From assembly GCA_026706025.1 (NCBI GenBank), contig JAPOZO010000084.1, positions 1 through 64,000 of the forward strand: 64,000 nt of DNA, given 5' to 3'. A model generated the notes under the pieces. It searched no databases, had not been told where the DNA came from, and saw nothing but the letters and a program-made list of their open reading frames with translations. Every line of letters begins with the position of its first letter. Positions within the stretch are counted from its first letter, which is position 1. The position numbers and the translations under genes were made by a program. This stretch comes from Candidatus Poribacteria bacterium (GTDB lineage: Bacteria; Poribacteria; WGA-4E; WGA-3G). Below are positions 1 through 64,000 of the stretch, piece by piece.

Positions 1-2690
1 TAATCAAACGTTTTCAAGGCATCGGACACATCTTCGCCGCGATGGTTGACCGCAGATTTCGGGTGTAACTTCTCTTTCACCCCGTAAACCTTGAATTCTG
101 CAAACGGTGGCGGTGTGTACTGCTCGTTTACGAAAATGTCGGTACCTACTGGGTGATCGACGGCTATTAGTTTTACTTCGTCAAAATAGGCGGTTTCCCA
201 TAACTCTTCTGTAATCTGGATGGAATATCTACCAGACTTCGGTTGTATCTGCGTCCTCGGAATTTTTACGAAATCTTTTGTTTCATCGGGCGCGACGAAT
301 CCCATTGAGGTAACGAGTCCTAACGGCGCGCGCCAGAGCAGGTCGGTGACGAATTGATACTTTTCGCCGTCGTAGACGTATAAGAACGGGCAGGAACCTT
401 TCAGTATCTGCTTCTCCAGAATCCGTTGCCTTGCTTGCGGTTCAATGACGTTCTGCGGCACCCCGTTTGTCCAGACAACACGCACAACGTCTGCAGCGTC
501 AAATGCACCCAACCCGAAATGGGAGACCTGTTCGGACACATACTGCAGCTGATACAGATCCCCGACTTTCACCTCCAGTTTCGAGCCGATACCGTCTCTA
601 TTAACTTTGTTGTTCCCCGTAGTAATACCTTCCAACCGGACCTGTATCCAGTTATTTTTATTCCCACCGTTGTTTTGTAAGGCGCGGAGTTTTCCTTGGC
701 CATCGATAAAAAAGATGTCGAGGTCGCCGTCATTGTCATAATCTCCTACTGCTCCGGCGGCTGCGTTCTGGAGGATTGCCCCATCTCTTGATGTAATATT
801 TTTTATTAAAGGGTAGGGTTCCATAAACTGTCCAGTCCCATCGTTTCGGAATAGGAACATTCCATCTTTGCCGCTCACCCAGAGGTCAACAAATCCGTCG
901 TTATCGTAATCTATGTTTTCCAATAGCGTGGGGGACAGATCACGCACACCCGCCTCTAAGCGCGGGTCATCCTTGAAACTTCCATCGCCTCTATTGCGGT
1001 AGAGGTGGATCCGATCTGCTGTCGATAAGAAAATATCAACGTCTCCGTCGTTATCATAATCACCGATAGCAGCTGCAGTATAATGTATATTCTGTGGAAT
1101 CCCGGTATCATCGGAAACTGCGCGGAGCTTCCCTTGGCGGAGGTTATCGTAGAGGGTGCAACCTGTTTTGCGGTGTGTAACAAAAATGTCTATATCGCCG
1201 TCGTCATCAAAATCAGCGGAGAATGCCTCGGCAGGAGCGGATTGTGGCGTGGCTGTTTTTACAAAGGTCTGTTCGCTAACATCGGTAAACCTTTCATCCT
1301 CTTTACTTTCATCATCACTATTATTCCGATACATCGTGGGACCGGCTGTAAAGAGGTCTAAATCGCCGTCATGGTCATAATCGACAGGATGGAGGACTCC
1401 TATATCTGTTACTGGCTGTTCATATAAGACGACGGGAACTGCGCTTTCATTCTCTTCTGTAGTTTCCCAGAAATATACTATTCCCTCGGCAGTTTCCAAT
1501 AGAAAATCTTGGATCCCATCTTTATTCATATCCGCAACAGCCACGTGAAGAAAGTATAGTTCCTCTGCAGGTTCTTGCCCTTTGTCAAGGAGTGTGACTG
1601 GATCAAACTGTCTCCCTGTATTCCGATACAACACGAACTGAACTTTTCGCTCTGTATTCTGGTACAACCCCACAAAATCAGAACCGCTTATATACAGATC
1701 AAGCTTTCCATCGTTATCAGAATTCACAAAAGATACAGCAGTGGGTGTTCTTAAGGGGAACAGTGCCTTTACATTGCTAAGTCCAAGTTGATCGGTGACA
1801 TCCACAAATTCTACATCAATCGGTAGGCTCTGTTTAGCGATGATTCGCGCGCGAAACCCTGGGCTGAACGTCTCTATCGGATGCCCAAGGATGTCGGTCA
1901 CCAATTCGCCGATCCCTTGCTGATAGCGCGGACTTGCTCGGTGCAAGTTCTCAAAAATTCGGATATTACGCGTTGCGAGTTTTAGGTCCTTTTGTTCTAT
2001 CGCTTCTATCCCTTGTGTGAGGTATGCGAGTTTTTCTGCATCGGTATCACCTAAAAGGAGCATCAATTCCTGACAGAGGTCTCCAGCGGCTTCGAGTTGC
2101 TCTTGTGCTAATAATCCGAGTGTCAACTTCATCAACACAACGATATTCACAGGTGATCGATAATGAAGTGCTTGTAGATGTCGAACGGCTTCCTGTTGTG
2201 CTTCTGGGTCGTTTCGTTGTCCAATATAGTGGCGGACGAGTTTGTAGCGAAACTCCAATTCATCGGGTGCTAACCGTACGGCTTCCTTCATTGCCTCCAC
2301 TGCTAAATCGCTTTTCTGCTGCAGCTGATAGACCTCGGATAAGATGAAGTGTAACTGGCTATCCATCGGTGAAACAGCAATGCCGCGCTTTACCGATGCT
2401 TCGGCGGCATCTGCCTGTTGTAAGCGTAGATGTGCAACAGCGAGGTTACCATAGCCGATTGCTTCGTCAGGCAGCAGTTCGATAAGTGCGGTAAACGCTT
2501 CGACTGCCTTTGAAGGCTGCGATTCTTCGAGATATGCCAACCCTAAATTCTGATGTCGGATGGCTGTTTCAATGATCTGTGCACTGTTCATCTCTTGCGC
2601 GTCTGTTGTTGAGACGGTAAAGCCACATACCAACAACAGCGCACATATCAAGCATTTTCCTATAGTAGGAGACGTGAATCTTAGTATCAT
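1..2690 (-). CDS. Secreted TPR + FG-GAP/VCBS + ASPIC/UnbV protein (CRTAC1-like), C-terminus cut by window edge
   Basis: The reading frame is open from the ATG at 2690 to the window edge (896 codons), so the C-terminus is missing. Residues 1 to about 31 form a signal peptide ending near STTDAQ. TPR-like helices fill roughly residues 35-290. At least six calcium-binding FG-GAP/VCBS motifs of the type DxDxDGxxD follow (for example DYDHDGDLDLF, DFDDDGDIDIF, DYDNDGDVDIF) between about residues 320 and 660. An ASPIC/UnbV-like segment (GIGSKLEVKVGD, then VVRVVWTNGVPQ) lies near 680-740. By family this is an exported seven-bladed propeller protein, probably binding or adhesive; the exact ligand cannot be told. 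The start codon overlaps the stop of the upstream small gene (ATGA), which implies translational coupling. Confidence 0.85.
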   Translation of the reverse strand, partial: MILRFTSPTIGKCLICALLLVCGFTVSTTDAQEMNSAQIIETAIRHQNLGLAYLEESQPSKAVEAFTALIELLPDEAIGYGNLAVAHLRLQQADAAEASVKRGIAVSPMDSQLHFILSEVYQLQQKSDLAVEAMKEAVRLAPDELEFRYKLVRHYIGQRNDPEAQQEAVRHLQALHYRSPVNIVVLMKLTLGLLAQEQLEAAGDLCQELMLLLGDTDAEKLAYLTQGIEAIEQKDLKLATRNIRIFENLHRASPRYQQGIGELVTDILGHPIETFSPGFRARIIAKQSLPIDVEFVDVTDQLGLSNVKALFPLRTPTAVSFVNSDNDGKLDLYISGSDFVGLYQNTERKVQFVLYRNTGRQFDPVTLLDKGQEPAEELYFLHVAVADMNKDGIQDFLLETAEGIVYFWETTEENESAVPVVLYEQPVTDIGVLHPVDYDHDGDLDLFTAGPTMYRNNSDDESKEDERFTDVSEQTFVKTATPQSAPAEAFSADFDDDGDIDIFVTHRKTGCTLYDNLRQGKLRAVSDDTGIPQNIHYTAAAIGDYDNDGDVDIFLSTADRIHLYRNRGDGSFKDDPRLEAGVRDLSPTLLENIDYDNDGFVDLWVSGKDGMFLFRNDGTGQFMEPYPLIKNITSRDGAILQNAAAGAVGDYDNDGDLDIFFIDGQGKLRALQNNGGNKNNWIQVRLEGITTGNNKVNRDGIGSKLEVKVGDLYQLQYVSEQVSHFGLGAFDAADVVRVVWTNGVPQNVIEPQARQRILEKQILKGSCPFLYVYDGEKYQFVTDLLWRAPLGLVTSMGFVAPDETKDFVKIPRTQIQPKSGRYSIQITEELWETAYFDEVKLIAVDHPVGTDIFVNEQYTPPPFAEFKVYGVKEKLHPKSAVNHRGEDVSDALKTFD

Positions 2691-2950
2691 GCGCTTCCCT
2701 CTTTCTGAATATCTTCTGCGGCTTCCTTAATTGCCTGTCGTATGGTGTTCCGTCTGAGCGTAAGTGAATCCTCAAGTTGTTTGAGGTGAAGCAGCCACGA
2801 CTCCTTAGAGTCGCCTTCCTCTGTCCCAAACCCGTCTGTCATAGCGAGTCGAATATATTTCAGGCGTTCTGTCTGTAGTACCTTCATCTGAGTGTCGTAG
2901 TCTTCAACGCCGGATTCTAAGAGCGTAATCAGTTCACGTATTTTTTCCAA
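2687..2950 (-). CDS. Small coiled-coil hypothetical protein coupled to the FG-GAP protein
   Basis: This encodes 87 residues if translation starts at the TTG at 2950, which sits six to seven bases after a strong AAAAGGAG ribosome-binding site. An in-frame ATG at 2995 has no such site, so TTG was preferred. The protein is soluble, charged and mostly helical, with heptad-like stretches (EKIRELITLLESG, LKQLEDSLTLRRNTIRQAIKEAAEDI). No family was recognised. Its TGA overlaps the ATG of the large secreted FG-GAP protein, so the two genes are almost certainly one operon. A role linked to that protein is inference only. Confidence 0.6.
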   Translation of the reverse strand: MEKIRELITLLESGVEDYDTQMKVLQTERLKYIRLAMTDGFGTEEGDSKESWLLHLKQLEDSLTLRRNTIRQAIKEAAEDIQKEGSA

Positions 2951-3214
2951 TGTGTGTCTCCTTTTAGGTCGCGCTTTGGTAATATGATATATCAAGGTGA
3001 GATGTAAAATAGTTTACCTGATTTCATGTTTGGAATCAAATGAAAATCGATCCCTTTCTCTTGCACTCTTTTAGCACACATTGTATAATATTGTAAAATC
3101 CATAATCCCTTGGACATTTGAGCGGCGAGGTTGCAGGCTTTGCGAGCAGCGGTGTGCGCTTTATTCACTGAAGACTTGGCCACTTATGCTCAGAAACCGC
3201 AAAGGACAACACCG

Positions 3215-3964
3215 ATGGAAACTGCCTCAAACGCGCGTCGTATGCCTTATGCGCCTCCAGAAACAACGGAAGACCTATACCCTGAATCGGACGGTAAACC
3301 AAGGGCTGATACTGATCTCCATCTTTACTGGATAAAGCGTGTGCAGGATATGCTCGAAACCTATTTTTCGCGGGCCCCGGGGGTCTATATCTCTGGGAAT
3401 ATTATGATGTATGACATAGAGGGCCCCACACGAACCGCTGTCTCTCCCGATATTCTGGTCTGTTTCGGGATCGGACAGAAGTTCCGCCGCACCTATAAAG
3501 TATGGGAAGAAGGGAAACCACCAGACTTCGTCATGGAATTTTCCAGCAACAGGACCTATCGGAACGATTTAAATGAGAAGATGGCACACTATGCGCGTAT
3601 AAAGATTCCAGAGTATTTTCTCTACGATCCGGATAGAAGGTATCTCCCCTCGCCGTTGTTAGGGTTTCGGCGCGTTGAAGGTACGTATGTTGAGATTGCT
3701 GCAGACGTTGATGGTGGGATTCGTTCGGAGATATTGGATTTGAATTTCCATTTAATGGAAGAGGGCCTCGCACTTTACGATCCTCGATCAGAACGGTGGC
3801 TGCAAACCCGCGCAGAACAAGAAGCTGAACGCGCAGAACAAGAAGCTGAACGCGCAGAACACGCTGAAGAGCGTGCAGAACAAGAAGCGGCAGCCCGACA
3901 GAAAGCTGAAGCAGAAGTCGCGCGACTTCAAGAGGAACTTACACGCTTGAAAGAACGGATGTAA
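3215..3964 (+). CDS. Uma2-family (DUF820) PD-(D/E)xK nuclease with a coiled-coil tail
   Basis: The chosen start is the ATG at 3215, eight bases after AAAGGA; an upstream ATG at 3131 lacks a ribosome-binding site. The 249-residue product shows the Uma2 pattern: PDILVCFGI (D79), then FVMEFSS (E108), then a K...YA..KIPEYFLYDP block at about 122-139. This is the restriction-endonuclease-like fold. Uma2 proteins are abundant in multicellular cyanobacteria and a few other phyla and are poorly characterised. Residues from about 190 to the end are a charged coiled coil built on AEQEAER repeats encoded by near-identical 21-bp units, a slippage-prone region. The gene stands alone ahead of the permease pair. 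Confidence 0.85.
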   Translation: METASNARRMPYAPPETTEDLYPESDGKPRADTDLHLYWIKRVQDMLETYFSRAPGVYISGNIMMYDIEGPTRTAVSPDILVCFGIGQKFRRTYKVWEEGKPPDFVMEFSSNRTYRNDLNEKMAHYARIKIPEYFLYDPDRRYLPSPLLGFRRVEGTYVEIAADVDGGIRSEILDLNFHLMEEGLALYDPRSERWLQTRAEQEAERAEQEAERAEHAEERAEQEAAARQKAEAEVARLQEELTRLKERM

Positions 3965-4010
3965 TACCATTTCTAAAAATTTATATTGCATTAACCCTAC
4001 GCCAGCGAAT

Positions 4011-4856
4011 ATGCGTCGTAATTATCATCTCTTTATTCTCCTTTTTCCAGTTGTTTTTTGGCTTGTCTGTTTCTTTCTGTTGCCGTTGGTGTCGGTGTTT
4101 ATCTATACTTTTCTGGAACGCGGGACTTATGGCGGTGTCCGATGGAATTTCACGCTCGAAAACTATGGACGGCTGTTTGATGGGCTGTATCTCGGTATCC
4201 TCTGGCAGTCAGTGTCTACGGCGTTGGTTTGCACGGCAGTCTGCCTGCTACTCGGTTACCCCTTCGCTTACTACCTTGCACGCTATAGACCGAAACATCG
4301 GAATATCTTATTACTGCTCGTCGTTGTCCCGTTCTGGACGAATTTCCTCATCCGAACTTATGCGTGGATACTGATTTTACGCACAGAAGGTCTACTGAAC
4401 AACTTTTTGGGGGCTGTGTTCCCTAATTGGGGTCCGTTAGAGTTATTGAATACGCCGCTCGCCGTTCAGATTGGGCTTGTCTATGGCTACCTACCGTTTA
4501 TGATACTCCCCCTATATGCGGCACTGGAACAATTAGATATGTCACTGCTGGAAGCAGCACAGGATTTAGGGGCATCGCCGCGGCGTGCGTTTTGGCACGT
4601 AACTGTACCGCTGAGTCTGCCGGGTATCCTTGCTGGGTCGATGCTGGTCTTTATTCCGACGGTGGGCGCGTTTCTAACGCCGGATCTGCTCGGTGGCGGG
4701 AAGGTGAGTTATATCGGGAACGTGATTGAACGGCAATTCAAAACGGCGCGGGATTGGCCCTTCGGGTCTGCACTCTCGTTTATGTTAATGGGTATTGTTT
4801 TGGTTGGAACTGTGCTGTATTTTCGTGCTTTGCAAGGGAGTGAATCTGCAAAATAA
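4011..4856 (+). CDS. ABC transporter permease, spermidine/putrescine PotB type
   Basis: This is a 281-residue membrane protein with about six transmembrane segments, starting with a hydrophobic helix at residues 6-30. The inner-membrane EAA loop, EAAQDLGASPRRAFWHVTVP, lies near residue 182 and is the ATPase-docking motif of this permease family. Sequence style and length fit PotB/PotH of polyamine or related small-molecule importers. The next gene is the matching PotC-type permease. No PotA ATPase or PotD binding protein is present in this window, so the substrate cannot be fixed. The start ATG has only a weak ribosome-binding site. Confidence 0.88.
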   Translation: MRRNYHLFILLFPVVFWLVCFFLLPLVSVFIYTFLERGTYGGVRWNFTLENYGRLFDGLYLGILWQSVSTALVCTAVCLLLGYPFAYYLARYRPKHRNILLLLVVVPFWTNFLIRTYAWILILRTEGLLNNFLGAVFPNWGPLELLNTPLAVQIGLVYGYLPFMILPLYAALEQLDMSLLEAAQDLGASPRRAFWHVTVPLSLPGILAGSMLVFIPTVGAFLTPDLLGGGKVSYIGNVIERQFKTARDWPFGSALSFMLMGIVLVGTVLYFRALQGSESAK

Positions 4857-4857
4857 G

Positions 4858-4936
4858 TATCAGTTGTCTGTTACATAGTCGAGTCAATTTACTAAGATAC
4901 AAGGTAACTCCCTTGGTCCAGCACTGACAACTGATA
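4858..4936. repeat. Inverted-repeat spacer element of the TATCAGTTGTC type
   Basis: The spacer between the two permease genes is bounded by a perfect 11-bp inverted repeat: TATCAGTTGTC at 4858-4868 and GACAACTGATA at 4926-4936. Similar CAGTTATCAGTTGTCAG strings recur in many spacers of this window, for instance near 24913, 37225, 41850, 45100, 55340 and 59465. It looks like a miniature inserted element that sits inside an operon without breaking either gene. Confidence 0.6.
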
Positions 4937-4947
4937 ACTCTAAAAAA

Positions 4948-5736
4948 ATGAAGCGGATACTTGAAGTCAACATTGGATTGGTTTATCTCTTTCTCTACGT
5001 CCCAATTTTAGCGGTAGTTGTGTTCTCGTTTAACAGTGGAGAACAGATCTCTGTTTGGGAAGGGTTTACGTTCGGTTGGTACGCGAAACTGTTTGAGGAC
5101 GCGGCGTTGTGGCGTGCATGCCGAAATAGCCTTTTAGTAGCGGGTGTCGCGACGGTCATTGCAACCTGCATCGGGACGACGACCGCGCTTGCTATTGAAC
5201 GCTACCGCTTTCGGTTCCGATCCGCACTCACGCAATGCCTCTATCTCCCGATTATCATCCCAGACATCGTATTGGCGATTGCGTTATTAATCTTCTATGT
5301 CCAAGTTTCTATCCCGGTCGGCTTAATCTCTGTAATTATTGCACACTGTGTTTTCAATATCGCGTATGTCACAATTGTGGTCCGGGCACGTTTACAAGGT
5401 TACGATAACACCTTAGAGGAGGCAGCCCGTGACCTTGGTGCCAACGAGTGGCAAACGTTTTGGCGGATAACGTTTCCGCTTATCGCGCCCGGTATTATCG
5501 GCGGTGCGTTGCTTGCGTTCACGCTCTCTATAGACGATTTTGTCATTACTTTCTTTACCGCAGGCGTTGGCTATACAACGTTGTCCGTCCATATCTATTC
5601 ATTGCTGAAGTTTGGGATCACACCGAAGATTAACGCTATCTCAACGATGTTATTGGCGAACTCGATCGTGTTTATCCTGCTGTTTCTGTGGTTTCAAGGG
5701 GGTGCCGCCACTTCACGAAGTCAGGTCGAAAATTAA
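4948..5736 (+). CDS. ABC transporter permease, spermidine/putrescine PotC type
   Basis: This is a 262-residue integral membrane protein with about six transmembrane helices. The EAA loop reads EEAARDLGANEWQTFWRITF near residue 157, and the family-typical N-terminal phrase PILAVVVFSFNSG is present. It pairs with the upstream PotB-type permease to form the membrane channel of a PotABCD-like importer. The 91-bp gap between the two is filled by an inverted-repeat element, so co-transcription is likely but not certain. The ATPase and binding protein must be encoded elsewhere. Confidence 0.88.
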   Translation: MKRILEVNIGLVYLFLYVPILAVVVFSFNSGEQISVWEGFTFGWYAKLFEDAALWRACRNSLLVAGVATVIATCIGTTTALAIERYRFRFRSALTQCLYLPIIIPDIVLAIALLIFYVQVSIPVGLISVIIAHCVFNIAYVTIVVRARLQGYDNTLEEAARDLGANEWQTFWRITFPLIAPGIIGGALLAFTLSIDDFVITFFTAGVGYTTLSVHIYSLLKFGITPKINAISTMLLANSIVFILLFLWFQGGAATSRSQVEN

Positions 5737-5755
5737 ATAGTTCTACCGTTTTTTA

Positions 5756-5784
5756 TTGACAATATGAGTAATCTGTGATTCAAT
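5756..5784 (+). promoter_or_regulatory. Putative sigma70 promoter upstream of the small coiled-coil/TM gene
   Basis: TTGACA at 5756-5761 is followed after 17 bases by TTCAAT (four of six consensus) at 5779-5784. It lies 45 bases before the ATG at 5829. Confidence 0.4.
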
Positions 5785-5828
5785 TGTTAAAGTGCTAATT
5801 AAAAAACTCACACGAAAAGGTGAAGGTC

Positions 5829-6053
5829 ATGACAATAGAAACAGTTTACGAATTAATGAGGCAAGGGTTTGAACAAGTTAACACAAAACTTGACCGCATT
5901 GATACTCGACTTGACGACATCGACTCCCGGCTTCGTGATGTTGAAACCGATGTTGCCGAAATTAAAGGCAGACGACTCGCTTTCAAAGAATGGATACCCA
6001 TCGGCTGCGCAGTTATTGCTGTTATCGTCTCCATTATCGCTTTGGTGACATAA
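5829..6053 (+). CDS. Small coiled-coil protein with a C-terminal membrane anchor
   Basis: The 74-residue product starts at the ATG at 5829, which is correctly spaced from an AAGGTGAAGG ribosome-binding site; the GTG at 5820 overlaps that site. Residues 15-48 are a coiled coil with a repeated heptad (KLDRIDTRLDDIDSRLRDVE). The last 20 residues are a single transmembrane helix (WIPIGCAVIAVIVSIIALV). Such short coiled-coil/tail-anchor proteins are common and uncharacterised. No partner gene is evident. Confidence 0.6.
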   Translation: MTIETVYELMRQGFEQVNTKLDRIDTRLDDIDSRLRDVETDVAEIKGRRLAFKEWIPIGCAVIAVIVSIIALVT

Positions 6054-6319
6054 ACATCCGATATTTCTCACAGCCGCTCAGATATCAATGTCTACCGGCG
6101 ATCTCTCTACGCGGTGGTGCAAATACTACCTAAAAAACGTTTTATCTGAGAGCCCCGTCTTATTTTTACCCCAAAGAGGTTTAGATTGCTGATTAGAAGC
6201 AGAAATCCGACAGAAAGCACGTCGAAAACCTTCACAGCACATACGCATTTTCGCTTGCCTAAGCATGGGGATTTGACGGAAGATTGTTAAGTTCAGAACA
6301 ATTATAATAAATCTCAGGC

Positions 6320-7402
6320 ATGGATGACTACCGAACACATGTAGAAATTAATCTTAGTGCAATCCGACGAAACGCTGAGGCAATCAAAGCATATACTGGA
6401 AAACGCCTAATCGCTGTCGTGAAAGCGGATGCCTACGGACATGGCGTCGTACCTGTTACAGAGGCGTTGCGTCCAGTCGTTGATATGTTTGCCGTTGCGA
6501 CAATTGCGGAAGGTGTAGCGTTACGTCAAGCGGGTATCCGTGAACCGATTCTTGTCCTTTTCAGCTCTCTCTCGGAACAAGTGGGACAAATCGTTGCGCA
6601 CGAATTGACACCGACAATCAGCGATTGGGAATTCGCGGATAGATTAAACGATGTCGCCTCAAAAATTGTCCGTGTCCATGTCAATATCAATACAGGCATG
6701 AACAGAAGTGGCGTTTATTGGACGGAAGCGGTGCAATTCTCGGATCGGCTGCAGACACTGCCTCGACTTGATGTTGAGGGGTTCTTTACACATCTTGCTA
6801 CCGCTGACGAGATGGATAAGCGTTTTGTTTTTATGCAGCTTGACCGGTTTTCGTCTGTGCTTAAAGAAATTAGCAACGGTGGCGAGTTGATCCATGCAGC
6901 GAACAGCGCAGCTGCGCTTGCAATACCAGAAGCACATTTCGACGCTGTCCGTCCGGGCTTAAGTCTCTATGGCGTTTACCCCGCATCCGAAAGACCTATT
7001 AAGTTAGAACCTGCTCTCACATGGAAGACTCGGATCGGCTGGATCGGTTCCATCTCAGAAGGCGAAGGGGTAAGTTATGGGTTAACATATAAAGCACCAT
7101 GTCAGACCCGTGTGGCGATGGTACAAGTAGGTTACGGTGACGGTTACCCGCGTGCACTTTCTGGTGTCGGTGAGGTGTTAATAGGTGGCGCGCGCCGCCC
7201 GATTATCGGAAGCGTTTGCATGGACGTGAGCGTGGTGCGTTTAGAACCTACAGATAACGTGTCTGTCGGTGATGGGGTTGTGCTGATCGGCAAGCAAAGG
7301 AACGCGGAAATTACGGTTGATGAAGTTGCACATCGCGCCGGAACGATCTCTTATGAAATCCTGACGCAGATTGGGGCACGTGTACCGAAAAAGTATATCT
7401 AA
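6320..7402 (+). CDS. alr: Alanine racemase
   Basis: Converts L-alanine to D-alanine for peptidoglycan, using pyridoxal phosphate. The 360-residue protein has the family length. The PLP lysine is K35 in AVVKADAYGHG, the second-half active-site tyrosine motif is SYGLTY (about residue 252), and GYGDGYPR and GSVCMDV follow. The start ATG at 6320 opens directly on the conserved N-terminal strand (HVEINLSAIRRN). It is probably monocistronic, because flanking genes are unrelated and separated by more than 150 bases. Confidence 0.95.
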   Translation: MDDYRTHVEINLSAIRRNAEAIKAYTGKRLIAVVKADAYGHGVVPVTEALRPVVDMFAVATIAEGVALRQAGIREPILVLFSSLSEQVGQIVAHELTPTISDWEFADRLNDVASKIVRVHVNINTGMNRSGVYWTEAVQFSDRLQTLPRLDVEGFFTHLATADEMDKRFVFMQLDRFSSVLKEISNGGELIHAANSAAALAIPEAHFDAVRPGLSLYGVYPASERPIKLEPALTWKTRIGWIGSISEGEGVSYGLTYKAPCQTRVAMVQVGYGDGYPRALSGVGEVLIGGARRPIIGSVCMDVSVVRLEPTDNVSVGDGVVLIGKQRNAEITVDEVAHRAGTISYEILTQIGARVPKKYI

Positions 7403-7435
7403 TGCTTTGTCACGTCAAAGTTGAAGGGTATAAAA

Positions 7436-7480
7436 GTCGCGAGCATGGGGAAAAACCGAAGCAAAAACACTCGCTCCTAC
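7436..7480. repeat. Split copy of the GTCGCGAGC...CTCGCTCCTAC spacer repeat
   Basis: GTCGCGAGCA at 7436-7445 and CTCGCTCCTAC at 7470-7480 are the two halves of the repeat seen three times at 48728-48838 and once at 17117. Here the halves are separated by 24 bases rich in A. Confidence 0.5.
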
Positions 7481-7573
7481 AAGAGGATAAACCCGACCTT
7501 AAAGACGAACAAACCTAATCAATATCCGCTGGTCTTGACAACGGAAAGACCACAGCAAGGTCCATAATCAAAA

Positions 7574-8497
7574 ATGCTCATTGAAATTAAAAATGTCTCG
7601 CTCTTTTTTGGTACGACGGCTGCGTTAGATAACCTCTCGCTGGAGGTGCAAGGCGGTGCTGTCGGTCTGCTCGGACCGAACGGTGCCGGGAAAAGCACCT
7701 TACTGAAGACCCTGCTCGGCTTTGTCCAACCGAATCAAGGCACAGCAGCCGTGTTTGGGTTGGACGTGCAGAAAGATCCGTTAGGCATCCGCAGACAGGT
7801 CGGGTACATGCCAGAAGACGAGTGTTTGATACTCGGTATGAACGCTGTCCAACTCGTCGCTTACGCGGGAGAGTTGTGTGGGATGCCGAGGCGCGATGCG
7901 ATGCAACGTGCACACGAGGTGCTCTATTACGTCGGTTTAGATGAAGAGCGTTACCGAACCATAGATGGCTACTCGGCGGGCATGAAACAGCGGGTGAAAT
8001 TAGCACAGGCACTGATACACGATCCAAAGTTGCTCCTCCTTGATGAACCGACCAACGGAATGGATACCAGTGGTAGGGAGGAGATGCTTGAACTTGTTAA
8101 GGACATCTCATCTGATAAAGGTATCAATGTGATTTTATCTTCGCATCTGCTGCCCGATGTAGAATTTGCGTGCCATGAGATCATCGCACTTTCGCACGGG
8201 AGCGTTGTTATCCAAGGACAGATAGAGTCCCTGAAAAAAGACAAGGGACAAGCCTTTGATCTGCGAATTGTAGGTGACAGCGAGACTTATATCACCGCTT
8301 TGGAACGTCAGAATTATCAGGTTGAGGTACGTCCTGGCAATCACTTACGGGTTACGTCCGAAAGCCAGGCAGAGACAGGCACAAAATTCTTTTTCAAACT
8401 CGCTTACGATACCGGTGTACAGCTCCGGCAGTTACGTGAAGTGAGTCACTCGTTGGAGGATGTTTTCGCTGAGGTAATGAGTGTGGATGCCCAATAA
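7574..8497 (+). CDS. ABC transporter ATP-binding protein, ABC-2/CcmA type
   Basis: This is a 307-residue ATPase subunit. Walker A is GPNGAGKST at residues 34-42. The signature is YSAGMKQRVKLAQAL, and Walker B is LLLLDEPTNGMD, followed by the H-loop region SSHLLPDVE. A C-terminal extension of about 80 residues is typical of export-type ABC-2 ATPases that partner with a separate multi-span permease. No permease lies next to it: the neighbours are alanine racemase and a ceramidase-like gene. The exported substrate is unknown. Confidence 0.9.
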   Translation: MLIEIKNVSLFFGTTAALDNLSLEVQGGAVGLLGPNGAGKSTLLKTLLGFVQPNQGTAAVFGLDVQKDPLGIRRQVGYMPEDECLILGMNAVQLVAYAGELCGMPRRDAMQRAHEVLYYVGLDEERYRTIDGYSAGMKQRVKLAQALIHDPKLLLLDEPTNGMDTSGREEMLELVKDISSDKGINVILSSHLLPDVEFACHEIIALSHGSVVIQGQIESLKKDKGQAFDLRIVGDSETYITALERQNYQVEVRPGNHLRVTSESQAETGTKFFFKLAYDTGVQLRQLREVSHSLEDVFAEVMSVDAQ

Positions 8498-8579
8498 CGT
8501 CAGATGCCGATACCTTTACAATTCCGACAGACATCTGTTCACATTTAACGGACGATTCTAAACGCAAGGAGGAACCCAC

Positions 8580-9908
8580 ATGGCAGATAACAATGGTGTT
8601 ATAGAAGTTGGTGTTGCAGAAGTGGATATTACACCCGATTATCCGATACGGCTCAGTGGCTACGGGAGCCGCCGCACGGAATCCGACGGTATCATCCAAC
8701 GGATATGGGCAAAGGCACTCGCGATTGGCAGTGATTCGGATGACCCTGTTGTCCTCGTGACAGTTGAAAATTGTGGTTTACCAGACGAATTGACAGAAGA
8801 AGTATCGCGTCGAGTGAAAGAAAAGACAGGCATTTCGCGTGCACATTTTGCGGCGTGTTTTACGCATACACATAGTGCGCCGTGTCTCACAAACGCTGCA
8901 CCGTTCCTGTTTAGCACAGATATACCACCCGACCAACAGGAAACGATAGACCGATACACCCGTCAATTTAAGGATTGGATGGAAGCCGTTGCACTGGAAG
9001 CACTCGCAAATCGAGAACCCGCAAAATTGACGTGGAGCATCGGTGAACTCGGTTTCGCGAAGAATCGGAGGACAGAAGGCGGTCCCGTAGATCATTCATT
9101 ACCGTGCCTACAAGTTAGGGATTTAGATGGGCATTTGCGCGCTATCTGGGCAAGTTACGCCTGCCATTGCACAACGTTGGCAGGTACAGACAACCATATC
9201 TGTGGCGATTGGGCCGGGTTTGCACAAGAGAATATCCAAGAGACGCTTCCCGGTGTAACGGCTTTGATTATGATCGGATGTGGCGCAGATGCGAATCCTG
9301 AATCCCGGATGATGCCAATGCCGGACGGACAAGAAGAGGTTTTTAATACCCGCCTCGCATACGCGAAAGCACACGGTGAAGCACTATCGCAGGAGGTACA
9401 GCGTCTGTTGGTAAACGATACGAAACCGCTGCCGAGTGTCCCAACGGGTGCGTTTGAACGGGTTAGCCTACCGTTTGATACACTACCGACACTTGAGGAG
9501 TGGGAGGCACGCGTTGCCGAAGGTGGTTCCAGAGCCTATCATGCCCAAAAACATCTTGAACGCCTGCAGCGGGGAGCGTTGATACAAACTGAACTCTCTT
9601 ATCCCGTACAGGCGTGGACATTTGGTGATGAATTAGCAGTTGTTTTCCTGGCGAGTGAAGTGGTCGTCGATTATTCGCTGCGTCTGAAAAGCGAGTTAGA
9701 TGTGGAACGGTTGTGGGTAGGTGCGTATGCGAACGCGTTTCCGTGTTATATTCCGTCGGAACGAGTGTTAGCGGAAGGTGGCTATGAAGGTGGTGGCGCA
9801 ATGCTCTATTTCGGGCCACCGACCCCTTTTGCGCCGGGTGTCGAGCAGCTGGTGATTGATACAGTACATCGATTGGTGCCAGACGAATTTCTATCAGAAT
9901 CGCAGTAA
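8580..9908 (+). CDS. Neutral/alkaline non-lysosomal ceramidase N-terminal-domain protein
   Basis: A strong AAGGAGG site precedes the ATG at 8580. The 442-residue protein begins with VGVAEVDITPDYPIRLSGYG, the hallmark of the neutral ceramidase N-terminal domain, and carries CFTHTHSAP and SYACHCTTLAG, which supply metal-binding histidines in the family. Family members hydrolyse the amide bond of ceramide. Short bacterial versions such as this one lack the C-terminal immunoglobulin-like domain and their substrates are unproved. No signal peptide is visible, so it may be cytoplasmic. Confidence 0.85.
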   Translation: MADNNGVIEVGVAEVDITPDYPIRLSGYGSRRTESDGIIQRIWAKALAIGSDSDDPVVLVTVENCGLPDELTEEVSRRVKEKTGISRAHFAACFTHTHSAPCLTNAAPFLFSTDIPPDQQETIDRYTRQFKDWMEAVALEALANREPAKLTWSIGELGFAKNRRTEGGPVDHSLPCLQVRDLDGHLRAIWASYACHCTTLAGTDNHICGDWAGFAQENIQETLPGVTALIMIGCGADANPESRMMPMPDGQEEVFNTRLAYAKAHGEALSQEVQRLLVNDTKPLPSVPTGAFERVSLPFDTLPTLEEWEARVAEGGSRAYHAQKHLERLQRGALIQTELSYPVQAWTFGDELAVVFLASEVVVDYSLRLKSELDVERLWVGAYANAFPCYIPSERVLAEGGYEGGGAMLYFGPPTPFAPGVEQLVIDTVHRLVPDEFLSESQ

Positions 9909-9918
9909 GAGATATTTT

Positions 9919-10542
9919 TTATAGCAGTGTCAATTTTGGCACTGCTATCTCTATAACCGTGCGCGTCCCCGTTCCTACAATCCACCCCATGCTTCCTACT
10001 ATAAGAGCAAGTACAATAAAGATGAGGGCATGCATGAGGTTACGCGGTTCAGTAACTTCTTCGCTGAGTTGGCTGCTGACACGATCGTTTTCCAGATATA
10101 GGATCGAGGGAAAAAGAATTACGAATGCTACTAAAGATGCTATCAGTTTGTATGTTATTATTCCGCCGATCCAAGCGAAGAATACGGGAAGCATAGCCAG
10201 TCCAGCTAACCCAATGCCTCCGATGTAACAGAAGATACAGAAGTGTCCATCGCTGAGTTGGTTGGTTAAACGTTTATTTTCCACATACAGTGCGGGGATG
10301 GTAATACCCAGCACCGCTGATAGGATTATCGTCAACCCGAATTGCCACTCCACCAAAGCTCTCCCAAAGCGAAACGCCAGATAATACGCGAAGAACCCAA
10401 TAATCGTAAGCAAGGCGCGCTCTAAAGTCGGCAGGTTCCACCGTTTTTTCGGTTCCTTTACGACGCTATCAGCAGCGTTGAAGGTCTGCTGTAAGTCAGA
10501 ATTTATGTGATTCTGAGTTTGATTCGTAGAATTACCGAACAT
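9919..10542 (-). CDS. Hypothetical integral membrane protein
   Basis: This encodes 207 residues from an ATG preceded by CGGAGA. About 40 polar N-terminal residues are followed by roughly five transmembrane helices: near residues 45-62, 70-88, 103-122, 127-148 and 170-190. No catalytic motif or known family was recognised. The gene is convergent with the ceramidase-like gene. Upstream lies a repeat-rich spacer. Confidence 0.65.
   Translation of the reverse strand: MFGNSTNQTQNHINSDLQQTFNAADSVVKEPKKRWNLPTLERALLTIIGFFAYYLAFRFGRALVEWQFGLTIILSAVLGITIPALYVENKRLTNQLSDGHFCIFCYIGGIGLAGLAMLPVFFAWIGGIITYKLIASLVAFVILFPSILYLENDRVSSQLSEEVTEPRNLMHALIFIVLALIVGSMGWIVGTGTRTVIEIAVPKLTLL
9921..9948. terminator. 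Hairpin between convergent genes
   Basis: ATAGCAGTG at 9921-9929 pairs perfectly with CACTGCTAT at 9940-9948 across a 10-base loop. A run of T precedes it at 9915-9920, so it can act as a terminator for leftward transcripts. It overlaps the last codons of the membrane-protein gene. Confidence 0.55.
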
Positions 10543-10967
10543 TTCGATCTCCGCGAATTAAGCTTAAGATGTAATTTAGGACTGAACCATAAGGGTCAAT
10601 TTTAGAAGAATAACCGCCTCAGTCCCTGGACCGGTAGGTACGGTTTCCCAACCGAACCGGATACTACGCAGAAACCTTGAAGGCTTCAAAATCCTCCTCA
10701 GTCCCGTAGGGACGGTATGTTTATAGCAGCGTTTTCGAGCAAGGATCCAAGCCCTGTAAGGGCGGCATGTCTATATCTACCAAAACGTTGTCAAAATCGC
10801 TAAATTGACACTTATAGTGTAATTGAAAACTGAACCTTCTGGTGTAGTTCTATAAAAGTAAAATGTCTATGGCAGCACAGTGAACCTACCTTTTAGCGTT
10901 TTAAGAGCGAACTGTTTATAGTAGCAAGATTGGTAAAATTCCTTTCAGTGCAGCGTTTCTTACTTCG
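10543..10967. other. Repeat-rich spacer without a gene
   Basis: No convincing coding frame was seen in these 425 bases. The spacer holds the short palindromic repeats listed at 10617-10776. Two similar A/T-rich stretches also occur, near 10562-10600 and 10800-10835, each containing a GTAATT...ACTGAACC pattern. Confidence 0.6.
10617..10776. repeat. Cluster of short palindromic REP-like units
   Basis: Two units share the layout CC(hairpin)GGYATGTYTATA. The first is at 10696-10726, with GTCCCGTAGGGAC as the hairpin. The second is at 10747-10776, with GCCCTGTAAGGGC. A related unit near 10617-10670 has the near-palindrome GGTACGGTTTCCCAACCGAACC. The stems differ in sequence but keep base pairing, the signature of REP-type structured repeats. 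Confidence 0.55.
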
Positions 10968-11954
10968 CTAGTTGATTTCATTAAGCGCCTGCTCAACGGT
11001 AACTACAAATTCCACATCGCCCGCCTGTTCAGCCAGTTTCAATGCCATTAGTAAATCTTGCCTCTCTTTCGAAACACTACCTAGTATACCCTTCTCAGTT
11101 GCCCGATAATAGTAGGTTCTGGCCTCATTAGGGTTAAGACGGATCGCCATGTTATAATCGGAGATAGCATCAAAGGGATAGTTCAGAGCTGCCTTCGCAA
11201 GTCCACGCGATGAATATGCTTCTGCATTATCAGGTTTAAGGCGGATCGCTATGTCATAATCTGAGATAGCTGCAACGTATTGCCCTATTTCTAACTTTAT
11301 ATGTCCTCGATGGTAATATGTTTTTGCATCATCAGGGACAAGGTAGATCACCATGTCATAATCGGAGATGGCTGCAACGTATTGCTCTAACATGTAATTC
11401 GCAACGCCCCGATAGTAGTAAGCTGCAGCTTCATTGGGGTTAAGGTGGATCGCTATGTCATAATCAGCAATGGCAGCCAAGTTTTCTCCAAGGTTGCCCT
11501 TCGCATTTCCCCGAAAGATATAGGTATCTGCACCATTGGGGTTAAGGCGAATTGCAGCGTCAAAGTCGGAGATAGCTGTACCATATTGCCTTAGAGCTGC
11601 CTTCGCTCTACCTCGATATTTGTAGGCTATGCAGGCTTTTGCATCTTCAGGATTAAGGAGAAGTACCTTATCAAAGTCAGATATCGCAAATTCATAATCC
11701 CCTGAGTCGTACTTCATCATGCCCTGGATGTTATAAGTATCAGCATCATCGGAGAGATGCTCACTTTCTTTTTCTGGTGTGTTTTGGATGTAGTTCCATG
11801 CATCTTGAATCAACTGAAATATTACCGTGGCATTCGCAGCAAGGTTTTTATCTGGATGATAAATTTTTGCGAGATCACGATACGCTTTTCGAGCATCATT
11901 GTGTGAGGCATTTGAATTTAATCCCAGAATTTCATAGGCTCGTTCATGTGTCAT
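10968..11954 (-). CDS. DnaJ-domain protein with TPR array
   Basis: The 328-residue protein has an N-terminal J domain (YEILGLNSNAS...) with the HPD motif at residues 33-35, which stimulates Hsp70 ATPase activity. About six tetratricopeptide repeats follow from residue 70 to 310. They carry the recurring phrase AISDYDxAIRLxPxxAxxYxxRG, typical of protein-binding arrays. It has no signal peptide, so it likely acts as a cytoplasmic co-chaperone adaptor. Upstream on the same strand is a gene broken by a mini-element, probably once in the same operon. Confidence 0.88.
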   Translation of the reverse strand: MTHERAYEILGLNSNASHNDARKAYRDLAKIYHPDKNLAANATVIFQLIQDAWNYIQNTPEKESEHLSDDADTYNIQGMMKYDSGDYEFAISDFDKVLLLNPEDAKACIAYKYRGRAKAALRQYGTAISDFDAAIRLNPNGADTYIFRGNAKGNLGENLAAIADYDIAIHLNPNEAAAYYYRGVANYMLEQYVAAISDYDMVIYLVPDDAKTYYHRGHIKLEIGQYVAAISDYDIAIRLKPDNAEAYSSRGLAKAALNYPFDAISDYNMAIRLNPNEARTYYYRATEKGILGSVSKERQDLLMALKLAEQAGDVEFVVTVEQALNEIN

Positions 11955-12094
11955 GACGGAATATCCTTATTTGAGCTCCTTTCTACATGCGTGACAGAAT
12001 GTTCACGATGTCCTCGGGCAAAGTAGACCCGATTTTCTGTTCAAAGTTTTCCACGCTTTTATATTTCTTATGAAAACTACTGTCAATATTGAAC

Positions 12095-12287
12095 TGTACT
12101 GCCATCGGTAATTGGGGCCACCCCTAAACCAAGATTGTGCTATAATGACAATCTATTTGAAGGGAGTATCCGATGGCCAAACGAAGAAGATTCACCGCCG
12201 AGTTTAAAGTGAAAGTTGTGCTTGAAGCACTCAGTGGTGAAACCACACAAGCGGAAGTCTGTCGCCGCCATAACCTCTGGCAGTACA
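12095..12287 (+). mobile_element. 193-bp IS3-derived miniature element with intact terminal inverted repeats
   Basis: Perfect 10-bp terminal inverted repeats bound the element: TGTACTGCCA at 12095-12104 and TGGCAGTACA at 12278-12287. They begin with TG and end with CA, as IS3-family ends do. Inside lie an extended -10 promoter (TGCTATAAT near 12138-12146), a ribosome-binding site and the first 35 codons of an IS3-type OrfA. The rest of the transposase is deleted. Flanking pentamers TGAAC and TCAAC differ at one base, so a target-site duplication is possible but unproved. It interrupts a small hypothetical gene. Confidence 0.65.
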
Positions 12288-12337
12288 TCAACTATTTCAG
12301 ACGCTATCTTTCTTATTTCTTCAATATAGCGTGGTAA
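12173..12337 (+). pseudogene. IS3-family transposase OrfA, N-terminal fragment
   Basis: The frame starts MAKRRRFTAEFKVKVVLEAL and continues ETTQAEVCRRHNL. This is the helix-turn-helix start of IS3-family OrfA (IS150/IS51-like DNA-binding domain). After residue 35 the frame leaves the element and reads antisense to the interrupted gene until a TAA at 12337. About two thirds of OrfA and all of OrfB are absent, so it cannot be an active transposase. Confidence 0.8.
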
Positions 12338-12558
12338 AAGTCGAGACTCTACTTGTGTTCGCAAATGATAATTTTCCTGCTCTTCTGGAGATCCACCGAA
12401 ACTTTCAAAATATTCCTCATCGTGCATACTAATCATTTCCTTTTGAATAATAAAAATGGTGGGCATGCAAGGCATCCGTTGCACTCCCACTATTAATTTA
12501 TCGTAAAAAGACAGTGTTTGTCCAGTTATTTTTGCTGAAAGGGACAGTGGGTGGGATT

Positions 12559-13262
12559 TCAGATCTTCAACGACTTTGAAAATTCGTTATACTTTTCAAG
12601 AAAGTCATTACTTTCTCCCGATTCTAACGCATCGAACCCCAATCCTTCAACCCATTCAACTACCCTTAGCGCTATCTTATTTATCCTATCTATGTAAGCA
12701 TCATGTTCTTTCTGTTCTAACCTGTATAAACTATCAATCTCAAAAAAATGAAATCCCGCTTATGTTTTACCTTAAGATAAAATTCAACAAACTCTGTGAA
12801 TACCGACACGTTCCACGAATCAATTTGTTCAAACTTATCAAACGTCTGCCTAAAGCCAGCAAGGACTAACATATTAGCGATTTTCTCTGTCGCCAGATAT
12901 AACTGTGCATCGATATTGCCTTGCTCCGCCTTTTTCACTATCGCTACTTTATCAAGTTTCCTCTCCATTCTTAATTGCAACGTTATAGCCCTGCTGTGCA
13001 TATCAGTATCATTAGCACGATCAAAGTCCATTATAGGGCGTATCCAGTCAAAGTTTTTAAGTTTCGTGTGAAGAAACTGATGACATTCTGCCTGTAGCGA
13101 TTCATCTTTAAGCAAATCATTTAATTCCACCTGCTCAAACTTCTGAATAAGCCTTTCAGTCTCTTTAGCCGGCATTTGCGCATCCAATATAGTTGGATAT
13201 AGGAGGTTACACAACACAGAACACGCAAGAAAAATCAAATATAGACCTGTAAACACTCTCAT
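12559..13262 (-). pseudogene. Secreted hypothetical protein with a frameshift in a 7-A tract
   Basis: The ATG at 13262 opens a signal peptide (MRVFTGLYLIFLACSVLCNL). The frame runs to a stop at 12717, but coding-like sequence continues in another frame. Inserting one base in, or slipping back one base on, the A7 tract at 12742-12748 (T7 on the coding strand) lets the protein continue as FFEIDSLYRLEQKEHDAYID and so on. It then runs through FLEKYNEFSKSLKI to the TGA at 12559. The full product would be about 234 residues. This may be a sequencing error, a real indel, or -1 frameshifting on T-TTT-TTG. No family was recognised. Confidence 0.6.
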
Positions 13263-13678
13263 GATAAAATTGTTTTTCCTTTCTCCGCTCTGCGCGACTG
13301 CAAAAAACAATCGCGCAGAGTTAGGACATTTCTTCACCTTGCCGACATATTTCCAAATTATAGTAGATCCCGTAATTACTTATACACTTGCCTCATTATG
13401 TGAACTTGTGAATGTGTGTCTCACGGAGGCACAGGCTAACAGCCTATGCTACAAGTGTAAACATATTTTCGAATTTTACTATAAAAGGTCAAAAAAATAG
13501 GCTATCCGTCGCTACGGAAAATACTCATAGCCTGATTGGTATCGCCATCGCGATTAAGTATCGGCTCATGTCAAGAATGAGTGCTAACGGAAATTTAACC
13601 CGCACGGTTATTACCTTCATTAAAGCAATAGCACATACTTTTTACATGAGCCAAGATGTTATTTGTCCAGTAACATCT
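13263..13678. other. Spacer with palindromic repeats, no gene seen
   Basis: These 416 bases hold no convincing gene. A GGCTAACAGCC palindrome lies within an ACGGAGGCACAGGC...CTATGCTACA context near 13423-13455, and paired GGCTATCC/CATAGCC-type strings lie near 13500-13535. These resemble other spacer repeats in the window. The spacer ends in the hairpin at 13653-13679. Confidence 0.5.
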
Positions 13679-13679
13679 T
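13653..13679. terminator. Perfect 9-bp hairpin at the LRR gene end
   Basis: AAGATGTTA at 13653-13661 pairs with TAACATCTT at 13671-13679 over a 9-base loop, directly after the LRR stop codon. No T-tract follows on the minus strand, so it may be a factor-dependent terminator or the end of a small insertion. Confidence 0.4.
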
Positions 13680-15106
13680 CACTCCCAGTATATCTGTAAT
13701 TTTGTCAGGTTTGACAGGGGTGTGATATCCGATATATCTGTGTCACTAAGATTCAGATACTCCAAGTTCGTCAGATTTGACAGAGGTGTGATATCCGACA
13801 CAGACGTGTCACAAAGATACAGTCGCTCCAAGTTTGTTAGATTTTCCAAAGGGCCGATATCCGATATATCTGTGTCACTAAGATTCAGATACTCCAAGTT
13901 CGTCAGATTTGACAGAGGTGTGATATCCGATACAGACGCGAAACGAAGATACAGAGACTGCAATTCTGTCAGATTTGACAGAGGCGTGATATCCGATACA
14001 GATGTGGAACTGAGAGTCAGCCGCTCCAAGTTCGCCAGATTTGACAGAGGTGTGATATCCGACGCATACTCTTCAGAAGTTTTTACAGTTTCTTGTTTTT
14101 CATTACTTGCTGCGTTCTCTTGCTTAGTTACGGTTTCAACAGCATTGCTCACCCCATTTATAGATTTAGCAGCTTCTTCCAATTCTTTATCTGATAGACC
14201 AGATTCTTTGGCGAGTCGTAGTATCGCTTGCTTGATCTTTTTTTTTGCTTCTGATGCTATTTCTCTAAGATCAATTGTAATGTCAGAGGAGGATTTAATT
14301 TTTATCTCAGATATTGTCGAACTAAGGTACAGAGACCGCAATTCTGTCAGATTTTCCAGGGGCGTGAGATCCAAAATATCTGTGCCACGAAGATTCAACG
14401 TCTTCAAGTTCGTCAAATTTTCCAGAGGACTGAGATCTGACACAGACGTGAACCCAAGACTTAGCGTCTCCAAGTTCGTCAGATGTGCCAGAGGACTAAG
14501 TTCCGATATATCCGTGGACTCAAGATACAACCGCTTCAAGTTCGTTAGATGTGCCAGAGGTGTGATATCCAATACATCCGCGCCACGAAAATTCAGCGTT
14601 TCCAAGTTCGTCAAGTTTTCCAGGGGCGTGAGATCCAAAATATCTGTGCCACGAAGATACAACCGCTTCAAGTTTGCCAGATGTGCCAGAGGACTGAGAT
14701 CCGACACAAACGTGTCACTAAGATTCAGCGTCTCCAAGTTTGCCAGATGTGCCAAGGGACTCAGTTCCGATGTATCCGTGGACTCAAGATACAACCGCTT
14801 CAAGTTCGTTAGATGTGCCAGAGGTGTGATATCCAATACATCCGCGCCACGAAAATTCAGCGTTTCCAAGTTCATCAAGTTTTTCAGAGGCGTGAGATCC
14901 AAAACATCTATGCTACGAAGATACAGTGTCTTTAAGTTTGTAGCAAACTCAAGTCCTGTCAGGTTACTTATCTCGTATCTCCGCGTATCAAGTTTTGTCA
15001 AGGTTGCCATCTCCGCCTGGGGGATCAGTGCCCCGGGCGCCTTACCGAGGACTTTCTCAATCTCCCCACGGAGCACAGCATCTGGAATATTCACGCTAAT
15101 TTTCAT
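13679..15106 (-). CDS. Leucine-rich-repeat protein with an inserted non-LRR linker
   Basis: The start at 15106 has AAAGGA seven bases upstream; longer in-frame starts lack one. The 475-residue protein has no signal peptide. About 18-19 repeats of 22-23 residues follow the plan L.NLTNLExLNLSDTDISDITPLxx, the SDS22/internalin-like class. Between about residues 245 and 330 the array is interrupted by a charged helical linker (DLREIASEAKKKIKQAI...KQENAASNEKQE) and then resumes. The last repeat ends abruptly with LTKLQIYWE, so the 3' end may have been lost. LRR arrays bind proteins, and such proteins are frequent in Poribacteria; the partner is unknown. Confidence 0.88.
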   Translation of the reverse strand: MKISVNIPDAVLRGEIEKVLGKAPGALIPQAEMATLTKLDTRRYEISNLTGLEFATNLKTLYLRSIDVLDLTPLKNLMNLETLNFRGADVLDITPLAHLTNLKRLYLESTDTSELSPLAHLANLETLNLSDTFVSDLSPLAHLANLKRLYLRGTDILDLTPLENLTNLETLNFRGADVLDITPLAHLTNLKRLYLESTDISELSPLAHLTNLETLSLGFTSVSDLSPLENLTNLKTLNLRGTDILDLTPLENLTELRSLYLSSTISEIKIKSSSDITIDLREIASEAKKKIKQAILRLAKESGLSDKELEEAAKSINGVSNAVETVTKQENAASNEKQETVKTSEEYASDITPLSNLANLERLTLSSTSVSDITPLSNLTELQSLYLRFASVSDITPLSNLTNLEYLNLSDTDISDIGPLENLTNLERLYLCDTSVSDITPLSNLTNLEYLNLSDTDISDITPLSNLTKLQIYWE

Positions 15107-15269
15107 CAACAATTTCCTTTGAAAAATAAACGGATGGATAGCGGAATCCCCATGGTTTTTAAGATTTACGCAGTTCAAAATACCTCGTAATTGATAACAA
15201 AACTTTGTTCGGGACATAGAACCCCAGACAAATTTAAGCATCCAACGGTTTGTTAGGATCTGACTCAGA

Positions 15270-16145
15270 TTAAATCAATCCGGTTTCCGAGAGTGTCGAG
15301 CGCAAGGCTTCAAGATTCGCAGGGACCATTGGTGCAAGGGGTAACCGCAATTTCCCGTTGAGTTTGCCCATGAGTTGGAGTGCGGTCTTTGCTGGAATCG
15401 GGTTCGTCTCAATAAAGAGGTCAACTGCCAATGGCAGTGCTTTATAGTGGAGTTTACGGGCGAGTTCAAGATTGCCTGCATGGAAGGCGTTACACATCTC
15501 CGCGACATCTGCGGGTGCGATATTCGCGACGACCGAGATAACGCCTTTACCTCCGACAGCGAGGATCGGCAGCGTGTTAACATCATCACCGGAGAGGACA
15601 ACAAAATCATCAGGACACAAGTTGACGACTTCGCTGGCGCGTTTGAGTTCACCCGTCGCCTCCTTGAGTGCGACGATATTTGGGTGTTCTGCGAGGCGCG
15701 CGATGGTCGGCGAAAGGATGTCAGTGCCACAACGTCCGGGAACGTTGTAAACGACAATCGGGATGTCCACCGTGTCTGCTATTTTCATGTAGTGGGCGTA
15801 GAGTCCGTCCTGCGTGGGTTTATTATAGTAGGGCGTGACAATTAGGGCGGCATCAGCACCAGCGGCTTTGGCGTGCGCTGTCGCGCGTAGTGTACGGGTC
15901 GTCGAGTTAGATCCAGTACCCGCGATAACGGGGACCTGTCCATTCACGGTCTCGACTGTAAGTTCTATGACTCTGTCATGTTCAGCCTCAGACAGCGAAG
16001 GGGATTCGCCTGTTGTGCCACACGGGACGATGCCGTGTGTGCCGCCGTCAAGCTGAAATTGTATCAGTTCCTTGAGTTTCGCTTCATCAAGCGATTCATC
16101 GTCCTTAAACGGTGTGACAAGTGCAACATAAGAGCCTTGAAACAT
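15270..16145 (-). CDS. dapA: 4-hydroxy-tetrahydrodipicolinate synthase
   Basis: Condenses pyruvate with aspartate semialdehyde, the first committed step of lysine and diaminopimelate synthesis. The protein is full length at 291 residues. The Schiff-base lysine is K161 in IVALKEATG, the catalytic tyrosine Y133 sits in VVYNVPGR, and GTTGE (residues 43-47) is the substrate loop. AAGGAG lies ten bases before the ATG. It follows dapF by 58 bases on the same strand, so the two probably form a dapF-dapA unit. Confidence 0.95.
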   Translation of the reverse strand: MFQGSYVALVTPFKDDESLDEAKLKELIQFQLDGGTHGIVPCGTTGESPSLSEAEHDRVIELTVETVNGQVPVIAGTGSNSTTRTLRATAHAKAAGADAALIVTPYYNKPTQDGLYAHYMKIADTVDIPIVVYNVPGRCGTDILSPTIARLAEHPNIVALKEATGELKRASEVVNLCPDDFVVLSGDDVNTLPILAVGGKGVISVVANIAPADVAEMCNAFHAGNLELARKLHYKALPLAVDLFIETNPIPAKTALQLMGKLNGKLRLPLAPMVPANLEALRSTLSETGLI

Positions 16146-16203
16146 GATGTAAACTCTCCTTGCTGGCTATGGAAACCCAACGGCGTGGGTTCTCCTGCTA
16201 CTT

Positions 16204-17028
16204 TTAATAGTTCCATGCGTCTGCTGTGAGTTCACCGACGTAGATAACACGAGCATCGCCTTCAAGATAGACGTTTTTTACGGCTCCGTTTTCTACTTCA
16301 AAATGGATCGTCAAAACGACACCACTTGCGGTCTTGACAGAAACGGGCGATTCGACTTTGCCTAATGTCGCAGCGATGATAGCGGAAGCGATTGACCCTG
16401 TTCCACAAGCGAGTGTCTCATCTTCAACGCCGCGTTCGTAGGTCCGAATATCTATTACCCCCGATGACTCAATACGGATGAAGTTAGCGTTCGTACCATC
16501 AGGCTTGAAGTTGTCGTGATAGCGTGTCTGCTGTCCGAGATCATAGACATCTGTGCCTTCCAAGTCATCAACAAAGAAAACGACATGCGGTACGCCGGAA
16601 TTTGCAAAACCGACAGCGTGCATCCCGTCATCAAGTTGGAGCGGAACATTCAGCCGAATATCTGTCGGATCGCTCATACGCACTTTAACGTTCTCACCCA
16701 CTATTTCGGATTCATAGATTCCGGCGTTTGTCAGAAATCGCATCTGTTCGGACGCGATGCCGTTCAGGTAAGCGAATTTGGAGATACAACGTGCGCCGTT
16801 GCCACACGTTTCCACTTCACCACCATCGGCATTGAAATAACGCATGCGAAAATCAACATCGTTTGCCTTTTCGACGAGAAGCACGCCATCGGCACCAACT
16901 GACATCCGGCGTTGGCAAAGTTTTTGCACAAAATCTGTATCGGCGCTATCAACGATCTCCGCCAAATTATTGATGATGACGAAGTCGTTCCCGGCACCAC
17001 TGAGTTTCATGAAGGGTATTTTGTCCAT
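16204..17028 (-). CDS. dapF: Diaminopimelate epimerase
   Basis: Interconverts LL- and meso-diaminopimelate without a cofactor, for lysine and peptidoglycan. The 274-residue protein carries both catalytic cysteines: C75 in ETCGNGARC and C208 in ETLACGTGS. The N-terminus KLSGAGNDFVIIN is typical. GAGGA precedes the ATG. It lies just upstream of dapA in the same orientation, and the 58-base gap contains a small AACCCA...TGGGTT hairpin. Confidence 0.95.
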   Translation of the reverse strand: MDKIPFMKLSGAGNDFVIINNLAEIVDSADTDFVQKLCQRRMSVGADGVLLVEKANDVDFRMRYFNADGGEVETCGNGARCISKFAYLNGIASEQMRFLTNAGIYESEIVGENVKVRMSDPTDIRLNVPLQLDDGMHAVGFANSGVPHVVFFVDDLEGTDVYDLGQQTRYHDNFKPDGTNANFIRIESSGVIDIRTYERGVEDETLACGTGSIASAIIAATLGKVESPVSVKTASGVVLTIHFEVENGAVKNVYLEGDARVIYVGELTADAWNY

Positions 17029-17116
17029 TGCGAGTCCTCTATTGTGGGATACAGTTTTTTTAATATGATAGAATTATTTGGCTTTCAAGTCAAGTGGTTT
17101 TTAGTTGTCAGTATAA

Positions 17117-17141
17117 GGTCGCGAGCACAAATCGCTCCTAC
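17117..17141. repeat. Single GGTCGCGAGC...CGCTCCTAC spacer repeat
   Basis: One 25-base copy of the repeat family also seen at 48728-48838 and 7436-7480, placed in the 168-base spacer between dusB and dapF. Confidence 0.55.
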
Positions 17142-17196
17142 AATAAGGGTGGTCGTTGACAGAAAACCGAAAGGCTCTGAGGCTATAGCGGATGGG

Positions 17197-18189
17197 TTAT
17201 GATGTGGTTGTCATCAGGGCATGGGTACGGAGTTCATCTACAATCCCTAAAACACCATCGTAACTATCGCATGTAACAAGGCGGTAGCGAAAAGGTTTGA
17301 CGTGTGGAATACCTTTGAAATAGTTGGTATAGTGCCGCCGCATCTCCAATAGCCCGCGTCTTAAGCCTTTCCATTTGATGGAGAAATCGATATGCTTTCT
17401 AAAGACAGCGATGCGCTCATCTATAGAAGGATATGGGAGCAATTCTCCGGTCGCGAAATAGTGTTTTATTTCGTTGAAAATCCACGGATAGCCAATCGCG
17501 GCGCGTCCGATCATAATACCGTCAACGCCGTATTGTTTCCGCATCTGCGCTGCTTTTTGCGGACTGTCAACGTCTCCGTTCCCGAAGACAGGAATCGTCA
17601 TGCGAGGATTGTCTTTAATCCTACCGATGAGCGTCCAGTCTGCCTCGCCTTTATACATCTGTCGTCGGGTTCTACCGTGGATAGCAATGGCTTGGATACC
17701 GATATCCTGTAGGCGTTCTGCGACTTCAACGATGTATTTCGTATTGTCATCCCAACCGAGCCGGGTTTTGACGGTCACAGGTAGATCAGTGGTTTTCACC
17801 ATTTCATCAGTCATCTTCACCATTTTGGGTATGTCTTTCAAGATACCCGCCCCTGCGCCTTTACAGGTGACCTTCTTGACCGGACATCCGTAGTTAATGT
17901 CGATGATGTCGGGTTTGACCTTCTCAGTAATTTCGACAGCGGCGCGCATGGAATTAATATCGTGCCCAAAGATTTGGATACCGATAGGTCTCTCTGCCTC
18001 AAAGATGTCTAACTTGGCGACGCTGGGGGCAGCATCACGAATCAGTGCCTCGGAGGAGATGAATTCGGTATACATGATATCCGCGCCATTCTCCTTACAG
18101 ACCACGCGGAACGGTGGGTCGCTGACATCTTCCATCGGTGCGAGTAATAGTGGGAAATTTGGAATGTTGAGGTTGCCAATTGTTAACAT
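17197..18189 (-). CDS. dusB: tRNA-dihydrouridine synthase
   Basis: An FMN enzyme that reduces uridine to dihydrouridine in tRNA D-loops. The 330-residue TIM-barrel protein shows the FMN motif APMEDVSDPPFR near residue 17, the catalytic cysteine C102 in DINYGCPVKKV, and later VKTRLGWD and AIHGRTRRQMYKGEADW. These motifs match the DusB group; family assignment within Dus is by general resemblance. Upstream of dapF with a repeat-bearing 168-base gap, it may be transcribed separately. Confidence 0.9.
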   Translation of the reverse strand: MLTIGNLNIPNFPLLLAPMEDVSDPPFRVVCKENGADIMYTEFISSEALIRDAAPSVAKLDIFEAERPIGIQIFGHDINSMRAAVEITEKVKPDIIDINYGCPVKKVTCKGAGAGILKDIPKMVKMTDEMVKTTDLPVTVKTRLGWDDNTKYIVEVAERLQDIGIQAIAIHGRTRRQMYKGEADWTLIGRIKDNPRMTIPVFGNGDVDSPQKAAQMRKQYGVDGIMIGRAAIGYPWIFNEIKHYFATGELLPYPSIDERIAVFRKHIDFSIKWKGLRRGLLEMRRHYTNYFKGIPHVKPFRYRLVTCDSYDGVLGIVDELRTHALMTTTS

Positions 18190-18227
18190 GATATGTTATT
18201 TATAGATAATATTTCAGAAGTTTATAG

Positions 18228-18512
18228 TTATTGAATCTGTCTCATATATTCGTCGTGTTTTCCTATCCAAAACCAGACGAGGGTGCCATCTTCTTCACGT
18301 GCTAAAGCAGGATAGTTTCTACTGATTCGTACAGACCACCGAGTTTTCCCAACCCTTTTAAAATTTAGAGATGGGTGTTCGGGATCTCGATTCAGTAAAG
18401 CAAAATTCTTATCTGCGCGGCGTTGAATCTCCCGCGGAAGGCTGTGATAGCATGCCCAAAATGCTTGGTTAGTTTTATAGATCTTTGCACCTACCTGCCC
18501 GCAAATCCTCAA
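18228..18512 (-). CDS. RelE/ParE-like toxin
   Basis: This is a small basic protein of up to 94 residues. The core pattern FWACYHSLPREIQRRADKNF, then LNFKRVGKTRWSVRI and ALAREEDGTLVWFWIGKHDEY matches the RelE/ParE toxin fold (mRNA interferase or gyrase poison families). The start is uncertain. TTG at 18512 is the only usual start codon before the conserved core and has a poor ribosome-binding site, suggesting coupling to the upstream gene, which it overlaps by 38 bases. The overlap and gene order (antitoxin first) fit a type II toxin-antitoxin operon. Confidence 0.75.
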   Translation of the reverse strand: MRICGQVGAKIYKTNQAFWACYHSLPREIQRRADKNFALLNRDPEHPSLNFKRVGKTRWSVRISRNYPALAREEDGTLVWFWIGKHDEYMRQIQ

Positions 18513-18777
18513 GGACGTTCTTATCCAGTTTATCGAGTTTACCCGTTTTAGCGTCCTCTTCCAACTGCTTATCCCACGCTTCCCAGTCAGCTTCTAAAGT
18601 TTCATACAGCGTATTTTCGAGGACTTCCAGTAACGCTTCTTGCGTCCTGCCCTCGCATTTTACTTTGGGGTGCTCTTGTATCCAACCTATCCATCCGTCG
18701 CCATTTTTTTGGATGTGGGCAGTATAGGTTGTCTCGTATTCTGAATCGTAGATTTCAACGGTTTGAATTTTTTCCAT
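18475..18777 (-). CDS. HicB-like antitoxin partner
   Basis: The 100-residue acidic protein starts at an ATG with a perfect AAGGAGG ribosome-binding site. The N-terminal half, YTAHIQKNGDGWIGWI followed by a GRTQEALLEVLENTL helix, resembles the HicB partial RNase-H fold of antitoxins. The C-terminal half is a charged helix that could wrap the toxin. HicB-type folds usually pair with HicA; pairing with a RelE/ParE toxin is a hybrid arrangement. A consensus promoter and a central palindrome lie just upstream, consistent with autoregulation. Confidence 0.65.
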   Translation of the reverse strand: MEKIQTVEIYDSEYETTYTAHIQKNGDGWIGWIQEHPKVKCEGRTQEALLEVLENTLYETLEADWEAWDKQLEEDAKTGKLDKLDKNVLEDLRAGRCKDL

Positions 18778-18815
18778 GTCTACCTCCTTATGTTCAACCT
18801 GTTTACGATAAAGTT

Positions 18816-18844
18816 ATTATACCCACTTGTGGTGTGAATGTCAA
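18816..18844 (-). promoter_or_regulatory. Consensus sigma70 promoter of the toxin-antitoxin operon
   Basis: On the minus strand TTGACA (18844-18839) is followed by exactly 17 bases and TATAAT (18821-18816), both perfect matches. The antitoxin ATG lies 39 bases downstream of the -10. Confidence 0.85.
18823..18832. promoter_or_regulatory. Candidate operator palindrome inside the promoter
   Basis: CCACTTGTGG lies in the -35/-10 spacer of the toxin-antitoxin promoter: CCAC and GTGG around a TT centre. A site here would block RNA polymerase, as expected for antitoxin autoregulation. Function is inferred from position only. Confidence 0.4.
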
Positions 18845-18857
18845 GGCGATTTGACGC

Positions 18858-18886
18858 TTGACACTTTTCCTGTTTCGTGATAGATA
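18858..18886 (+). promoter_or_regulatory. Putative sigma70 promoter of the P-loop kinase gene
   Basis: TTGACA at 18858-18863, a 17-base spacer, then TAGATA at 18881-18886. It diverges from the toxin-antitoxin promoter 14 bases away. Confidence 0.45.
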
Positions 18887-18951
18887 TAAAGACAGATAAA
18901 CTGTGGAACACTGTCTATTCATCACACCAATTCAGTAGCGAGGTCTTTTCT

Positions 18952-19668
18952 ATGAGATGTATCTTTGTCGGCATTGAGTATGCGGGAAAATCGACATTAG
19001 TCAATCTATTGACAAACTATTATCAACACCGAAAATTACGGGTTCATGTAGACGATCATTTTACGATCCCAGATTCGACGCTGAGTCCTGAATCGAGAGC
19101 GGCGTATATCCACTTCCCGGACGATGTGAAAGAGCGGATGCAGCGCATGCAGCTTCAGTATCACGTTGAGGTTATCAAAAATTATCCGAATACGATGATC
19201 GCGGGGTGGCACATTGAGGAACTGGTCTATTCGTCATTTTATGGTGATGATCCTGAGAGTCCATATTACTCGAAGTATCACATCAATGCGCAGCGTGGGT
19301 ATGAAACACAAGTAATTGAAGCGCGGTTGCCGGATGTCGTGATGATCCATGTGACGGCAAGCGATGCGGCGATTGAAGAACGCATGGCGACAGACCCACA
19401 CGAGTACCAGATCATCAAGAAAGCCGACATCCCAGAACTCAAACGCCTTTTTCAGGAAGAGATTGATAGGTCACTCTTTTCGCACAGTGGGCGTAAGATT
19501 GTGTTGGATACAACAGACAAAACGCCCACCGAATCGCTTGATGAGCTGCTACTGCTTTCTGAACCGCTAATTACATTTGGCGAGCTCGCTGTTCGTGCGA
19601 TGGACGTGCCAGAAGATGATTATCAGGTCCATTATGAAAATGGTGTGCGGAAGATGGTGCCGGTGTAG
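18952..19668 (+). CDS. P-loop nucleoside/nucleotide kinase-like protein
   Basis: The start was set at the ATG at 18952, preceded by GAGG, because the P-loop begins right after it; an upstream in-frame start would add 25 atypical residues. The 238-residue protein has Walker A GIEYAGKST at 7-15 and a DDHFT segment resembling the substrate-binding region of thymidylate-kinase-like enzymes. The exact substrate is unclear. The gene stands alone, divergent from the toxin-antitoxin pair. Confidence 0.6.
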   Translation: MRCIFVGIEYAGKSTLVNLLTNYYQHRKLRVHVDDHFTIPDSTLSPESRAAYIHFPDDVKERMQRMQLQYHVEVIKNYPNTMIAGWHIEELVYSSFYGDDPESPYYSKYHINAQRGYETQVIEARLPDVVMIHVTASDAAIEERMATDPHEYQIIKKADIPELKRLFQEEIDRSLFSHSGRKIVLDTTDKTPTESLDELLLLSEPLITFGELAVRAMDVPEDDYQVHYENGVRKMVPV

Positions 19669-19751
19669 GGTATTAACAAAATGGCGGAGTTAGAATGCAG
19701 ATCGCATTTGGGCGAGTACGCCGCAAAACCCCGCCATCGAAAAGAGCAGGG

Positions 19752-20825
19752 TTATCTGCTTAAAGGGTGTTCGCGGTTCGCAATCGGGAAAGGAACGCGT
19801 TCTCCTGTCAGCTGGGATTCGTACGCGCCGAGGATCATCTCCAATGCCGCGACAGCGTCTTCGGCTGCGGAAATGGGTTTTCGATCGTTTTCGGCAGCAT
19901 CAATGAGATCGCGAATCGCGAGTTCGTTGCCACTGGAGAACGGCGTATCGTCTAAGTCAATGGCTTCCCACGCTTGGTCTGGGTTTGAAGGCACGAGTAC
20001 CGGATAGGGGTAGACCATGAGTCGATTTGCGACATCACCGCGAAGTGAGAATATGCCTTCGCTGCCAACGATCTCCATGCCGTATCTGCCGGAGCCAGCC
20101 TGATCTCTCCGGGACTGAAAGAAGCCAGAGACACCGCTTTTGAAAGCGAAGTAACTATTGATGCAATCACCCGCGACGGGGCCGACAGGCTCTGTCGGTT
20201 CGTGGTCACCGCCATAAGCGACCTCTTTGCCGTCTGTGGTGACATGCGACTGCATCCATGCGACATCGCCGACGAAGAAACGCATCATATTAAATAGGTG
20301 TGTACCGAGGACAATCATATCCTCACCGCCGCCGCGTCTATCTTGTTTTCCGCTGGCATAGATGGCTTGGATCGCCCCAATTTTCCCATCGTTAAGCATC
20401 TCCCGAATCGCATGTGTCGCTGGAAGATAGACCGCCTGATGCGCCACAGCGACCTTTAACCCGTTCGCTTTCGCTGTCTCAACGATTACATCACCGTCAG
20501 CGAGTGTACTCGTCATCGGTTTCTCGGAGTAGACGTGGCAACCTGCCTCAAGACAAGCGGTCACCATAGCGAGGTGTTCTGAGGTCCAGCGCGGACAGAC
20601 GCTCACGAGGTTGAGATCCTCTTTTTCAAGCATCGCCCGATAATCGGCGTAACTGCGCAATGCCCCCGCTTCCGCGGCAGCTTTTTCTCTACCTTCTTCG
20701 TTCGGATCAGAGACAGCGATAAATTCGACATTCTCTATGTCTTTGTATGGGGTATGAAGTCCGTGTCCGAAATTGCCAGCACCGGTATGTCCGATTGCAG
20801 CGGCGCGATATGTTTTCTGGCTCAT
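19752..20825 (-). CDS. Gfo/Idh/MocA-family oxidoreductase
   Basis: The start is the ATG at 20825 with GGAGT five bases upstream. The 357-residue NAD(P)-dependent enzyme has an N-terminal Rossmann fold (AAIGHTGAGNFGHGLH), the family motif SEKPM near residue 106, and a C-terminal alpha/beta domain beginning around HLFNMMRFF. Family members act on sugars and inositols. It lies 25 bases downstream of the D-2-hydroxyacid dehydrogenase, so both probably serve the same carbohydrate or polyol catabolic route; the substrate is unknown. Confidence 0.88.
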   Translation of the reverse strand: MSQKTYRAAAIGHTGAGNFGHGLHTPYKDIENVEFIAVSDPNEEGREKAAAEAGALRSYADYRAMLEKEDLNLVSVCPRWTSEHLAMVTACLEAGCHVYSEKPMTSTLADGDVIVETAKANGLKVAVAHQAVYLPATHAIREMLNDGKIGAIQAIYASGKQDRRGGGEDMIVLGTHLFNMMRFFVGDVAWMQSHVTTDGKEVAYGGDHEPTEPVGPVAGDCINSYFAFKSGVSGFFQSRRDQAGSGRYGMEIVGSEGIFSLRGDVANRLMVYPYPVLVPSNPDQAWEAIDLDDTPFSSGNELAIRDLIDAAENDRKPISAAEDAVAALEMILGAYESQLTGERVPFPIANREHPLSR

Positions 20826-20850
20826 TTTTACTCCATTTCTGTGTTGTGGT

Positions 20851-21798
20851 TTAGTATCCCTTCTGCTTATCAACAACGTTGACTAAGGGTTCACCTGCCA
20901 CATAGTGGTGTAGATTATCAATAAAGAGTTGCATGGCGCGCCTCCGAATGTGCTGTGAGGCACCCGCACTGTGTGAAGTTAGGATCACGTTTTGCTGTTC
21001 CCACAATGGGTTCTCCGGCGGGCACGGTTCTGTATAGGTCACATCTAACCCCGCCCCCGCTAATTTTCCACTCTGAAGTGCTGCTACTAATGCTGCTTCA
21101 TCGATTACCTTACCTCGACTAATATTCACCACGTAACTATCATCTGGCATCTGATTGAACTGCGCATGTGACAGGAGTTTATGCGTTTCCGGGGTGCTCG
21201 GGCAGCACACGACAAGGATGTGTGACTTCGCGAGAAACGCCATCAACCCATCTAAACCGAAGAGTTCTGAGATTGTATCAGGTTTATCAATCGGTTCGGC
21301 ATCAGCGGCGATGACGTTAAATTCAAATGCTTGTGCGCGTGCTGCAATTGCCTTTCCGATACCACCGAGTCCAAGAATACCCATCGTCATCCCTGCGAGT
21401 TCAATACACGGCACACGCTCCCAATGCTTTGTTTTCATGAACTCCAATTGTGTAGGGATTTGCCGGGTAATAGACAAAAGTAAAGCGAAGGCGTGTTCTG
21501 CGATCTGTGTGCCGTACAAGCCTCGACAATTGGTAAGCATGACATCACTATCTTTGAATGCCGGATACATAAACCCTTCCACACCAGCATGGGGTTGGTG
21601 TACCCAGCGTAACGCGGTCGCCTCTGGCATTGTATCCTCGCCGATGTGTCCGAACAAGATTTCAATATCAGCGATGTGTTCACGCAAGGGTTCGCCGTGC
21701 GGTAAAAAGCGCACTTCAACACCGGTAGGGACATCTGAGAGCATTGCTTCAATTTCTGGTGCTTGACGGCTGCCGATTAGAGTTTTCAGCGTATCCAT
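20851..21798 (-). CDS. D-2-hydroxyacid dehydrogenase family protein
   Basis: The ATG at 21798 follows GGAGAG. The 315-residue protein has the NAD-binding motif GLGGIGKAIAARA, the arginine loop NISRGKVIDE, the catalytic glutamate in TYTEPCP and the catalytic histidine in LTSHSAG. These make up the complete active-site set of the family (glyoxylate/hydroxypyruvate-type reductases). Substrate specificity cannot be read from the sequence. It forms a likely operon with the downstream Gfo/Idh/MocA gene. Confidence 0.88.
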   Translation of the reverse strand: MDTLKTLIGSRQAPEIEAMLSDVPTGVEVRFLPHGEPLREHIADIEILFGHIGEDTMPEATALRWVHQPHAGVEGFMYPAFKDSDVMLTNCRGLYGTQIAEHAFALLLSITRQIPTQLEFMKTKHWERVPCIELAGMTMGILGLGGIGKAIAARAQAFEFNVIAADAEPIDKPDTISELFGLDGLMAFLAKSHILVVCCPSTPETHKLLSHAQFNQMPDDSYVVNISRGKVIDEAALVAALQSGKLAGAGLDVTYTEPCPPENPLWEQQNVILTSHSAGASQHIRRRAMQLFIDNLHHYVAGEPLVNVVDKQKGY

Positions 21799-21830
21799 GC
21801 ATCTCTCCATTTCTGACGACAGGTATTTGT

Positions 21831-22118
21831 TTAGCTACCAATTGAATCTGCTTGCTTTGCCCACTGAAAGTCCAATTCGCTGATACCGCCTGCATCATGG
21901 GTCGTTAGGTCGATTGTCACGCGGTTATAGACGTTGAACCATTCGGGATGGTGATTCATCGATTCAGCGACTAAAGCGAGTTGTGCCATGAACCCGAACG
22001 CCGTAACGAAGGTGTCAAACTGGAATTCCTTGTGCAGTTTACCGTCTTCGATCGTCCAACCGTCAACTTGTTCAAGGTTTGCTTGGATTTGAGCATCTGA
22101 GAGTTTTTTCGCTGCCAT
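21831..22118 (-). CDS. 4a-hydroxytetrahydrobiopterin dehydratase (PCD/DCoH)
   Basis: This 95-residue protein matches pterin-4a-carbinolamine dehydratase: [20 protein letters not shown] followed by [15 protein letters not shown] and [12 protein letters not shown] contains the conserved NHHPxW histidines and the THDxGG block. It recycles the pterin cofactor of aromatic amino-acid hydroxylases. No hydroxylase lies in the window. GGAGATAACCCA precedes the ATG. It is the first gene of the leftward cluster with the two dehydrogenases. Confidence 0.9.
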
Positions 22119-22215
22119 TGGGTTATCTCCTCAAGGTGTGTATAGAAGTTGTCAAAACCATTTAGCCATCGCTGAACGGAAGCAATTTTTCACGCTACAG
22201 GATACCTAAATGGAA

Positions 22216-22244
22216 TTGCGCAAAATTGTAGTGGAAAATATAAA
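22216..22244 (+). promoter_or_regulatory. Weak candidate promoter of the repeat-protein/selenoprotein operon
   Basis: TTGCGC at 22216-22221, a 17-base spacer and TATAAA at 22239-22244, about 110 bases before the ATG at 22354. Only the -10 is strong. Confidence 0.3.
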
Positions 22245-22353
22245 TAAATGCAAGTTAAAATAGTAACAACGGCACGCATCACAATATACTTAATTTTCAT
22301 GACACTCATCTCAATAGGAACAAATTTTTTGTTGACTATCATAGGAGGAACTA

Positions 22354-23580
22354 ATGCCAAACGCAAGAACGCTTTATTTTCCGGAAGTAGGTCCCCAATG
22401 GGAAGACTGGGTCCAAGTTATTAACGTAGGCACGGAAGAGACCCAAGTAAATATAATAGCCCGACATGCACAGAACGGGCAGCCGACATGGTCAGATCAA
22501 AAAGAGATAAGTCCCTTTGAATGCTGGACCCCGAACGTTGAGGCGATTAAACAGAACTCTTCGATGCAGTTTTCCGCAGATCAACCGATTGTCGCAGAAC
22601 GGCACATGCACAAGGATTCAAACATCCTTGATTTCGTTGGAGCCGCAGAGGAATATGAGACCGTCGGACTCCGACTATTTTTCCCAGAATTGGTTCCTGG
22701 CGCACATGACTGGTTTCGTTTTCTCAACGTTGGCGAAGCGGACGCGTTGGTCAACATAATCGTCCGGAACAGACGCGGTCATATTATCAGGCAACACCAT
22801 CACAGAATCAGACCGCAGTGCTGTTGGGACATCAATGAAGGTATAATGGGAAACGTCAGAGGCACACTTGAGGTTCAAAGCACACAGCCGATTGTCGGTG
22901 AACGGCACCTCCATTATCAAAGTGGCAAAACTTGTGTCGGGCAATATGGGCAGGTGATTACGGATGCACCCCGTACGCTCTATTTTCCAGAAACGGGACC
23001 GGCATGGCGTGACTGGGCAATCATCGTCAATGTCGGCAAAGAAACAGGTGAGGTTACACTGATTGCACATGAAGATGGAACCGGCAAACCTGTAAATACA
23101 ATGCAGCGCGAATTAGATCCTTTTGAATGTTGGATGCCGAAGATGGATGATATAAAAATCAAATCTTCCGTTTTGGTGCGCTCTGATCAACCCATCGTTG
23201 CGGAACGGCACATGCACGCCGACACTGAGATCGTTGACCTACCCGGCGCATCAGAGGAAGGCGGACACGTCGGGATTCGTCTGTTTTTCCCAGAGGTGGC
23301 GAGTGGTGCAAGAGATTGGTTCCGTTTCCTTAACGTCGGAGAGAGTGATGCCCTCGTAAACATCATTGTCCGTAACAAAAAAGGAGATACCCGCAGGCAA
23401 ATACATCGGCGGATTAAACCCTTCTGTTGTGCCGATGTAGATGAAGGCGCGATGGGGAATATCCGCGGTTCGGTTGAAGCACAAAGTTCACAACCCATTG
23501 TAGGGGAACGACATCTCCACTACCAGAGCGGACATAAAGGTGCTGTTGTTGGGGAATATGGCATCGTGATCGGAGAATAA
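22354..23580 (+). CDS. Four-repeat beta-rich protein with ERHMH/ERHLH motifs
   Basis: A perfect AGGAGG precedes the ATG. The 408-residue protein consists of four repeats of about 100 residues in an A-B-A'-B' order, so it arose by duplication of a two-repeat unit. A repeats carry RTLYFPE.GP.W.DW and QPIVAERHMH.D. B repeats carry RLFFPE.....DWFRFLNVGE, a CC pair and QPIVGERHLHYQSG. The layout recalls ~100-residue PIVAER-type surface repeats of Actinobacteria and Chloroflexi, but no signal peptide is seen. The HxH motifs could bind metal; this is inference. It is followed after three bases by the predicted selenoprotein. Confidence 0.65.
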   Translation: MPNARTLYFPEVGPQWEDWVQVINVGTEETQVNIIARHAQNGQPTWSDQKEISPFECWTPNVEAIKQNSSMQFSADQPIVAERHMHKDSNILDFVGAAEEYETVGLRLFFPELVPGAHDWFRFLNVGEADALVNIIVRNRRGHIIRQHHHRIRPQCCWDINEGIMGNVRGTLEVQSTQPIVGERHLHYQSGKTCVGQYGQVITDAPRTLYFPETGPAWRDWAIIVNVGKETGEVTLIAHEDGTGKPVNTMQRELDPFECWMPKMDDIKIKSSVLVRSDQPIVAERHMHADTEIVDLPGASEEGGHVGIRLFFPEVASGARDWFRFLNVGESDALVNIIVRNKKGDTRRQIHRRIKPFCCADVDEGAMGNIRGSVEAQSSQPIVGERHLHYQSGHKGAVVGEYGIVIGE

Positions 23581-23583
23581 AAA

Positions 23584-24156
23584 ATGGCATGGATCCAAAC
23601 TGTAGATGAAGCCGATGCAACCGGCATCGTGAAAGCGGAATACGATGCTGCGATCGCGCGTGCTGGGGAACTTTACAATATCGTCAAACTCTTTAGTGCG
23701 AGACCGAAAAGCATGCGTGCTTTCGTTGAACTCTATAAAGTGGTGATGCACGATGAGGATTGCCCGCTGAGTCAGATGCAGCGCGAAATGATTGCGACTG
23801 TTGTCTCAAAAGTGAATGAATGCGACTACTGAATTATTGCACATGCAGATGAATTGCGGGCACAATTCACGGACACACAAATTGGGCAGATAATCACAGA
23901 TTTCCAGACAGCGGATATTGACGAAACCACGAAAGCGATCTTGGAATTTGCCGTTAAGGTGACAAAAGCAGCATCCACTATCACACCGACAGACTTAGAC
24001 CATCTCCGCAGTTATGGACTCACTGATGAGGCACTCTTTGCTATTGTGGAGATCGTCGGTTTTTTCAACTACGTAAATCGGATCGCGGATGCTTTCGGAA
24101 TTGAATTAGATGATTTTTTGCAACAAAGGAGGAATTTTAATGAATCTAACGGATAA
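23584..24156 (+). CDS. Predicted selenoprotein: AhpD-like/peroxidase-related carboxymuconolactone decarboxylase family, Sec at residue 83
   Basis: Two abutting open frames (23584-23832 and beyond) are in the same frame, separated only by the TGA at 23830-23832. Read through, they give a 190-residue protein aligning end to end with peroxidase-related AhpD-like enzymes. The TGA falls exactly on the second cysteine of the redox motif: VNECDY-U-IIAHADELR, where relatives have CxYCxxxH. A bacterial-type SECIS hairpin follows (23850-23869). GGAGAATAAAAA precedes the ATG. It sits between the four-repeat protein and an SDR with three-base and overlapping junctions, so one operon is likely. It probably reduces peroxides or related oxidants with the CxxU pair. 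The alternative is a nonsense pseudogene. Confidence 0.85.
23850..23869 (+). promoter_or_regulatory. Candidate bacterial SECIS element
   Basis: TGAATTG at 23850-23856 pairs perfectly with CAATTCA at 23863-23869 around the six-base loop CGGGCA. The loop starts 24 bases after the TGA, and its second base is G. This agrees with the general bacterial SECIS model: a hairpin shortly 3' of UGA with a G at the start of a small apical loop. It would recruit SelB for selenocysteine insertion. Confidence 0.75.
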
Positions 24157-24886
24157 AATTGCGATTGTGACAGGGGCGGGACAAGGTATCGGTAAAGCAA
24201 TTGCGCTGAGACTCGCGCAGGCAGGCGCGAATGTGGCTATCATGGATTTAAACATGGCGGCGGCTGAAGTGGTGGTGCAGGAAATCGAAGGTATTGGACG
24301 CAAAGCATTGCCCGTTCAAGCAGACGTATCGCAGTCCGCGTATGTCAACGCTGCAGTCGAAGAGGTGATTTCAACCTTCGGTCGCGTTGATATTCTCGTC
24401 AACAACGCCGGGATTGCGGGACGTACGCTGCCATTGACGGACTTGGAAGATGCGGACTGGGATGCCGTGATCGGTGTGAATCTCACAGGGGTGTTTCTCT
24501 GTTGTAAAGCAGTGATTGCACCGATGATCGCGCAGGATTATGGCAGGATTGTGAATATTGCCTCAATTGCTGGCAAAGAGGGAAATCCGACGCTTATCCC
24601 GTATTCGGTATCTAAGGCAGGGGTCATCTGTCTGACGAAGGCACTTGCTAAAGAGGTAACGGACTATAACATTCGTGTGAACGCGGTATCGCCTGCTGTG
24701 ATTCAAACACCTATTCTGGAAGGTATGGCACAATCGACGATTGACTATATGGTCGGCAAGATTCCGTTGGGGCGCGTAGGGAAACCCGAAGAGGTTGCGG
24801 CTGTCGTGAATTTCTTGGCTTCGGACGAGGCGAGTTTTGTGACGGGGCAATGCTATGATGTCAGCGGCGGAAGAGCGACATATTAA
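24140..24886 (+). CDS. Short-chain dehydrogenase/reductase (FabG-like)
   Basis: The ATG at 24140 has a perfect AAGGAGG and overlaps the end of the selenoprotein gene by 17 bases, showing coupling. The 248-residue protein has TGAGQGIG (residues 11-18), NNAG, the catalytic serine in IASIAG and the YSVSK catalytic Tyr-Lys pair. The sequence ends SFVTGQCYDVSGG, typical of classical SDRs related to 3-oxoacyl-ACP reductase. Given the operon it may reduce a carbonyl in the same pathway as the repeat protein and selenoprotein; the substrate is unknown. Confidence 0.88.
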   Translation: MNLTDKIAIVTGAGQGIGKAIALRLAQAGANVAIMDLNMAAAEVVVQEIEGIGRKALPVQADVSQSAYVNAAVEEVISTFGRVDILVNNAGIAGRTLPLTDLEDADWDAVIGVNLTGVFLCCKAVIAPMIAQDYGRIVNIASIAGKEGNPTLIPYSVSKAGVICLTKALAKEVTDYNIRVNAVSPAVIQTPILEGMAQSTIDYMVGKIPLGRVGKPEEVAAVVNFLASDEASFVTGQCYDVSGGRATY

Positions 24887-24912
24887 GTAATGAGTTGTCA
24901 GTTAAAGGAGTC

Positions 24913-25047
24913 ATCGGTTGTCAGTCGTCAGTTGTCAGTTAAGAGGTTTCTGATAGTCCATCACCTCTTTGTAACCGTTGTTACTGATTTGGGTAACAAC
25001 CGTAACAAAAAGACGTTAGCGAATCCAAACCCAGACTGACAACCGAT
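24913..25047. repeat. Inverted-repeat spacer element with inner hairpin
   Basis: ATCGGTTGTCAGT at 24913-24925 and ACTGACAACCGAT at 25035-25047 are a perfect 13-bp inverted repeat. Between them lies a second hairpin, GTTGTTAC (24977-24984) with GTAACAAC (24993-25000). The element belongs to the CAGTTGTCAG spacer family and sits between convergent genes, where it could terminate transcription both ways. Confidence 0.6.
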
Positions 25048-25066
25048 AACTGAAAACCAATAACTA

Positions 25067-26416
25067 TTATTCCGCGATGCAGTAGAGATGATGCGTGCCA
25101 CGGAGGTACAACTCCGAACCCACAATCGCAGGCGATGCATTGAAACTGTCATCTAATTTATTTTCTGCTAAAACCTTGAATTGGGATCCATATTGGATAA
25201 CATTCGTTGTGCCGTTTCGCCCAGCGATATAAATCCGATCCGCCGCACCGACAATTGAGGCGTAAACATTAGAGACACCCTGTAACCGTTCAGGTCCGTA
25301 GAGCGATACGCCCGTGATATTAAAGGCAGAGAGGATACCGTCGTTACTTTTCAAAAAATAGATCGTATCCTTATAGAGTAGCGGTGATGGCACATAAGGG
25401 GTATTGCGATTATGTCGCCAGACAATCGCTTCAGAGTCGGTAATATCGCCCGTTGCCTCTGCGAGGTGAACCGCCTGCAGGTCGCTGCCTCGGAAACCGC
25501 TCATAAGATAAACGTACCCATCAGCAGCAACGGGTGAAGGGATGCTGTTAGCGGTCAAACCGTCGCCGTCCCATAAAAGCTCGCCGGTTGCCAAATCGTA
25601 ACTGCGGACACGGTTCGTGCCTGTCGTAACCACCTGTGCTTTTCCATTGTGCTCAACAATAATAGGCGAGAACCAAGTTGTTCTTTCATCGCGGTCAGTT
25701 TTCCAGAGGGTATCACCTGTTCGTTTGTCAATAGCGGTGATGAAGGAATCACCCTCGTGGTCCTGCACAATAACGAGTGTATTTTCATAGAGTGCTGGGC
25801 AGCTGCCTTCACCGAATGTATTACGCTTATACATTGTGCCGATGTCTTTTTCCCACTTTACGTTACCCATCATATCAACGCAATAGAGTCCACGCGAACC
25901 GAAGTAGGCGTAGACGAATTCACCATCGGTTACAGGCGAATTAGAAGCGAAACTGGCATCTTGGTGAGTGCCTTCGTGCGGTTTGATCTCACGGAGTGTT
26001 TTCTGCCAGAGGATGTCCCCGTTGCTGCGGTCAAGTGCGATAAGGTCAAATTTGTATATATCCGCGACACCACGACCGCCGCGTCTCTCTTGAAAGAAAC
26101 CGCTGAAAGGATTGCCATCATCTGCTTCCTGTTCTGGTTTTTCTGGGGGTGCTTCGCTTTTGATTGCGGTCTGGATGAAGATTTTATCTTCCCAGACGAT
26201 CGGCGCGGCGTGTCCTGTACCGGGGATAGCGACTTTCCATCGGATGTTCTCGTCTTCGCTCCATGTCGTAGGTGGATTCGCGTCAATCGCAGCACCCGTT
26301 GCGTGTGGGCCGCGCCAGTGATGCCAGTTTTTCTCAAAATCCACTGGTTGCGAGGCAATTGTGGCTACGGCTGCTAAAGCAAAGATACAGATTGTCAAAA
26401 TTGCGATGCTTCTCAT
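25067..26416 (-). CDS. Exported PQQ-like beta-propeller repeat protein
   Basis: The ATG at 26416 is seven bases after AAAGGA. The 449-residue protein has a signal peptide (MRSIAILTICIFALAAVATIAS). Propeller blades follow, with the recurring ALDRSNGDILWQKTL, AIDKRTGDTLWKTD and SYDLATGELLWDG strands of PQQ/WD-like repeats. N-terminal WHHWRGPHATGAA is typical of large environmental families of this type. No PQQ-binding catalytic residues were seen, so it is probably a structural or assembly propeller rather than a dehydrogenase. A paralog lies at 29512-30819. Confidence 0.85.
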   Translation of the reverse strand: MRSIAILTICIFALAAVATIASQPVDFEKNWHHWRGPHATGAAIDANPPTTWSEDENIRWKVAIPGTGHAAPIVWEDKIFIQTAIKSEAPPEKPEQEADDGNPFSGFFQERRGGRGVADIYKFDLIALDRSNGDILWQKTLREIKPHEGTHQDASFASNSPVTDGEFVYAYFGSRGLYCVDMMGNVKWEKDIGTMYKRNTFGEGSCPALYENTLVIVQDHEGDSFITAIDKRTGDTLWKTDRDERTTWFSPIIVEHNGKAQVVTTGTNRVRSYDLATGELLWDGDGLTANSIPSPVAADGYVYLMSGFRGSDLQAVHLAEATGDITDSEAIVWRHNRNTPYVPSPLLYKDTIYFLKSNDGILSAFNITGVSLYGPERLQGVSNVYASIVGAADRIYIAGRNGTTNVIQYGSQFKVLAENKLDDSFNASPAIVGSELYLRGTHHLYCIAE

Positions 26417-26493
26417 TTTCAATTCCTTTCAATTTTTAGTGTGAGGGTAGGGCATTTTAACCCCCTACCGCGGAAGAGTGTGTCCAAACAGGT

Positions 26494-29487
26494 TTAACTT
26501 AAAATGTCCTCAATGACCAACGGTTGTGCTAATTCGGCGTTTGCGGCTTCCAGTTTTTCGCGGCTGGAAACGGCACAGACAGCGGCTTTATCCCTGTTTT
26601 CCTCCAAAAGTTGAAGGAGTGCCCGTTTTACCTCAGCCGGGGTTGCTTGACGGAGTTGGGCGTAGCGTTCCTCCCGCATCTCGCGCGTCTGCCCAACGAG
26701 GTGTTGACCGAGGGCACCGCTTGCGGCTTGGCTCGGACGGATCGGTTTCTCACCATCTTTCGCCGTAGCGATAATCGCACGGTCTATATCTACCTGCGTC
26801 CATTCCACCTGTTTAACGTAATCAACAGTCTGCTCAAAGACGTTAATCGTGCGAGCGACGTGCGGATCACGGAATGAGGATTGACACAGGACCGCTTCGG
26901 AAGGGCTATAGGAGAACCTCGCCCCGTAAGCATTGCCTTTAAAACGGATTTCACTCAGTATGTAATCGAGCCGAATGAGATGCGCCCCGATCGTCAGCAG
27001 CGTTGAATCCGGGTGCGAATAGTGCGGTGCCGGCATCACGTGCGCGCAGTGCGCAATCTGAATGGGACCCGCCAATCCTTCTCTTGGTGGTGTCTCAAAC
27101 TGCTGGAACGCAATCAATTCAGAAGCAACAGGCTCGTCCCGCATCGCGCCGAGCCACGCACCGAGTTTGGTTCGCGTCGTTTCAAAAGCGGTATCTGAAC
27201 CCGTAAAACTGGCGGTCACCCGTCCACGTGTCAACAGGAAATCGCGTATCCCTTCTATGTGACCCATAAGGTCGGCATTAAGTTCGTCAAAACCGTTGAG
27301 AAGTTTTTCGCTGCTGCGGAGCTGTGGCAGACCGTAGATGATTTCAGCGAGATGCGCGTTCGATGAGAGTCCACGTGAAGCGTGATGAATCGCCGTACTC
27401 GAACCGTCATGAATCATCTCTGTCTGATATTCTGCGACGGCTTGCGTTAGCACATCCTGGAGGCGTTCAGTATCGCGCGGGTTCACAGCGAAAATCAGAT
27501 CGTGGAGGACATCCAGTGCGGCATCCATTTTCCCATCAAGTGCTTTAAGGTTAAACGACATGCTCTGCATAGAGCGATTCGGATCAAGCGCGTGTGTAGA
27601 AAACCACGGTGAGCATCCAATCCCACCGGTAACCGCTGATGTCCGTTGCGCCATCTCTTCATAGCTCATGTCAGCAGCACCGAGTTTACTGATTGCATCG
27701 GCGTATCTGGGTATGCAAGCCCAGAGGTGCTGCGGTAACCCTTGTAAATTGAAATTCAGCACAAGATAGTTAATACCGTTGGCAAAAACATCGTTGTGAA
27801 GCAGATCCTGCCCACCGACATTTTCAACCGTTGTGGGGATATGTTTCGGTTTTTCTGGGAGATCGCTAACTTGGAGCTGCGGCAGCTTTGCGAGTGCCTC
27901 TGGTGGGTTCGGCACACCATTAAGGCGTTCAAGTTCAGCGGCATCAGCGGCAATCCGTTGCACTTCTTCATCCGTCAGTTGTGCTCGGGTTTCCTTCATC
28001 CGCTCGACGAGTTCCGCATCCATTTTCGTCTGCATATCCCGATCAGGAGATAGGATATTGGTCAAGCGATGTGGATTCTCGATGAAGTTTTCGCGGATGA
28101 AGTCGCTGAAAATTGATGGATTTTCCAGCCACTGTTGATGAACATCAGCGAACGTCTCTCTGATCTTTAGGAACGTGTCCGACTCTTTTTCATAGATCCA
28201 GCCATTGATGACGCGATAGAGCATACGGAGCGGGAACATTGAGGCAACTTCTTGATAGTGATAGGTCAATTGTTGAAATGCCGCTTCTACCTTTTCGTTA
28301 TCAATCGCTGAATCCGCAATCTGTATTAGGGTATCGGTGACCAATTGGGTGAACGCTTCAATGCGATCGGCTTCACTCCCTTTAAGGGCGACATAAAAAA
28401 TAGCTGCGGGACCGATAGAACTCGCACTGGCGGAAGCAATGTCGGTACCGAGTTTGGAATCAATAATCGCCTTACGGAGCGGTGCGGCTTCATTACCCAT
28501 CAGAATGAGGCTCAAAATCTGCCCCAAGACGACCTCTTGGACGTTAGTAGCATCCCCGATGAGCCAGCTGAGCATGAGATATGTCTTTTCCGTGAGCGGT
28601 TCATCTGCCCCAACCGGATAGGTATCCTTTACAGTCCGAGGCGCATCCCATTTGGGTTGGTGTGTGACCTCTGGTCGCAATGGACGCAATGCGGTACTTG
28701 CGGCGTTCCTCGGGATCTTATCTAACTTATCGGCGAGGAAGGCGAGGTAATCTTTCGTTGGAATATCGCCGTAGAGAATGAAATAGCCGTTGCTCGGATG
28801 ATAATAGGTTTCATGGAACGCTTTGAGCTGGGCGTAAGTTAAGTCGGGAATAGCAACAGGGTCACCACCGGATTCACAGGCGTAAAGCGTATCAGGGAGA
28901 AGTTTATTCGACATGGACCGGTATAACCGAGCCTCAGGGTCTGAGAATGCGCCTTTCATCTCGTTATAGACGATGCCTGTTATTTTTAAATCGCCAGTCG
29001 GGTTATCTGGGTCAGCGGGTGCGAGATGGTGTCCTTCGCGTTTGAAGGTGTTTTCCGTCAGTAGCGGATGGAAGACCGCGTCAAAATAGACTTCCGCTAA
29101 GTTGAAGAGGTCTTTTTTGACGTTGCTTGAGACGGGGTAGCAGGTAAAATCGGAGCTTGTCATGGCGTTGATAAACGTCGCCATGCTCATTTTAATCATC
29201 TCAAAGAACGGCTCTTTCACCGGAAATTTGTGTGAACCTGCTAACACTGCGTGCTCAAGGATATGAGGGACACCGGTATCATCCGATGGCGGGGTCGGAA
29301 AATTAATGGAGAAAAGATTTTCGGTATCTTCTGTATAGAGATGCAGTAAACGAGCACCGCTATGTTGATGCGCCAATTCAACCGTCACTGCACGTAATTC
29401 GTCGATAGGTGTAACGGCTTTTACCTCAAAGCCGTGGAGTTGTTCGCCGGGGCGTAAGTCTACCTCCGGCATCCGGATCGTTTCCAA
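26494..29487 (-). CDS. M16C zinc metallopeptidase (presequence protease/insulinase type)
   Basis: This encodes 997 residues from a TTG at 29487 preceded by GGAGG; the next ATG (residue 6) has no better site. The inverted zinc motif HILEH lies at residues 75-79, with the downstream zinc-ligand glutamate region (FNLAEVYFDAVFHPLL). The length and the linker-rich two-half structure match M16C enzymes such as PreP, which degrade short peptides inside a closed clamshell. No signal peptide is present. It is flanked by the two PQQ-like propeller genes but is not obviously co-functional with them. Confidence 0.92.
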   Translation of the reverse strand: METIRMPEVDLRPGEQLHGFEVKAVTPIDELRAVTVELAHQHSGARLLHLYTEDTENLFSINFPTPPSDDTGVPHILEHAVLAGSHKFPVKEPFFEMIKMSMATFINAMTSSDFTCYPVSSNVKKDLFNLAEVYFDAVFHPLLTENTFKREGHHLAPADPDNPTGDLKITGIVYNEMKGAFSDPEARLYRSMSNKLLPDTLYACESGGDPVAIPDLTYAQLKAFHETYYHPSNGYFILYGDIPTKDYLAFLADKLDKIPRNAASTALRPLRPEVTHQPKWDAPRTVKDTYPVGADEPLTEKTYLMLSWLIGDATNVQEVVLGQILSLILMGNEAAPLRKAIIDSKLGTDIASASASSIGPAAIFYVALKGSEADRIEAFTQLVTDTLIQIADSAIDNEKVEAAFQQLTYHYQEVASMFPLRMLYRVINGWIYEKESDTFLKIRETFADVHQQWLENPSIFSDFIRENFIENPHRLTNILSPDRDMQTKMDAELVERMKETRAQLTDEEVQRIAADAAELERLNGVPNPPEALAKLPQLQVSDLPEKPKHIPTTVENVGGQDLLHNDVFANGINYLVLNFNLQGLPQHLWACIPRYADAISKLGAADMSYEEMAQRTSAVTGGIGCSPWFSTHALDPNRSMQSMSFNLKALDGKMDAALDVLHDLIFAVNPRDTERLQDVLTQAVAEYQTEMIHDGSSTAIHHASRGLSSNAHLAEIIYGLPQLRSSEKLLNGFDELNADLMGHIEGIRDFLLTRGRVTASFTGSDTAFETTRTKLGAWLGAMRDEPVASELIAFQQFETPPREGLAGPIQIAHCAHVMPAPHYSHPDSTLLTIGAHLIRLDYILSEIRFKGNAYGARFSYSPSEAVLCQSSFRDPHVARTINVFEQTVDYVKQVEWTQVDIDRAIIATAKDGEKPIRPSQAASGALGQHLVGQTREMREERYAQLRQATPAEVKRALLQLLEENRDKAAVCAVSSREKLEAANAELAQPLVIEDILS

Positions 29488-29511
29488 TATTTTAGCCTCC
29501 GTGGATTCCTT

Positions 29512-30819
29512 TTATTTTTCGTTCTTTGCTAAGTTAGCACAAACAAGTTCGTTGTCGTTTCTGGCAAAGACATGTTTATAGGCAAACGCTGGGTGTGACC
29601 ATGTAACACCGCCTCTGCGGTTCAATTGGTCGCGTGTCGGTTCGATTAATTTGGCACGACTGATAATATTAAGCCCTTCAGGAGAGAGTTCCGTGATGAG
29701 GAGTTCGCCGTGTTCGTTGAACATCCAGACCCTGTTATCTCCTGAGACCGGGTGGCTGACGAAATGGATGTTACTCCAACGCGCCTTCCGCACAGCAGAG
29801 AGGTCCTCCCAAATCCGATCCCCGTTTCGGGCATCGAGACAACGGAGTTCACCGTAACTATCCACGCCGTAGATGTAATCACCTATTCGGACAGGTGTCG
29901 CCATTGTCGTCTGAAGTGCATCGGTGTTCTGTTCGTTCTTTCCCTTGCGATGCCAAATGCGTTCTGCTGTCAATTCATCCGATGACAGCTTCAGGAGAAG
30001 AGATCCTTGCTGGAACTCAGTAACGAACAATTCATTCTGATCGAAAATAGGGGTAGCGATAGCAATCTCAAAACTTTTCGGTAGGAACGGATAGAGCCAG
30101 TGTACGGCTCCCGTTTCTGGATTAAGGGCGGCGATGTTAGCACCTGTCCAACAGATTAAGACGCGTTTGCCTGCCTGTGTGATGACAATAGGTGCCGAAT
30201 AAGAGGCGTTATCGTTCAATGCTTTCCACTTTTCCTCACCGGTTTTCCTGTCAAATGCGACAATACAGGCATCCGGCTTACCGCCGATTTGAACGATAAG
30301 GTTTTCCGCCTCAACAATCGGTGCGCACGCGATGCCCCAGATCGGCATATTAATATTATATTCGGCATTGAGATCTCTTTTCCATACGACCTCACCCGTA
30401 ACAGCGTCGAAACAGTGAAGATGTCCCATCGAGCCTAAGGCGTAAGCGAGTCCATCGTGGATCGTAACATTCGCACGGGGGCCTGCTGTATAGTCGATTT
30501 TGTATACGGCATCATAGGTGTAAGACCAGAGTTGCTCCCCGGTTTCCCAATCGAAGCAGTGAACGCGTTCGACCTGTTTCGGTTTATCGAGACGATCCGT
30601 AATATAGACGCGTCCGTCAGCAACGCTGGGACCACTGTAGCCGCTCCCGATAGGCACACGCCAGCGGATCGGAATTTCCGGTCCCTCGAATTTTTCAATG
30701 ATGCCGGTTTCGTTCCAAACACCTTCGCGATTTTCACCGCGCCATTGAGACCATTCATCTGCACTCGCGAATCCCGCGATGATAAAGAGTACTACAAGTA
30801 GATATGTAAGTTGCTTCAT
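29512..30819 (-). CDS. Exported PQQ-like beta-propeller repeat protein
   Basis: The 435-residue protein has a signal peptide (MKQLTYLLVVLFIIAGFASA) and the N-terminal WSQWRGENREGVW hallmark. Blade motifs such as CFDWETGEQLWSYTY, CFDAVTGEVVWKRDL and AFDRKTGEEKWKAL follow. It is related in style to the propeller at 25067-26416. Its ATG overlaps the stop of the upstream DHH-like gene (TCATGA), so the two are translationally coupled. It is probably periplasmic or on the cell surface; no enzymatic residues were recognised. Confidence 0.85.
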   Translation of the reverse strand: MKQLTYLLVVLFIIAGFASADEWSQWRGENREGVWNETGIIEKFEGPEIPIRWRVPIGSGYSGPSVADGRVYITDRLDKPKQVERVHCFDWETGEQLWSYTYDAVYKIDYTAGPRANVTIHDGLAYALGSMGHLHCFDAVTGEVVWKRDLNAEYNINMPIWGIACAPIVEAENLIVQIGGKPDACIVAFDRKTGEEKWKALNDNASYSAPIVITQAGKRVLICWTGANIAALNPETGAVHWLYPFLPKSFEIAIATPIFDQNELFVTEFQQGSLLLKLSSDELTAERIWHRKGKNEQNTDALQTTMATPVRIGDYIYGVDSYGELRCLDARNGDRIWEDLSAVRKARWSNIHFVSHPVSGDNRVWMFNEHGELLITELSPEGLNIISRAKLIEPTRDQLNRRGGVTWSHPAFAYKHVFARNDNELVCANLAKNEK

Positions 30820-31289
30820 GATTGTTTTGTATAACTCCTCAGCCAGAGAACCATCTGTTGGTAGACCTCTGTGGTATTTCTGTATTCAGTTTTTAATTTC
30901 GTTAATTCTGCATGCGCTCCGTTGATTCGACTCTGTTTAAGTGCTTCCGAATTGCGATGCGTATCGCCTTGATACGTTATTTCCACAAGCGGTTCGAGAT
31001 GTGAAACGGCAGCACCGATGTCTAACAGATATTCCCAGATGAGCCGAGTTGCGCACGTGCTGTTCCTATCCTGAAACGCAGGCGGTTTGTGATCAAACCG
31101 GTAATTTTCCGGGCAATAGGTGTTACCGACATCCACGAGACAGTCGGCATGCAGCATCAATTTCTCGGGGACTTTGCGACTCACAAACAAAACCTCGGAC
31201 TCCTGCTCTTGGAAGAGGAAGTCTTGGGCGAGCCATGCGCTGACAATAGCATCTAAGTCTGGGTTTGCGTGCGTAACAATCTGTTTCAA
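30816..31289 (-). CDS. DHH-phosphoesterase-like N-terminal protein
   Basis: The 157-residue protein starts MKQIVTHANPDLDAIVSAWL. The HANPDLDA pattern resembles the first metal-binding motif of DHH phosphoesterases, and DVGNTYCPENYRFDHK could carry further ligands (DVG, DHK). The usual DHHA1 domain is missing, so it is either a truncated member or a distinct small family. TTG is the start, close to a well-formed promoter. It shares a four-base overlap with the propeller gene downstream. Confidence 0.5.
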   Translation of the reverse strand: MKQIVTHANPDLDAIVSAWLAQDFLFQEQESEVLFVSRKVPEKLMLHADCLVDVGNTYCPENYRFDHKPPAFQDRNSTCATRLIWEYLLDIGAAVSHLEPLVEITYQGDTHRNSEALKQSRINGAHAELTKLKTEYRNTTEVYQQMVLWLRSYTKQS

Positions 31290-31309
31290 AGTGCTGCTTC
31301 TACCTATCT

Positions 31310-31339
31310 ATTATACCTAATTTATGGAATGCTTGTCAA
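31310..31339 (-). promoter_or_regulatory. Consensus sigma70 promoter of the DHH-like/propeller operon
   Basis: On the minus strand TTGACA (31339-31334), an 18-base spacer and TATAAT (31315-31310). The TTG start lies about 20 bases past the -10, giving a very short leader. Confidence 0.7.
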
Positions 31340-31412
31340 GGATTCACGGATGCGTGAACAGCGATTATTTCCGAATGAAGTATAGCACAGTATAGTCGTG
31401 AATGTCAAATAA

Positions 31413-31600
31413 TTAGGACTTACGCAGATCCGAGAATTTACTTTGTAGGTCTCGTTGGTTTCGGATGTATTTCTATTGCCAAGGATCCATTGCGTTTTCG
31501 ATCCTCTGCTGCTTTTATAAGCTAAGTCGGGAATCGGAGTGTTTTTGCTGGGGTGTTTCCCCTCTTACAAGAGGTGTTTGATAAATTGCGTAAGCCCTAA
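31413..31600. repeat. 188-bp element with TTAGGrCTTACGCA terminal inverted repeats
   Basis: TTAGGACTTACGCA at 31413-31426 is matched by the inverted TGCGTAAGCCCTAA at 31587-31600, with one mismatch in 14. The interior has no coding frame. Shorter or weaker elements with the same ends occur at 33882, 37084 and 59668, which suggests a non-autonomous miniature element family. Confidence 0.6.
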
Positions 31601-32361
31601 CTGAAAGTTGCTTAAAGTTTGTGCCACTCTAAAATAGGACAAATTCTCTAATTTACACACTAAATTGATGCCTATGTAGCGCGTGTCTGCTACCTTGTAT
31701 ATACCCGTATACAAATAAGCATGTATGTATGAATACATGTTTGCTGAACGTGTACAATCGCAAGATTCAAGGATGGAAAATTGCTATAGCGTTCTTGGCG
31801 GAATTTCATTGCTAATTTTCGCAATTACAGCGTTGAGACACTCTAAATATGTTGATTTGGAACCTTATTTATTTTTTTTTTTGCACATTTTTTGTATAAG
31901 TGCTACAATATATGTGACGTTAAAAATTCACGAGAGCGCGTGGATTGCGTCGGGCTGCTGCCTAATCTTTTAGGTGCGTCGCCGGTGATGACGACACCAG
32001 CAACGCTTAGCACTGCCATAATCAGAGTATGACAGCGCTGGTTTCTATCATACCAGAAAGTTCGCTTTCTGTGCGGTTAAAATGGAAACCAGCTCCCTAT
32101 AGGGTGAGTTGCCTAAAATATTCTTCTTTTTCGTTGACATGCCTGTCAACCCTCCCTGTAGACTGTCACAATGTGTTTACACAAACATTGGTTTATTTTG
32201 GTGCAGTTTATGGATAGGACAGACCCATAAATATTATACATCAAAACGACTGGTAACCGTTATAGTCGCGTAGTTCATTGCGCCTCCTACATTCATTGGT
32301 AGGCGCGCCGAGCAGCGAGGTCCAGTTAATTGTAAAATCTACGAAAAAGAAGGAGAAACCC

Positions 32362-33582
32362 TTGAAAAAGCTAACTTTGCTTTCAATTTTTGTTGCTCTT
32401 ATCGCTTTCGCATTCATAAATGGGTGTGACGGTAGGATTAAATTTCCGCAGCTAATAATACCCCCAGACGATACTGTTGAATCCCCACTTGGTGATTTCG
32501 AGACACCTTTCGATATGCTATCTCACGACTTGAACGCAACTTTTGCACGGGGAGAAGAGGCCTTTACAACAGTCTTCACAGTAGAGGAAGGATTGGGGCC
32601 AATTTTCAATAATACTGGTTGTATAAGTTGCCACCCCGGAAATGGTAGAGGTACGCCAGATTTAGCACTTACCCGATTTAGTATAGGACATGACCTTATT
32701 CCTGATTTGGGTGGACCTCAGTTTCAAAACAAAGCTATTCCCGGGGCACCTTACGAAGTACTTCCTGTGGATGTCAATAAATCGACACGGCTCCCGCCGC
32801 CCATTTTTGGGTTGGGACTCATTGAAAATATTCCCGTTGAAACAATTTTGTCATACGCCGATGAGACCGATGCCGATGGCGATGGTATTTCCGGTAGACC
32901 TAACTGGGTAACACCGCCGGATTACGTCCCATCTACCGAGATCGGAAGTGGACCTGGTCAACAATTTGGAAGGTTCAGTCGTAAGGCACAAGTCTCGTCA
33001 CTTGTTCAGCAAGTTGCAGAAGCGTTCCAACAAGATATTGGTATCACAAACGGCTTTATCCCTGAGGAACATTTTCATGAGGGAGACACCGTTCCCGATC
33101 CAGAGATTGATAAATTAACCGTCATGGAAACTATCGTTTTCCTGCGCTTGCTTTCACCACCGCCACGCGGCGAGATTACACCAAAGATCAAAAGCGGAGA
33201 GGCACTTTTCAACAAGATTGAATGTGCTTCGTGTCATGTTCCAACGATGCAGACGGGACCGTCTCCCATTGATGCTTTGAACGAAGTAGAGGTCCACCTC
33301 TACTCTGACCTGCTTTTGCACGATATGGGTGAGGAATTAGCCGATAACCGTCCGGATGGTTCTGCCACAGGTAGAGAGTGGCGAACGCCACCACTCTGGG
33401 GAACGCGATTGGTCGCAGAGTTCTTGGGCGGAACACCCTTTTTCCTCCACGACGGGCGCGCAACGACGCTTGAAGGTGCCATCCGCGCACACGGCGGTGA
33501 GGCGCAGAACGCAAAGGAAGCGTTCTTTAATCTGTCTGAAACGGATCAGCAGGCAGTCATTGCTTTTATTAAGTCGCTTTAG
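32362..33582 (+). CDS. Di-heme oxidoreductase-family (DHOR) lipoprotein
   Basis: TTG at 32362 follows AAGGAG by six bases and opens a lipoprotein signal (KKLTLLSIFVALIAFAFINGC), with the acylated cysteine at C22. Two c-type heme sites are present: C87-I-S-C-H91, and CASCH near residue 287. Between them lie conserved phrases such as GLIENIP, DADGDGISGR, LTVMETIVFLR and the C-terminal TPPLWGTRL...FLHDGRA. This is the architecture of the DHOR family, related to MauG-like di-heme proteins. It is an envelope-bound redox protein with unknown electron partner. Confidence 0.88.
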   Translation: MKKLTLLSIFVALIAFAFINGCDGRIKFPQLIIPPDDTVESPLGDFETPFDMLSHDLNATFARGEEAFTTVFTVEEGLGPIFNNTGCISCHPGNGRGTPDLALTRFSIGHDLIPDLGGPQFQNKAIPGAPYEVLPVDVNKSTRLPPPIFGLGLIENIPVETILSYADETDADGDGISGRPNWVTPPDYVPSTEIGSGPGQQFGRFSRKAQVSSLVQQVAEAFQQDIGITNGFIPEEHFHEGDTVPDPEIDKLTVMETIVFLRLLSPPPRGEITPKIKSGEALFNKIECASCHVPTMQTGPSPIDALNEVEVHLYSDLLLHDMGEELADNRPDGSATGREWRTPPLWGTRLVAEFLGGTPFFLHDGRATTLEGAIRAHGGEAQNAKEAFFNLSETDQQAVIAFIKSL

Positions 33583-34251
33583 CAATGCAGTATCTATTCG
33601 ATTGCCGACAGAGCATCAGTCGCTCCTATGGCAGATGGCTATGCTGAAATGCCCTTAACACCAAACACGGTAGTTACGGTTTCATGAAGATTAATTTATT
33701 AAATCGGTAATGTCAGAACGTACGATAAATCGCACGACTACGAACCTGTCTGTTTGTAGTAGGGCAATTCATTGCCCGTTTATTACCGAAATATTTACTT
33801 AAACTTCATCTAACCGTAACTACTCTAATCCTGAGCGCAGTCTTCAACCGCGTTAACGATTACAACTTCTTATTTTTCCATGACTTACGCAAATTTAGCA
33901 GAAAAGGGATATTTTGCGCGTAAAAAGTAGATATTGAGACGTTTTCAACCCCCTAAATCCCCTTATCAAGGGAACTTTAAGAGGAAATGTGTAAGTCTTA
34001 ATAATTAGTGGTCAGTAAAGGCAGTTTTATTTTGTACCACGATCTGTTAGATTGTGGTCTTTGCAGGACATGGGTGGAAACCTTATTGCGTCTAATGGTT
34101 TCCTGAAAACTAACAGTTTGCGGTACGAAGTTTCCGCCGCGAGTAATGGAAAACCCTCAATTACTTGGACATTTTAGGTTGGGGAGTTACAACCCGATCA
34201 GTGAAAAAAGGGAATGTTTAGAAAAGGGTTATGGCACATGGGGCGTGCCAA
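33583..34251. other. Spacer with several short palindromes; no gene
   Basis: There is no convincing coding frame in 669 bases. A GGGCAATTCATTGCCC palindrome lies near 33763-33778, an ACTTACGCA-type inverted-repeat element at 33882-33997, and an imperfect CCACGATCT...AGATTGTGG hairpin near 34038-34060. Confidence 0.55.
33882..33997. repeat. 116-bp element with GACTTACgCA-type inverted ends
   Basis: GACTTACGCAAATTT at 33882-33896 faces AAATGTGTAAGTC at 33985-33997; ten of thirteen positions pair. The inside carries a CCCCTAAATCCCC...GGGAACTTTAAG imperfect stem. It resembles the 31413-31600 element only in its ends. Confidence 0.45.
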
Positions 34252-35115
34252 CTACTTTGCGTCCATTGTGCATCGGAAACCTCGGATGAGTGAACCGGGG
34301 TTTCCACCGAGACGGCTTGCACATCGCGTGAAGTCGTGGTTCTCAGCCCAACCGCCGCCTCTTAGCACATGTCCATCACCGGTTTCGGGTCCCGTCGGAT
34401 TGATATTGGTCGGTGCGTTACGGTAGTAATTCGGATCATACCAATCTGCTACCCATTCCCAGAGATTGCCTGCCATGTCGTGTGCGCCGTAAGGACTCGC
34501 GCCTTGTGGAAACTGTCCGACCGGTGCGGTCTCTTTATACCCATCCCTCAGCCCTGTGCCGTCGTTTCCGCTGAGCTTTGTGTCGTCCCATTCATTGCCC
34601 CAGGGCCAGTGCCGTCCATCTGTGCCGCGTGCGGCTTTTTCCCATTCCGCCTCGGTGGGTAACCTTTTGCCTGCCCAGTTCGCATAGGCGGCGGCATCTT
34701 CCCAAGTTAAGACAGCCGCAGGGAAATCCGGCGCATTATGCGGTTCGTAGTCTAAATAGTGCTTAGGTTCATGACCGGTCTCAGCAAGGAATTGCTTATA
34801 CTGCTGATTTGTCACCTCAAATTTGTCAATATAGAAGGCATCGACATAGACGGTGCGTTGCGGACGCTCATTATCATACCGGACGGGATCGCGGAGTGGA
34901 AAGAATTCTTTGAAATCTTCCATATCTTCATCAGTGGTTCCCATGAGGAATTCACCCGCGGGCACATAAACCATGACTGCGTTATCTTTGGCGGTTGTGA
35001 TCGTTTTGAGGGGCAGGGTACCAACAAGCGGTGACTCTATAGGGTCGTGGCAGGCAAGTACCAATAAAGCGAGGATGAAGAGTGTAAACAGGTAACTGAG
35101 TTTGCTAAATTTCAT
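34252..35115 (-). CDS. FGE/SUMF1-domain lipoprotein
   Basis: The 287-residue protein has a lipoprotein signal (FTLFILALLVLAC). The formylglycine-generating-enzyme fold follows: VYVPAGEFLMGT, DAFYIDKFEVTNQQY, ANWAGKRLPTEAEWEKAARG, GAHDMAGNLWEWVADWY and HVLRGGGW...GFRC. The two copper-binding catalytic cysteines of true sulfatase-activating enzymes are not in the expected GGSxxC...C positions: GGGWAENHDFTRCAS has only the structural one. It is therefore more likely a binding or structural member of the family than an oxidase. Confidence 0.88.
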   Translation of the reverse strand: MKFSKLSYLFTLFILALLVLACHDPIESPLVGTLPLKTITTAKDNAVMVYVPAGEFLMGTTDEDMEDFKEFFPLRDPVRYDNERPQRTVYVDAFYIDKFEVTNQQYKQFLAETGHEPKHYLDYEPHNAPDFPAAVLTWEDAAAYANWAGKRLPTEAEWEKAARGTDGRHWPWGNEWDDTKLSGNDGTGLRDGYKETAPVGQFPQGASPYGAHDMAGNLWEWVADWYDPNYYRNAPTNINPTGPETGDGHVLRGGGWAENHDFTRCASRLGGNPGSLIRGFRCTMDAK

Positions 35116-35151
35116 CTCTGATTTTTTAGCTGAGAGGTTTAAGTATAATTG

Positions 35152-35201
35152 AACATTCCCTTTGTAGAAGTGTTTTGAAGGACACCTACAAAGGGAATGT
35201 T
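35152..35201. terminator. Strong 16-bp hairpin downstream of the paralogous secreted-protein pair
   Basis: AACATTCCCTTTGTAG at 35152-35167 pairs perfectly with CTACAAAGGGAATGTT at 35186-35201. The loop can pair further (GTGT with ACAC). It lies just past the stop of the leftward operon ending at 35219. No long T-run follows, but the stem strength suits a terminator or RNA-stabilising element. Confidence 0.6.
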
Positions 35202-35218
35202 GAGACTATAGATTAGAT

Positions 35219-36022
35219 CTACCGGTCAGCTTTCAAGGCACCCCATGTAGTGGAGATCTTGCCAGCGGGTTCAACCGGTGTTGTCGACATGAGCCAGATG
35301 ATAATTTCAGCAGCGACAGCACCCTTTGGCTCGGTGCCACCTGCGGTCTGTATCACAGGAATGAGTCTACCGAGGTTTCCATCGCGGACGATAATCGGAT
35401 CGGCACGGGTGCCGGAATCGTTTTGTGCGAGGGAGACTTCGACTTCCCAATCGCCATCGAGTTCATCAACGTGGAACGGACGATCGGACTGGATATCGGG
35501 CAAACTCGGTGAGATGGATTTACCTTCATCGGTAACGTTACATGGGGTATTATCGTCCCACATAGTGATACCCTCAATATCCATCATATTCTGTAAACCG
35601 CCGACCTCGTTTCTGCCGCCTAAGCCCCAGAACATGTAATCGGCGTGGTTAATAAATGCATCGCCATCGGTGGTTTCAATGAAAGTCTCACCAATAGAAC
35701 CTTCCGGTTGCGCGTTACCATCCGGATAGAGGGTTGGTGGAAGATCACCGTAAAGGACACAGACATCCAAGCCTTGGTCGCCGGTGACATCTTTCATCCA
35801 ATCGGCTAAGGCATCCATATCGCCATCACTGTCGAGCCAGAAGTTAGAGATCCCGGCATCATTGAGCATATCGACACAGATCTGTGCCTGTTCATCGGCA
35901 GCCCCTTTGTCGATCCATTGTGTGGTTCCGGTGTAGATAGCGACTTCACCGGCGGCAAGGACGGGTGCTAAAGGGAGTGCCATTAACGCAATGAGCGTTA
36001 GTGAGAGAAAAATTGTACGCAT
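35219..36022 (-). CDS. Secreted hypothetical protein with C-terminal WGxLK tail
   Basis: A perfect AGGAGG precedes the ATG. The 267-residue protein has a signal peptide ending near PVLAAG. The body (VAIYTGTTQWIDKG, DVCVLYGDLPPTLYP, YMFWGLGGRNEVGGLQNMMD, SDRPFHVDELDGDWEVEV) is clearly paralogous to the protein encoded six bases upstream. The fold resembles a flavodoxin-like or ThuA-like domain only loosely. It ends KISTTWGALKADR, a tail shared with three other exported proteins of this window. Function is unknown. Confidence 0.75.
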   Translation of the reverse strand: MRTIFLSLTLIALMALPLAPVLAAGEVAIYTGTTQWIDKGAADEQAQICVDMLNDAGISNFWLDSDGDMDALADWMKDVTGDQGLDVCVLYGDLPPTLYPDGNAQPEGSIGETFIETTDGDAFINHADYMFWGLGGRNEVGGLQNMMDIEGITMWDDNTPCNVTDEGKSISPSLPDIQSDRPFHVDELDGDWEVEVSLAQNDSGTRADPIIVRDGNLGRLIPVIQTAGGTEPKGAVAAEIIIWLMSTTPVEPAGKISTTWGALKADR

Positions 36023-36028
36023 TAAGCG

Positions 36029-36862
36029 TTACCTCCTGGTTTTAATATCCCCCCATACGGTAGGGAGTTTATCTTGCGGGTCGACGTCAAGTGCGCCCAC
36101 AGCTTCAACATAGTAATTGAGGATAATTTCGGAAATGACTAAACCTTTCGGGTCTGCTTGACCAGCAGTTTGGTAAACTTGGATGAGTCGTCCATTCGTC
36201 TTTGTATTATGGACGATACACGGATCGCAACGGTTCGCACCTTTGCCTTTTCCGGTTTCTGTCGCGAATGCAACTTCCAAGACCCAATCGCCATCAAGTT
36301 GGTCAAGGTGGAAAGGACGATCAGTAGCGTAGTCTTTCAAAGTCGGCGTGAGGTCTTTCCCTTCCGCCGTCACTTTCATCGCGGTATTGTCATCCCATTG
36401 AACGATGTCTGGGATGTCCATCATGTTTTGGAGCCCATTGGCTTCATTCCTGCCTCCTACGCCCCAGAAAAAATAGTCGGCACTGTTTGAGAAGGTATTG
36501 CCAGCATCAAGGAATTCCTCAGCAAGCGTCTCTTTCTTCTTATCTTTACCAACATCATAAATTTCAACGGGAACATCACCGAACATCACAATGATGTGAT
36601 GACCGTTATCAACGGCGTGATCTTTCGTCCAGGCTTCGACCTCTTTCGCGGGACCGTGAAGGAGGACTTCACCGATGCCGTTCTTTCCTTTGATCTCTTC
36701 TGCGAGAATTTCGGCTTCTTTCTTTGCGGACCCTTGGTCAATCCACTGCGTTGTGTCTGTGTAGATGAAAACATCTACTTTATTCGCGGCATCGACTGTA
36801 GGTACCGAGAATACGAGAACTGCGGCGCATAAAACGCCTGTGACAATCATAGATAGTCTCAT
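36029..36862 (-). CDS. Secreted hypothetical protein, paralog with C-terminal WGxIK tail
   Basis: The start ATG follows AGGAGA. The 277-residue protein has a signal peptide (MRLSMIVTGVLCAAVLVFSV...DAAN). It shares the ordered blocks IYTDTTQWIDQGSA, IVMFGDVPVEIYD, YFFWGVGGRNEANGLQNMMD and DRPFHLDQLDGDW with the downstream gene, so they arose by tandem duplication. An added stretch NRCDPCIVHN gives two extra cysteines. The C-terminus is KLPTVWGDIKTRR. The pair forms an operon with a six-base gap. Confidence 0.75.
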   Translation of the reverse strand: MRLSMIVTGVLCAAVLVFSVPTVDAANKVDVFIYTDTTQWIDQGSAKKEAEILAEEIKGKNGIGEVLLHGPAKEVEAWTKDHAVDNGHHIIVMFGDVPVEIYDVGKDKKKETLAEEFLDAGNTFSNSADYFFWGVGGRNEANGLQNMMDIPDIVQWDDNTAMKVTAEGKDLTPTLKDYATDRPFHLDQLDGDWVLEVAFATETGKGKGANRCDPCIVHNTKTNGRLIQVYQTAGQADPKGLVISEIILNYYVEAVGALDVDPQDKLPTVWGDIKTRR

Positions 36863-37083
36863 AAGAATAGTCTCCTATATCTTTTCGTGTGAAACACGGA
36901 CATTGCATAGAATATCCTGTAGTTTGATACACCTATAATGCTAAACGATGTCAACGCATTTTTGTTGCAAAGTTCATACGTTTTGCATGTTTTCATCGAT
37001 TACTATTGTTTATAATACTTTTTTCTTAAAAATTTGTCAAGTAAATAATTTGTTTTTTTAGAAAATTTCGGTTTTCTTTTACA

Positions 37084-37217
37084 GAATTTACGCAATGGAC
37101 GTTCATCCGTACTATGTTCCACAGGGTCTCTGGGTTCCCTGCGTGCGTTCAGGTTCGGACGGACACAAAGGTTTCCGAAGTTCATCCATCCGAACAGCAT
37201 CCTGATACGTAAGTCCT
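37084..37217. repeat. Degenerate element with TTACGCA-type inverted ends
   Basis: GAATTTACGCA at 37084-37094 and TACGTAAGTCC at 37207-37217 pair at eight of eleven positions. The ends match the consensus of the 31413 and 59668 elements, and the interior is unrelated and non-coding. Confidence 0.35.
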
Positions 37218-37268
37218 ATTTCAGTTATCAGTTGTCAACAATTAGCAAGTGTGTTTAGCAAAATTGAC

Positions 37269-37298
37269 TGTAGCCTCAATATGGAGATCGAGGCTACA
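37269..37298. terminator. Hairpin downstream of the third WG-tail gene
   Basis: TGTAGCCTC at 37269-37277 pairs perfectly with GAGGCTACA at 37290-37298. It lies 30 bases past the stop of the leftward gene ending at 37328. Confidence 0.5.
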
Positions 37299-37327
37299 AA
37301 TTAACGGAAAGTTCCAATGTTGAAGGA

Positions 37328-38122
37328 CTACTGAAGTGATTTTAATCGACCCCATACAACGCTCACCTTACCGGTTGGATCCACCGCTTTTGCGGTCGCA
37401 AAACGATTTGAAATGAGTTCTGCGTATTCCGTAGCGATCTGATCATTTGGTGGTATGGCTGTTCCACAACACGAGGTATGGAAGTTGATAAACCACCCCT
37501 TCATGTCTTTTGTTTGGTAAGCGATTGGATCTGCATTTACGCCGTCGTCGGCATAACTCTCATACTTAAAATCGTTCGCCTTCAACACAGCGAGACCTGA
37601 TGCACGATTTGAACTCCACTTTTTGAGAGAAGGTATGTACTCCTTCCCAAGATCCGTCGGGCTGACTTGCGAAACCGTGCCATTTGTGACTGTAGCACCA
37701 AACACACTCTGCTGCCCGGCACCGGCAGCCGTAACACGTGCCCCTTTATCCCAATAATAGTAGAAGGCGTAATCGCCGATGAATCCACCGATGCCGCCTC
37801 CCCTTAACCATGTATAAACTAAGTCTTTCTTGCCTTCCTTCTTAAATATTGTCCCTGGGGTATTCCCTTGCGTGATGATATAGATACCCTGTGGGTTCGC
37901 CTCCATATATGCCGCTAACTCGTCGCTATCCACTATTTCAGCAGTTAACTTTCTATCCTCAAGTTCTTCTACGATCATTTCTGCTAACTGACTCGGGTTC
38001 GGGACAGCTAAGCCGCCACCGTTTTCAACAGCTGCGTCATAAAACACAGCGACATCCTGTCCAAATGTGTAGCTCGTGCAAATTAGCACGAGAACTGATG
38101 CGAAACAAAATACCCTTTTCAT
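37328..38122 (-). CDS. Secreted hypothetical protein with C-terminal WGxLK tail (divergent family)
   Basis: AGGGGGA precedes the ATG. The 264-residue protein has a signal peptide (MKRVFCFASVLVLICTSYTFG). The body (VAVFYDAAVENGGGL, EMIVEELEDRKLTAEIVDSDE, YIITQGNTPGTIF, NFHTSCCGTAIPPNDQ) suggests an alpha/beta Rossmann-like domain similar to a ThuA-like/glutamine-amidotransferase-like fold, but this is a guess. It is not clearly homologous to the pair at 35219-36862 in its middle. Yet it ends KVSVVWGRLKSLQ, the same tail. Its own promoter lies at 38185-38213. Confidence 0.7.
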   Translation of the reverse strand: MKRVFCFASVLVLICTSYTFGQDVAVFYDAAVENGGGLAVPNPSQLAEMIVEELEDRKLTAEIVDSDELAAYMEANPQGIYIITQGNTPGTIFKKEGKKDLVYTWLRGGGIGGFIGDYAFYYYWDKGARVTAAGAGQQSVFGATVTNGTVSQVSPTDLGKEYIPSLKKWSSNRASGLAVLKANDFKYESYADDGVNADPIAYQTKDMKGWFINFHTSCCGTAIPPNDQIATEYAELISNRFATAKAVDPTGKVSVVWGRLKSLQ

Positions 38123-38437
38123 TTCCGTGTCCCCCTAATTTGCTGTTTCAAGCTGATTCGTTATCCAATCTTATCATCGAGTTCAGTATAACACGGTTAA
38201 ACAGAAATGTCAAGAAAAATGGAAATCTTTGCGTATTGACTGCTGACCGCTGACGGAAACCGATTCGTCTGAACTGGGATTTATCGGATTGAAGGATTTT
38301 CAGGAATTGGAGGTGTTTTTTGAATGGAAATTGTGCTTGCAAAAAATTAACTTTTCTTCTCAGAGATATGATAAAATTGCTCTATTCGAGAACAGTTAAC
38401 CTCTATATCAACCTTCACTTAAGAGTGTCACGAGAAA
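38123..38437. other. Divergent intergenic region with a promoter
   Basis: This 315-base gap separates divergent genes. It holds the leftward promoter at 38185-38213 and a GGGATTTATCGGATTGAAGG string near 38277 that resembles dispersed spacer repeats of other genomes. No coding frame was seen. Confidence 0.5.
38185..38213 (-). promoter_or_regulatory. Consensus sigma70 promoter of the secreted WG-tail gene
   Basis: On the minus strand TTGACA (38213-38208), exactly 17 bases, then TATACT (38190-38185). The gene starts at 38122, giving a leader of about 55 bases. Confidence 0.75.
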
Positions 38438-39391
38438 ATGTCTACTAATATTCTACAAAAACATATCCAAAAGATGAAACGCTTACGAGTAGATAGGGCA
38501 CACGGAGCAGCACCTAATAAGCCCATTCTCTTGTTAGCCATCGTTGAACTGATTGAGCAAGGACAGATTCGTGAAAATAAAGTCTCACCATCTCCAGATT
38601 TGTTTGAGATTTTCATGAAATATTGGTCAATAGTGACTGACCGAAAACCCAACCTCGCCCTACCATTTTTTCATTTAAAAAGTGAAGGGTTCTGGCACCT
38701 CCAAGCAAATGCTGGATACGAAACAGCATTAAAAGTTGCCACCCAAATTAAAACGGTCTCTCGCCTTCGTGAGATTGTTTCATCCGCAAGTTTTGATGAT
38801 GAGCTTTTCCTCTTACTTACGAATACCCATGACCGAGAAGTAATCCGTCAAACCCTTATAGATACCTATTTCACAGATTTTAAGGCAGATATCGAAAGTC
38901 TTATAACTGAAGGACAACATATTGATGCGTACAGACAGGCACTACTGCGGCAAGTCAAACAAACATTTTCATCTTTACAACCGTTGGCACCAACAGAAAC
39001 AGATAATCCGATTCGCACCGCAGGTTTCCGTCAAGCGATCATGCGAATTTACGATTACACTTGTGCAGTTTGTCAATTGTATGTTCTAACACTGGATGGG
39101 GAGAGCGTAACTGAAGCTGCCCACATCATCCCGTTCAAGGTTTCAGGAAACAATGATGTCCGGAATGGAATTTCTCTTTGCAGGCTGCATCACTGGGCGT
39201 TTGACAATGGCTTGATTTCTTTCGACAAGAACTATGAAGTGATTGTCTCAGAACTTATGATTGAACGTGGACCAACAGAGTGGCTGCTAACGACCTTGCG
39301 TGGTAAGTCTATATGGTTGCCTGCAGACGAAGAATACCATCCTGCTCAAGATGCCTTGGCATGGCATCGTGAGAAAATTTTCAGACGATAA
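38438..39391 (+). CDS. HNH endonuclease with N-terminal sulfur-binding-like domain (type IV restriction candidate)
   Basis: The 317-residue protein has two parts. Residues 10-110 carry RAHGAAPNKPILLLAIVELI, LALPFFHLKSEGFWHLQ and nearby residues, the pattern of the sulfur-binding domain that recognises phosphorothioated DNA in SprMcrA/ScoMcrA-type restriction enzymes. Residues 200-270 form an HNH nuclease: CAVCQ, EAAHIIPF and NGISLCRLHHWAFDNGLIS supply the metal and catalytic histidines. No dnd modification genes are nearby, consistent with a stand-alone enzyme that cuts foreign modified DNA. The domain call is from remembered motif resemblance. Confidence 0.8.
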   Translation: MSTNILQKHIQKMKRLRVDRAHGAAPNKPILLLAIVELIEQGQIRENKVSPSPDLFEIFMKYWSIVTDRKPNLALPFFHLKSEGFWHLQANAGYETALKVATQIKTVSRLREIVSSASFDDELFLLLTNTHDREVIRQTLIDTYFTDFKADIESLITEGQHIDAYRQALLRQVKQTFSSLQPLAPTETDNPIRTAGFRQAIMRIYDYTCAVCQLYVLTLDGESVTEAAHIIPFKVSGNNDVRNGISLCRLHHWAFDNGLISFDKNYEVIVSELMIERGPTEWLLTTLRGKSIWLPADEEYHPAQDALAWHREKIFRR

Positions 39392-39507
39392 CCTAATCCG
39401 TTGCGCGTGCGATGGACGTGATTTTTCGCTTGCATTGCAAGTTCGTTTCGTCTAAACTCATACAGAGGCATTCAGTTTTCAGCAGTCAGCAAAGATCAGA
39501 AAGAATC

Positions 39508-39522
39508 GGGGTTAGAAACCCC
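39508..39522. repeat. GGGGTT/AACCCC hairpin in a spacer
   Basis: GGGGTT at 39508-39513 pairs with AACCCC at 39517-39522 around AGA, followed by TCCCACAGG. It is a short REP-like unit in the spacer ahead of the three dehydrogenase copies; the terminator at 43084 and the GACGAG...CTCGTC hairpin near 40692 are similar in style. Confidence 0.4.
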
Positions 39523-39596
39523 TCCCACAGGTGTTACGCGGCGCGATTACAAAGCGCGTCTACCCAATAAGGATCTATAGATTAGGAGGTAAGCGT

Positions 39597-40685
39597 ATGA
39601 CGATACGAGTCGGTATTGTGGGTGCGGGTGGTATCTCACGTGCACACCAGCGGACTTATACGGCAGTAGGCGGTTTCGAGATTGTTGCGGTCTGCGACAT
39701 CATCAAGAGTAAGGCAAACGAAGCTGCCGATAAGTGGGGTGTCCCAAGGAAACACGTCTTCACCAGCTACAACAAGATGCTTGAGATGGACGAAATTGAT
39801 ACGGTCAGCGTTTGCACTTACAACCAAGGCCATCGCCGTCCAACGGTCGCAGCGTTGAATGCTGGTAAGCATGTCTTTTGTGAGAAACCGATGGCAGCGA
39901 CGCTCCCTGATGCGACCGCAATGGTGCGCGCCGCGAAAGCGTCGGGCAAAATCTTGCAAATCGGTATCCACAGCACCTTTAATCCGAGACTCCAATTCGC
40001 TAAGAAGTTGATCGATTCAGGACTGCTCGGCGACATCTATTATTCTGAATCTACAGGAGGTAGTCGACGCAGGAATCCGGGACGTACATTCATCTACAAA
40101 AAGACCGCAGGTGCCGGCGCAATCGTAGATGTCGGTGTCTACAATATGCACGATTCGTTGTATGCGATGGGGTATCCAAAACCAGTGCGGGTCTCCGCGA
40201 TTACCGAGGATTGCATCTCCCAGCAAGATCCGCAATTTAAGGGTATCATGGACGTTGAAGAGTTCGGTGTCGCATGGGTCCGGTTTGACAATGGCGGTGT
40301 GATGGTATTCAAAATCTCTTGGGTAGTGCATCAGGATTCGCTCGGTCCGAGTTTTTGTCTCGGTAAAGAAGCAGGTATTTCTCTGAACGAACCCGTTGTC
40401 TATGCCGATGCTTATACAAATGACCTGAAGAAACTTGTCAAATCCGAAGGACTCACCGCAGAAGCGAACCCACCGGAAGGGATGACGACGATCCAGTTCT
40501 CTGGATTCCCAGAGGTCGATGTCTGGCAAGCACAGATAACGGCGTTCCGTGAAGCCGTCAAAGTGGACGCACCATCGCCGATACTCCCAGAGGGTGTCCT
40601 ACTCACGAATGTAATTATGGATGGTATTTTCCGTTCACATGCAGCGGGGAAAGAGGTTGCAGTGAGAGTGCCGGAGGTTGAATAG
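39597..40685 (+). CDS. Gfo/Idh/MocA-family oxidoreductase, tandem copy 1
   Basis: The start is the ATG at 39597, seven bases after AGGAGG; longer in-frame starts lack a site. The 362-residue protein has the Rossmann motif VGIVGAGGISRAH (residues 5-17), the EKPMA motif at 96-100 and a C-terminal domain with GAGAIVDVGVYNMHDSLYAMGYP. Members oxidise or reduce sugars, inositols and related polyols with NAD(P). Copies 1 and 2 differ at only two of the first 123 residues, so they are recent duplicates or undergo gene conversion. Confidence 0.9.
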   Translation: MTIRVGIVGAGGISRAHQRTYTAVGGFEIVAVCDIIKSKANEAADKWGVPRKHVFTSYNKMLEMDEIDTVSVCTYNQGHRRPTVAALNAGKHVFCEKPMAATLPDATAMVRAAKASGKILQIGIHSTFNPRLQFAKKLIDSGLLGDIYYSESTGGSRRRNPGRTFIYKKTAGAGAIVDVGVYNMHDSLYAMGYPKPVRVSAITEDCISQQDPQFKGIMDVEEFGVAWVRFDNGGVMVFKISWVVHQDSLGPSFCLGKEAGISLNEPVVYADAYTNDLKKLVKSEGLTAEANPPEGMTTIQFSGFPEVDVWQAQITAFREAVKVDAPSPILPEGVLLTNVIMDGIFRSHAAGKEVAVRVPEVE

Positions 40686-40756
40686 CCGTCAGTAGACGAG
40701 ATTGGAAACCTCGTCAGCAAAAGAGTGGACGTAAATTCTGATGAGGAGATAAGCGT

Positions 40757-41842
40757 ATGACAATTCGAGTCGGTATTGTGGGTACAGGTGGTATTTCACG
40801 GGCACACCATAGGACTTATACGGCAGTAGGCGGTTTCGAGATCGTTGCGGTCTGCGACATCATCAAAAGCAAGGCAAACGAGGCTGCCGATAAGTGGGGT
40901 GTCCCGAGGAAACACGTCTTCACCAGCTACAACAAGATGCTTGAGATGGACGAAATTGATACGGTCAGTGTTTGCACTTACAACCAAGGCCATCGCCGTC
41001 CGACAGTGGCAGCCTTGAACGCCGGTAAACACGTCTTTTGTGAGAAACCGATGGCAGCGACGCTCCCTGATGCGACCGCAATGGTACGCGCCGCGAAAGC
41101 GTCGGGCAAAATCTTGCAGATCGGTCTCAAAAGTGCCTTTGATCCGAGACTCCAATTCGCTAAAAAAGTGATTGACAAAGGACTGCTCGGCGACATCTAT
41201 TATTCTGAATCTACAGGCTGCAGGCGACGCGGGAATCCTGGACGAACGTTCATCTACAAAAGGACCGCGGGGGCGGGTGCAATCGTAGACATCGGTGTCT
41301 ATAATATGCACAACTCGTTGTATGCGATGGGGTATCCGAAACCGGTACGCGTCTCTGCCATCACAGAGGATTACATCTCGCAGCAGGATCCAAGGTTTAA
41401 GGGTATCATGGACGTTGAAGAGTTCGGTGTCGCATGGGTCCGGTTTGACAATGGCGGTGTGATGGTGTTCAAAATCTCTTGGGCGATCCATCAAGATTCG
41501 CTCGGTCCGAGTTTCTGCCTCGGTAAAGAAATGGGTATCTCTCTGAATGGACCGGTTGTCTATGCCGATGCCTATACCGATGAACTTAAGAAACTCGTCA
41601 AATCCGAAGGACTCACCGCAGAAGCGAACCCACCCGAGGGTATGACGACGGTCCGGTTATCAGGGTTTCCTGAGGTCAATGTCTGGGAAGCACAGATGAC
41701 AGCGTTCCGTGAAGCCGTCAAAGCGGATGAACCGTCGCTGCTACCACCAGAAGGCGTTCTGCTGACGAACGTGATTATGGACGGTATCTTCCGTTCACAT
41801 GCAGCAGGAAAAGAGGTTGCAGTGAGAGTGCCGGAGATTTAG
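40757..41842 (+). CDS. Gfo/Idh/MocA-family oxidoreductase, tandem copy 2
   Basis: Its ATG follows AGGAGA. The 361-residue protein matches copy 1 almost exactly through residue 123 (differences at 10 and 18 only), then diverges in patches: IGLKSAFDPRLQFAKKVIDKG against IGIHSTFNPRLQFAKKLIDSG. The cofactor motif and EKPM are intact. The substrate-facing half changes most, which suggests duplication followed by specialisation. The 71-base gap to copy 1 has a GACGAG...CTCGTC hairpin. Confidence 0.9.
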   Translation: MTIRVGIVGTGGISRAHHRTYTAVGGFEIVAVCDIIKSKANEAADKWGVPRKHVFTSYNKMLEMDEIDTVSVCTYNQGHRRPTVAALNAGKHVFCEKPMAATLPDATAMVRAAKASGKILQIGLKSAFDPRLQFAKKVIDKGLLGDIYYSESTGCRRRGNPGRTFIYKRTAGAGAIVDIGVYNMHNSLYAMGYPKPVRVSAITEDYISQQDPRFKGIMDVEEFGVAWVRFDNGGVMVFKISWAIHQDSLGPSFCLGKEMGISLNGPVVYADAYTDELKKLVKSEGLTAEANPPEGMTTVRLSGFPEVNVWEAQMTAFREAVKADEPSLLPPEGVLLTNVIMDGIFRSHAAGKEVAVRVPEI

Positions 41843-41947
41843 GTATAGCAGTCAGTCATCAGCAGTTAGTTGTCAGTGGAGACGGTATATTTTAGTGTCT
41901 ACATAATTTTATTTTTGACCATAAATTCATTATGAGGAGATAAGGGT

Positions 41948-43033
41948 ATGACTGTCAAGGTTGGTATTATTGGTACAGGTGGCATTTCACGTGCGCACCG
42001 GAGCACATACGAGAAAGTCGGTGGTTTCGAGATCATCGCGGTCTGCGACATCATTAAAAGCAAGGCGAACCAAGCCGCTGATGAGTGGGGTGTTCCGAGA
42101 AAGAACGCTTTTTCAAGTTACAACAAAATGCTTGAAATGGATGAACTCGATGGGGTGAGTGTCTGCACTTACAATCAGGGACATCGGCGACCAACGGTCG
42201 CAGCGTTGAACGCCGGTAAACATGTTCTCTGTGAAAAACCGATGGCGGCGACACTCTCAGATGCGACCGCGATGGTGCGGGCAGCGAAGGCATCAGGCAA
42301 AATCTTACAAATCGGTCTCAATCCTACGTTTGATCCGAGGATCCAATTCATCAGAAAAGCGTTCGACGCGGGATTGTTCGGCGATATCTACTATTCTGAG
42401 TCTGCAGGCTGCAGGCGACGCGGGAATCCTGGACATACATTCATCTATAAAAAGACAGCGGGGGCGGGGGCAACCGTGGATATCGGTGTCTACAATATGC
42501 ACGCTTCGCTGTATGCGATGGGGTATCCGAAACCGGTGCGTGTCTCCGCGATTACCGAGGATTATATCTCGCAGCAGGATCCGAGATTTAAAGGGATCAT
42601 GGATGTCGAAGAATTCGGTGCAGCGTGGGTGCGGTTTGACAATGGTGGTGTGATGGTGTTCAAAATCTCTTGGGCGGTGCATCAGGACTCACTCGGCGGC
42701 AACTTCCATCTTGGGACGAAAGCGGGTTTCTCGTTGGGTGGACCGGTTATTTATGCCGATGCGTATGCCGGTGAACTCAAGAAGTTTGTCGAATCGGAGG
42801 GATTAACAGCGGAACCGAACCCACCAGAAGGTATGACGACGATCCAGTTCTCAGGGTTCCCGCAGTCCGATAACTGGGCGGCACAGATGATCGCGTTCCG
42901 TGAAGCTGTCAAAGCGGACGCGCCGTCACCGATACCGCCAGAGGGTGTTCTGCTCACGAATGTGATTATGGACGGTATTTTCCGTTCACATGCAGCGGGG
43001 AAAGAGGTTGCGGTGAGGGTGCCGAAGATTTAG
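41948..43033 (+). CDS. Gfo/Idh/MocA-family oxidoreductase, tandem copy 3
   Basis: AGGAGA precedes the ATG. The 361-residue protein has VGIIGTGGISRAH and EKPMAATLSDATAMVRAAKASG. It is more diverged from copies 1 and 2 than they are from each other, especially in the region SLGGNFHLGTKAGFSLGG. All active-site regions appear intact. It is the last gene of the tandem array, followed by a strong intrinsic terminator at 43084-43109. Confidence 0.9.
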   Translation: MTVKVGIIGTGGISRAHRSTYEKVGGFEIIAVCDIIKSKANQAADEWGVPRKNAFSSYNKMLEMDELDGVSVCTYNQGHRRPTVAALNAGKHVLCEKPMAATLSDATAMVRAAKASGKILQIGLNPTFDPRIQFIRKAFDAGLFGDIYYSESAGCRRRGNPGHTFIYKKTAGAGATVDIGVYNMHASLYAMGYPKPVRVSAITEDYISQQDPRFKGIMDVEEFGAAWVRFDNGGVMVFKISWAVHQDSLGGNFHLGTKAGFSLGGPVIYADAYAGELKKFVESEGLTAEPNPPEGMTTIQFSGFPQSDNWAAQMIAFREAVKADAPSPIPPEGVLLTNVIMDGIFRSHAAGKEVAVRVPKI

Positions 43034-43083
43034 GTATTCTTCGGTGTGGTTCGGAACCCGCACAAATGATAATATATTTTGCT

Positions 43084-43109
43084 GGCGGGGTTTGCAACCC
43101 CGCCTTTTT
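43084..43109 (+). terminator. Rho-independent terminator after the tandem dehydrogenases
   Basis: GGCGGGGTT at 43084-43092, loop TGC, AACCCCGCC at 43096-43104, then five T (43105-43109). It is a textbook intrinsic terminator for the rightward array. Confidence 0.88.
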
Positions 43110-43183
43110 CATACGTGACTCAGACAAACTTAGGAATCGCAACCGGGAGGTCGCTCCTAATAGGCGTTCCTCAATATACTTCT

Positions 43184-43921
43184 CTAAAAATCCTTCAGAT
43201 CTCCCCATGTTGTGGAAAGCTTCGTCCCAGGCATTACTGACAATCTTCCCTTGTCTGGAATCCCTTTACCAGTGATGATAATATTATCAAATCTCGCCGT
43301 ATAACTTGTAAGGCCAAAGCCTACACCTCCTGTAAGAAAGCGATCCAAATTACCTGCTTTCTGATTAATGACTTCTCGACCACCACGCCAGAAAATGAAG
43401 TCCTGTCCAGTCTCGACGACTTTTGTGTCATTTACCCAAAAAATGAAGGCACCTCCCTTAACACTTAACTTCAGGGTATACCAAGTGTCTAGTCTCAAAG
43501 GTGGATGAGCTTCAAGGTAGAGGATGACTGTGACGAGGTCGTGGAAATCGCCGACACGACAATTTGCGTTTGATTCAGGGAACAAATCGTCACCAATCTC
43601 GCAGAACATTAGCCAAGTTTCATTGATCCGCGCTGCAATCACTAAACTGCCGCGACCATGTTTTTGAAGTGGTTTGATCCTAGCTTCGACGGTATAATTT
43701 TGCCATGTCTCGTCTCCAATCGTGAGTAAACGTGTCCATCCATCAACACTTATTGCGTGAAGTTCACGATCAATTACCTCCCAAGAGCCCGGTGCAGCAT
43801 CGTTTCGGATCAGTTCCTGCCACTCTTCTAAATCTGCGTCATCAAAGGTTTCAATAAACGTTCCTGCCAACACAGAGAACGTGAAAAAAAACAGAGCGCA
43901 TCCAACAATTGTTAATTTCAT
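43184..43921 (-). CDS. Secreted concanavalin/LamG-like (DUF1080-type) protein with C-terminal WGxLK tail
   Basis: AAAGGA precedes the ATG. The 245-residue protein has a signal peptide (MKLTIVGCALFFFTFSVLAG). A beta-sandwich domain follows: FIETFDDADLEEWQE, GSWEVIDRELHA, YTVEARIKPLQKHGRGSLVIAARI, LDTWYTLKLSVKGGAFIFWVND and GGVGFGLTSYTARFDNIIITG. This is the family-wide layout of 3-keto-disaccharide hydrolase-like/LamG domains, probably carbohydrate-binding. It ends KLSTTWGDLKDF, the same tail as three unrelated exported proteins upstream, which marks the tail as a separate module. Confidence 0.8.
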   Translation of the reverse strand: MKLTIVGCALFFFTFSVLAGTFIETFDDADLEEWQELIRNDAAPGSWEVIDRELHAISVDGWTRLLTIGDETWQNYTVEARIKPLQKHGRGSLVIAARINETWLMFCEIGDDLFPESNANCRVGDFHDLVTVILYLEAHPPLRLDTWYTLKLSVKGGAFIFWVNDTKVVETGQDFIFWRGGREVINQKAGNLDRFLTGGVGFGLTSYTARFDNIIITGKGIPDKGRLSVMPGTKLSTTWGDLKDF

Positions 43922-44006
43922 GATAATGTTCCTTTAACCAGGTTTTATTTTGTATAAAACCGTACCTACTGACTACTGATTGCCGACTGCTATTTTCAAA
44001 CCGCCT

Positions 44007-45065
44007 CTACCGTGTTTTGGGACAGATAACAGACATCCGTGCCCGCATCCCCCGCACATCTACCGTCAATTTCTGGGCAACCCTGAGAGAACGTCGCTGT
44101 TTTAGTTCATCATCAAGCAGAGCGTCTTGAGAAGTGAGTAGCACCATCCTCCCTCTCGGTTTCAGGACACGCTCATATTCTCTAAGACACTGGCGATACA
44201 GATTCGTAAGTTGCGAGACATTTCCGATTGTCTCTCCGAACGGGAGATTACAAACAATTTTATCAACAGTATTCGATCCTAACGGTAAACTCCGTGCATC
44301 CCAGTGAAAGAATTGGCGCGGCTGATGTTTCCGTCCGAAATTCGCCACGGTAGCGTCTAAAGCGTCTGCAGAGACATCGCCCCCAATTAAGTATCGATAC
44401 CGCTTGATAAGTGCCCGTTCCAAAAGGATAGTTCCGGCACCACACATCGCATCCAAAAAGACATCCTCTGGATGGGGTCGCGAAAGGCGCGCCATACTGT
44501 ATGCTAATGTCGGTTTGAGGGATGCAGGAATGTGTGCGTGTTTGTAGGGACGTTGCGCCATATCGTTTCCTGAGAGTTTGACGCTGATATACCCGTCGTC
44601 GCCATGTACCTCTGCCCAGACATCCAATGCTGAGTTTGCCGAGTTCAGATACCAGCCGCGCTTCAATAACGCTTGTTCCACGACGCGCTGGAGGTCAACG
44701 CGTCGGAAGTTACGTTTTCCTGAGAGTCGGCTTGTTACCCGAAACGGTGTTCGTTTTCGGACGCGGATCCCTACCTGCCGACAGCATTCAAACATCTCTT
44801 TGAAATTGAAGCGTGCAAGTGAACCGCTGAGTGCCGCTAACGAGCTGCGTGAACGGGTCATCTTCGGCAGCTGCTTCAAGATGAGAAAGAGATGTTCGGC
44901 TGTCCGCAGGGATAGTAATTCCCGCGGATTCCCTGTGTATTGGAAGAGGAGCCGCTGCGGTTTGCGTTCCAAGATTTTCAGATGTCCTGTGTCGCTAAAA
45001 CGTTCAGATAATTCTTCACGTGCAAGGTTTTCTAACCCCGCGCTTACGATAATGGAATAAAGCAT
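44007..45065 (-). CDS. THUMP-domain class I methyltransferase (Trm14/RlmL-like)
   Basis: The 352-residue protein begins with a ferredoxin-like/THUMP region (residues 1-165: GLENLAREELSERF, LSLRTAEHLFLIL, PFRVTSRLSGKRNFRR). A Rossmann methyltransferase domain follows, with VFLDAMCGAGTILLERAL as the SAM-binding motif and VDKIVCNLPFGETIG as the (N/D)PPF-like motif that binds the target amino group. The arrangement matches tRNA guanine-N2 (Trm14-type) or 23S rRNA G2445-type methyltransferases. The exact target RNA cannot be decided. Confidence 0.85.
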   Translation of the reverse strand: MLYSIIVSAGLENLAREELSERFSDTGHLKILERKPQRLLFQYTGNPRELLSLRTAEHLFLILKQLPKMTRSRSSLAALSGSLARFNFKEMFECCRQVGIRVRKRTPFRVTSRLSGKRNFRRVDLQRVVEQALLKRGWYLNSANSALDVWAEVHGDDGYISVKLSGNDMAQRPYKHAHIPASLKPTLAYSMARLSRPHPEDVFLDAMCGAGTILLERALIKRYRYLIGGDVSADALDATVANFGRKHQPRQFFHWDARSLPLGSNTVDKIVCNLPFGETIGNVSQLTNLYRQCLREYERVLKPRGRMVLLTSQDALLDDELKQRRSLRVAQKLTVDVRGMRARMSVICPKTR

Positions 45066-45148
45066 GATTTTCTTTCAGTGGTCAGAAGAATAGTTTTCAG
45101 ATGTCGGTTGTCAGGATTGTACGAAACCTAATAGTTAGGTTTAGAGAC

Positions 45149-47413
45149 TTACTTTGAAGGTGATTCGGGCCAGTTTAAGTGGCGGTGTAGGAAACTGAAG
45201 GTGCCATCGGAATTAATCTGATGTCCGCCATCAAAAAATTCTATCTCCGTCCTATCGGCAATGCCCAATCGGACGTAAAGCCGTCGGACGACTGCGAACT
45301 CGTGCGCGACCCACTCATCGGGTGCAACACCGTCGTCGTGTCCGCGCTCCACCATAAACGGGCGCGGCGCGATGAGACCCGCCATCTCGCCGTAGTTGAA
45401 TGTGTTCCCTAAATCAAACTCCGGCATCTCATATTCACCCGTGAACATGTAACTATACCGAGAATCATAGGTCGCATTTTTGACGATCCACTCGTTGAAA
45501 TCAGCGGAACAGATTGAGCAGGCGTACCGATCCAGCACTGCGGGAACACGCATGGCTGTCTTGCCACCGTAAGATAACCCATAAAATCCGAGTCTATCTG
45601 CATCAACGAAGGGGAGTCCCGCTAACCAATCGAGCGTCCGTTCATGTTGACGGATAATCAACGAAAAGAGCGACCATTTTATCGGGTTCGCCTTACGTTG
45701 AATGACGCGGAAGGCATCTTGACCGATGTAAGGATTCTGTGGTGCGTAGGTAATAAATCCCCTATCTGCTAGCTGTGCAGCGTAGGAATGATAGACAGAT
45801 TCTATCTTCGGATCGGCGGTATCCTGTGGTCTCCCTTCTAAACCGTGTTGACAGACAACAACGGGACGTTGTTCACCGGGCTGCAGATCATTTGGCAGGA
45901 GTAAGATGCCGTAAGCGAAAACGCCTTCCCAGACATCAAGGACGACTTCATAGCCTTTCCAACGGGGTTCGTCATAAATGAGCCGAGTTCTTGGATTGGC
46001 AGGAACATCAGGAGAGGGACATCTACCGATAACATCGTCCCAGAAATAGGTTTTGGCATCCTTACATGTCTCCTCCCACCGTTCGATCGAAGCGGTATCG
46101 GTCTTCTCCCAGAAGAACTGTTGCCGCCGCGACGCTGCTTCCCGCAAAAAGCGTTGTGTCAGATTTACGAGTTGCATAAACTGCCGCTTTTGCCGTGCTT
46201 CATAGTCAAAATCGTCAACTGTTCTTGAAGCAGTAGCGTGGTATCCGTCAATATATCCATTTTCAACACCCAGTCCGGTGAGAAACGCGGTTAACGTTTC
46301 TTGAGAACCCGGCAATCCATCCTCGATAGAAACGAGGTGTAGGGCATCTTCACTACCGAGTTGCTGATAAAAGTCGCGTGCGCGGCTAAACTCTGCCTTG
46401 GCGGAGTCTACTGGTGGCGAGACGAGTTGTCCGGGTGCAGCACCGCCGCGACCCTCCCGAAGTGGCGACGGTCCAGCGACTTCAGGACCACGACTCGCTT
46501 CAATCATCAGTGGACGTGGTGCGATGAGACTTGCGATTTCGGCATCGCCAAATTCGTGTAGCAGCCCCCATACATTCCGGTAAATCGGTTCTCTCCATAC
46601 GTCTTGTCGCGATTGGAAATATCCGCTGACAGTCGTCGCCTGAATTCGTGTATCAACCGCTGCACTGTAGAGGGCAATCAGTCCGCCTTCACCATAACCG
46701 ATAACACCAATCGGCACGTCGGAGAGGGACATCCAGTCAACTAACGATAGCACCTTCTGCACCTCATATCCGATGATATGTCTTCCGAGTTGATACGCCA
46801 TCCGATAGATGAACTCGCGGTGGGGTTGATTCGTTTTCGCATCAATGGTTGGGTTAACGGAATAGGTATCGTCACGGTTGATAAGCAGCGGGACAACGAC
46901 ACGGCACCCCGCCTTTGCCAAACGTCTCGCAAACTGGGCATTTGTAGGTAACTCGTCTGTTACACCGGCTACCATCTCCGGTGTCCAGTCGGCATCGGGG
47001 AGCGCGACGACCTGCGCGATCATCGGGACATTGTGCTTCGGTTCCAAGAGCATCCCTTCACCGTCTACCTCGTCAAACACCCGCCAACGGACGCGGGATA
47101 CGGTGTAGTTCTCATCTGCTGTGATCTGTGTGTCATCTTTTGTCGTGGCGACGTAACTCAGTGCCTCAATCGGCAGCCGTTCATCAAGACACCCGATCTG
47201 TTTTCTAAACCGTTCCCGATTCGGTTCCACAGATTCAGCGTAAGCATCATGAGAACTATAGTCGCGATGCCACAACGTCTCCCGTTTTTCAAGGGAATTC
47301 GCTACCGCGTTAGTAACATAACCGTCAAGCACCTCAACCATCTGTGCGGCGAGGTCCCCTTCCGCTGTTAACGGGTTCGTTCCGTGTAATGTCTGTGCAG
47401 TGTTGTTTGACAT
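45149..47413 (-). CDS. Two-lobed alpha/beta-hydrolase (acetyl xylan esterase/dienelactone-hydrolase type)
   Basis: AAAGGAG precedes the ATG. The 754-residue protein has two alpha/beta-hydrolase-like lobes. The N-terminal lobe has VIGYGEGGLIALYSA, where the nucleophile position of GxSxG is a glycine, so it is probably inactive. The C-terminal lobe has an intact nucleophile elbow, GFYGLSYGGKTAM (near residue 609), with a later DDGVAPDEWVAHE acid region and HQIN histidine. It is likely an esterase on acetylated sugars or similar. No signal peptide is seen. Confidence 0.8.
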   Translation of the reverse strand: MSNNTAQTLHGTNPLTAEGDLAAQMVEVLDGYVTNAVANSLEKRETLWHRDYSSHDAYAESVEPNRERFRKQIGCLDERLPIEALSYVATTKDDTQITADENYTVSRVRWRVFDEVDGEGMLLEPKHNVPMIAQVVALPDADWTPEMVAGVTDELPTNAQFARRLAKAGCRVVVPLLINRDDTYSVNPTIDAKTNQPHREFIYRMAYQLGRHIIGYEVQKVLSLVDWMSLSDVPIGVIGYGEGGLIALYSAAVDTRIQATTVSGYFQSRQDVWREPIYRNVWGLLHEFGDAEIASLIAPRPLMIEASRGPEVAGPSPLREGRGGAAPGQLVSPPVDSAKAEFSRARDFYQQLGSEDALHLVSIEDGLPGSQETLTAFLTGLGVENGYIDGYHATASRTVDDFDYEARQKRQFMQLVNLTQRFLREAASRRQQFFWEKTDTASIERWEETCKDAKTYFWDDVIGRCPSPDVPANPRTRLIYDEPRWKGYEVVLDVWEGVFAYGILLLPNDLQPGEQRPVVVCQHGLEGRPQDTADPKIESVYHSYAAQLADRGFITYAPQNPYIGQDAFRVIQRKANPIKWSLFSLIIRQHERTLDWLAGLPFVDADRLGFYGLSYGGKTAMRVPAVLDRYACSICSADFNEWIVKNATYDSRYSYMFTGEYEMPEFDLGNTFNYGEMAGLIAPRPFMVERGHDDGVAPDEWVAHEFAVVRRLYVRLGIADRTEIEFFDGGHQINSDGTFSFLHRHLNWPESPSK

Positions 47414-47485
47414 GCGAACTCCTTTGAGGGTTAGTCATCAGCCATTGGCTATCAGCAATCAGTTATAAGTATTCCGTTATTATTT

Positions 47486-48673
47486 TCAAATAACGCCGTC
47501 TTGTTTTAACTTTGCCACTTCGTCTGGAGACATTTTCAGTACGCCGGTCAGTATCTCGGTTGTGTGTTCGCCGAGACTCGGTGCAGGTGCCTCCACGTGT
47601 CCGGGGGTTTCCGATAACTTGATCGGCACACCCGGAACTTCAACTTTACCGGTAATCTGATGCGCGACACGGGCAATCATCTCTCTCGCTTGTACCTGTG
47701 GATGGCTCACCACTTTGTCCATTGTATTGATAGGCCCGCACGGCACACCAATTTGTCCAAGGGCATCGATCCAGTCGTCGGTTACCCGTTGGGACATAAT
47801 GTCCGAAAGTATCGGGAACAATTCCGCATGATTTTCCGTCCGATCAGCGTTTGTTTGGAAACGTTCATCCGAAATGAGATCCTGCCGATTGACATGCTCA
47901 CAGAATTTTGCCCAGAGGGTATCGTTTCCGAGTGCGATGATAACGTGTCCATCCGCAGATGCGAACGCCTCAAACGGTGTAATGGCGGGGTGTCTCGCAC
48001 CGAGTGGTTTCGGTGCCTCGCCTGTGGCGAAATAGCGGACAACAGCGTTTTCCAAGACAGCGACGAGGCTATCTAACATCGCGACATCTACAAACTGTCC
48101 CCTTCCTGTTTGGTTGCGGTGGTGTAGTGCCGAGAGAACACCGATTGTCGTGAAGAGGGCTGCGGTGATGTCGCTGATAGAGGTGCCGACGCGTACCGGC
48201 GGTCCTTCCGGTTCACCCGTGATGCTGATGATGCCGCCCATGCCTTGAATGATCATGTCGTAAGCACCCTGTTGTGCATAGGGGCCGGTTTGTCCGAAAC
48301 CTGAACACGCGGCGTAGATGAGCGAAGGATGCTCAGTTCTCAGCGTGTCGTAATCCAACCCCAATTTTTCCATCGTTCCGGGTCGGAAATTCTCCACGAC
48401 AATATCGGTGTGTGCTAACAACTGCTTGAATATGGCTTGTCCACGTTCGGTTTTAAGGTTGAGTGTGATGCTCCGTTTACCGCGATTCACGCTCATGAAA
48501 TAGAGACTGAACCCGTTTTTGAAGGGACCGAAGTTCCGAGATTCGTCCCCTATGCTGGGTTGTTCAATCTTGATTACCTCTGCGCCGAGGTCGCCGAGTA
48601 GCATTGTTGCGTAGGGACCGGCGAGGACGCGTGTCAAATCTAAGACCTTTATGCCGTCCAGTGGACCTGGCAT
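47486..48673 (-). CDS. CaiB/BaiF-type (class III) CoA transferase
   Basis: The ATG at 48673 follows GGAGAAACGATA; an upstream in-frame start lacks a site. The 395-residue protein begins GPLDGIKVLDLTRVLAGPYA, the family signature, and has GRGQFVDVAMLDS and the catalytic aspartate in AYDMIIQGMGG. These enzymes move CoA between carboxylic acids. The substrate is not deducible from context, because the neighbours are purC and the esterase. Confidence 0.93.
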   Translation of the reverse strand: MPGPLDGIKVLDLTRVLAGPYATMLLGDLGAEVIKIEQPSIGDESRNFGPFKNGFSLYFMSVNRGKRSITLNLKTERGQAIFKQLLAHTDIVVENFRPGTMEKLGLDYDTLRTEHPSLIYAACSGFGQTGPYAQQGAYDMIIQGMGGIISITGEPEGPPVRVGTSISDITAALFTTIGVLSALHHRNQTGRGQFVDVAMLDSLVAVLENAVVRYFATGEAPKPLGARHPAITPFEAFASADGHVIIALGNDTLWAKFCEHVNRQDLISDERFQTNADRTENHAELFPILSDIMSQRVTDDWIDALGQIGVPCGPINTMDKVVSHPQVQAREMIARVAHQITGKVEVPGVPIKLSETPGHVEAPAPSLGEHTTEILTGVLKMSPDEVAKLKQDGVI

Positions 48674-48727
48674 TATCGTTTCTCCTGTATGGTTCAGCAG
48701 GTGCAATTAAATGACGCTTGAATAAAG

Positions 48728-48838
48728 GGTCGTGAACGCAGCTCGCTTCTACAGAATCGTTCAGGTAAGAGGTCGCGAGCGCAGCTCGCTCCGACAGAAT
48801 AACTTGCTGAAAGGATCGCGAGCGCAGCTCGCTCCTAC
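48728..48838. repeat. Three direct copies of a palindromic GTCGCGAGCGCAGCTCGCTCC repeat
   Basis: Copies lie at 48728-48752, 48771-48795 and 48814-48838, 18 bases apart. Each has the core GAGCGCAGCTCGCTC, which folds as GAGCG/CGCTC. The last copy abuts the stop codon of purC. Related copies are at 7436 and 17117. A terminator or mRNA-stabilising role is possible. Confidence 0.7.
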
Positions 48839-49732
48839 CTATAATTCTTCGCCAACGATGAGGCGGTATGCCTCTCGATATTTCTCGCTTGTCTTGGAGA
48901 TAACATCCTCCGGTAGCTCAGGCGCGGGGGGTTCCTTGTTCCAACCGATTTCGGAGAGGTAGTCCCTAACGAACTGCTTATCGAAACTCTGCTGCGGCTT
49001 GCCGGGTTCGTAGAGATCCGCGGGCCAGAAACGGGAGGAGTCCGGCGTGAAGACTTCATCAATGACAATCAGTTTTCCATCGTGTTGCCCGAATTCAAAT
49101 TTGGTGTCACAGAGGATAATCCCGGCGTTTTCGGCGTGTTGACTCGCGGCTTCAAAGAGTGCAAAACTGGCCTGAATCAATTGATCCGTTAGTTCGCTGC
49201 CGACTTCGTTACGCATCTCATCAATGGAGATCGGTTCGTCATGCTCGCCTTGTTCCGCTTTGGTTGTCGGTGTGAACAGGAGTTCAGGGAGCCGATCGGA
49301 TTCGCGCAGTCCATCCGGCAGTTTTTGACCACAGATTTCGCCTGTTTTCTGATACGAGGACCAACCGGAACCGGCGAGATACCCACGGACGACGCATTCA
49401 ACATCAACGCGATCGGCTTTTCGGACAAGCATGGAGCGTCCCTTTAGCAGCTCCGCATCAGGCTGCAACGCATCGGGATAATCTTCAACTTCTGTCGTAA
49501 TCAGATGATTATCAGCGACGGAGCCGGTGTAGTTGAACCAGAATGTGGACAGACCGGTTAGGACCTTCCCTTTATCAGGGATACCGTTCGGCAAAACGAC
49601 ATCAAAGGCGGATATCCGATCGGTGGAGACGATCAAGAGTTCATCGCCGAGGTCATAAAGGTCGCGTACCTTACCGCTGTGGGCAGGGGTTAAATTGGTT
49701 AATTTTGTAGATGTTATAACGTTTTGAGACAT
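48839..49732 (-). CDS. purC: Phosphoribosylaminoimidazolesuccinocarboxamide synthase
   Basis: SAICAR synthetase of purine biosynthesis: couples CAIR and aspartate with ATP. The 297-residue protein has GKVRDLYDLGDELLIVSTDRISAFD, NGIPDKGKVLTGLSTFWF, VRGYLAGSGW and the C-terminal DEVFTPDSSRFWP block, all diagnostic. AAAGGAG precedes the ATG. It is the longer single-domain type found in many bacteria. Confidence 0.96.
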   Translation of the reverse strand: MSQNVITSTKLTNLTPAHSGKVRDLYDLGDELLIVSTDRISAFDVVLPNGIPDKGKVLTGLSTFWFNYTGSVADNHLITTEVEDYPDALQPDAELLKGRSMLVRKADRVDVECVVRGYLAGSGWSSYQKTGEICGQKLPDGLRESDRLPELLFTPTTKAEQGEHDEPISIDEMRNEVGSELTDQLIQASFALFEAASQHAENAGIILCDTKFEFGQHDGKLIVIDEVFTPDSSRFWPADLYEPGKPQQSFDKQFVRDYLSEIGWNKEPPAPELPEDVISKTSEKYREAYRLIVGEEL

Positions 49733-49780
49733 ATTTTTCTCCTTTAGTAGCCGTCAGCCATCAGCCGTCGGCTGTCAATT

Positions 49781-50383
49781 TTATTCCGCCAGTAGGTCTT
49801 GTAAGACAACAGCAGTTTTATGGGTTGTATCAATTTGAAGTGCCTTATTAATCTCCACCGCTGCGGATTGATGTTCGCCGAGATAGAAGTAACATGACGC
49901 TTTCAAGGCGTAGAGGTCGGCTTTGGAATCGTAGTCGTGCCGAAAAAGGTATTGTGCATCTGCTTGGAGCGCGTTATCAATCGCACGGATAGCAGACCTG
50001 AAATCGTTCGTCTCTTTGTTCCGTAAATAGAGAAGATTTGCCAGCCCAACCCACGCATCCGCATTTGCGGCATCGAGTTGCACAGCGTTCTGGAATGCTT
50101 CCTGTGCTAAAAGTGGATTCAGCGACAAGCTGAGATGGCTCCACCCGATCCCGTTATGTGCATCGGCAAGATTTTCATCGAAATTGACTGCGCGCTCAAA
50201 ACTGAGCAGTGCCTGTGCATAGTTGCCCGACTTGTAGAGACTCCACCCCCGTTCCGTGTAATTGACCGCGCTTGGTGTATTTGGGTCAGAATCACTGGAA
50301 CAACCGCTCAGTATCAGGAAGCAGAGCGTGAGTATAACTGCACGGACGATATAAGGTGTAGTTTTGAACCTAACAGGATGCAT
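49781..50383 (-). CDS. TPR lipoprotein
   Basis: The ATG at 50383 was chosen because it opens a lipoprotein signal (AVILTLCFLILSGC), follows GGGGAA and avoids overlap with the upstream permease gene. The 200-residue protein carries about three tetratricopeptide repeats (RGWSLYKSGNYAQALLSFERA, AFQNAVQLDAANADAWVGLAN and similar). It likely acts as an outer-membrane or periplasmic scaffold. Placed just after the MacB/FtsX-type exporter, it may work with it, but that is inference. Confidence 0.78.
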   Translation of the reverse strand: MHPVRFKTTPYIVRAVILTLCFLILSGCSSDSDPNTPSAVNYTERGWSLYKSGNYAQALLSFERAVNFDENLADAHNGIGWSHLSLSLNPLLAQEAFQNAVQLDAANADAWVGLANLLYLRNKETNDFRSAIRAIDNALQADAQYLFRHDYDSKADLYALKASCYFYLGEHQSAAVEINKALQIDTTHKTAVVLQDLLAE

Positions 50384-50466
50384 AGCGTGTTTCCCCAGAC
50401 AGCGCAGACTTCTCACTCCGCAAACAGAAGTTTCAAGGCGGTATAGTTGGAAAGTGTGCCGCTGCA

Positions 50467-53400
50467 TTATTCGGATTTGAGTGTGCTCAGAAGTGGACTT
50501 CGGAGTGCAACAGCAACAGCAATTGCATTTGCAATTATACCGAAACCGAAGATGAAAAGCAAGGTAATTGTGAGGGATACCCATGGAAAAGAAGGAAAAT
50601 GTCCTTGGGAACCCAGAATCGCCACGAGTCCAGCGACAATTCCGATCAGCATCCCGACGGCGAGCAGGAAGCAGCTTTCAAGGAACAGCATTCGCGAGAG
50701 CAGCTGCCGACGGAACCCGAAAGCGCGTAAGGTTGCCAATTCGCCACGACGCTCAATGATATTTCTAAAGAATACCAGTGCCAACCCGAAAGTGCCGAGT
50801 AGCACGCCTAAACCGCCGAGGCTTTGGAAAGTGGAGATATAGGTGTTTTCAACAGCGCGATAACTTTCTAATCGCGCGGATGCCGATGTAAGGTCAAAAC
50901 CATAATCGGCCAATGTTTCCTCTAAGACGTGTGCGGTCTCTTCTCGCAGTGCTTGCGGTGTTTTGATGAGGAAAAACTGATACCCACTTTGGCTTGGGAA
51001 GTATTTCGTGAAGTTAGACGCAGAGATAATCAATTGGCTCTGAAAAAGGCTGTTTTTAAGTGTCACAAGTTCAAGACTGAGTGGTTTTCCGAATTCATCT
51101 TGAATCAGAAAATCGTCCTTGGGGTTATGGTGTAAAATCCAACGGAGCGAGTTTTCATCACCGATAGCGATGGCTTTACCATCTACAGGTTGTCCTTCCC
51201 ATAAGTTGCTCCAAGGGAGTTCGTCAAGCATGGTATTCGATGCCCCCAAAATTTGCGGTTTCTGAGGTTGGTAGAGATTCAGGCAGCTGGCATCTTCACC
51301 TGGAAGGGCGCGAAACGGGAATATTTCGGATTCACTGAGCAGCTCGGATGCTTTTTCAGAAAAACCGAGTTCAAATTTGCCATCGGGTGTATTGAGACTG
51401 TGGTGTAATGGGATCGCGGACTCGGCGACAAAAGCATATGCTGTCTCCGGTGGCGCATCGTGCCGATTCGCACCGACTGCGACAACGATACAACACGCTA
51501 AACTTATTGTTTTAATGCAGGTGGTGCTTCGCCCAGGTTGGCGTGCCGCGTTTTTGAGAGCAAATCGCAACCTGTTAAACCGCTTTGGGGCCCTCTGCGA
51601 TTTTAGCCACCGACCGAAGGCATCCCACCCCATACCGATAATGGCCAAAGTTAATAATAAAAAATCAAGGATGGGGTCTGTAATCCAAGTGCCAAAGGTA
51701 TCAATAAACCATTTATCAAAGATAACGAAAAAGGCAAGTAAAACGGCTACAAGCGTAGTTCCAATCTTCTTTAAGATTGACATCCTTTTAGAGAATTCCG
51801 TCTGTTTGGTTTGCTGTGTGAGCGTTATTTCGGCAAAATCGGTTTCACCAGCGAGGAGTGCTGTTGTAGAAGTCTCACCCAATTGTTGAACAGTTATACG
51901 GATAGAGATCATCACAACAGCCAGCGCGATGAGTACGCCACTCAGCAGGCTTATCGGCTTGACGTGAAGTTCCATAAACGGCGTGCCGATGGCAGGCAGC
52001 CACCACGTCTGTAGTCCGAATATCATGAGTTCGGCATAGCCCACAGCGAGCAGGCATCCCAACAGACTCCCGATCCCCGCGACGGTCGCGCCCTCGTAAA
52101 GGAAACGGCGACGAATTTTGGCGAGTGGATAACCGACAGCCTGTAGGATACCAATCTCACGCGACCGCTGCTCGACACCGACGCGGAAAAGCATCGCGAC
52201 CAACAGAGCAACAGCGATAATAATAAAACCGCTTAGACTGCCAAACAGCATCCCAAAGTCTGTAGCACCCGCAGCGGCTTGAAGTCCGTCTGCTTGTAGC
52301 GATAAGAATTGAAAGCCAACTTGTTCGGGTTGAATCTTTTTCAGGAATTCGGTTTCAAAGTGCGTACGTGTCGCCTGAATATCTGCGCCGGGTGCGTTGC
52401 CCATCCGAATAGTGGTAAGATCACCGAATCGGTTTTTCCAGAGTCGTTCGCCGATCTCCAACGGGATAAATGCTTTTGGCGTTGCGCCGTATTCATCCCA
52501 ATATGTCTCATCCTTGTCTCGCACCAAGGTGTAATCAATTGGGAAAGGGGATTTCCACTCGGACATATCATCGGTATCGTGGATGCCCGGAAATTCAGGG
52601 ATGATGTTCCTATCAGCAGCAATACCCTCAATTGGAATAATAGTTTTTAAAAAAAAGAGTGCCGTTTCAGTGATATACTCTTCCTCAACACCAACAGTGT
52701 AGAAGGTGATGCTGATTTCATCGCCGACTTTCACCCCTAAGTCCGCTGCTGTCCATGTATTGAGCGTAATTTCGCCGGGTTTGCCACGAGCAGGCGTTGC
52801 ATTTAATGCCTTTTTAATTTCCGCTAACGCCTCTTTAATTTCCGCCACTCGTTGCTTATATTCCGGTGTATTGCCGAGTCTCTGTTTCGTGTTTTTTAAA
52901 TTACTGACTTCTTTTTCTAAGCTGCTAATTTCCGCCTCAAGTTTTTTGCGCTTTTCAAGTTTTTCTGATTCTAACCGTTTGCGTCCTTGATTGTCCGCTT
53001 CTTCGTACGCGAGGCGGTCCGCCTCGGTAGTATACCTGTTAAGAAGTTCCGAAAAAGCCCCCACATCCGTCGGGAGTGCCACGATTGTAGAGTAAGGGAT
53101 AACCTTATCGTTAGCACTTATTGTATTTGCGAGGTAGGTGAGTGTAGGTAAGGTCGGGATACGATTTTCAGTGGCAACCGTTCGCGCGGTTTCGGACAGC
53201 ACTGGCTTGAGAAGATACTGCTGACTTTGGAGATCGAAGTGGTTCTCATGCATCTTAGTACGTAACCCGAGACTTTCAAAGGTTAACGATAGATCCGCTG
53301 CCGAAATTGCATCCGTATCCGCAGTAAATAAGGCATTCACTTTGCCCCCCTGTCCGAGTGCTTTTTGGAGAACAGGGAGTGCTATGAAAGCGTTGAATGG

Positions 53401-54045
53401 GAGGCTTTGATGTGCCTGTAGACTGAACCGTCCAGCGTTCTTGGTGGGAATTATATCGCTGACGACCAAACGAAGGCTCTGGATAACATTGGCTGCATCT
53501 CGCTCACCGAGCAGAAACTCTGGATGGATGTCTGCGGCTTGAGACATGTTTACCAGCAGCGTATCACCGACTTGGACATTCAGTTCGTTTCCAAGTGCCT
53601 CATTAATGACAATAGGGTTGAAGGGTTGCTCAGGTGCTTTGTTGAGATTCAGGGCGGTATCCTCTTGCCAAAATGTGAAGAAATCGTCTGTTACCCCGGC
53701 GATGTTAACCTTTGATGCCCGTGCCTGTGTCTGTGGTGCGACGATTGTGCCGTTTAGCAGAATTGCTGGCACTTTATTTTCCCGCTGCAAGAGATCGGGT
53801 TGAAAAAAATGGTCTGCGAGGAGGGCGTGTTGGATGGTGCCGAGCCGTTCTGTTGTGAGACTTCGTAGGCTGCCACGCACAGAATCACCCACGATTAAAG
53901 CACCTGCGAGTACACCCGTCGCTACAGCGGTGCAAAGTGCGACGGTAAGATGTATCTGCCAAAAGTGTTTAAGGGAATTCCAAGAGAATTTGCGCATTCT
54001 GTTTTTAGGTGTGTTAGGTGTCTCTTTCGAGCGTGCATCTGCCAT
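50467..54045 (-). CDS. Large FtsX/MacB-family ABC permease with periplasmic coiled coil
   Basis: The 1192-residue membrane protein has an N-terminal transmembrane helix ([21 protein letters not shown]), a long extracytoplasmic region and FtsX-type multi-span blocks near residues 600-740 and at the C-terminus ([26 protein letters not shown]). A coiled coil ([20 protein letters not shown]) lies in the extracytoplasmic domain near residues 355-415. Length exceeds the usual 400-650 of MacB/LolE permeases, as in Planctomycetes-type versions with duplicated FtsX domains. It overlaps the ATPase gene upstream by 32 bases, so the two form one exporter. The start could be the later ATG at 53997. Confidence 0.85.
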   Translation of the reverse strand: [1192 protein letters not shown]

Positions 54046-54703
54046 CTACGAGCTGTAGGTGTTGCTCAAAACGTGAAGCCAGCGCGAGGTTGTGTGTGAC
54101 AACTATCATAATATTTTTTTCAGCGTTGTGCAACTCAAAAAGCAGATCGGCGACAGTATCGGTAGTAGCAGTGTCCAAGTTGCCCGTCGGTTCATCACAG
54201 AGGAGAATATCGGGTTGGTTGATGAGTGCGCGTGCGATAGCGACGCGCTGGCGTTCGCCGCCTGACAGTTGCCCCGGTCGGTGCGTTTGCCGGTCTGTTA
54301 GCCCAACCCGTCTGAGCAATTGATGTGCGCGTTGCGTTGCACCGGGATCCTGTTTAAAGGCGAGTGAAGGGATCAGAACATTTTCGAGTACGGAATATTG
54401 TGGCAGCAGATGGTGATCTTGAAACACAAATCCAATAACCCTATTTCGATACTGTGCAAGTTCAGGTTCAGAGAGGGTAAATGGGTTTGTGTTGTTAATT
54501 TTGACCTGTCCAGCCGAGGGTTCTTCTAAGGTGCCGATGATGTGTAGCAGTGTACTTTTGCCTGAGCCAGAGGGACCCGTAATAGCGACGGACGTTCCAT
54601 CTGTAAGATTAAATGAGATATTCCGTAGGACTCCGACCGTTCCGAAGTCTTTAGATACGTTGGCTATTTTAATCGAGGCAGTAGCAGCGCGAGATTGTTC
54701 CAT
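54014..54703 (-). CDS. ABC ATP-binding subunit, LolD/MacB type
   Basis: The 229-residue ATPase has Walker A GPSGSGKST, the signature LSGGERQRVAIARAL and Walker B ILLCDEPTGNLD, with the H-loop in VVTHNLALASR. The length and the VLIPSLA and QDHHLLPQYSVLENV phrases match the LolCDE/MacB group that drives lipoprotein or peptide export. It is translationally coupled to the large permease downstream. Confidence 0.93.
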   Translation of the reverse strand: MEQSRAATASIKIANVSKDFGTVGVLRNISFNLTDGTSVAITGPSGSGKSTLLHIIGTLEEPSAGQVKINNTNPFTLSEPELAQYRNRVIGFVFQDHHLLPQYSVLENVLIPSLAFKQDPGATQRAHQLLRRVGLTDRQTHRPGQLSGGERQRVAIARALINQPDILLCDEPTGNLDTATTDTVADLLFELHNAEKNIMIVVTHNLALASRFEQHLQLVDGRCTLERDT

Positions 54704-54804
54704 GGATTTTGTGGTTTCTCAGTAGTGTGGGCAGGCACAAGACTTAAAGGAAACGCCCAAGCAAAACACCCTACAATCGTCTTTTTTCCAGCGAAAGATG
54801 CGTG

Positions 54805-55221
54805 TTATGGCGAGGCATGTATCTGGTCTGCAATAAAATCAGGGATAGGAATAGCACGCAGTTTCTCACCGGGGTTCGTTATGCAACAGACCGTCGTGAG
54901 TTGCCCACGTGCGACATCTTCTCCCTGATGCGTAAAGTGAAATTGATATGTGAGCGACTTTGTTCCTTTTTTCGAGACCCAGAGGCAGATATCCACTTCA
55001 TCTTCAAACCGAAGTGGACTTAGATATTCACACGAAGCCGCGAGTCGGGGCCATCCGATTTTATTTCCGTCCCATTCGGTTGCGACACTCGTACCTAAAC
55101 TCCGAAGAAATTCGTGTTCCGCGGATTCCATAAAGACAAAAAATCGCGTGAAATGGACGATCCCCGCCATATCGGTATCGGCGAACTCAATTTTACGTTT
55201 GGTTTGGTACGCAGTGCGCAT
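54805..55221 (-). CDS. YbgC/4-hydroxybenzoyl-CoA thioesterase-type hot-dog protein
   Basis: The 138-residue protein starts KRKIEFADTDMAGIVHFTRFFVFMES, matching the catalytic aspartate motif (DxxGxVxxxxY/F) of acyl-CoA thioesterases. The hot-dog core continues with EYLSPLRFEDEVDICLWV. It probably hydrolyses short or aromatic acyl-CoA thioesters; YbgC homologs often sit near tol-pal genes, which are not seen here. AGGA precedes the ATG. Confidence 0.85.
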   Translation of the reverse strand: MRTAYQTKRKIEFADTDMAGIVHFTRFFVFMESAEHEFLRSLGTSVATEWDGNKIGWPRLAASCEYLSPLRFEDEVDICLWVSKKGTKSLTYQFHFTHQGEDVARGQLTTVCCITNPGEKLRAIPIPDFIADQIHASP

Positions 55222-55242
55222 ATTTCCTAATAGTCATCAACT

Positions 55243-55292
55243 ATCATACTTCGCAGTGAGAACAGTTATCATACTTCGTAATGAGAATAGTT
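55243..55292. repeat. Two tandem 25-bp direct repeats
   Basis: Positions 55243-55267 and 55268-55292 are direct copies with three mismatches (unit begins ATCATACTTCG and ends AGTT), placed in the spacer upstream of the thioesterase gene. They could be an operator or a slipped duplication. Confidence 0.55.
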
Positions 55293-55399
55293 AAAGAGAT
55301 TGCTGTTGCTTGACCAGTAATCTCAACTGCTACAAGACCCCTCTTAACTGAAAACTGAAAGCTGATAACTATTCCCTCTGAAAACTGACAACCATTCCC

Positions 55400-56806
55400 C
55401 TACATTTTTGGATAGTCCGGTACATTTTCGTAGCGTTTCCATGTCTCTGCATAAATTCGCCAGTGCCCGTCGGTCGGATCTACCATCAAATTCAGTTTTT
55501 TCGTGCCAATATCGGAGTAAGCAGGACGGGTGCCACTTGCGGGAGTGCCTGTAAATTTTTGCAAGAACGTTACATCTGCTACTGCCCGATCACCGTTAAT
55601 TTGCAAATTAGAGATACCAACCTGGATGTCCCCGTAAAGATTATTCAGTCTTCTCATCTTGGAACGGAGTTCATTTTTCTTAAGGTAGACCTCAGTTTCT
55701 ACACCGCCACGTATAGTGACACGCGTGATCAAGGCACTGTCTGAATAGACAGACATGTAAGTCTCCAAGTCCTTCCCTTCCCAAGCCTCTTGCCATTTCC
55801 CAAGGATTTGCCTCACTTTAAGATGCGTATCAATCGGTGCATTTCCATCGAAAGTTCCACCGGACTCTTCGCCAGAAACTGTGTTAACTTCCACTTGTTC
55901 AGCCCGCGCGAGCGCGATGGCACCGGATATCTCACCGATCTGATCGTTAATGAGTTTCCATTGTCGTCTGAAGAACCCCTTTTTCTCGATAGTGAGTGTG
56001 CGATTGTGAGTTTCAATGATTTCCTCACCATTTTGCAAAGTTACGCGAATGCCGTCAACAACATAGCGATTTCTCTGGGTTGGCACAGCACTGTAGGTAG
56101 CATATTGGATTTCAACGATGTGGGTTTGCGACATTAACTCCGTCGCGCGGCGGAAACTTGCTGCCCGTTTTTTTCGGGCGGACTTATCCCACAAATCGGT
56201 GTACTTCTGTACATCCTGCGCTTCCAATGCGCTCTTCCAAGCGATAACTGTCGGGGCTACCGGGCTATTGGAGTTATTGATAAGATTTGGTTGTGGTGTG
56301 GACTCCGGTGCTACCGTCGCGACAATTCCTTCACCGGCGACTTCATCTTGAATAATTTTCCACCGTTGTTGGATAATCCCTTTCTTTTCAATAACAAGAT
56401 TTCGCAACTGCTGTGTCGGACCATTTGGAAGGTGAACCGTCACAGGGATCCCCTCAATGCGATAGCGATTCGGGAATCGCGGGACTCGGTAGGGTTGCCC
56501 GCTCCCTTCAAGATTAACTTCAAAGTTGATGTTATCTCTTAGTAGTCTTGCTGTATTTTGATAGCCTCTATCAGGGCGCTGGCGTTCACTTTTTACCCAG
56601 AGGGATTCATACTTTTTGGCATCGCTGGATTCGAGCGCACTTTTCCATTTCGCCAGAAAGGCGGTAGGCGTTTCACTCGAACTCATGAATATCACGAGGA
56701 ATAGGACAAAAGCGATAACGATTGCCGCAATAGCCCCTCCCCATATAAGGTTCCGGGATATAGTGGTTTTCTTAGGACTGTCTTGTCTGTTCTGTACGTC
56801 GTTCAC
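55400..56806 (-). CDS. Membrane-anchored protein with repeated NTF2/SnoaL-like domains
   Basis: GTG at 56806 follows AGGGAGG. The 468-residue protein has an N-terminal transmembrane helix (residues 19-43) and then three related domains of about 120 residues. The first two share ...WKSALE(S/A)xDxxKYxxLWxKSxR and end KKG..QRWKLI.D. The third is ILGKWQEAWEGKDLETYMSVYS...WRIYAETWKRYENVPDYPKM. These resemble NTF2-like/Cds6-type folds. They are extracytoplasmic and possibly cell-wall-associated; no enzymatic residues were identified. The next gene has the same C-terminal domain. Confidence 0.72.
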   Translation of the reverse strand: MNDVQNRQDSPKKTTISRNLIWGGAIAAIVIAFVLFLVIFMSSSETPTAFLAKWKSALESSDAKKYESLWVKSERQRPDRGYQNTARLLRDNINFEVNLEGSGQPYRVPRFPNRYRIEGIPVTVHLPNGPTQQLRNLVIEKKGIIQQRWKIIQDEVAGEGIVATVAPESTPQPNLINNSNSPVAPTVIAWKSALEAQDVQKYTDLWDKSARKKRAASFRRATELMSQTHIVEIQYATYSAVPTQRNRYVVDGIRVTLQNGEEIIETHNRTLTIEKKGFFRRQWKLINDQIGEISGAIALARAEQVEVNTVSGEESGGTFDGNAPIDTHLKVRQILGKWQEAWEGKDLETYMSVYSDSALITRVTIRGGVETEVYLKKNELRSKMRRLNNLYGDIQVGISNLQINGDRAVADVTFLQKFTGTPASGTRPAYSDIGTKKLNLMVDPTDGHWRIYAETWKRYENVPDYPKM

Positions 56807-56826
56807 AATCTAACCTCCCTCGTAGT

Positions 56827-58155
56827 TTAAAAGTCTGGCACATTCTCAAAAATCTTCCAGATTTCATGGTGGATTTTCCAACCGTTCCCGACCTGATGCA
56901 TCCAAACTTCGCGAATCCAAATATTATAGAGTGCAGTAGCATTCTCGTCAGCTGCAGGGGTAACTAACCGACTCATTTGTTGGACACTGATAATGCTTTC
57001 ACTTTCGACTTCGGTGTCGGTTTTGACGTTCCGCCAAGTGTGTTCGTTCATCTGACGAAGATTCGATTCCAGCTGCTGTCTGTCAATTTTACTTCGATCT
57101 TCTTTACTCTCGTGAATCACCACTTTATCAACGACGATGTTATGTTCATAATAGGCGAGATGCACATTGAGGTTTTGGCGCTGCCATGCCGCTTCCCAAT
57201 TACTAAGTGCGGCTTTGCCTGCGGCTATCTGCTCTGTAGAGAGCGAGGTGCGCCCGGTCTTCGCGGGAGAAAGTGGCGGTTTACTGGCTTCATAAGCACG
57301 TGATGCTTGCGCCTGTTGTGCAAGAAAATCTGCATGTTTTGCGGCGATACCCTGCTGACCCGCCTCTGCAAGTTTTTTGGTATAGATTTCAGCCTGTTCG
57401 CGTATCTGCTTTCTGAGGGATTCTGCCTCAGCGATAGCGGCGCGCTTTTGATAACCCTCTTCTTTAACTACCTTGTCGGCAATATCGAGTCTACGGCGGA
57501 GTGCCGAAATTTCCTTGCCATAGTTGCGGATTTCAGTCTCTGCCCGCTTGCCGCTCGTCTGCATTTCCTCCAAAGTTTTGATGAGTTCAGCAACCTGTTT
57601 TCCATAGTTTTCCCGTGTAACGCTCAGTTCACGGTTCTTTTGCTGAAGGTCGCGAACCCTTCGGCTCAACTGCTCTTCCTCATCGCGAGCCGCCTGCATT
57701 TCGGACTCGACGCGTGCGAGTTCTGTTTCCTTCTTGCCGAGTCTCTGACGGAGTTCCACCGTCCCTGCCTCTTTTTCAAGGATCGTGGCATTCAATTTGG
57801 AGTTTTTGTTAACGTTAATGGCATGCCTGTGTGCAAGTCTGGCATCAGCGGTGGCTTGGTATGCGAGTCGGAGTGCGTCGTTGCCTTTCTTTTCCGTGAG
57901 TGCTGTTTTTGCAGCTTCAAGGTTGGATGTAGCGGCTCGAAAGGCATCGGGGGCAAGTGATGCCGCATCAACGTCCCGTGCGGCTGTGATAGCTGCTTCT
58001 GCATCCGCGATCGCCGTGTCAACTACAGATGACTCAATTTTTCCGAGTTTTCCACCACAACCTGCTAAAGCCAAAGAGACGAGAAGCATCGCGACAATCA
58101 AAATCCTAAGCAATGCGAAGTTATACTTCCGCGGTAAAGCAATGAACTGTTTCAT
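56827..58155 (-). CDS. Coiled-coil lipoprotein with C-terminal NTF2-like domain
   Basis: AAGGAG precedes the ATG. The 442-residue protein has a lipoprotein signal (VAMLLVSLALAGC). A DUF4398-like helical segment follows (residues 40-115: AIADAEAAITAARDVDAASL). Then comes a long coiled coil (130-300), and a C-terminal NTF2-like domain (ALSNWEAAWQRQNLNVHLAYY...WKIHHEIWKIFENVPDF) related to the last domain of the adjacent gene. With the 20-base gap, the two genes are probably one operon and their products may form an envelope complex. Confidence 0.75.
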   Translation of the reverse strand: MKQFIALPRKYNFALLRILIVAMLLVSLALAGCGGKLGKIESSVVDTAIADAEAAITAARDVDAASLAPDAFRAATSNLEAAKTALTEKKGNDALRLAYQATADARLAHRHAINVNKNSKLNATILEKEAGTVELRQRLGKKETELARVESEMQAARDEEEQLSRRVRDLQQKNRELSVTRENYGKQVAELIKTLEEMQTSGKRAETEIRNYGKEISALRRRLDIADKVVKEEGYQKRAAIAEAESLRKQIREQAEIYTKKLAEAGQQGIAAKHADFLAQQAQASRAYEASKPPLSPAKTGRTSLSTEQIAAGKAALSNWEAAWQRQNLNVHLAYYEHNIVVDKVVIHESKEDRSKIDRQQLESNLRQMNEHTWRNVKTDTEVESESIISVQQMSRLVTPAADENATALYNIWIREVWMHQVGNGWKIHHEIWKIFENVPDF

Positions 58156-58306
58156 TTTTTAACTCCTTCTAATTCTGTTTTATTATTCTGTTCGGTTTAA
58201 TTTCCAGTTTTTTTACGACAATATCCAGCACCTCAGTCAATAAGTTGCCCTCGTGAAACCTATAGGTTTGGCTACCGTACGTCACAAGCCCCGATTTAAT
58301 CGCGGG

Positions 58307-59404
58307 TTATTGACACATGGACAAAGCAAGCACATGGGGTTGGGTCGTAGTCGTCTTCATCTGCAAGAGTGTATCCTTGATTGTAGATGCCCTTGCTTTT
58401 CCGACCCCATCAATTGCTTGGAGTTCACCAATAGCGGCGGTGTAAATTCTATCCAACGTTTTGAATTCGTGAACAATGTTCTCAACAATATTGAAAGGGA
58501 TACGCGGCACCTGTCTCAGCATTCGATATCCGCGCGGCTCAAGGACTTCAAAGGTATTCCGAATATCTCGGGGATACCCTAAAGCCTCACTAATATTACT
58601 CTGATGTGCAAGACTGTTGGCATCAAGCCCTATAATTTTCTCGACGGCTTCGGATTCATCGCGCAGACTTTCATGATAATAATCTTTAGTAATCAGAAGC
58701 CCGCTGTCAATTTCAGTTGTGAGCTCTGGGATGTGCTGAATAGATTCTGCTTGTGTGCCTAACTCTATTCTGTATAGGTTCAATTCCTGTTCAGCACGGC
58801 GAACCCTTTCACAGAGTTGGATCGCCGTGACAACATTCGCTAACGTGACGTTCCCACTTAACTCTGCCCAATTCAGCATAGCGACGGCATCTTGCATGGC
58901 TTTGACGTACTGGGTCAGTGCGAGCATGGTCTGATTCGCGCCTGAGAGTAGAACCGGACGTTCCCGGAAGATATAATGTTGGTCCTTGAGAAATAAGGTG
59001 AGCGTATTCCGACTCTGTGATACAGCAAGAACGATGTGTTCTGTCTGTTTAGCAAATTTATCTGCCGATCGGTGGCGGAGCCCGGTTTCACTGGACGGGA
59101 TAGATGGGTCTACCCTTAACGTCACATTGGCGCGAACGATCCGTTTCATATCCTCGGAAAGGATAATCGCCCCATCCATTTTTGATAATTGATACAGACG
59201 CGCCGATGTATATTGGCAATTGATCCGAAAGCCGCCTTCTGTCAAATCTAAGATTTCCGGTGTATCACCAATGACAATAAGTCCACCCGTCTTACCCTGG
59301 ATGATATAATCAATACCCTCTCTCAGATGGGTCCCTGGTGACAGCAACTTCAAGGTTGCCAAAAGTTCACGTGTCTTATGATTTTCTGTAGAGATGCTCC
59401 GCAC
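58307..59404 (-). CDS. disA: DNA-integrity-scanning diadenylate cyclase
   Basis: Makes cyclic di-AMP from ATP and scans DNA. The GTG at 59404 was chosen because GGAGG lies eight bases upstream and because it puts the catalytic motifs near the positions known in the family: DGA at 77-79 and RHR at 110-112. The 365-residue protein has the DAC domain, a helical linker and a C-terminal helix-hairpin-helix (LQAIDGVGKARASTIKDTL) for branched DNA. Its own promoter lies at 59425-59453. Confidence 0.93.
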   Translation of the reverse strand: MRSISTENHKTRELLATLKLLSPGTHLREGIDYIIQGKTGGLIVIGDTPEILDLTEGGFRINCQYTSARLYQLSKMDGAIILSEDMKRIVRANVTLRVDPSIPSSETGLRHRSADKFAKQTEHIVLAVSQSRNTLTLFLKDQHYIFRERPVLLSGANQTMLALTQYVKAMQDAVAMLNWAELSGNVTLANVVTAIQLCERVRRAEQELNLYRIELGTQAESIQHIPELTTEIDSGLLITKDYYHESLRDESEAVEKIIGLDANSLAHQSNISEALGYPRDIRNTFEVLEPRGYRMLRQVPRIPFNIVENIVHEFKTLDRIYTAAIGELQAIDGVGKARASTIKDTLLQMKTTTTQPHVLALSMCQ

Positions 59405-59424
59405 TGCAACCACCTCCAATTATT

Positions 59425-59453
59425 AGGATACCATGTCTAAACTGCGGTGTCAA
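59425..59453 (-). promoter_or_regulatory. Sigma70 promoter of disA
   Basis: On the minus strand TTGACA (59453-59448), exactly 17 bases, then TATCCT (59430-59425). It is 21 bases before the GTG start, giving a short leader. Confidence 0.6.
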
Positions 59454-59556
59454 GGTTGAATTTAGTTATCAATTATCAGTTGTCAGTTTGAGTTCTGTAG
59501 GATTTATTTGCTTGGGTGTTTTTTGAGTATGTTTATAGAATGTCTTCAAATTTTGT

Positions 59557-59585
59557 TTGACTTCACGTGCAAATCAGTGTATAAT
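59557..59585 (+). promoter_or_regulatory. Consensus sigma70 promoter of the cyclophilin gene
   Basis: TTGACT at 59557-59562, exactly 17 bases, then TATAAT at 59580-59585. The coding start is at 59740, so the transcript has a leader of about 150 bases that includes an inverted-repeat element. Confidence 0.75.
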
Positions 59586-59667
59586 GTCTATCAACTTGTA
59601 TTTCGCCGAGAATACTATATCCATATAAGGACTCTCGCCGAAGATTTTCGATACAATTTCATTAAAT

Positions 59668-59716
59668 AAGATTTACGCCCCAATCTCTTGAACAGAACCG
59701 ATGTTGCGTAAGTCTT
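59668..59716. repeat. 49-bp inverted-repeat element with AAGAyTTACGC ends
   Basis: AAGATTTACGC at 59668-59678 faces GCGTAAGTCTT at 59706-59716 (ten of eleven pair). The ends match the elements at 31413 and 33882. Lying in the leader of the cyclophilin gene, it can form a hairpin in the mRNA. Confidence 0.5.
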
Positions 59717-59739
59717 GATAAAAAACAGAAAAGGAATTC

Positions 59740-60303
59740 GTGAAAATTCGCGGTTTTCACAACGCAATCATGCGATTAAGTTTAGTAGGTGCATTTTTGG
59801 CGACAGTTATTTCATGCGACAACGAACAATTGCCTAATGTAACGATAGAAACAGAAAAAGGCAACATTATAATAGAACTTTACCCTGAAGCTGCCCCCAC
59901 CACGGTAGCGAATTTTGCGCAGCTAATTGAGAACGGATTTTACGACGGCGTGACTTTCCACCGCTATGTACCGGGTTTTGTCATTCAAGGGGGTGACCCC
60001 GACGGTACCGGCAGCGGCGGACCGGGATGGACAATCCGAGGCGAATTTCAAGACCCTGATCTTCGCGACAAAATGCCGCCACACGATAAAGGGGTCGTAG
60101 CCATGGCGCGCACACAGAACCCCGATTCAGCCGGAAGTCAGTTTTATATCTGCCTCACATCTGATCAGAGAAGCGTTGGACATTTAGATGGGAACTATAC
60201 CACGTTCGGGAAAGTTATAGAAGGAATAGATGTCGTTGAAGCACTTCGCGAACGTGATGTCATGAAAAAAGTGACGATTGAAAATTATACACCCGCACCC
60301 TAA
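59740..60303 (+). CDS. Cyclophilin-type peptidyl-prolyl isomerase lipoprotein
   Basis: GTG at 59740 follows AAGGAATTC. The 187-residue protein has a lipoprotein signal ending VISC26. The cyclophilin domain shows VTIETEKGNIIIELYPEAAPTTVANF, GVTFHRYVPGFVIQGGDPDGTG, GVVAMARTQNPDSAGSQFYI and TTFGKVIEG. The active-site arginine (FHRY) and the QGGD and SQF blocks are intact. It assists proline isomerisation during folding of exported proteins. Confidence 0.93.
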   Translation: MKIRGFHNAIMRLSLVGAFLATVISCDNEQLPNVTIETEKGNIIIELYPEAAPTTVANFAQLIENGFYDGVTFHRYVPGFVIQGGDPDGTGSGGPGWTIRGEFQDPDLRDKMPPHDKGVVAMARTQNPDSAGSQFYICLTSDQRSVGHLDGNYTTFGKVIEGIDVVEALRERDVMKKVTIENYTPAP

Positions 60304-60402
60304 TTCCGCATCCTATAGCTGCAGCGCGAAGTATCGCTTATTGCATTACGCTTACAAAGAGACAGACGTAGCAACGGAATTTGGAAAGGAAGGACACACT
60401 AT

Positions 60403-61458
60403 ATGGAAGAATGGAAACGTCTCGTTAGGGATACTGTCAACACACCCGAAAAACTTGCCGCCGCATTCGATGTTGATTTAGAGGAGATGCGGCGGATTCA
60501 CAAAGAATTCCCGATCCGCATTAATCCGTATTATCTCAGTCTTATAGAAGAGCCGGGTGACCCGATTTGGAAACAGGTCGTTCCTGATCCAAGGGAATTG
60601 ATGAGCACAGGCGTAGAGGATCCGCTCCACGAAGAAGACGATAGCGAGGTGCCGAACGTCACACACCGCTATCCAGACCGAGCACTCTTCTATGTTAACT
60701 ATATGTGCCCTATCTATTGCCGTTTCTGTACCCGCAAACGGAAGGTCGGTGACCCGCACTCGATTTCTGAGAATAACGTCGAAAGGGGGCTCGCTTATAT
60801 TCAGGAACACCCAGAAATTCGCGATGTTATCATCTCCGGTGGCGACCCACTTATGCTGACGGATAAGAAAATTGATATGGTTGTCGGTGGATTACGCGCG
60901 ATAGAACACTTGGAAATTATTCGGATCGGATCGCGTGTCCCCGTGACGCTCCCGCAACGGATCACACCTGAGCTGTGTGCGATTCTGAAGCAGTATCATC
61001 CATTTTATATTAACACGCACTTCAACCACCCCCGCGAAATTACACCTGAGACGGAGAAGGCGTGCGGCATGCTGGCAGATGCTGGCATACCTATGGGTAA
61101 CCAGACGGTGCTTCTTAAAGGCGTGAATGACGACCCGGCTGTGATGGTGGAACTCATGAAAGGGTTGCTGCGGATCCGGGTCAAGCCGTACTATATCTAT
61201 CAAGCCGATCTTATTGTTGGGACGGATCATTTCCGGACGGCGGTGAAGACGGGTTTAGATATTGTTGCGGCATTGCGTGGGCATATATCCGGACTCGGTG
61301 TGCCGCATTATGTTGTCGATGCACCCGGTGGTGGTGGCAAAATTGCGTTGATTCCTGATCCTATTGTGGCTTTCGATGACGAAGAAATCCAACTTCGGAA
61401 CTACGAAGGCAACGTCTATAGTTATCCAAGCACGCCGTTCTTTGATGAGGATTGGTAG
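60403..61458 (+). CDS. KamA-family radical SAM protein (lysine 2,3-aminomutase or EpmB-like)
   Basis: The 351-residue protein has the radical SAM cluster C102-x3-C106-x2-C109 (CPIYCRFC) and the PLP-binding lysine in PGGGGKIALIP. ISGGDPLML and GSRVPVTLPQRIT complete the family pattern. Typical clostridial lysine 2,3-aminomutase is about 415 residues, and EpmB about 340, so length alone favours a shorter subgroup; specificity (alpha- to beta-lysine for osmolyte, or EF-P lysine) stays open. AAGGAAGGA precedes the ATG. It is 100 bases after the cyclophilin gene and may be co-transcribed. Confidence 0.9.
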   Translation: MEEWKRLVRDTVNTPEKLAAAFDVDLEEMRRIHKEFPIRINPYYLSLIEEPGDPIWKQVVPDPRELMSTGVEDPLHEEDDSEVPNVTHRYPDRALFYVNYMCPIYCRFCTRKRKVGDPHSISENNVERGLAYIQEHPEIRDVIISGGDPLMLTDKKIDMVVGGLRAIEHLEIIRIGSRVPVTLPQRITPELCAILKQYHPFYINTHFNHPREITPETEKACGMLADAGIPMGNQTVLLKGVNDDPAVMVELMKGLLRIRVKPYYIYQADLIVGTDHFRTAVKTGLDIVAALRGHISGLGVPHYVVDAPGGGGKIALIPDPIVAFDDEEIQLRNYEGNVYSYPSTPFFDEDW

Positions 61459-61549
61459 CGAATTTTGTTTATTTTTCCGCAGATGTTTCACAACGCAGGT
61501 CTGCCACCGGTCTATCAGAAAATCTTATTCTTAACAGAGGTTGTTTTTT

Positions 61550-61777
61550 ATGGCACACATTGACAAACTGAAGGAAGAGATCGGTTGGTTGAAGATAGTC
61601 TTTGCTATTTTGATTGCGACTGCTATTTCTCTCGCTGCTTGGGTGATTCAAAATTATGGTGAAGCTAATCGTGTTCTTACCATAGGAGGCGCAGCAGCGG
61701 TACTTCTGATCATAACTATAATTATTCGGATCAATAGTGTTGCTTATCAAAAAATCGATAAATTGGAGGACTTGTAA
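61550..61777 (+). CDS. Small two-helix membrane protein (first of a bicistronic pair)
   Basis: The start ATG at 61550 is preceded by AGAGG. The 75-residue protein begins with a short amphipathic helix (MAHIDKLKEEIGWLK), then two transmembrane helices (VFAILIATAISLAAWVI and VLTIGGAAAVLLIITIII), and ends YQKIDKLEDL. Its last base overlaps the ATG of a second mini-gene. Similar pairs of small membrane proteins appear in other phyla to my recollection; function is unknown. Confidence 0.65.
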   Translation: MAHIDKLKEEIGWLKIVFAILIATAISLAAWVIQNYGEANRVLTIGGAAAVLLIITIIIRINSVAYQKIDKLEDL

Positions 61778-61869
61778 TGGAATGGGTCGCTTTTTTTACA
61801 CTCGTAGTGGTTATTGGTGGGCTTTGTATAGTCGCCGGACAGGCTATACGTCATGCTAACAAAGACTAA
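61777..61869 (+). CDS. 30-residue membrane mini-protein (second of the pair)
   Basis: The ATG at 61777 overlaps the stop of the preceding gene (TAATG) and has a strong TTGGAGGAC ribosome-binding site. The peptide has one transmembrane helix (WVAFFTLVVVIGGLCIVAGQ) and a basic tail RHANKD. The tight coupling and the hydrophobic design make it a real gene candidate despite its size. Function is unknown; a membrane-active partner or toxin-like peptide is possible. Confidence 0.6.
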   Translation: MEWVAFFTLVVVIGGLCIVAGQAIRHANKD

Positions 61870-61974
61870 ATCCGCATCTGCAAACCGGAATTTACCGACA
61901 GCAGCGGGTTCAAGACAACGATTTGGCGTGCCACACCTCCAGACCGGATTAAGGGGCAGTCAGCAGCACGCCTA

Positions 61975-62892
61975 TCACCCAGACTCGGCAGGAACTTCCA
62001 CCTGTTTTTCTCTGTTTTTCGTGCTGATTAAGGACATCCCAACCACAGCAACGACAAATCCAATAACTGTGCCCCACAAGCCAAATTCAGGTGTATGCGC
62101 ACTTATTTGTATGCCAGTTTTGTTTACAATATGGTAGGTATAAAAATAATTGATATAGTGTGACAAAAGAACACCCAATCCAATGCCACTGCCAATGAAA
62201 ATCGGTACCTTGGATTTCCAGAGAGTTTGCCGCCACAGCATGTAGAAGTTAATCCCAACGATGGTGATCGTTGCAATCAAAGCAATTGTAATAAGCAGAT
62301 GCCATTTCGCAAGATCAAAACCTGAAAAGGAACTTCCAGCACCTATTCCCTCCCACGGTAGGAAGAAGCAAGCAAGCGCACCAATCGCTGCAGCATGTGC
62401 GATAAACCATGCGTATCGTTCATCCACAAACATTTCAGATTGCTCTTCTGTCTTTTCTGATCTGGTTAAGAATACGCCAACACCGGCAACGACGAATCCA
62501 ATAACTGTCCCCCAAACACCAAATCTGAGAATGAGTTGAAGATTTTCAGTCTCCGCTATATACGACCTTTCAACCAACCTTGTATAAACAGAGTATTCCG
62601 ACCATAGCACCCCAAATCCGATAATGCTATTAATGAGAATTAACACTCTGGATTTCCATGGCGTTCCTCGGATTATCATATAGAGACTTGAACAGATAAT
62701 TAGTAGACACGCAACGAAAGCGATTGCAATAAGTGGGTTGTTATGGATGCCCATCAATCCTGAGAAAGTTTCGCTCATCGGACGACTGTCCACTTTTATT
62801 TTCACCCACGGCAAGAAGAAACAAGCAAGCGCAATAATCCCACCGAGTGGCGTGATAAATTGTGTCCATCGCGTTGCTTGATGCGTGTCCAT
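61975..62892 (-). CDS. Internally duplicated membrane protein
   Basis: TTAGGAGAG precedes the ATG. The 305-residue protein has two homologous halves of about 135 residues, each with four transmembrane helices. Both begin ALACFFLPW and end FG.WGTVIGFVVA.VG. The N- and C-terminal halves are clearly a tandem duplication. No known family or charged transmembrane motif was recognised. The gene is close downstream of the stomatin-like gene (eight-base gap), so the two are probably one operon. Confidence 0.75.
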   Translation of the reverse strand: MDTHQATRWTQFITPLGGIIALACFFLPWVKIKVDSRPMSETFSGLMGIHNNPLIAIAFVACLLIICSSLYMIIRGTPWKSRVLILINSIIGFGVLWSEYSVYTRLVERSYIAETENLQLILRFGVWGTVIGFVVAGVGVFLTRSEKTEEQSEMFVDERYAWFIAHAAAIGALACFFLPWEGIGAGSSFSGFDLAKWHLLITIALIATITIVGINFYMLWRQTLWKSKVPIFIGSGIGLGVLLSHYINYFYTYHIVNKTGIQISAHTPEFGLWGTVIGFVVAVVGMSLISTKNREKQVEVPAESG

Positions 62893-62900
62893 ATTCTCTC

Positions 62901-63665
62901 CTAATCTGTCAGTTTTTCGAGGAACGGACTCAGCAAATCAATCGGGATTGGGAAGACGACGGTTGAGTTTTTCTCTGCACTGACCTCCACCAATGCCTGT
63001 AGGAACCGCAGCTGCACCGCTGTTGGCGTTTTGCTGAGGATTTCAGCGGCATCGGTTAACACTTGTGCCGATTCAAATTCACCTTCGGCGTGTGTGACTT
63101 TGGCGCGGCGTTCACGCTCCGCTTCCGCCTGTTTCGCCATGGCGCGTTGCATTTCGACGGGGAGGTCTACGTGTTTAATCTCCATCGCCAGCACTTCAAC
63201 ACCCCACGGTTCACAATGCTTTTTGATAATATCTTCCAAATCCTGATTCAGCTTTTCGCGTTCGGAGAGTAGGTCGTCGAGTTCGGCGCGTCCGAGCACG
63301 CTACGGAGTGTCGTCTGTGCGACTTGGGAAATCGCGAAACCGAAGTCCTCGACTTCAATCACTGCCCTATCCGCTTCAGTTACCCTGAAGCTAAGAACGG
63401 CATTGACACTCACGGAAACGTTATCTTTTGTAATAACATCTTGTGGGGTGACATCGTTGACGATAACACGGAGGCTGATTTTCTGCATCCGCTCAATCCA
63501 GAACGGAATCATAAACACGAGGCCGGGACCGCGAGTCCCTGTCAATCGTCCGAGACGGAAAATAACGGCGCGCTCGTATTCTTTGAGGATCCTAACGCTT
63601 GTCGCCAACAGAATAACGACAAATACGGTAATGGCAAAATAGATTGGCTCAATTTGTGGTAGCAT
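62901..63665 (-). CDS. Stomatin/slipin-family SPFH protein
   Basis: The ATG at 63665 was chosen because it opens on the membrane anchor ([20 protein letters not shown]); an upstream in-frame start adds 25 polar residues. The 254-residue protein has [27 protein letters not shown], an SPFH core, [18 protein letters not shown] and a helical tail with [17 protein letters not shown], matching slipin. Slipins organise membrane domains and often pair with NfeD proteases; no NfeD is here, but a duplicated membrane protein follows. Confidence 0.9.
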
Positions 63666-63788
63666 ATTTTTAATTTTCCTTGCGGTTCGTTGAGGTGAAT
63701 TTGAATATTGACGATCCTCTACGTAGAATTGAAGAAACACCCAAGCAAAAACCCTTCCACTTCGTTTCAGGCTTGGTTTCTGATGTTA

Positions 63789-64000
63789 TCAAGTGGAGTA
63801 GCCAGTAATGTCGCGAGCCTTCTGGAAAAAATCACGTTTACGCGATGTGTTGATCTGCCATTGCACCGGTACGGATTGGTAACCGTGGTAATAATCGTTT
63901 TCACCCGGGTCAAAGTATCCCCACGATGCGTATTGGCTGACAGCAGCGACGAAGTTGTTCAAGGGTTTATCGAAATCGAAATGATCGTCTTCGTTGAAAA
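63789..64000 (-). CDS. Partial gene, C-terminal end of an unrecognised protein
   Basis: The frame is open from the right edge of the window to a TGA at 63789-63791. It encodes the last 70 residues, including NNFVAAVSQYASWGYFD, YHGYQSVPVQW and a KRDFFQKARDITGYST end. The composition is coding-like, with an aromatic-rich beta region. The family could not be recognised from the fragment. The start lies outside the window. Confidence 0.6.
   Translation of the reverse strand, partial: FNEDDHFDFDKPLNNFVAAVSQYASWGYFDPGENDYYHGYQSVPVQWQINTSRKRDFFQKARDITGYST

Follow-up and report, generated by a model that had tools for sequence, protein, structure and literature searches.

Gene organisation at the locus

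In the window, by which we mean the whole stretch of 64,000 nucleotides that was analysed, a frame opening with an ATG at 23584 and closing with a TAA at 24156 translates into 190 residues, its sole interruption being the TGA codon at 23830-23832 (Table 1). A mechanical ORF caller splits this gene into an ORF of 82 residues (23584-23832) and an orphan ORF of 100 residues (23854-24156). Re-reading of coordinates and sequence agrees here with a preceding sequence-only reading, which had described two same-frame halves parted by nothing but this TGA within a C-D-Y-U-I-I-A-H context and had foreseen that ordinary gene callers would produce a truncated and an orphan frame. The gene is closely packed between its neighbours. 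The ORF of 408 residues which precedes it stops 3 nt 5' of its start, and the SDR gene which follows overlaps it by 17 nt, the SDR start codon being located inside its last codons. A profile search of the 408-residue protein (22354-23580) yielded no Pfam or NCBIfam match.

Table 1. Positions of genes and sequence elements at the locus, numbered along the window.
Feature	Position	Strand	Details and basis
Upstream neighbour, 408 aa	22354..23580	+	two repeats of ~200 aa; conserved neighbour
GGAG, probable ribosome-binding site for the selenoprotein CDS	23572..23575	+	within the end of the upstream ORF; sequence, inference
Predicted AhpD-like selenoprotein CDS, 190 aa	23584..24156	+	translation through TGA; TIGR01926 and CMD matches; dN/dS low before and after the TGA
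TGC codon of Cys80, the first member of the CxxU pair	23821..23823	+	sequence; present in all aligned homologues
TGA codon 83, predicted selenocysteine, second Cys of CxxC	23830..23832	+	homologue codons; Cys in PDB 2pfx, 3c1l, 2prr
bSECIS-type hairpin	23850..23869	+	stem 23850-23856/23863-23869, loop CGGGCA 23857-23862; covariation
AAAGGAGG, Shine-Dalgarno sequence of the SDR gene	24125..24132	+	within the 3' end of the selenoprotein gene; sequence; GGAG-type site kept in remnants
Downstream neighbour, SDR-family oxidoreductase (FabG-like)	24140..24886	+	PF13561, E 9e-69; conserved synteny

Protein family and active site

The read-through product matches the NCBIfam model TIGR01926 (peroxidase-related enzyme) with 144.4 bits (cut-off 81.8, E 3e-42), whereby protein residues 2-174 cover positions 1-174 of the 178 model positions, and it also exceeds the cut-off of the CMD domain PF02627 (44.4 bits vs 23). 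The translation contains the site E68-x11-C80-D-Y-U83-I-I-A-H87, i.e. E-x11-C-x2-U-x3-H, in which the predicted selenocysteine occupies the place of the second cysteine. The spacing of E68, C80, U83 and H87 equals that of Glu118, Cys130, Cys133 and His137 in the site of M. tuberculosis AhpD (PMC3141380). Peroxidase-related AhpD-core proteins with solved structures (PDB 2pfx, 3c1l, 2prr, 2oyo and 6k40) are homologous over nearly the full length, and the alignment with 2pfx (E 1e-28) reveals a common E-x11-C-x2-[UC]-x3-H pattern. The aligned PDB relatives share the E-x11-CxxC-x3-H site but harbour cysteine instead of selenocysteine at its second position, as seen for 2pfx, 3c1l and 2prr at the TGA column.

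The sequence-only reading had assigned the TGA to the resolving cysteine of the family. Its location at the second cysteine of the CxxC pair holds, while a resolving role is not established, since in M. tuberculosis AhpD the second cysteine (Cys133) has reportedly been proposed as the nucleophile activated by the proton relay. The second cysteine may be the attacking residue. In sestrin, a distant relative of AhpD, on the other hand, only the first cysteine is retained (PMC4674687).

Homologues and selection

The gene finds a match in 56 of the 83 genomes of the class. Intact homologues of the same family, present in 35 genomes, carry the TGA, one of them (G035) together with further stops. 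As the codon at this column we found, among 52 distinct aligned loci, TGA in 49 and TGC in three, so that the homologue alignment which had been proposed as a check exhibits no unrelated codon; Cys80 is kept in every aligned homologue. The three TGC loci are all distant (L075 and L076 from Nitrospinota as well as the Poribacteria paralogue L098), and the TGA loci belong to Poribacteria and to two Planctomycetota contigs (L074, L077). Recurrence of the TGA at the same column extends across independent assemblies including single-contig genomes.

Compared with the homologue L026, dN amounts to 0.059 and dS to 0.94 before the TGA, and to 0.092 and 1.23, respectively, after it. Pairwise comparison with close relatives puts dN at about 0.02-0.12 and dS at about 0.2-1.7, both before and after the TGA, all these values referring to pairs without large indels that were treated as gap-free, with distant homologues containing indels (L079, L087, L077) left out. 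The protein is under purifying selection both before and after the TGA. The gene order (408-residue protein, AhpD-like protein, SDR) is conserved in the same-family loci which are long enough to show it. With dN far below dS in each half, a gap of 3 nt, an overlap of 17 nt and conserved synteny, the earlier description of two conserved halves in a tight operon proves accurate.

Selenocysteine machinery

The window comes from a Poribacteria MAG with a size of 6.27 Mb and a completeness of 96%. All four genes for which a search had been advised are found in it: selA (604 bits, cut-off 267.9), selB (352.8 bits, cut-off 242.25), selD (359.8 bits, cut-off 125; one in-frame TGA) and selC, the tRNA-Sec (78.1 bits, cut-off 47), whose anticodon is TCA. 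selB and the tRNA-Sec gene adjoin each other about 66 kb past the window on the same contig (C84:129927-131951), so that a binning error is of no concern for these two. Across the class, selA exceeds the cut-off in 70 and selB in 74 of the 83 genomes. Three genomes (G047, G028, G031) possess the TGA gene with neither selA nor selB above cut-off and a fourth (G059) has fragments of selA only, all four being at most 83% complete. We would like to add that selD (L020, G000:C56:238667-239590) is itself a predicted selenoprotein with the context KCAG-U-ASK; owing to its in-frame TGA the genome encodes at least two predicted selenoproteins.

The hairpin downstream of the TGA

The element TGAATTG-CGGGCA-CAATTCA forms a perfect stem of 7 bp closed by a loop of 6 nt with G at loop position 2, and the distance from TGA to loop is 24 nt. 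It was judged by the bSECIS model for spacing and loop and by the MFE limit of -7.5 kcal/mol, both taken from a review (PMC13188914). The geometry put forward in the sequence-only reading is exact and conforms to the bSECIS rules, but taken alone the hairpin is weaker than had been implied: stems of at least 7 bp which fit the spacing and loop rules follow 5.5% of the 7,011 codons of the window genes by chance. If the segment 23828-23875 (48 nt), recommended for folding, is submitted to RNAfold, an alternative fold is preferred (-8.8 kcal/mol, z -1.4); the proposed hairpin becomes the MFE fold once the TGA is excluded (23833-23872, -7.2 kcal/mol vs the limit of -7.5), and the hairpin by itself reaches -5.3 kcal/mol against the same limit. 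In the single sequence it is weak evidence and marginal by free energy, and in view of the z value and the chance rate single-sequence folding was rejected as proof of a SECIS element. No SECIS match was obtained when the genome was searched with the Rfam model SECIS_1 (RF00031) or when 23400-24300 was scanned against Rfam, a null result which is uninformative here because SECIS_1 matched no control genome either.

The comparison of 29 distinct homologous sequences supplies the stronger evidence. In the stem 95.6% of the cells are paired vs 81.7 ± 1.4% after shuffling, and the covariation score is 0.392 vs 0.123; none of 500 shuffles matches this degree of conservation and compensatory change. 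Compensatory changes occur at four of the seven stem pairs, one of which varies between GC, CG, AU, GU and UG among the homologues; cells changed on both sides number 26, compared to 6.5 ± 2.0 in shuffles. Every slid register is paired to at most 39%, and RNAalifold recovers the same stem unprompted. Since the changes run across codons, linking the third base of Glu/Asp codons with the first base of Phe/Leu/Val codons, the covariation is not readily explained by protein constraint alone. The conservation of the hairpin with covariation among relatives is not a matter of chance. One locus, L092 (G021:C1), contains an additional in-frame TAG inside the hairpin, created where both partners of a G-C pair have changed to A-U, so that pairing in the stem is preserved; the locus is probably a decaying copy.

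Gene remnants and alternative readings of the TGA

In five genomes (L099-L103) and at L078 the selenoprotein gene is reduced to short remnants between the genes for the 408-residue protein and the SDR. Each time the SDR gene is kept together with the 3' end containing its ribosome-binding site, and at L078 (5181-5290) the first 14 and the last ~19 codons are cleanly fused in frame. The genomes of L099-L103 still possess selA and selB. The end points of the deletions differ, and this sequence comparison suggests that the gene was lost several separate times.

Insertion of selenocysteine in bacteria competes with termination. On this general ground, and given that the Shine-Dalgarno sequence and start codon of the SDR gene lie within the final codons of the gene before it, one might regard the TGA as a regulated stop, with termination after codon 82 dominant and readthrough acting as a selenium switch of coupled SDR translation. 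The remnant genomes, in which the frame is broken or deleted, nevertheless retain the SDR gene and its ribosome-binding site, so that initiation at the SDR gene probably does not depend on readthrough; moreover, purifying selection acts on the C-terminal half at the protein level. We therefore consider a predominantly regulatory stop improbable. We attach a similarly small likelihood to a related reading, in which the selenocysteine codon of this lineage would additionally serve as a selenium-dependent gate, the SDR start being reached only after selenocysteine insertion and the remnants representing escapes from this control.

Reading of the TGA as another amino acid, through code reassignment or a nonsense suppressor, would account for a frame that is open only when the TGA is read, yet it has hardly any probability: TGA ends 4 of the 45 large ORFs in the window, meaning that the code is not reassigned, a dedicated tRNA-Sec (TCA) and SelA, SelB and SelD are present, and cysteine is the sole other residue at the column. 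Virtually no chance is left for a pseudogene or sequencing error, i.e. a nonsense mutation or wrong base call in a former cysteine codon, although TGA is one base away from TGC and TGT and the same gene has been reduced by deletion to remnants in several sister genomes, for the conservation of the TGA column in 49 distinct loci and the low dN relative to dS past the TGA exclude it and the selenocysteine system is complete. The earlier judgement that a decayed pseudogene is unlikely is thus upheld, and decay, reassignment and suppression were all rejected as readings.

Proposed function

What looks like a split gene is almost certainly a single intact gene, coding for an enzyme, in which the TGA is read as selenocysteine. 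As a whole, an intact AhpD-like gene with the TGA decoded as selenocysteine and encoding a Cys-Sec oxidoreductase is the best explanation of the locus, and we hold it with great confidence. The region 23584-24156 would encode a single AhpD-like thiol/selenol oxidoreductase, and we infer that selenocysteine is inserted at codon 83 by SelB and tRNA-Sec under the direction of the hairpin which follows closely on the 3' side. The C-D-Y-U redox pair would be situated in the catalytic helix of the AhpD fold, and Glu68, Tyr82 and His87 would stand where AhpD has the residues of its proton relay. The predicted peroxidase or reductase activity would most likely consist in the reduction of an organic hydroperoxide or an oxidised partner via a selenenyl-sulfide (Cys80-Sec83) intermediate.

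Relation to known selenoproteins

Catalogues have included AhpD-like selenoproteins with CxxU from 2008 at the latest; the Global Ocean Sampling survey contains 299 sequences of "AhpD-like 1" (COG2128, CxxU; PMC2398784), and a 2026 review tabulates an AhpD-like selenoprotein with TIGR01926 and CxxU (PMC13188914). The protein described here has in common with these the family, as TIGR01926 is matched above cut-off, and selenocysteine at the second cysteine position; it differs in its Poribacteria host and in the conserved neighbourhood of the 408-residue protein and SDR genes. An AhpD-like domain with CxxU is likewise a feature of NF041238 (AhpD_rel_CFYUT, alkylhydroperoxidase-related (seleno)protein). 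This model, however, is longer (357 positions), and the window protein aligns to its second half only, scoring 76.4 bits and hence below the cut-off of 175. In the literature searched we found no paper joining Poribacteria with a selenoprotein, while Poribacteria and selenocysteine co-occur in sponge metagenome papers. The kind of protein is thus already known and apparently unreported in Poribacteria. Judged by its homologues, the predicted selenoprotein appears conserved across sponge-associated Poribacteria, which adds a well-supported candidate and evidence for selenocysteine use to a phylum of sponge symbionts.

The homologue set also constitutes a clean comparative case. Orthologues within the family have either kept selenocysteine or lost the gene, a change from selenocysteine to cysteine being seen in none of them. 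A distant second TGA subfamily (L093-L097, ~35% identical) carries a hairpin in another register, ACGCAGA-GUU-UCUGCGU, which varies little and whose loop follows the TGA after ~17 nt instead of 24.

Follow-up and report, generated by a model that had tools for sequence, protein, structure and literature searches.

A short C-terminal tail as a probable sorting signal of non-lipidated exported proteins in Candidatus Poribacteria

Poribacteria are dominant uncultured symbionts of sponges. Many of their exported proteins end in a short, hydrophilic tail, which very probably constitutes a new C-terminal sorting signal of Candidatus Poribacteria for non-lipidated exported proteins, judging from its sequence and distribution. 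The best single guess at its route, to which we give about an even chance, is that the tail would be read by a T9SS-like translocon, a suggestion based on analogy with known T9SS signals. Among signals of its class, the tail may be the shortest. Since it is present on a large share of exported proteins, the tail can be used to predict which of them may be exposed to the sponge; with a hidden Markov model built on it, thousands of proteins currently described as hypothetical would be re-annotated.

The window analyzed here is a stretch of 64,000 nucleotides from a Candidatus Poribacteria genome, in which four genes carry the tail (Table 1). The preliminary description of this DNA had reported the C-termini of these four proteins, which were recovered exactly as written, and N-terminal signal peptides, which are present on all four. 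It had further treated the first two genes as paralogues and the fourth body as separate, both of which hold; the start codon of gene 36029-36862 is at either 36862 or 36850. In contrast, the claim that the body of the third protein is unrelated to the first two proved wrong. The 37328 body can be joined to the 35219-type bodies through a homologue elsewhere in the genome (23% identity, E 2e-7), making it a distant relative within the ThuA-like family, and consequently the window shows two body families and not three. Elsewhere in the window, the motif does not occur in the last 25 residues of any real gene. The structure model of the 43184 protein (mean pLDDT 81) has a concanavalin-like body mostly above 85, while tail residues 229–245 fall below 50 and are disordered. 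In the model of the 35219 protein the tail forms a short helix at approximately 55–62, the lowest confidence apart from the signal peptide.

Table 1. Tail-bearing genes of the window and the positions of their C-terminal tags.
Feature	Position	Strand	Basis
C-terminal tag of gene 35219-36022 (last 20 aa, TPVEPAGKISTTWGALKADR)	35222..35281	-	sequence
Sec-exported protein, ThuA-like body + tag, 267 aa	35219..36022	-	Foldseek 4jqs ThuA-like, E 9e-5
C-terminal tag of gene 36029-36862 (LDVDPQDKLPTVWGDIKTRR)	36032..36091	-	sequence
Sec-exported paralogue of 35219 (44% identity), ThuA-like body + tag	36029..36862	-	
C-terminal tag of gene 37328-38122 (KAVDPTGKVSVVWGRLKSLQ)	37331..37390	-	sequence
Sec-exported, distant ThuA-like family member + tag	37328..38122	-	link via homologue elsewhere in genome
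C-terminal tag of gene 43184-43921 (RLSVMPGTKLSTTWGDLKDF)	43187..43246	-	low-confidence, unpacked in structure model
Sec-exported concanavalin-like protein (PF06439 3keto-disac_hyd) + tag	43184..43921	-	

The tail is approximately 17 residues long, contains one Trp, and has the consensus V-[ED]-P-x-G-K-L-[AT]-T-T-W-[GA]-x-[LI]-K-x(1-10)-stop. Conservation is highest at Val1 (93%), the first Lys (97%), the Trp (100%), and the final Lys (100%). The intervening sites consist of E/D, P, x, and G/D before the first Lys; L (78%), A/T, T (82%), and T (73%) before the Trp; and G or A (80% and 19%, respectively), x, and L/I before the final Lys, which is followed by 1 to 10 mainly polar or basic residues. 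The motif is strictly terminal, with no internal copies in 68 strict carriers. The W, K, G, and V positions are invariant or nearly so in tails across unrelated bodies and genera, the bodies themselves being as little as ~23% identical. No Pfam or NCBIfam model matches the tail, and the literature searched contained no description of a matching signal.

The abundance of the tail was assessed using both a strict DNA pattern and a weight matrix. The strict pattern (K-[LIVMF]-xxx-W-G-x-[LIVMF]-K) gives 127 matches in the 6.27-Mb genome compared to 1 in the reversed control. The weight matrix, which was built from tails and is looser in that it also captures W-A versions, identifies a C-terminal tail in 29 of the 590 called genes in 784 kb of unselected sequence. 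All 29 carriers score above 29 bits, no gene scores from 6 to 29 bits, and shuffled C-termini yield zero matches. Together, the comparison with the reversed control and the weight-matrix scores exclude chance as the source of the matches. By extrapolation, the whole genome would encode about 230 carriers. Within the phylum, the strict pattern is present in 84/84 genomes at 7 to 135 copies each (control 0 to 4), while 109 genomes from outside the phylum, one per family, contain 0 to 5 matches, which is the control level. Two genuine tails (loci L093 and L098) occur in a genome placed outside the phylum (G153), one of them near a transposase-like ORF. These reflect either mis-binning or transfer; among public sequences, the closest relatives are for the most part Poribacteria contigs.

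The identity of the carriers was examined in a gene set comprising the 784 kb of contiguous unselected sequence and 24 selected regions. The tail is confined to exported proteins and is absent from cytosolic ones: in the unselected sample, all 19 strict carriers have a signal peptide, compared to 237/590 genes overall (Fisher p = 2e-8; p = 1e-6 with called starts only). The signal-peptide caller is crude and over-calls, for example on Gfo/Idh/MocA enzymes, so this enrichment is weakened and not inflated. In the wider set, five carriers lack a called signal peptide; four of these have one at another in-frame start and the fifth is a fragment with an in-frame stop, such that every full-length carrier checked has a signal peptide. 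Of the signal-peptide genes in this unselected sample, about one in eight bears the tail. Lipoproteins are excluded from this group, as the tail is found on 0/30 lipoproteins compared to 88/354 non-lipidated signal-peptide proteins (p = 4e-4, in a gene set that includes some regions picked around tails).

The bodies to which the tail is attached are diverse. Among 67 carriers, 32 contain LamG and 12 contain 3-keto-disaccharide hydrolase-like bodies; others contain Kelch and PD40 propellers, CBM9, PA14, F5/8 C, or members of the ThuA-like family. This variety indicates that the tail is not a single homologous domain, and about a dozen BLAST-separate body clusters are present genome-wide, removing the concern that the tail is limited to one homologous family.

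Evidence that the tail is a separable module comes from homologues of the 35219 body, which were sought in 58 genomes, with a subset read. All 49 non-lipidated single-domain copies end in the tail, these being single-domain Sec proteins not classed by script as tail-less lipoproteins. Every one of the 21 single-domain copies without the tail is a lipoprotein with a lipobox cysteine, including two that the script labelled SPI but whose sequences read FMSC and FGNC. A further seven copies are multidomain, several of them including cohesin, dockerin, or LRR parts, and have a T9SS type A domain at the C-terminus in place of the tail; the type A ends of the three that were scanned exceed the TIGR04183 cut-off. 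The tail starts where the lipoprotein fold ends. The family tree requires only 2–3 changes per label, so the swap is clean but represents few evolutionary events. A second swap involves a PVELSHF-type domain: the Poribacteria version finishes with the tail (...GAAGKLTSTWGELKSSNE), whereas the version in Dyadobacter jiangsuensis continues into an end that, judged by eye, is type A-like. The modularity proposed in the preliminary description is thus borne out, both by the disordered tail in the 43184 model and by its replacement with a type A domain or lipoprotein anchor in homologues. Neither of the two outcomes that it had named as refuting was observed, and its interpretation of the tail as a possible sorting or anchoring signal is supported.

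The tail resembles C-terminal sorting signals in its logic, and it fails a defining feature of each known signal tested. PEP-CTERM, LPXTG, GlyGly-CTERM, and MYXO-CTERM are likewise short C-terminal domains on otherwise unrelated exported proteins. These signals consist of a transmembrane helix and a basic tail and are processed by a membrane enzyme. The Poribacteria tail, by contrast, lacks a hydrophobic segment, as had been noted at the outset; no transmembrane segment is found past the signal peptide in 93 carriers. Encapsulation peptides and dockerins likewise target proteins through a short C-terminal peptide or module; however, encapsulation peptides direct cytosolic cargo and dockerins are calcium-binding domains. 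The phylum-restricted distribution of the tail has a counterpart in MYXO-CTERM (PMC11980579).

The closest similarity is to the T9SS type A domain (TIGR04183 / PF18962), which also lies at the very C-terminal end of otherwise unrelated Sec-exported proteins, occurs dozens of times per genome, and has a conserved Lys near its end. Furthermore, the type A domain occurs on the same bodies as the tail, and homologues of SprA, PorV, and PorU are encoded in the same genomes. In contrast to the 70–100 residues of the type A domain, the tail has only ~17, with no β-sandwich and the consensus GKLATTWGxLK. Neither TIGR04183 nor PF18962 matches the window proteins, and PF18962 is absent from the 25 families listed for 67 carriers. 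Reduced-length signals are known to work in Prevotella intermedia, although these T9SS domains, shortened to 40–55 residues, still contain motifs B, D, and E and three strands (PMC11969387). In one P. gingivalis T9SS substrate, only the last 22 residues are essential (PMC11969387).

Homologues of SprA, PorV, and PorU co-occur with the tail in the same genomes, but gene-neighbour analysis revealed no family consistently located beside tail genes. Tandem ABC-2-type permease genes are interleaved with tail genes at L016 and L041 (C52:303385-318407; C3:20806-27540). The ABC-2 permease was rejected as a partner, its signal being inflated by tandem arrays and by regions chosen around tails.

Candidate components of a T9SS-like machinery are found throughout the phylum. 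Most genomes encode a SprA-like ORF of ~2200 aa, with a SprA_N match in 78/84. The SprA/Sov-like ORF in the genome containing the window (G000:C63:137048-143680, loci L023 and L024; 2210 aa) matches TIGR04189 with E 1e-47 and 162 bits, against an equivalog cut-off of 200. A scan of viral contigs with SprA gave no relative. The PorV family NF033709 is over cut-off in 81/81 genomes at 8 to 24 copies each (16 in the same genome as the window), and several of these genes adjoin type A domain proteins. A C25 peptidase is present in 83/84 genomes, mostly in two or three copies. One PorU-like C25 peptidase with a type A domain lies beside a PorV-family gene (G000:C63:93578-100305, L021 and L022) and matches the PorU model NF033707 with E 8e-117 and 391 bits (cut-off 420). 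Classical type A domains are present in 84/84 genomes, with ~26 in the genome of the window. The GldM motor (TIGR03517) is over cut-off in 0/81 genomes, with a best E of 0.0042, a search that a diverged motor could escape; on this result the system is not a canonical T9SS. A 2014 study of Poribacteria found type A domains and no structural genes of the Por system (PMC3909097). The present data place SprA-, PorV-, and PorU-like genes in nearly every genome of the phylum, alongside a second, commoner C-terminal signal.

These observations suggest a possible mechanism. First, the carrier, synthesized with a standard cleavable signal peptide, would cross the inner membrane via Sec. Next, in the periplasm, the unstructured V-[ED]-P-x-G-K-L-x-T-T-W-G-x-L-K end would be recognized by a partner common to all carriers. 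Finally, this partner would move the folded carrier over the outer membrane or hold it at the surface. The likeliest partner is the T9SS-like machinery of the phylum, comprising a putative SprA translocon, PorV-family shuttles, and a PorU-like C25 sortase, such that a tail of ~17 residues would replace the function of the 70–100 residue type A domain. Within the F. johnsoniae translocon, the type A domain is bound to SprA and to loops of PorV, and PorV is contacted by a near-invariant lysine close to the end of the domain (PMC10994853). Different signals can be read by specialized shuttles (PMC12618676), and by analogy the tail is a possible minimal signal for one of the many PorV-like shuttles. 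Against this route, the tail matches no T9SS domain model, and the PorV genes in this genome pair with type A proteins. This pairing, together with the failure to detect the motor, holds the T9SS route at about an even chance. Additionally, the ~26 classical type A domains in the genome indicate that T9SS substrates need not use the tail.

A tentative alternative, and a less probable one, is that the tail acts as a docking peptide, with no part played by T9SS. Carriers would be soluble in the periplasm or already secreted, and would bind one common scaffold, such as an S-layer, sheath, or outer-membrane or polysaccharide-associated receptor, which localizes them and does not export them. A short, hydrophilic tail with one Trp that is unstructured in one model is consistent with docking, as is its alternation with lipid anchoring on the same body, and many carriers are single carbohydrate-binding-like domains, as in docking systems. 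However, carriers have no common partner gene alongside, and homologous bodies have a known export signal at the same position as the tail.

It is unlikely that the tail serves a distinct, so far undescribed route of export or attachment that is unrelated to T9SS and has its own outer-membrane channel or transpeptidase. In favor of such a route, the tail is far commoner than the type A domain (127 strict matches compared to 26 domain matches) and the two have no model in common; yet no candidate machinery was found, and SprA, PorV, and PorU homologues are already present phylum-wide. Similarly doubtful is a phylum-specific, non-T9SS pathway for export or surface attachment that would have its own receptor for a 17-residue Trp-Gly tail on well over 100 proteins per genome. 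Least probable by far is that the tail is a relic with no sorting function, spread by expanding gene families: 52 of 93 carriers adjoin another carrier, indicative of tandem duplication, but the tail is strictly terminal and missing from lipoproteins and cytosolic proteins, and this reading is already contradicted by the retention of W, K, G, and V on non-homologous bodies and across genera.

Several additional features were noted near tail genes. In the window, a lipoprotein with an FGE-sulfatase domain (34252-35115) adjoins the tail cluster and has weak similarity to GldK. Its GldK score is far below cut-off and other families score better, so it was rejected as PorK and is not given that name. 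Three closely similar Gfo/Idh/MocA oxidoreductase genes lie in a row between the tail genes of the window (39597-43033), and this family is also frequent near tail genes elsewhere. Finally, two tail genes (L038:15564-16235 and L052:7812-8640) are interrupted by a frameshift or an in-frame stop, downstream of which the tail can still be read.
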